Assembly: GCA_022710665.1 (NCBI GenBank)
Contig: JAKLGN010000031.1
Location: forward strand, 1-10,291
Source: Methanoregula sp.
Lineage (GTDB): Archaea > Halobacteriota > Methanomicrobia > Methanomicrobiales > Methanospirillaceae
DNA: 10,291 nucleotides
Direction: 5' to 3'
In this document: positions 1-10,291 of the stretch, piece after piece
Layout of the letters: each line of letters starts with the position of its first letter
How positions within the stretch are numbered: position 1 is the stretch's first letter
Program-made: the position numbers and the translations under genes
Notes under the pieces: model-generated
The model's database searches: none
What the model was told of the DNA's origin: nothing
The model's input: the letters and a program-made list of their open reading frames with translations, nothing else

Positions 1-1
1 T

Positions 2-169
2 GCAGCTGTCACCGAGAAAGCAACGGGCGCCGAGCTCGAGGCCATCTGCCGCGAGGCCGGCATGATTGCGGTCCGTCGCGAGGCGGACGTTGTCGACAAA
101 AACGACTTCATGGAGGCATTCCATAAAGTCAGGAACGAGGCCGTGACAGACAACCGCATGTATACCTGA
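2..169 (+). CDS. pan: Proteasome-activating nucleotidase (PAN-like AAA ATPase), 3' end only
   Basis: Only the last 55 residues are in the window; the gene begins upstream. They form the helical lid at the end of an AAA+ module: a GAELEAICREAGM block (the sensor-2 region of PAN and Cdc48-type ATPases), then a KNDFMEAFHKVR helix and a short tail ending N-R-M-Y-T. The last three residues M-Y-T fit the HbYX motif (hydrophobic-Tyr-any), by which PAN docks into pockets of the 20S proteasome alpha ring and opens its gate. The block aligns well with the end of the complete PAN at 1795-3105, so these are paralogues. PAN unfolds substrates with ATP and feeds them to the 20S core in the cytoplasm. A Cdc48/VAT-type ATPase is the main alternative, because that family shares the lid motif and some members also carry HbYX tails. 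The short tail after the lid favours PAN. Confidence 0.8.
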   Translation, partial: AAVTEKATGAELEAICREAGMIAVRREADVVDKNDFMEAFHKVRNEAVTDNRMYT

Positions 170-202
170 CCGGGAACAAAAACCCGTCACAGCCCTTTTT
201 TT
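168..202 (+). terminator. Possible weak terminator between PAN 3' end and next gene
   Basis: A small stem (GAC plus GGG at 168-174 with one bulged C, pairing with CCC plus GTC at 183-188) is followed by a seven-T run at 196-202. Archaeal polymerase can stop at U-tracts alone. The T-run touches the ribosome-binding site of the next gene, so readthrough into that gene is just as likely and the two may be co-transcribed. Confidence 0.3.
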
Positions 203-212
203 GGAGGATCCC

Positions 213-713
213 ATGAATATACTCCTGATCCAGCGGGAAGGTGTGGATCTCCACCATACGCTCTTCTCTTCCGAAACCAGCAGGATGGTCCTCCGCTTTT
301 ACCACCCGCAGAAAAGATCCTGCGGGGTATACATCTCCTGCGCCACGCTGGGAAGCGCCCTCTCGCTCGTGGCTGAACTCCGGTGGTATCTGCGCCGCTA
401 TACCCGCGAGCCGCTTTTTGAGCTGGAGCCGAAAATCTACTTCACCCACCAGCTGGCACAGGATGTCTATTACGAGAGGACCGCTGTCCTCGGCCCCGGG
501 TGGAAATACCGCAAGCTGTACTCCTTCAGGGAAGGAAAACTTGTCAGTTCGGTTCCCATGTCACCGGGATCCACCCCCGAAGAGTACCACCAGGAATATA
601 TCGGCGTCGACCATTCGATCGAGATCTGGTGCACGCCGGACGATGTAGAGGAAGGGGAACTGATGGCGGAAGAAGAGGCCGGCCCGGAGCCCCGCAGACC
701 AGAAGAGCCGTGA
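213..713 (+). CDS. Conserved-looking hypothetical protein, 166 aa
   Basis: I do not recognise this family. The start is set at ATG 213 because a strong Shine-Dalgarno GGAGG lies at 203-207, five bases upstream; a TTG at 201 is in frame but overlaps that site. The protein is cytosolic in character, with no signal peptide or membrane segment. It has an aromatic-rich core with many Tyr and Trp residues (LRWYLRRY, DVYYER, WKYRKLYSF) and two Cys early on. A probable beta-strand-rich C-terminal part ends in an acidic Glu/Pro tail (EEGELMAEEE then PEPRRPEEP), which looks disordered. It starts 43 bp after the PAN stop on the same strand, so it may be expressed with PAN; a proteasome-related role is only a guess from position. 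Confidence 0.75.
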   Translation: MNILLIQREGVDLHHTLFSSETSRMVLRFYHPQKRSCGVYISCATLGSALSLVAELRWYLRRYTREPLFELEPKIYFTHQLAQDVYYERTAVLGPGWKYRKLYSFREGKLVSSVPMSPGSTPEEYHQEYIGVDHSIEIWCTPDDVEEGELMAEEEAGPEPRRPEEP

Positions 714-847
714 CCGGTACAGCGTTTGTTACTCTCATCCCAATGCCACCAGCCGGGAGGGATCATTTCCTGGGGGAATGCAGGTACTGGTTGGCAGCAT
801 CAGGCAATGAAGGCAGCCAGCTTCATGCGAGAGGATCCGCATGATTG

Positions 848-955
848 GTGCTCTGGAGAAACGGGAAGGCATGGATCGGATCTCACAACAAGCAAATAAA
901 TTGCCGATATGAGGGACCACCGCACCTGGGCTCCTCGTGGGGCACAGTGGGGCAG
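848..955 (+). repeat. Structured intergenic element, copy 1 (108 nt)
   Basis: This element shares its first 18 bases (GTGCTCTGGAGAAACGGG) with the element at 3874-3979. Of its last 28 bases, 25 match that copy. The ends can pair: TGCTC near the 5' end with GGGCA near the 3' end, using one G-U pair. A 3' hairpin has arms GCTCC (930-934) and GGGGC (939-943) around TCGT; copy 2 has GCCCC/GGGGC around TCGC, so the stem is kept despite the change. The middle is unrelated in sequence but holds its own nested pairing, ATCG (874-877) with CGAT (905-908, or ATCGG with CCGAT one base shifted) outside GCAA (892-895)/TTGC (901-904). A six-T run at 962-967 could end a transcript. The element is not upstream of any plus-strand gene, so a riboswitch role is unlikely; a small RNA or a dispersed repeat fits better. 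Confidence 0.65.
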
Positions 956-1080
956 TTGCGTGTTTTTTGTATACCAGGGTTTTTGTTCGGGTCCTGCCGG
1001 CAGTCGTTCTTACCGGGCGGGAACAACCGCAGTTGAAGATCCTGATGGAGGATAAAGTTCAAACCCGCTCAACTTTGCGA
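956..1080. other. Non-coding stretch with minor inverted repeats
   Basis: No convincing gene is present. The stretch holds the T-run after copy 1, a palindrome CTGCCGGCAG near 994-1003, and a small hairpin with arms AAAGTT (1054-1059) and AACTTT (1071-1076). I could not assign a function to these. Confidence 0.35.
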
Positions 1081-1112
1081 TAAGAGAAGAAAAGATCCGG
1101 GTTGGACCGGAT
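1081..1112 (-). terminator. Hairpin-plus-T-rich terminator for the small gene at 1126-1341
   Basis: A perfect 6-bp stem pairs ATCCGG (1095-1100) with CCGGAT (1107-1112) around a 6-nt loop. On the minus strand it is followed by the T-rich tract CTTTTCTTCTCTTA. It lies 13 bases past the TGA of the minus-strand gene, the right place and orientation for its terminator. Confidence 0.5.
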
Positions 1113-1125
1113 TCCTCCCGTAAAA

Positions 1126-1341
1126 TCAGTCCTGTCCGGTTTTTACGGTTTCCCGGGAAAGCGTGGATACCGTTTCAGAGTATACCGTGGATAACGTTCC
1201 TGCGTACACCTTGGATAATGTTCCCGTATATGCCCTGGATAAGATCAGGGCAAGGACTTCCTTCTCTTCAAGAGTCGGCGGATACCGGGGATCGTTCATG
1301 GCGGTCTCGGCCTGCCGTATGACATCGCCTATTGTTGTCAC
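1126..1341 (-). CDS. Small protein (71 aa) with four tandem octapeptide repeats
   Basis: No family is recognised. Three signals support a real gene. The GTG start at 1341 has AAGGAG at 1352-1357, about 10 bases upstream. A TATA-like box (1390-1397) lies at a fitting distance further up. A terminator-like hairpin follows the stop. Residues 1-36 look like two amphipathic helices (TIGDVIRQAETAM, then TLEEKEVLALILSRA). Residues 37-68 are four imperfect 8-mers: AYTGTLSK, VYAGTLST, VYSETVST, LSRETVKT. The protein is small and probably soluble, with no Cys and no signal peptide. An overlapping plus-strand frame (1163-1426, GTG start) is also open through the repeats but lacks a ribosome-binding site. 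The gene stands alone between the two PAN genes, pointing the same way as the second. Confidence 0.55.
   Translation of the reverse strand: MTTIGDVIRQAETAMNDPRYPPTLEEKEVLALILSRAYTGTLSKVYAGTLSTVYSETVSTLSRETVKTGQD
1138..1233 (-). repeat. Four tandem 24-bp units inside the small gene
   Basis: On the plus strand the units are visible as TGGATA-initiated blocks 24 bases apart (near 1164, 1188, 1212 and 1236, the last degenerate). They encode the octapeptide repeats. The unit length is a multiple of three, so gain or loss of units keeps the frame. Confidence 0.7.
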
Positions 1342-1350
1342 GGTTTCAAT

Positions 1351-1397
1351 GCTCCTTTTTCCCGTGTATACCGCTGAAGATCAGCATGGGATATATT
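1351..1397 (-). promoter_or_regulatory. TATA-like box and ribosome-binding site of the 71-aa gene
   Basis: On the minus strand GGAATATATCC (TATATA core near 1390-1397) lies about 50 bases upstream of the GTG. Archaeal initiation about 25 bases downstream of the box would give a leader of roughly 28 nt that contains the AAGGAG site at 1352-1357. Confidence 0.4.
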
Positions 1398-1737
1398 CCT
1401 ACCATAGGTACAGTTCTGTCAGCTAACCTGCGGGATCAATGATAGAACCGGTAAGCTTTCACAAAGGATTGGTACAAGGAAACGTGCGGATACAATCCGG
1501 AATAAACATGGTGTTTTGTCTTAAAATCATGGGATGAAAATGAACAACCATCGATCGGAAAAAGTGCATCGTTTTTGATTACATTGTTGAATGCTCTTGA
1601 GCTGGCAGTTGCAGTTCAAACGCATGGCGGAATTTTCATTAACAGGGGCGATCCGATGACAACCCCCCGGGTGTGTCAGAATGGGGGTTTAAAAGGTTAT
1701 TTTTTAAAAGTCAGGGGCAGAAACAAAACACCTGCCC
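1398..1737. other. Intergenic stretch with one plus-strand hairpin and T-run
   Basis: No supported gene is present; an open plus frame from 1575 has no ribosome-binding site and runs into the second PAN on the opposite strand. The one clear structure is a 7-bp stem, AACCCCC (1661-1667) with GGGGGTT (1683-1689), followed by a T-run at 1700-1705. This resembles a terminator on the plus strand, although no plus-strand gene precedes it. A second A/T-rich stem (TTTAAAA with TTTTAAA) overlaps its 3' side. Confidence 0.4.
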
Positions 1738-1797
1738 AAAAAAAGGGAGGGGATGAGAATTCTTTGACCCGCAAGGTTGTTTTTACCTTCCGGGTCA
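1738..1797 (-). terminator. Strong terminator of the complete PAN gene
   Basis: TGACCCG (1765-1771) pairs with CGGGTCA (1791-1797). An inner AAGGT/ACCTT stem (1773-1777 with 1785-1789) closes a 7-nt loop, and one C-C mismatch separates the two stems. The stem contains the gene's own TGA stop codon. On the minus strand a seven-T run (1738-1744) follows about 20 bases later. This is a good termination signal overlapping the end of the reading frame. Confidence 0.6.
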
Positions 1798-3105
1798 TGC
1801 AAACATCGCCCCTTCGACATCCACCGGGCCCCGGTTAAAGTCAAGATTGACCTTTGCGATGGCCGCGAGGAAGTCTTCCTGCGTAATCGAAGGCCGTTCT
1901 TTTCTGATGGCAAACATACCGGCCTCCATGCAGATCGCCCGGAGGTCGGCACCGTTCTTGCCCTCAGTCATCTTCGCAACGGCAGAAAGATCCACGGTTT
2001 CCTCCATGTTCAGTGACCGGGAGTGCACGTTCAGGATTGAGAACCGTCCTGCTTCATTCGGGAGCGGGATCTCGATGATGCGGTCGAAACGGCCGGGACG
2101 GAGCAGGGCACGATCAAGGATATCGATACGATTTGTCGCGCCGATGATCTTGACATCCCCGCGGTTCTCAAACCCATCCATACCGGCGAGAAGCTGCATA
2201 AGGGTGCGCTGGACTTCCCGGTCACCGGACGTGTTTGCCTCGGTGCGGGACGCACCCACGGCATCGATCTCATCGATGAAGATGATGGTCGGGGCTTTCT
2301 TCTTTGCCAGGTCGAAGAGTTCCCGCACGAGCCGGGCTCCCTCGCCGATATATTTCTGGACCAGCTCCGATCCCACGACCCTCATGAAATGGGCATTGGT
2401 CTCATGGGCTACCGCTTTTGCAAGCAGGGTCTTTCCGGTGCCCGGGGGGCCGTGGAGCAGCACACCCTTCGGAGGATCTATACCAATCTTCAGGAAGAGT
2501 TCCGGGCGTTTCAGGGGAAGTTCGACAGCCTCCCGGATCTCGTTGATCTGTGGTTTGAGGCCCCCGATATCCGCGTAGGTCTCCTGCGGGGAGTCCGTAA
2601 GCTCCATACCGTAGATCTGTGCATCGAACGATGCGGGGAGAAGCTCAACTATTGCGAGCGACTGCTGGTTGAGCGTGCAGCGGACCCCTGGCTTGAGGTC
2701 ATCGGCATTGACCGACGGCGAACTCCGTACAAGGAATCGCGGGCCGGCACTGCTGCGCACAATCACCCGCGAGGGGTCAACGATATCGGTCACGGTCCCG
2801 ATGATCAGCGGAGGGCTCCTGAGCTGCTCGCTCTCGCTCTTGAGCTTGCGGACTTCCCGCTCGTACCGGATCTTCTGGGTTTCGATATACCGCTTATCTG
2901 CCTCGATCTGCCGGATCTGCTCCCGGAGCTCAAGATTCCGTGATTCAAGACTGCCGACCCGCTCTATCATCTGGGCTTCCAGCTCGTGCTTGTCACTTTC
3001 GATCTGGACAATCTGATCGCGGAGCTGCTCTGACAGGGTGCGGTACCGCCTGTACAGCTCTTCGGGGGTCTGAGGATCCGGTGACTGGTGCAGGGTATCG
3101 GCCAT
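1795..3105 (-). CDS. pan: Proteasome-activating nucleotidase (PAN), complete, 436 aa
   Basis: This is the hexameric AAA+ ATPase that unfolds proteins and feeds them to the 20S proteasome. Domains in order are: N-terminal coiled coil, about 18-95, rich in Glu/Lys/Arg; OB-fold, about 97-160, opening with the paired prolines P98-P99, one of which is the cis-proline switch in characterised PANs; AAA module, about 175-425. Visible motifs are Walker A GPPGTGKT (219-226), pore loop K-Y-I-G (251-254), Walker B IIFIDE (274-279), sensor-1 Asn in ATNR (N325), and the second region of homology with arginine fingers R336 and R339. Its length is normal for PAN. The tail ends M-F-A, so the central Tyr of the HbYX docking motif is Phe. 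The ATG at 3105 has no strong Shine-Dalgarno but sits a few bases after the predicted transcription start. The gene diverges from MBF1 and is a paralogue of the partial ATPase at the window start. Confidence 0.95.
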
Positions 3106-3134
3106 CTCGTGTCTCAGGTACGTATATGGGAAAA

Positions 3135-3146
3135 CTATATATAAAG
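3135..3146 (-). promoter_or_regulatory. TATA box of the complete PAN gene
   Basis: The minus-strand sequence CTTTATATATAG is a near-ideal archaeal TATA box. Initiation about 25 bases downstream falls near 3115, giving a leader of about 10 nt before the ATG at 3105. That agrees with the lack of a good Shine-Dalgarno. Confidence 0.65.
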
Positions 3147-3197
3147 TGTTTGTGAATTGACAAAGCCGCGGGTACGGCCGGCTTCTTTTGAATTCAG

Positions 3198-3209
3198 TGG
3201 GAATTTATA
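3198..3209 (+). promoter_or_regulatory. BRE/TATA promoter of MBF1, probably leaderless
   Basis: A purine-rich BRE-like stretch (GTGGGAA) runs directly into TTTATA (3204-3209). Initiation about 25 bases downstream lands at or just before the ATG at 3238, and no Shine-Dalgarno precedes that ATG. The transcript is therefore probably leaderless or nearly so. Both promoters of this divergent pair fit within 132 bp. Confidence 0.6.
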
Positions 3210-3237
3210 CTCGCACGGGCTACTTCTTTGTGAGATT

Positions 3238-3753
3238 ATGCAGTGCGAAATGTGCGGTGAGACAATACGGGGCGCCCCGAAACTGGTCCGTGTGGAGGGG
3301 GCTGAACTTTCGGTCTGCAGCAAATGCGGGAAGTTTGGCACCGAGGTACAACAGGTACGCCGCACGGACATCGGGGTTTCTCCAAGGGGAGCTGGAGGCC
3401 GGCCCGCTCCGAAACCTGCCGGAGGGGCAGCTACGGTCCGCTACAAACGGGACATGTTCGATTATATGGAAGGGGATGTTGTTGACGATTACGCGATTCG
3501 GATCCGTCAGGCTCGCGAGGCAAAGGGGCTTTCCCAGAAAGACCTTGCCATGCAGCTGAAGGAGAAGGAGCACCTCATCCGCAAGATCGAGAACAGCGAC
3601 CTGATTCCCGAGGAGAATGTACGGAAGAAACTCGAGAAAGTCCTGGAAATCCGGCTGATTGATACCCCGTCAACAGATGAAGAAAAGAAGGTTATGGGAA
3701 AACTCACCCCGACACTTGGGGATCTCACGATCATCCGCAAGGCAAAAAAGTGA
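3238..3753 (+). CDS. mbf1: Archaeal multiprotein bridging factor 1 (MBF1), 171 aa
   Basis: This is a putative transcription or translation-associated factor conserved in archaea and eukaryotes. An N-terminal zinc ribbon uses C3-x2-C6 and C27-x2-C30. A Gly/Pro/Ala-rich flexible linker follows (about 48-68), then a Cro/C1-type helix-turn-helix (about 84-140) with IRQAREAKGLSQKDLA and the KIENSDLIPEENVRKKLEK block typical of MBF1. The C-terminal tail is basic. The start is placed at ATG 3238 because the zinc ribbon begins there and the promoter lies just upstream; the in-frame codon at 3157 would add 27 residues encoded across that promoter. The length is normal for archaeal MBF1. It is divergent from PAN, an arrangement compatible with shared regulation. 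Ribosome association is known for some archaeal MBF1 proteins but cannot be judged from this sequence. Confidence 0.92.
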   Translation: MQCEMCGETIRGAPKLVRVEGAELSVCSKCGKFGTEVQQVRRTDIGVSPRGAGGRPAPKPAGGAATVRYKRDMFDYMEGDVVDDYAIRIRQAREAKGLSQKDLAMQLKEKEHLIRKIENSDLIPEENVRKKLEKVLEIRLIDTPSTDEEKKVMGKLTPTLGDLTIIRKAKK

Positions 3754-3759
3754 TTGTTC

Positions 3760-3767
3760 TTTTTTTT
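3760..3767 (+). terminator. U-tract terminator of MBF1
   Basis: Eight consecutive T bases lie seven bases after the MBF1 TGA, without a clear stem. This is a typical archaeal intrinsic terminator. Confidence 0.6.
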
Positions 3768-3873
3768 ATCGTGGAATTCAGTTTTTCATAAACAGGATAG
3801 CGCCTCCTGCGCCAGCTCTTCTCCCGATAAAGGACTGGTTGCGCAAGGACGGGGGAATAAATCACACGAAAAT

Positions 3874-3979
3874 GTGCTCTGGAGAAACGGGCATGAGCAT
3901 AGTGAGTTCATACCGGAACCATGAAACTCGCAGTTCCGGCTCCCCGTTTCAGGGCCCCTCGCGGGGCACAGTGGAGCAG
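3874..3979 (+). repeat. Structured intergenic element, copy 2 (106 nt)
   Basis: The fold is clearest in this copy. The closing stem pairs TGCTC (3875-3879) with GAGCA (3974-3978 region). The second stem pairs GAAACGGG (3884-3891) with CCCGTTTC (3943-3950). An inner stem pairs CCGGAAC (3913-3919) with GTTCCGG (3933-3939). A 3' hairpin, GCCCC/GGGGC around TCGC, sits at 3954-3967. Alternative pairing of GAGTTCAT (3904-3911) with ATGAAACTC (3921-3929) is possible. Three nested stems of this length in 106 bases indicate selection for RNA or single-stranded DNA structure. The element follows MBF1 after its terminator and precedes no plus-strand gene for 4 kb. A weak TATA-like GAATAAAT lies about 20 bases upstream. 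Confidence 0.68.
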
Positions 3980-4047
3980 ATTACCGGATTCTTGAATGAG
4001 TACGGTAATTAGGGCCGCTGCGGGAGCGCCCCGTCAGGGGCGGCGGC
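3980..4047 (+). other. Two consecutive hairpins directly after structured element copy 2
   Basis: The first is a 7-bp stem, ATTACCG (3980-3986) with CGGTAAT (4003-4009). The second is a long GC-rich stem: CGCCCC (4027-4032) with GGGGCG (4037-4042) around GTCA, extended by GCCGC (4014-4018) with GCGGC (4043-4047) across an 8-nt bulge. They follow copy 2 with no gap, so they may be part of the same RNA or act as its 3' end. Copy 1 has no equivalent. Confidence 0.5.
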
Positions 4048-4240
4048 GTTTATCGCAAATGATTGAGAACGTGAAAAATCTAAAAAAAATCACCTTTGTT
4101 CAATGCAATTTTCATAGGAAATCATCGGACAGACGCTCCCTTTGGCTTTTGCTCACGCTTGAGCCCCCGCATTACAATACTCACTCATAAGGTTTTTTAC
4201 GATTTCCCCGTTGAACAGAGGACAGTCCTGTCGCAATGCG
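4048..4240. other. A/T-rich intergenic stretch, no gene seen
   Basis: The stretch contains an A-rich stem (GTGA with TCAC near 4071-4092) and a short GCTCA/TGAGC hairpin near 4151-4164. No reading frame here has a ribosome-binding site and protein-like composition. Confidence 0.3.
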
Positions 4241-4306
4241 CCCTGAGCCCCGACGGGGGCAGGGATGGCTAAAAGGGGGGACTAGAGCGGGGACGGGAAG
4301 CTGGGG
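4241..4306. other. GC-rich hairpin and G-run cluster downstream of the DUF47 gene
   Basis: CCCT plus GCCCC (4241-4244, 4247-4251) pair with GGGGC plus AGGG (4256-4264) around GACG. To the right are four plus-strand G-runs: 4275-4280, 4289-4292, 4295-4297 and 4303-4306. Their spacing (8, 2 and 5 bases) is marginal for a G-quadruplex. The region lies beyond the 3' end of the phosphate operon, where the transcript would read C-rich with the hairpin after it. It may help end that transcript, but no T-run follows directly. Confidence 0.4.
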
Positions 4307-4344
4307 ACTGGATTGGAACTTTACCCTTACGCATCACCATGTAT

Positions 4345-4998
4345 CTATGCCAGGTCGATCACGGCGTTGTGCAGGATGTCAAGCGTGTTCCGCATAGCCC
4401 TGCCTGCATCGCGCAGGTGATGGTAGATCTCGCGGGTTCTGATTGCCTGCATAGCGTCGCTTGTTTTCAGGAGCACCGCCATACCAAGGATATACCGGTC
4501 CTCCAGTGCGTTATAGGCGTCCCGGGCATGGCGGATCTCGTCCTCGGTCCGGGCTTTGTCCTCATCAAGGGCATGGACCCCCCGGGCAATGCACTCGGTC
4601 CCGGAGATGAGGAATCCGGTCATGGCATGGATATACGGATCCGGCGGGACACCAAACGCGTGCATCTCCTTTGCGGTCTCTTTGGCAAAATTCAGGATAT
4701 AGTCCATCTGGCGCGAGATGCTGTAGATATCCTGGCGGTCAAATGGCGTTGAGAAGGAGTTGATGAGCTTCTCTTCCATGGCGTGGCGCATCTGGTCCAC
4801 CTCAATCTCGATCTCTTCCAGGTGCACGGGATTGGTCAGGGGCAGAACTTCCAGCCAGGATGCAAACGATCTGACTCCCGCAACGGTCCTATCCGCCTGA
4901 GCTTCGAGCATGGTATGGAAGTCATGTTCCCGGGGAAAGAGCGATGCGAAAATGCCACGGCCCTCTCCTGCTTTTTTTCTGCTGGTTTTCCATTCCAC
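4345..4998 (-). CDS. DUF47 / PhoU-like phosphate transport regulator, 217 aa
   Basis: DUF47 proteins are PhoU-like helical bundles normally encoded beside PiT permeases and thought to control them. The sequence is almost all helix with regularly spaced acidic residues. Features include the opening FASLFPREHDFHTMLEAQAD, the metal-binding-like helix EEIEIEVDQMRHAMEEKLINSFSTPFDRQDIYSISRQMDYILNFAKE (quoted as landmarks of two adjoining helices), and a closing helix LRDAGRAMRNTLDILHNAVIDLA. The E-x3-D...F-x-TPFDRxDIxxL pattern is characteristic of the family. The length of about 215 aa is typical. The start is the GTG at 4998, just after the permease stop. The likely Shine-Dalgarno (GGGAGTG) lies within the end of the permease gene, so translation is probably coupled. 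Confidence 0.9.
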   Translation of the reverse strand: MEWKTSRKKAGEGRGIFASLFPREHDFHTMLEAQADRTVAGVRSFASWLEVLPLTNPVHLEEIEIEVDQMRHAMEEKLINSFSTPFDRQDIYSISRQMDYILNFAKETAKEMHAFGVPPDPYIHAMTGFLISGTECIARGVHALDEDKARTEDEIRHARDAYNALEDRYILGMAVLLKTSDAMQAIRTREIYHHLRDAGRAMRNTLDILHNAVIDLA

Positions 4999-5004
4999 AG
5001 GACT

Positions 5005-6033
5005 TCACACTCCCGTAAAAAACGAGATGATCAAATATATACAGCCGGCAAACACCATGGTGGCGGGGATGGTAACAACCATTGCCACAAGGATATGCTC
5101 TCCCACCCCCCATGTAACTTTCCGCGGGTTCTCGGCTGCCCCGACACCAAGCACCGACATGGTGATGACGTGCGTTGAAGAGACCGGAGCGCCGGCCAGG
5201 GTGGAAAGGGCAACGGAGGAGGCCGAGAATACCTGCGAGTCAAAGGAGTGGATGGGCTCGATCCGGAAAATTTTCCGCCCGAGCGTGTGCATGATCCGCC
5301 ACCCGCCGCTGACCGTTCCGAGCGCGAGCAGGACCGCCGAGGTGAACCGGGCCCAGAGCGGCACACCGTTTGTCGCGGCAAGGCCGGAAGCGACGAGCAC
5401 CATTGCGATCAGGCCGAGCTGCTTCTGGGAGTCGTTTGCCGCATTCGCAAAAGCCATAACCGCCACAGCACACCAGTTGAGGCCGACGATTGTGCGGTTT
5501 GTAGAACGGCGGGCATTGCGCAGGAGGAAACCCGTTCCTTTATGCATCAGGAAACTGCCAAAAAATCCGATGACAAGGGAGATACCAAAGAACGCGAGGA
5601 TCTTGGCAAGGCCCCCCAGCTCGTGCGTGGGACCGAGGAACTCTCCAACACCCCAGAAGATGCTGCCGGTACCCGCTGCAGCGATACCGGCCCCGACAAG
5701 TCCTCCGACAAGCGAGTGGGTCGAGGAGGCAGGCATGCCGAGCCTGCCGGTGATGAGGTTCCATGCTGTTGCCGTGACAAGGGCCGAGAAGATAACGACA
5801 AGCTCCTGCGGGCCGGACGGGATGCTGACAAGGCCGGTCAGCGTGAAGGCAACGGCGCTCCCTCCCAGAATGGTTCCGGCAAACGACATCGCCGCAACGA
5901 TGAGAATACCTGTCTTCGGGGTCGCCGACCGTGAAGCAATGAAGGTGGCGGCAATTGAACTCGCGTCCTGGAACCCGTTGGTAAAGGTGAAGGCAAACGC
6001 CAGCAGGATGGTGATGATTGCGAGCTCGAACAC
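5005..6033 (-). CDS. pit: PiT-family inorganic phosphate permease, 342 aa
   Basis: This is a low-affinity, cation-coupled phosphate transporter of the cytoplasmic membrane. It has two inverted-topology repeats. The first carries FTNGFQDAS (17-25) and GMPASSTHSLVGG (99-111). The second carries ANAANDSQKQ (196-205) and GAPVSSTHVITMS (281-293). The N-G/N-D and SSTH pairs are the PiT signature. About 9-10 hydrophobic segments are visible, with a basic cytoplasmic stretch around 164-182 (MHKGTGFLLRNARRSTNR). The length matches archaeal members. The start is a GTG at 6033 with CCGGAG about 10 bases upstream and no better in-frame start. It is the first gene of a two-gene operon with the DUF47 regulator, and the stop codon is in frame with that gene. 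Confidence 0.95.
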   Translation of the reverse strand: MFELAIITILLAFAFTFTNGFQDASSIAATFIASRSATPKTGILIVAAMSFAGTILGGSAVAFTLTGLVSIPSGPQELVVIFSALVTATAWNLITGRLGMPASSTHSLVGGLVGAGIAAAGTGSIFWGVGEFLGPTHELGGLAKILAFFGISLVIGFFGSFLMHKGTGFLLRNARRSTNRTIVGLNWCAVAVMAFANAANDSQKQLGLIAMVLVASGLAATNGVPLWARFTSAVLLALGTVSGGWRIMHTLGRKIFRIEPIHSFDSQVFSASSVALSTLAGAPVSSTHVITMSVLGVGAAENPRKVTWGVGEHILVAMVVTIPATMVFAGCIYLIISFFTGV

Positions 6034-6093
6034 AGATGGTATGCTCCGGGTACCTGCCGTTTTCGGATCTTGGGATGGAAGTACGCCAACCGC

Positions 6094-6115
6094 TTATTTA
6101 CATTGGCCATGTAAA
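6094..6115 (-). promoter_or_regulatory. Promoter and perfect dyad upstream of the phosphate operon
   Basis: On the minus strand TAAATAA (6094-6100) is a plausible TATA box, giving initiation near 6070 and a leader of about 37 nt. Overlapping its upstream edge is a perfect dyad, TTTACAT (6097-6103) and ATGTAAA (6109-6115), with a 5-bp spacer. An operator overlapping the BRE/TATA site would let a dimeric repressor block TBP/TFB binding. Phosphate control is an inference from the genes it precedes. Confidence 0.5.
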
Positions 6116-6162
6116 AAAGATAGTCCTTTTCTGACCAGGGCAGAAGGGCGGGATGATCCCTG

Positions 6163-6194
6163 CCGGCATAAGGGCACCTGTTCCCATATGCCGG
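6163..6194. other. Intergenic inverted repeat
   Basis: CCGGCATA (6163-6170) pairs with TATGCCGG (6187-6194) across a 16-nt loop. It lies in non-coding sequence upstream of the phosphate operon, too far up to be its core promoter. Confidence 0.4.
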
Positions 6195-6479
6195 GCTCCC
6201 GGACAAGCGTCTTTCCCTGATCCGTGTTCTGTGTCGTGGTGCTGAACGCTATCTTGCAAAAAGAGCAGTATCCCGCTTTGCACCTGGAGTTTCAGCTGCC
6301 ATGAATGAATAAACCTGCAGGGAAAGATGGATCATGCCCTTTTTTTCTCCAGCCCGTTACTTTTCACAAGGTTCGTCATGGTCATGGGTACAGATGTCGC
6401 ACGGATGTCAGGTCGGAGCCAGACATGATGCTGACCCCCGCTGGTATTCCACAACGGGATCATTCCGCGAGGTGGCGGG
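6195..6479. other. Intergenic stretch, no supported gene
   Basis: Open frames at 6305-6526 (plus) and 6332-6538 (minus) have no ribosome-binding site and unnatural composition (many Arg, Pro, Cys and His in odd runs). A seven-T run near 6340-6346 could stop plus-strand transcription. I see nothing else. Confidence 0.3.
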
Positions 6480-6486
6480 AAAAAAA
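6480..6486 (-). terminator. U-tract after the anchor remnant
   Basis: Seven A bases on the plus strand give a T7 tract on the minus strand, 17 bases after the TGA of the membrane-anchor remnant at 6504-6563. A terminator at this place fits the 3' end of a former gene. Confidence 0.4.
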
Positions 6487-6503
6487 CAGATTTAGATGTT
6501 GGT

Positions 6504-6563
6504 TCAGTGCCTGCGCACCACGATGAACGCAACGGCACCGAGGCCGATCATTTGTCGGGAAAA
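6504..6563 (-). pseudogene. Remnant of a surface-protein C-terminal membrane anchor
   Basis: The minus strand reads FSRQ then MIGLGAVAFIVVRRH and a stop. A hydrophobic helix of small and beta-branched residues ending in two arginines, directly before the stop, is the classic C-terminal anchor of archaeal S-layer and PGF-CTERM-type exported proteins, common in Methanomicrobiales. The PGF motif itself is missing: an in-frame TGA (6564-6566) and a run of eight T bases lie immediately upstream. Before that, the same frame reads a Ser/Ala/Pro/Glu-rich stretch (TGNSSSAQPAESMEAGAQP, about 6591-6647) resembling the linker usually found before such anchors. I infer a decayed gene end. Chance cannot be excluded for so short a peptide. 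Confidence 0.45.
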
Positions 6564-6732
6564 TCAATAAAAAAAATCCAGAACTCCCATGGGCTGTGCT
6601 CCCGCTTCCATACTCTCTGCCGGCTGGGCTGATGACGAATTACCAGTTACCTCTCGCAGATCATCCCCGTGCGCCCCATCTCCTGATCGGTAAACCGGGG
6701 CTGAAGAGGTATCATCGCATGGCAACAATTGA

Positions 6733-6792
6733 GCTCTGGAGAAATCACCAGACAGACACTTCCGAAAGTGTCAGTCCGATCATTGAGAGCAG
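6733..6792 (+). repeat. Structured intergenic element, copy 3 (short, 60 nt)
   Basis: It begins with GCTCTGGAGAAA, the same 12 bases as copies 1 and 2, and ends GAGCAG like copy 2. GCTCT (6733-6737) pairs with AGAGC (6786-6790). The centre is a single 7-bp hairpin, GACACTT with AAGTGTC (6755-6761 with 6766-6772 approximately). It lacks the GC-rich 3' hairpin of the other two. The conserved 5' motif, the closing stem and a variable hairpin core suggest a shorter family member or a decayed copy. Confidence 0.45.
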
Positions 6793-6922
6793 AGCAGAAG
6801 AGAAGGGCCGAAAAAAATTAAAAAATGGGGGGGTACCCCGGGCCCTGACTTTGGAGGGGAGAGGTAACGACCTGGTGTGGTTGTTTCTCGTTGCTTTTTG
6901 TTGTTCTCAGGTGTTCAGTGTG

Positions 6923-6967
6923 CTATACTGCCAATATCAGCACGGGAATGTGCTGATATTTGTATAG
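6923..6967. other. Long near-perfect inverted repeat
   Basis: An 11-bp perfect stem, AATATCAGCAC (6933-6943) with GTGCTGATATT (6950-6960), encloses a 6-nt loop. It is extended by CTATAC (6923-6928) with GTATAG (6962-6967) across a small internal loop. A/T-rich TATA-like sequence (GTATAGTATATTTTA) overlaps and follows its right arm. It could be a large operator beside a plus-strand promoter, or a transcribed hairpin. No gene abuts it on either side. Confidence 0.6.
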
Positions 6968-6994
6968 TATATTTTACATTTTGTTTCAAATACT

Positions 6995-7152
6995 TTCTGA
7001 TTTTGACAAAAAAAGTTCCTGCAGAAGGATGGATCTGTTGTATATCCTGGAGGTGGAGCCCCTTCACCCGTCCGGAAATTTTTCCGGAATGGGTATTCTC
7101 CCCCCGTCTTGAGGGGGGAACGGGTACATCTCTCTGGAGGCAATTTTTTTTT
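6995..7152 (+). ncRNA. Candidate small RNA ending in a T9 tract
   Basis: If the TATA-like sequence at about 6965-6975 is used, transcription would start near 6995. Downstream are a palindrome TCCGGAAA/TTTCCGGA (7071-7088), a C6/G6 hairpin with T-A closure (7099-7119, 7-nt loop), and nine T bases at 7144-7152 that would stop polymerase. There is no protein-like frame. The boundaries are predicted only from these signals. An alternative is a set of unrelated structures beyond the 3' end of the minus-strand gene at 7228-7677. Confidence 0.3.
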
Positions 7153-7227
7153 GGACTCTCCGTACCGGGCCGGTTGCCCTTTCCCAGAGCGTTGCCTTGT
7201 CCTTATTGTCAGCCGGATCAGGAGTTC

Positions 7228-7677
7228 TTATGTGTTCTTTTTGGGAAAGGTGCTTTTCCGGGTTCGTTCGGATGCTGTGGACGTGTCTACCGTTTTCGCA
7301 GCACCGGACCGAATCTCCATTTTCATCGTGCCGTCAGACTGCATGATCCGGGCCATCGCGGGCTCCGGCGGGACTTCCGGGCCAGCGGGTCTGCGTGCAC
7401 TCCGGGAGATGATCACGGTGCTGCCCTCTGAACGATCTTCGCTGACCGGAGGTGCCGATGAACCCGCAGGCTCGGGCGGGACGGTTTTCAGCATATCCGG
7501 TCCCCGCTCACGACCCTGACGAATCTGTTCAGCGTTCTGCCGGGTCATGGCCGGGAAAAAGGTTTTGAGGTCGAGCAGCTCGGCGGTAATTCCCCTGACC
7601 AGCGGCTCCAGATCCCGAACCTTCTTCTCAAGCGCTGCAATCCGGACTTCCTCAATACCGGTTTCGTAAATTTCCAT
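7228..7677 (-). CDS. Hypothetical coiled-coil protein, 149 aa
   Basis: The family is not recognised. The N-terminal third (about 5-52) is a strong amphipathic helix with heptad spacing (VRIAALEKKVRDLEPLVRGI then AELLDLKTFF), likely a dimerising coiled coil. Residues 60-100 are Pro/Ser/Glu-rich and probably disordered. The C-terminal part is charged and ends in a basic stretch (RTRKSTFPKKNT). There is no signal peptide or membrane segment, so it is probably cytosolic. The ATG at 7677 is preceded by GAGGAG, but 14 bases away, and by a nearer weak AGGA; no alternative start lies in frame just upstream. It stands alone, with a TATA-like CTATACAAA about 80 bases upstream. The first half looks strongly coding and the last 30 residues less so. 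Confidence 0.7.
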   Translation of the reverse strand: MEIYETGIEEVRIAALEKKVRDLEPLVRGITAELLDLKTFFPAMTRQNAEQIRQGRERGPDMLKTVPPEPAGSSAPPVSEDRSEGSTVIISRSARRPAGPEVPPEPAMARIMQSDGTMKMEIRSGAAKTVDTSTASERTRKSTFPKKNT

Positions 7678-7755
7678 AATCCTAATCGTTTCTCCTCGTT
7701 ATTGTTTTTATGCCCAAGACTCCGGATCCGATACAATCGCTCTGCGGAATTTACG

Positions 7756-7764
7756 TTTGTATAG
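7756..7764 (-). promoter_or_regulatory. Possible TATA box of the coiled-coil gene
   Basis: The minus strand reads CTATACAAA; initiation would fall near 7735, leaving a leader of about 58 nt. The same decamer ACTATACAAA occurs in the inverted repeat near 6959-6968. Confidence 0.35.
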
Positions 7765-7765
7765 T

Positions 7766-8001
7766 GAGGATGCTTTCGTTGCTTTACGCCACCCGGTGAC
7801 GCCCCGGTTGCAACGACATCCAGGTACCCCACACGATAGTGCCGGAATCTTCTGCACCCGTAACGCTGAATTATCTGAGAACTCCACCGGCCCCGGTACT
7901 GGCTGGGGTGGCTTAACCAGGGGATCATTTCACCAAAAAGTTCTTTAAAGCAGGTAAAAAAGGTAAAAAGACGATAAGATAACGACGTTCAGATCGGTGG
8001 T
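7766..8001. other. Intergenic stretch, no gene seen
   Basis: The minus-strand frame across 7545-7928 is a shadow: it overlaps the coiled-coil gene out of frame and has an Arg/Tyr/His-rich, unnatural composition. A short direct repeat AGGTAAAAA occurs twice near 7952-7970. Nothing else stands out. Confidence 0.3.
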
Positions 8002-8010
8002 TTTATATTA
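8002..8010 (+). promoter_or_regulatory. TATA box of the REC-PAS gene
   Basis: TTTATATTA is a good archaeal TATA box. Initiation near 8030 would give a leader of about 65-70 nt carrying the GGAG ribosome-binding site at 8086-8089. Confidence 0.5.
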
Positions 8011-8098
8011 TTCCAATGCAAAAAGAGAGTATTGTCCGGATTCTGTGAAAAATTCAATTCCATTTGCACGCACAAATAAAGGGATGGAGATTCTGCAA

Positions 8099-10291
8099 AT
8101 GCCGAAATCGTCAGAGAATCATTCGCCGGTCTTTCTTCTTTGCGTTAATAATGACACCCAACTGCTGGATATCCTGAAAACCTATTTTGAGAACAAGCCG
8201 GGTTTTTCTGTTCTTACCTGCCCGACCTCAGCCGAAGCACGTGCTCTGATCAGCCAGTACCAGTTCGATGCAATCATCTCGGACTATACCCTCCCTGATA
8301 TGGACGGGATTGAATTACTCAAAGAGATCCGTTCCCAGAACGATTCGGCCCTCTTCATCATCTTCACCGGCCGCCACCTTGCCAGAGTAGCCATTGAGAC
8401 GCTGAACAACGGCGGGAACTATTATATCCAGAAAGGGGGTGACATTCTCTTCGATCTCCAGAAGATGGAGGAATTCATCAGGACCTCTGTTTATAACCGC
8501 CGCATGTCCCACGTGGTACCCGACAGTAACACGCGGTACCGTTCCATTATCGAGCAGCAGCAGGATCTCCTGTGCTGCTTCCTTCCCGACGGATCCTGCA
8601 CGTTTGCAAATGCTGCGTATGCAGATTTTATCGGCAGGGCGGAGATTGAGATCACCCGCACAAACTTCCTTGCCATCATCCCCCAAAACGAGCGGGACCG
8701 GATCCAGAAACTCCTTTCCGGCCTGACACCAGAGTATCCCGGTACCTATATCGAGCACCATGTACTCAGCACCACGGGTGAGCCGCTCCTGTTCCAGTGG
8801 AGTTACCGGGCATTTTTCAATGAGGAGGGAAGCATCGGTGAGTATCTCGCACAGGGAAGGAACCTGTCGTCAGTGATAAAACTCGACGAGATCCTCCCCC
8901 ACGGTTCCTATGAGACCAGACCCGGGATAACCCGGCAGGTCGTACCTCCCCCGGGTTCCATCCGGACCTCACTGGAGGATCTTGCCGATTCCGCTGACCG
9001 GGTCCCGTACCCGATCTTTGCCGTTGACAAACAGGGAGTGGTGGTTGCCTGGAACCAGGCGATTGCGGACCTGACCGGCATCAATGCCTGGGCAATCATG
9101 GGAAAAGGAAACCATGCCTATTCCTTCACCATCTATGGCAAGGCCCGCCATATGCTGGTCGATTCTATCATTCAGGGCGCATCCGTGCAGGATATTGAAT
9201 TACCCCCCGGTATCATTCGTGACGGGGATACCTACCTCGGTGAGGAGGAGCATGTCACGATCAGGAAAAAACCAATGCGGATCCGGATGAAGGCTACCCC
9301 GGTCTACGATAGCAATGGCACGATACTTGCCGCAGTCCAGTCCCTGCTGGTCAGCGAGGAACCGCAGGAGCAAAACCTGTTCGATGATATCCGTGAGCAG
9401 TATATTGGAGGAATCTCGAGCATCATCCTCAAGGTAACCGGCGAGGGTCTGGTCGGTAATATCACCGGCGCTCTCGGGTCAGCGACCGGGGGATACGGGG
9501 TCTATGTTACGGATAAGCGCCTGATGGTTGTCCGCAATCCCAACCGGGACGGATCGCTGCCGGAGGGAATGACACTCGGGAAGTTCATCATCGATGAGCT
9601 CTTCGGCATCAATGTCGATCTGCGCCCGCGGTCCATCGCTGATCTCGAAAAGATCAGGGTCTTTGAGGTCTGGCGCAACAATATCACGGCAATCGAGATG
9701 AAAACACCCCGGTTGCTTGCCGGGTTCGTTATCATCAGAACTGCCAACGGGGGATCCTACCGGATCTTTGTCGACCATTCAAAGGCATTCGTACACCTCG
9801 AGCAGCTGCTGAACATGTTCTATCACGGCAGTATCCAGAAAGACAAAGAGGTTGACGATGCGGATCTGGAGTGGCTCAATGAGATTCATGAACTGGAACT
9901 CGTCGACAAACTGCAGATCGAGGACCCGTTCCGGGACATACCTCACGAAGTGATAACAAACCTGCCACGTACCCCGGTATGCCCCTCCATCTCGGTCAGC
10001 CAGGGTCAGTATCGGGAAATTGCAGAATCCATTGAAAACGTGCCTTACCCGATCTTCGCGGTAGATCTGCAGGGGATCGTCATTGCCTGGAACAGGGCAA
10101 TCGCCCGTCTCACCGGCATTGAACCATGGGATATGATCGGGAAAGGTGGTTATGAATACGCCTATCCTTTCTATGGTGAACGAAGACCGATGCTCCTCGA
10201 TTACCTCATCATGCCTCCGGATACTCAACTGAGTAGCGAACTCCCGGCTATCACCCGGGAAGGTGACACTTTTATTGGCAGCCTTGAGAGG
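8099..10291 (+). CDS. REC-PAS-PAS-(PH-like)-PAS sensory protein, 5' part (731 aa, runs off the window)
   Basis: This is a cytoplasmic signal-transduction protein with no membrane segment. ATG 8099 is chosen because GGAG (8086-8089) lies nine bases upstream; an in-frame ATG at 8084 overlaps that site. Residues 10-132 are a response-regulator receiver, with phospho-acceptor D62 in SDYTLPDMDG, T90 and K112. The Mg-binding acidic pair is Asn-Asn (N17, N18). PAS 1 spans about 145-258. PAS 2 spans about 300-418 (VPYPIFAVDKQGVVVAWNQA). Residues 425-580 form a different domain with a Y-V-T-D-K-R-L-M-V-V strand pair, resembling bacterial PH-like folds. PAS 3 starts near 645 and closely repeats PAS 2 (VPYPIFAVDLQGIVIAWNRA). 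No kinase domain is seen before the window ends; one may follow, or the protein may be a hybrid regulator without one. Confidence 0.88.
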   Translation, partial: MPKSSENHSPVFLLCVNNDTQLLDILKTYFENKPGFSVLTCPTSAEARALISQYQFDAIISDYTLPDMDGIELLKEIRSQNDSALFIIFTGRHLARVAIETLNNGGNYYIQKGGDILFDLQKMEEFIRTSVYNRRMSHVVPDSNTRYRSIIEQQQDLLCCFLPDGSCTFANAAYADFIGRAEIEITRTNFLAIIPQNERDRIQKLLSGLTPEYPGTYIEHHVLSTTGEPLLFQWSYRAFFNEEGSIGEYLAQGRNLSSVIKLDEILPHGSYETRPGITRQVVPPPGSIRTSLEDLADSADRVPYPIFAVDKQGVVVAWNQAIADLTGINAWAIMGKGNHAYSFTIYGKARHMLVDSIIQGASVQDIELPPGIIRDGDTYLGEEEHVTIRKKPMRIRMKATPVYDSNGTILAAVQSLLVSEEPQEQNLFDDIREQYIGGISSIILKVTGEGLVGNITGALGSATGGYGVYVTDKRLMVVRNPNRDGSLPEGMTLGKFIIDELFGINVDLRPRSIADLEKIRVFEVWRNNITAIEMKTPRLLAGFVIIRTANGGSYRIFVDHSKAFVHLEQLLNMFYHGSIQKDKEVDDADLEWLNEIHELELVDKLQIEDPFRDIPHEVITNLPRTPVCPSISVSQGQYREIAESIENVPYPIFAVDLQGIVIAWNRAIARLTGIEPWDMIGKGGYEYAYPFYGERRPMLLDYLIMPPDTQLSSELPAITREGDTFIGSLER

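What the first reader, a model, noticed from the sequence alone, without database searches (positions are those of the whole stretch)
848..3979. Dispersed family of structured elements with fixed ends and variable middle
Elements at 848-955 and 3874-3979 share 18 identical bases at the 5' end and 25 of 28 at the 3' end. They are nearly the same length (108 and 106 nt), yet their middles are unrelated in sequence while both can fold. Both can form a closing stem and the same GC-rich 3' hairpin, with a pairing-preserving base change (C to T opposite G). Both are in the same orientation in gene-free sequence and not ahead of plus-strand genes. Constant ends with a swapped core could mean a small RNA with a changing guide or recognition segment, or a non-autonomous mobile element. 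I know of no described RNA or MITE class that matches.
Basis: partly seen in the sequence, partly recalled or inferred. Interest (0 to 1): 0.72.

Follow-up and report, generated by a model that had tools for sequence, protein, structure and literature searches.

The report
Archaeal mini-transposons with structured ends
The two repeats are worn remnants of small jumping DNA elements, too short to carry a transposase gene, of a family spread in methane-producing archaea; the unusual feature is a conserved, hairpin-rich segment fixed beside one end, whose role is unknown.

Summary
The repeats are real, but they are not short RNAs with a swapped core. They are the left ends of longer non-autonomous transposons (MITEs). 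The "18 identical 5' bases" are mostly a terminal inverted repeat, (G/T)GCTCTGKAGAAA, found at 78 places in the window's genome against 7 for the reversed control. Of 64 fetched sequences bounded by this repeat and its inverse, 19 have exact 8-bp flanking duplications; other lengths give 0-2. IS5-family insertion sequences of about 1 kb in related genomes have the same ends and 8-bp duplications, and the window's genome holds transposase fragments beside such ends. In 9 of 9 loci where both flanking genes of copy 2 were found they lie 21-84 bp apart; here 591 bp. The "unrelated middles" are diverged homologues. Copy 1 spans about 849-988, copy 2 about 3875-4280; both lack a recognisable right end. 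Unusual is a ~230-nt hairpin-rich module beside the end repeat: a model of its first part matches 35 of 39 genomes of the genus, with 106 or more copies in two. Its stems show a modest plus-strand excess of G-U-preserving changes, a hint but no proof of an RNA role.

The parts
849..861 (+). copy 1: left terminal inverted repeat TGCTCTGGAGAAA
   Evidence: same kind of end on IS5-family elements
862..955 (+). copy 1: structured module, first part (hairpins H1 and H2, partly decayed)
   Evidence: BLAST similarity to other copies; model score 63.9 bits, but this copy was in the training set
849..988 (+). copy 1: whole detectable remnant; right part lost or decayed
   Evidence: similarity to other copies covers 844-988; 1000-1800 gives no hit at E 1e-3 in the loci held
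3875..3887 (+). copy 2: left terminal inverted repeat TGCTCTGGAGAAA
3888..3979 (+). copy 2: structured module, first part (H1, H2)
   Evidence: BLAST 86% to C157, E 5.0e-40; model score 81.4 bits, training copy
3980..4126 (+). copy 2: rest of the ~230-nt module, with GC-rich hairpin H4 near 4012-4047
   Evidence: alignment A1 and BLAST 81-89% identity to other copies
4118..4280 (+). copy 2: right-half module shared with other elements; its terminal repeat is not recognisable
   Evidence: BLAST 72-89% to L071, L064, L065, L031 and others
3754..4344 (.). 591-bp gap between convergent genes that is 21-84 bp in 9 of 9 loci where both genes were found: the insertion region
6732..6744 (+). third sequence like the terminal repeat (AGCTCTGGAGAAA); no module match after it; membership uncertain

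Best explanation
The two elements are decayed copies of a high-copy MITE family in an archaeal genus that includes genomes labelled Methanoregula, and in close kin. SHOWN: their 5' end is a terminal inverted repeat of at least 13 bp; complete family members carry it at both ends, are about 90-700 bp long (too short for the roughly 315-codon transposase of the IS plus its ends), and are flanked by 8-bp, mostly A/T-rich duplications. IS5-family insertion sequences of about 1 kb in the same genus have the same ends and the same 8-bp duplications, and the window's genome holds pieces of that transposase beside such ends. INFERRED: the IS5-type transposase acts in trans on DNA between two such ends and inserts it at A/T-rich sites, more often behind genes than between divergent ones. 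Members share a conserved ~230-nt multi-hairpin module next to the repeat while the other half varies, so the family spreads by transposition and changes by divergence, internal deletion and recombination between elements. Both window copies have lost a recognisable right end and are probably immobile.
For: Terminal repeat at 78 places (44+34, up to 1 mismatch) in the own genome against 7 for the reversed pattern; an exact form in 33 of 39 genus genomes. 64 distinct TIR-bounded sequences in fetched loci (IS copies included): exact duplication at 8 bp in 19 of 64, at 4-7 and 9-12 bp in 0-2 each; at least 7 of 8 in 30 of 64 against mean 1.5, maximum 6, in 2000 re-pairings. Transposase: PF01609 E 5.9e-22, NCBIfam NF033579 IS5 209 bits with cut-off 140; hits in 26 of 39 genus genomes. 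Exact 8-bp duplications around 7 IS copies among 30 transposase loci fetched (L173, L178, L179, L184, L190, L198, L199, some with broken frames). Own-genome transposase pieces at C16 (cut by the contig end) and C37 beside such repeats; the C37 piece lies in a 244-bp sequence with both ends but without a duplication. Repeat directly upstream of the module in 60 of 89 model hits at up to 2 mismatches against 0.4% at random places. Syntenic sites without the insertion, 9 of 9.
Against: Neither window copy has a recognisable right repeat or target duplication, so each is assigned by homology to complete members. 34 of the 64 TIR-bounded sequences do not reach 7 of 8 in the duplication (decay or wrong pairing; four of them are pairs formed with a near-match inside IS copies). 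The 14 IS copies checked carry no module, so the module is not simply a shortened IS. 29 of 89 module hits have no repeat at up to 2 mismatches upstream. 13 of 39 genus genomes have no transposase hit and 4 of 39 no module hit. The 121 bp left of copy 2 (3754-3874) are also absent from relatives, so the insertion boundary is not exact. Mobilisation in trans is inferred, not shown.
Confidence: 0.93

Rival explanations
1. The conserved module next to the terminal repeat is a functional structured RNA (plus strand) carried by the MITE, for example a transposon-borne ncRNA or an RNA element in the 3' region of upstream transcripts.
For: Hairpins H1, H2, H4 form in 88.6% of cells across 38 copies (partners slid by 1-3 columns: 37-51%), with 23 cells changed on both sides (shuffled mean 10.4), e.g. 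C-G to U-A in 13 sequences. In stems, C>T giving G-U 42 against G>A giving A-C 21 events, unpaired columns 74 against 79 (Fisher p 0.016). Model-fetched copies without training duplicates: 35 against 13, unpaired 92 against 82, p 0.014. Upstream gene on the same strand in 46 of 70 copies (p 0.012).
Against: RNAalifold finds almost no consensus structure (-4.3 kcal/mol). The number of pairs with both-side changes (7 of 27) is reached by 73 of 500 shuffles, further pair types by 167 of 500; the C-G to U-A change may be one inherited event. Model-fetched copies were chosen by a structure-aware score and may be biased; training set A2 alone gives 20 against 13 for G-C pairs, p 0.23. Copy 1 folds no better than shuffles. 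No Rfam match. No expression data.
Confidence: 0.25
2. The hairpin-rich module acts as DNA (transposase or host-factor binding, cruciform or subterminal enhancer) and is conserved because it raises the element's own mobility.
For: It sits at a fixed distance beside the terminal repeat, sometimes at both ends in inverted orientation (L164; ends of L147-L150), and no match to it was found in 14 IS copies.
Against: IS copies with exact duplications moved without it; plain double-stranded DNA binding does not predict the strand asymmetry in stems.
Confidence: 0.3
3. A small RNA family with constant ends and a swapped guide segment.
For: Two copies taken alone share only their ends.
Against: The middles are homologous through an intermediate copy; the 5' constant part is a transposon end found on different cores; family similarity continues beyond the proposed 3' end.
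Confidence: 0.02

Closest known systems
MITEs derived from IS elements (general kind; definition recalled)
   Same: Short, too short for a transposase gene, terminal inverted repeats shared with a full IS, target duplications of one length, high copy number
   Different: Carry a conserved multi-hairpin module next to the terminal repeat that was not found in the IS copies, joined to variable other halves
IS5-family insertion sequences (PF01609; NCBIfam NF033579). An ISH1-like subgroup with 8-bp duplications is recalled and was not tested
   Same: The about 1-kb partners have this transposase, these ends and 8-bp duplications
   Different: The window elements carry no transposase; the module is absent from the 14 IS copies examined
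MITEs of Sulfolobus islandicus (PMC3718332, seen only as a search listing with the start of its abstract)
   Same: MITEs reported in an archaeon
   Different: Other lineage; no sequence relation was tested
Rfam RNA families
   Same: Conserved hairpins with some compensatory change
   Different: No family reaches its gathering score; best sub-threshold E 0.24

Membership tests
MITE of an IS element | terminal inverted repeats at both ends | tested here: met
   met for the family: 64 distinct TIR-bounded sequences among fetched loci, IS copies included. Not met for the two window copies, which show the left end only
MITE of an IS element | target-site duplication of constant length | tested here: met
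   8 bp, exact in 19 of 64, 0-2 for other lengths. Cannot be seen for the window copies
MITE of an IS element | ends match a full-length IS in the same or related genomes | tested here: met
MITE of an IS element | short, no transposase gene | tested here: inconclusive
   91-701 bp apart from IS-sized ones and one of 1024 bp, L119; longest open stretch 144 codons in the elements read; not compared with protein families one by one, and the 244-bp L084 keeps a transposase piece
MITE of an IS element | mobilised in trans by the IS transposase | not testable with these tools
   needs an experiment
IS5-family transposase (the partner) | DDE transposase of the IS5 family | tested here: met
   PF01609 E 5.9e-22; NF033579 209.1 bits, cut-off 140; 2 of the 120 homologues listed are named IS5 family transposase [Methanoregula sp.], others transposase or hypothetical protein or unnamed
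IS6/IS240-like element (considered because of the look of the ends) | PF13610 transposase inside elements with this repeat | tested here: not met
   4 of 39 genomes have a match at E<=0.001, 3 over the cut-off; in none of the five loci does a matching pair of ends enclose the gene
Rfam RNA family | match at gathering score | tested here: not met
   0 in the window, 0 in eight element loci
structured RNA | covariation in stems above phylogenetic expectation | tested here: inconclusive
structured RNA | expression as a discrete transcript | not testable with these tools
   no RNA-seq here

The most novel reading that the evidence does not exclude
An archaeal MITE family carries a conserved, selected structured RNA next to its end repeat, with more than a hundred copies in some genomes, that works on the plus strand (in the 3' regions of host transcripts or as a free RNA) and has been kept across the genus by its own function rather than by transposition alone.
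Probability: 0.2. Interest if true: 0.72.

Novelty: new variant of a known kind. Interest (0 to 1): 0.42.

Why it matters
It explains a striking repeat pattern in methanogens as the work of an IS5-type transposase, gives the family's ends, target duplication and partner IS, and singles out a conserved hairpin-rich module as the one feature that does not follow from ordinary MITE biology. If the module is a functional RNA, these genomes carry tens to more than a hundred copies of an undescribed RNA spread by transposition, which RNA-seq could test directly.

Tried and rejected
Small RNA with a changing guide: rejected, because the middles align through a third copy and the end is a transposon end. 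Known RNA family: no match; no tRNA or tmRNA in the window. IS6/IS240-like partner: searched, no matching ends around the gene. Two larger TIR-bounded candidates in L119 (1024 bp) and L124 (871 bp): no transposase recognised by eye in the listed frames; not searched against families. RNAalifold on the module: almost no consensus structure. The pair-count tool gave values above all shuffles on three measures and not on two. Gene context of 70 copies: convergent 24, tandem 38, divergent 8. Module search in the 44 named loci around the DUF47 gene (386,509 bases): none.

Rows dropped before counts: 2 of 91 model hits cut off by locus ends, one sequence over 125 nt (L357), the two window copies and identical rows (84 left), while one row (L358) was the same locus as training row L100, removed in the rerun (83 rows), copy 1 left out of helix H4 where it is truncated, and unpaired columns with fewer than 30 letters, loci collapsed by identical sequence, only the nearest right end taken, and pairs with under 20 bases of flank skipped, 13 copies inside open frames of 110 codons or more, repeats of one locus, and copies without both neighbours. 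Copies fetched were picked from the best-scoring listed hits, so they lean towards the consensus. Counts per genome are lower bounds, since only part of the first-look candidates was scored.
Full report
OBSERVATION. The two repeats exist as described at their ends: 18 of 18 bases at 848-865 and 3874-3891, and 25 of 28 at 928-955 and 3952-3979. They lie between the 3' ends of convergent genes: a DUF5804 protein (201-713, +) and a proteasomal-type AAA ATPase (1795-3105, -) around copy 1; a helix-turn-helix protein (3241-3753, +) and a DUF47 protein (4345-4998, -) around copy 2. In the window's own genome (1.39 Mb in 242 contigs, 64% complete) copy 1 has 12 and copy 2 has 28 BLAST matches at E<=1e-5, self included (29 and 45 at E<=10).

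THE MIDDLES. Directly compared, the middles are 26 of 59 identical and no better than shuffles (9.8% score as high). The copy in L002 aligns with both, z 6.2 and 7.4, 0 of 2000 shuffles each. They are diverged homologues, not a swapped core. Family similarity continues to 988 for copy 1 and to 4280 for copy 2.

THE ENDS ARE TRANSPOSON ENDS. The 5' block is the repeat (G/T)GCTCTGKAGAAA. Intergenic elements with different cores start with it, and complete ones end with its inverse. In the own genome the pattern with up to one mismatch occurs 78 times against 7 for the reversed control; an exact form occurs in 33 of 39 genomes of the genus. I collected 64 distinct TIR-bounded sequences from the fetched loci (IS copies included). 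Flanking duplications are exact at 8 bp in 19 of 64; at 4-7 and 9-12 bp in 0-2. At least 7 of 8 match in 30 of 64, against a mean of 1.5 and a maximum of 6 in 2000 random re-pairings. The loci were fetched because they hit the element, the repeat or the transposase, so they are not a random sample. Elements with the module and exact 8-bp duplications include L037 of the own genome (412 bp, GAAAAAGC), L123, L147, L150, L151, L156 (module in L147), L306 and L372.

THE PARTNER. A 1007-bp element in L130 has these ends around a 324-codon frame that matches PF01609 (E 5.9e-22) and the NCBIfam IS5 model NF033579 (209 bits, cut-off 140). Relatives occur in 26 of 39 genus genomes. The protein database gave 982 homologues; of the 120 listed, two are named 'IS5 family transposase [Methanoregula sp.]'. 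Among 30 transposase loci fetched, seven show the matching ends with exact 8-bp duplications: L173, L178, L179, L184, L190, L198, L199; some have broken frames. L130/L172 itself has the ends but no duplication (1 of 8). The own genome has transposase pieces at C16 (cut by the contig end) and C37 next to such ends; the C37 piece lies in a 244-bp sequence with both ends and no duplication (2 of 8).

EMPTY SITE. Of 44 loci found by the DUF47 protein, nine hold both flanking genes (L202-L209, L211; labelled Methanoregula sp. or Methanomicrobiales archaeon). In all nine the gap is 21-84 bp by tblastn boundaries (in L211 the alignment ends early, so its 67 bp is an upper bound); in the window it is 591 bp. 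The exact insertion point cannot be fixed because 121 bp left of copy 2 are also absent from relatives and the right end has decayed. For copy 1 the corresponding gap is 1081 bp here against about 196-464 bp (upper bounds) in the four relatives read.

THE MODULE. Next to the repeat lies a conserved segment of about 230 nt with hairpins H1 (TGAAC/GTTCA), H2 (CCCCGCC/GGCGGGG enclosing GCCCC/GGGGC) and H4 (CCGCC/GGCGG). In a draw of 150 genomes of the order, 15 match: 11 of the 12 same-genus genomes listed (115 genomes without a match are not listed), two other genera of the family (22 and 4 copies), and two marginal hits in other families at E 7e-4 and 9e-4. Of ten named genomes, five match (those of L202, L205, L207, L208, L209); these are five of the seven labelled Methanoregula, and the three with other labels have none. 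Hits in the genome of L205 (Methanoregula sp. fen_80) have the same contig numbers and coordinates as those of same-genus genome G022, which ties the window's genus to that name. A 412-bp element query gave 35 of 36 genomes in the genus and 0 of 24 outside. The repeat stands directly upstream of the module in 60 of 89 hits at up to two mismatches, against 0.4% at random places. The module was not found in 14 IS copies checked. One element carries it at both ends (L164), four more have module-like ends (L147-L150), and L376 holds three copies.

RNA OR DNA? For: 88.6% of stem cells pair, against 37-51% when partners are slid, and 23 cells carry changes on both sides (shuffled mean 10.4). In stems, C>T changes that keep G-U number 42 against 21 G>A changes that break the pair, while unpaired columns show 74 and 79 (Fisher p 0.016). 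In model-fetched copies the numbers are 35 and 13 against 92 and 82 (83 rows, p 0.014). The upstream gene is on the same strand in 46 of 70 copies (p 0.012). Against: pairs with both-side changes are not above shuffles (73 of 500 reach it) nor are further pair types (167 of 500); RNAalifold gives -4.3 kcal/mol; model-fetched copies were chosen by a structure-aware score; training set A2 alone gives 20 against 13 (p 0.23), and both sets together 54 against 28 (p 0.029); copy 1 folds no better than shuffles. I regard an RNA role as open.

LITERATURE. Five searches listed no paper that by title and start of abstract describes this family; the only text opened was passages of PMC2246112, in which 'Methanoregula' does not occur. 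Most subscription journals and ISfinder are not held, so an existing description cannot be excluded.

VERDICT. An IS5-linked MITE family with a conserved structured module: a known kind with an unusual component. The two window copies are decayed members.

Noticed in passing
window 6732-6795: AGCTCTGGAGAAA, like the terminal repeat, followed by a short hairpin and a GAGCAGAGCA end; no module match after it and no convincing duplication. Possibly a very short derivative or chance.
   Followed up: partly
window about 6920-6972: Long near-perfect hairpin around AATATCAGCACGGGAATGTGCTGATATT within A/T-rich sequence without an evident gene (read by eye).
   Followed up: no
window 1126-1341 (-): 71-codon frame with a degenerate internal repeat (about VYxxTLS) and no Pfam match, in the stretch behind copy 1.
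   Followed up: no
L376 67-573: Three module copies in one locus, two of them preceded by TTTTCATGGGAAA instead of the terminal repeat: module junctions may be a recombination point.
   Followed up: partly
L147-L150, L164: Elements of 537-701 bp that begin and end with module-like sequence in inverted orientation.
   Followed up: partly
L030, L031, L035, L037, L039: Right halves fall into a few types, one of them seen in both orientations (by eye), which suggests nested insertion or recombination among elements.
   Followed up: partly
G029 and G015 genomes: G029 has 21 transposase matches, many nearly intact, and 29 module hits; G015 has 18 transposase matches, mostly pieces, and 4 module hits: the two do not simply rise together.
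   Followed up: no
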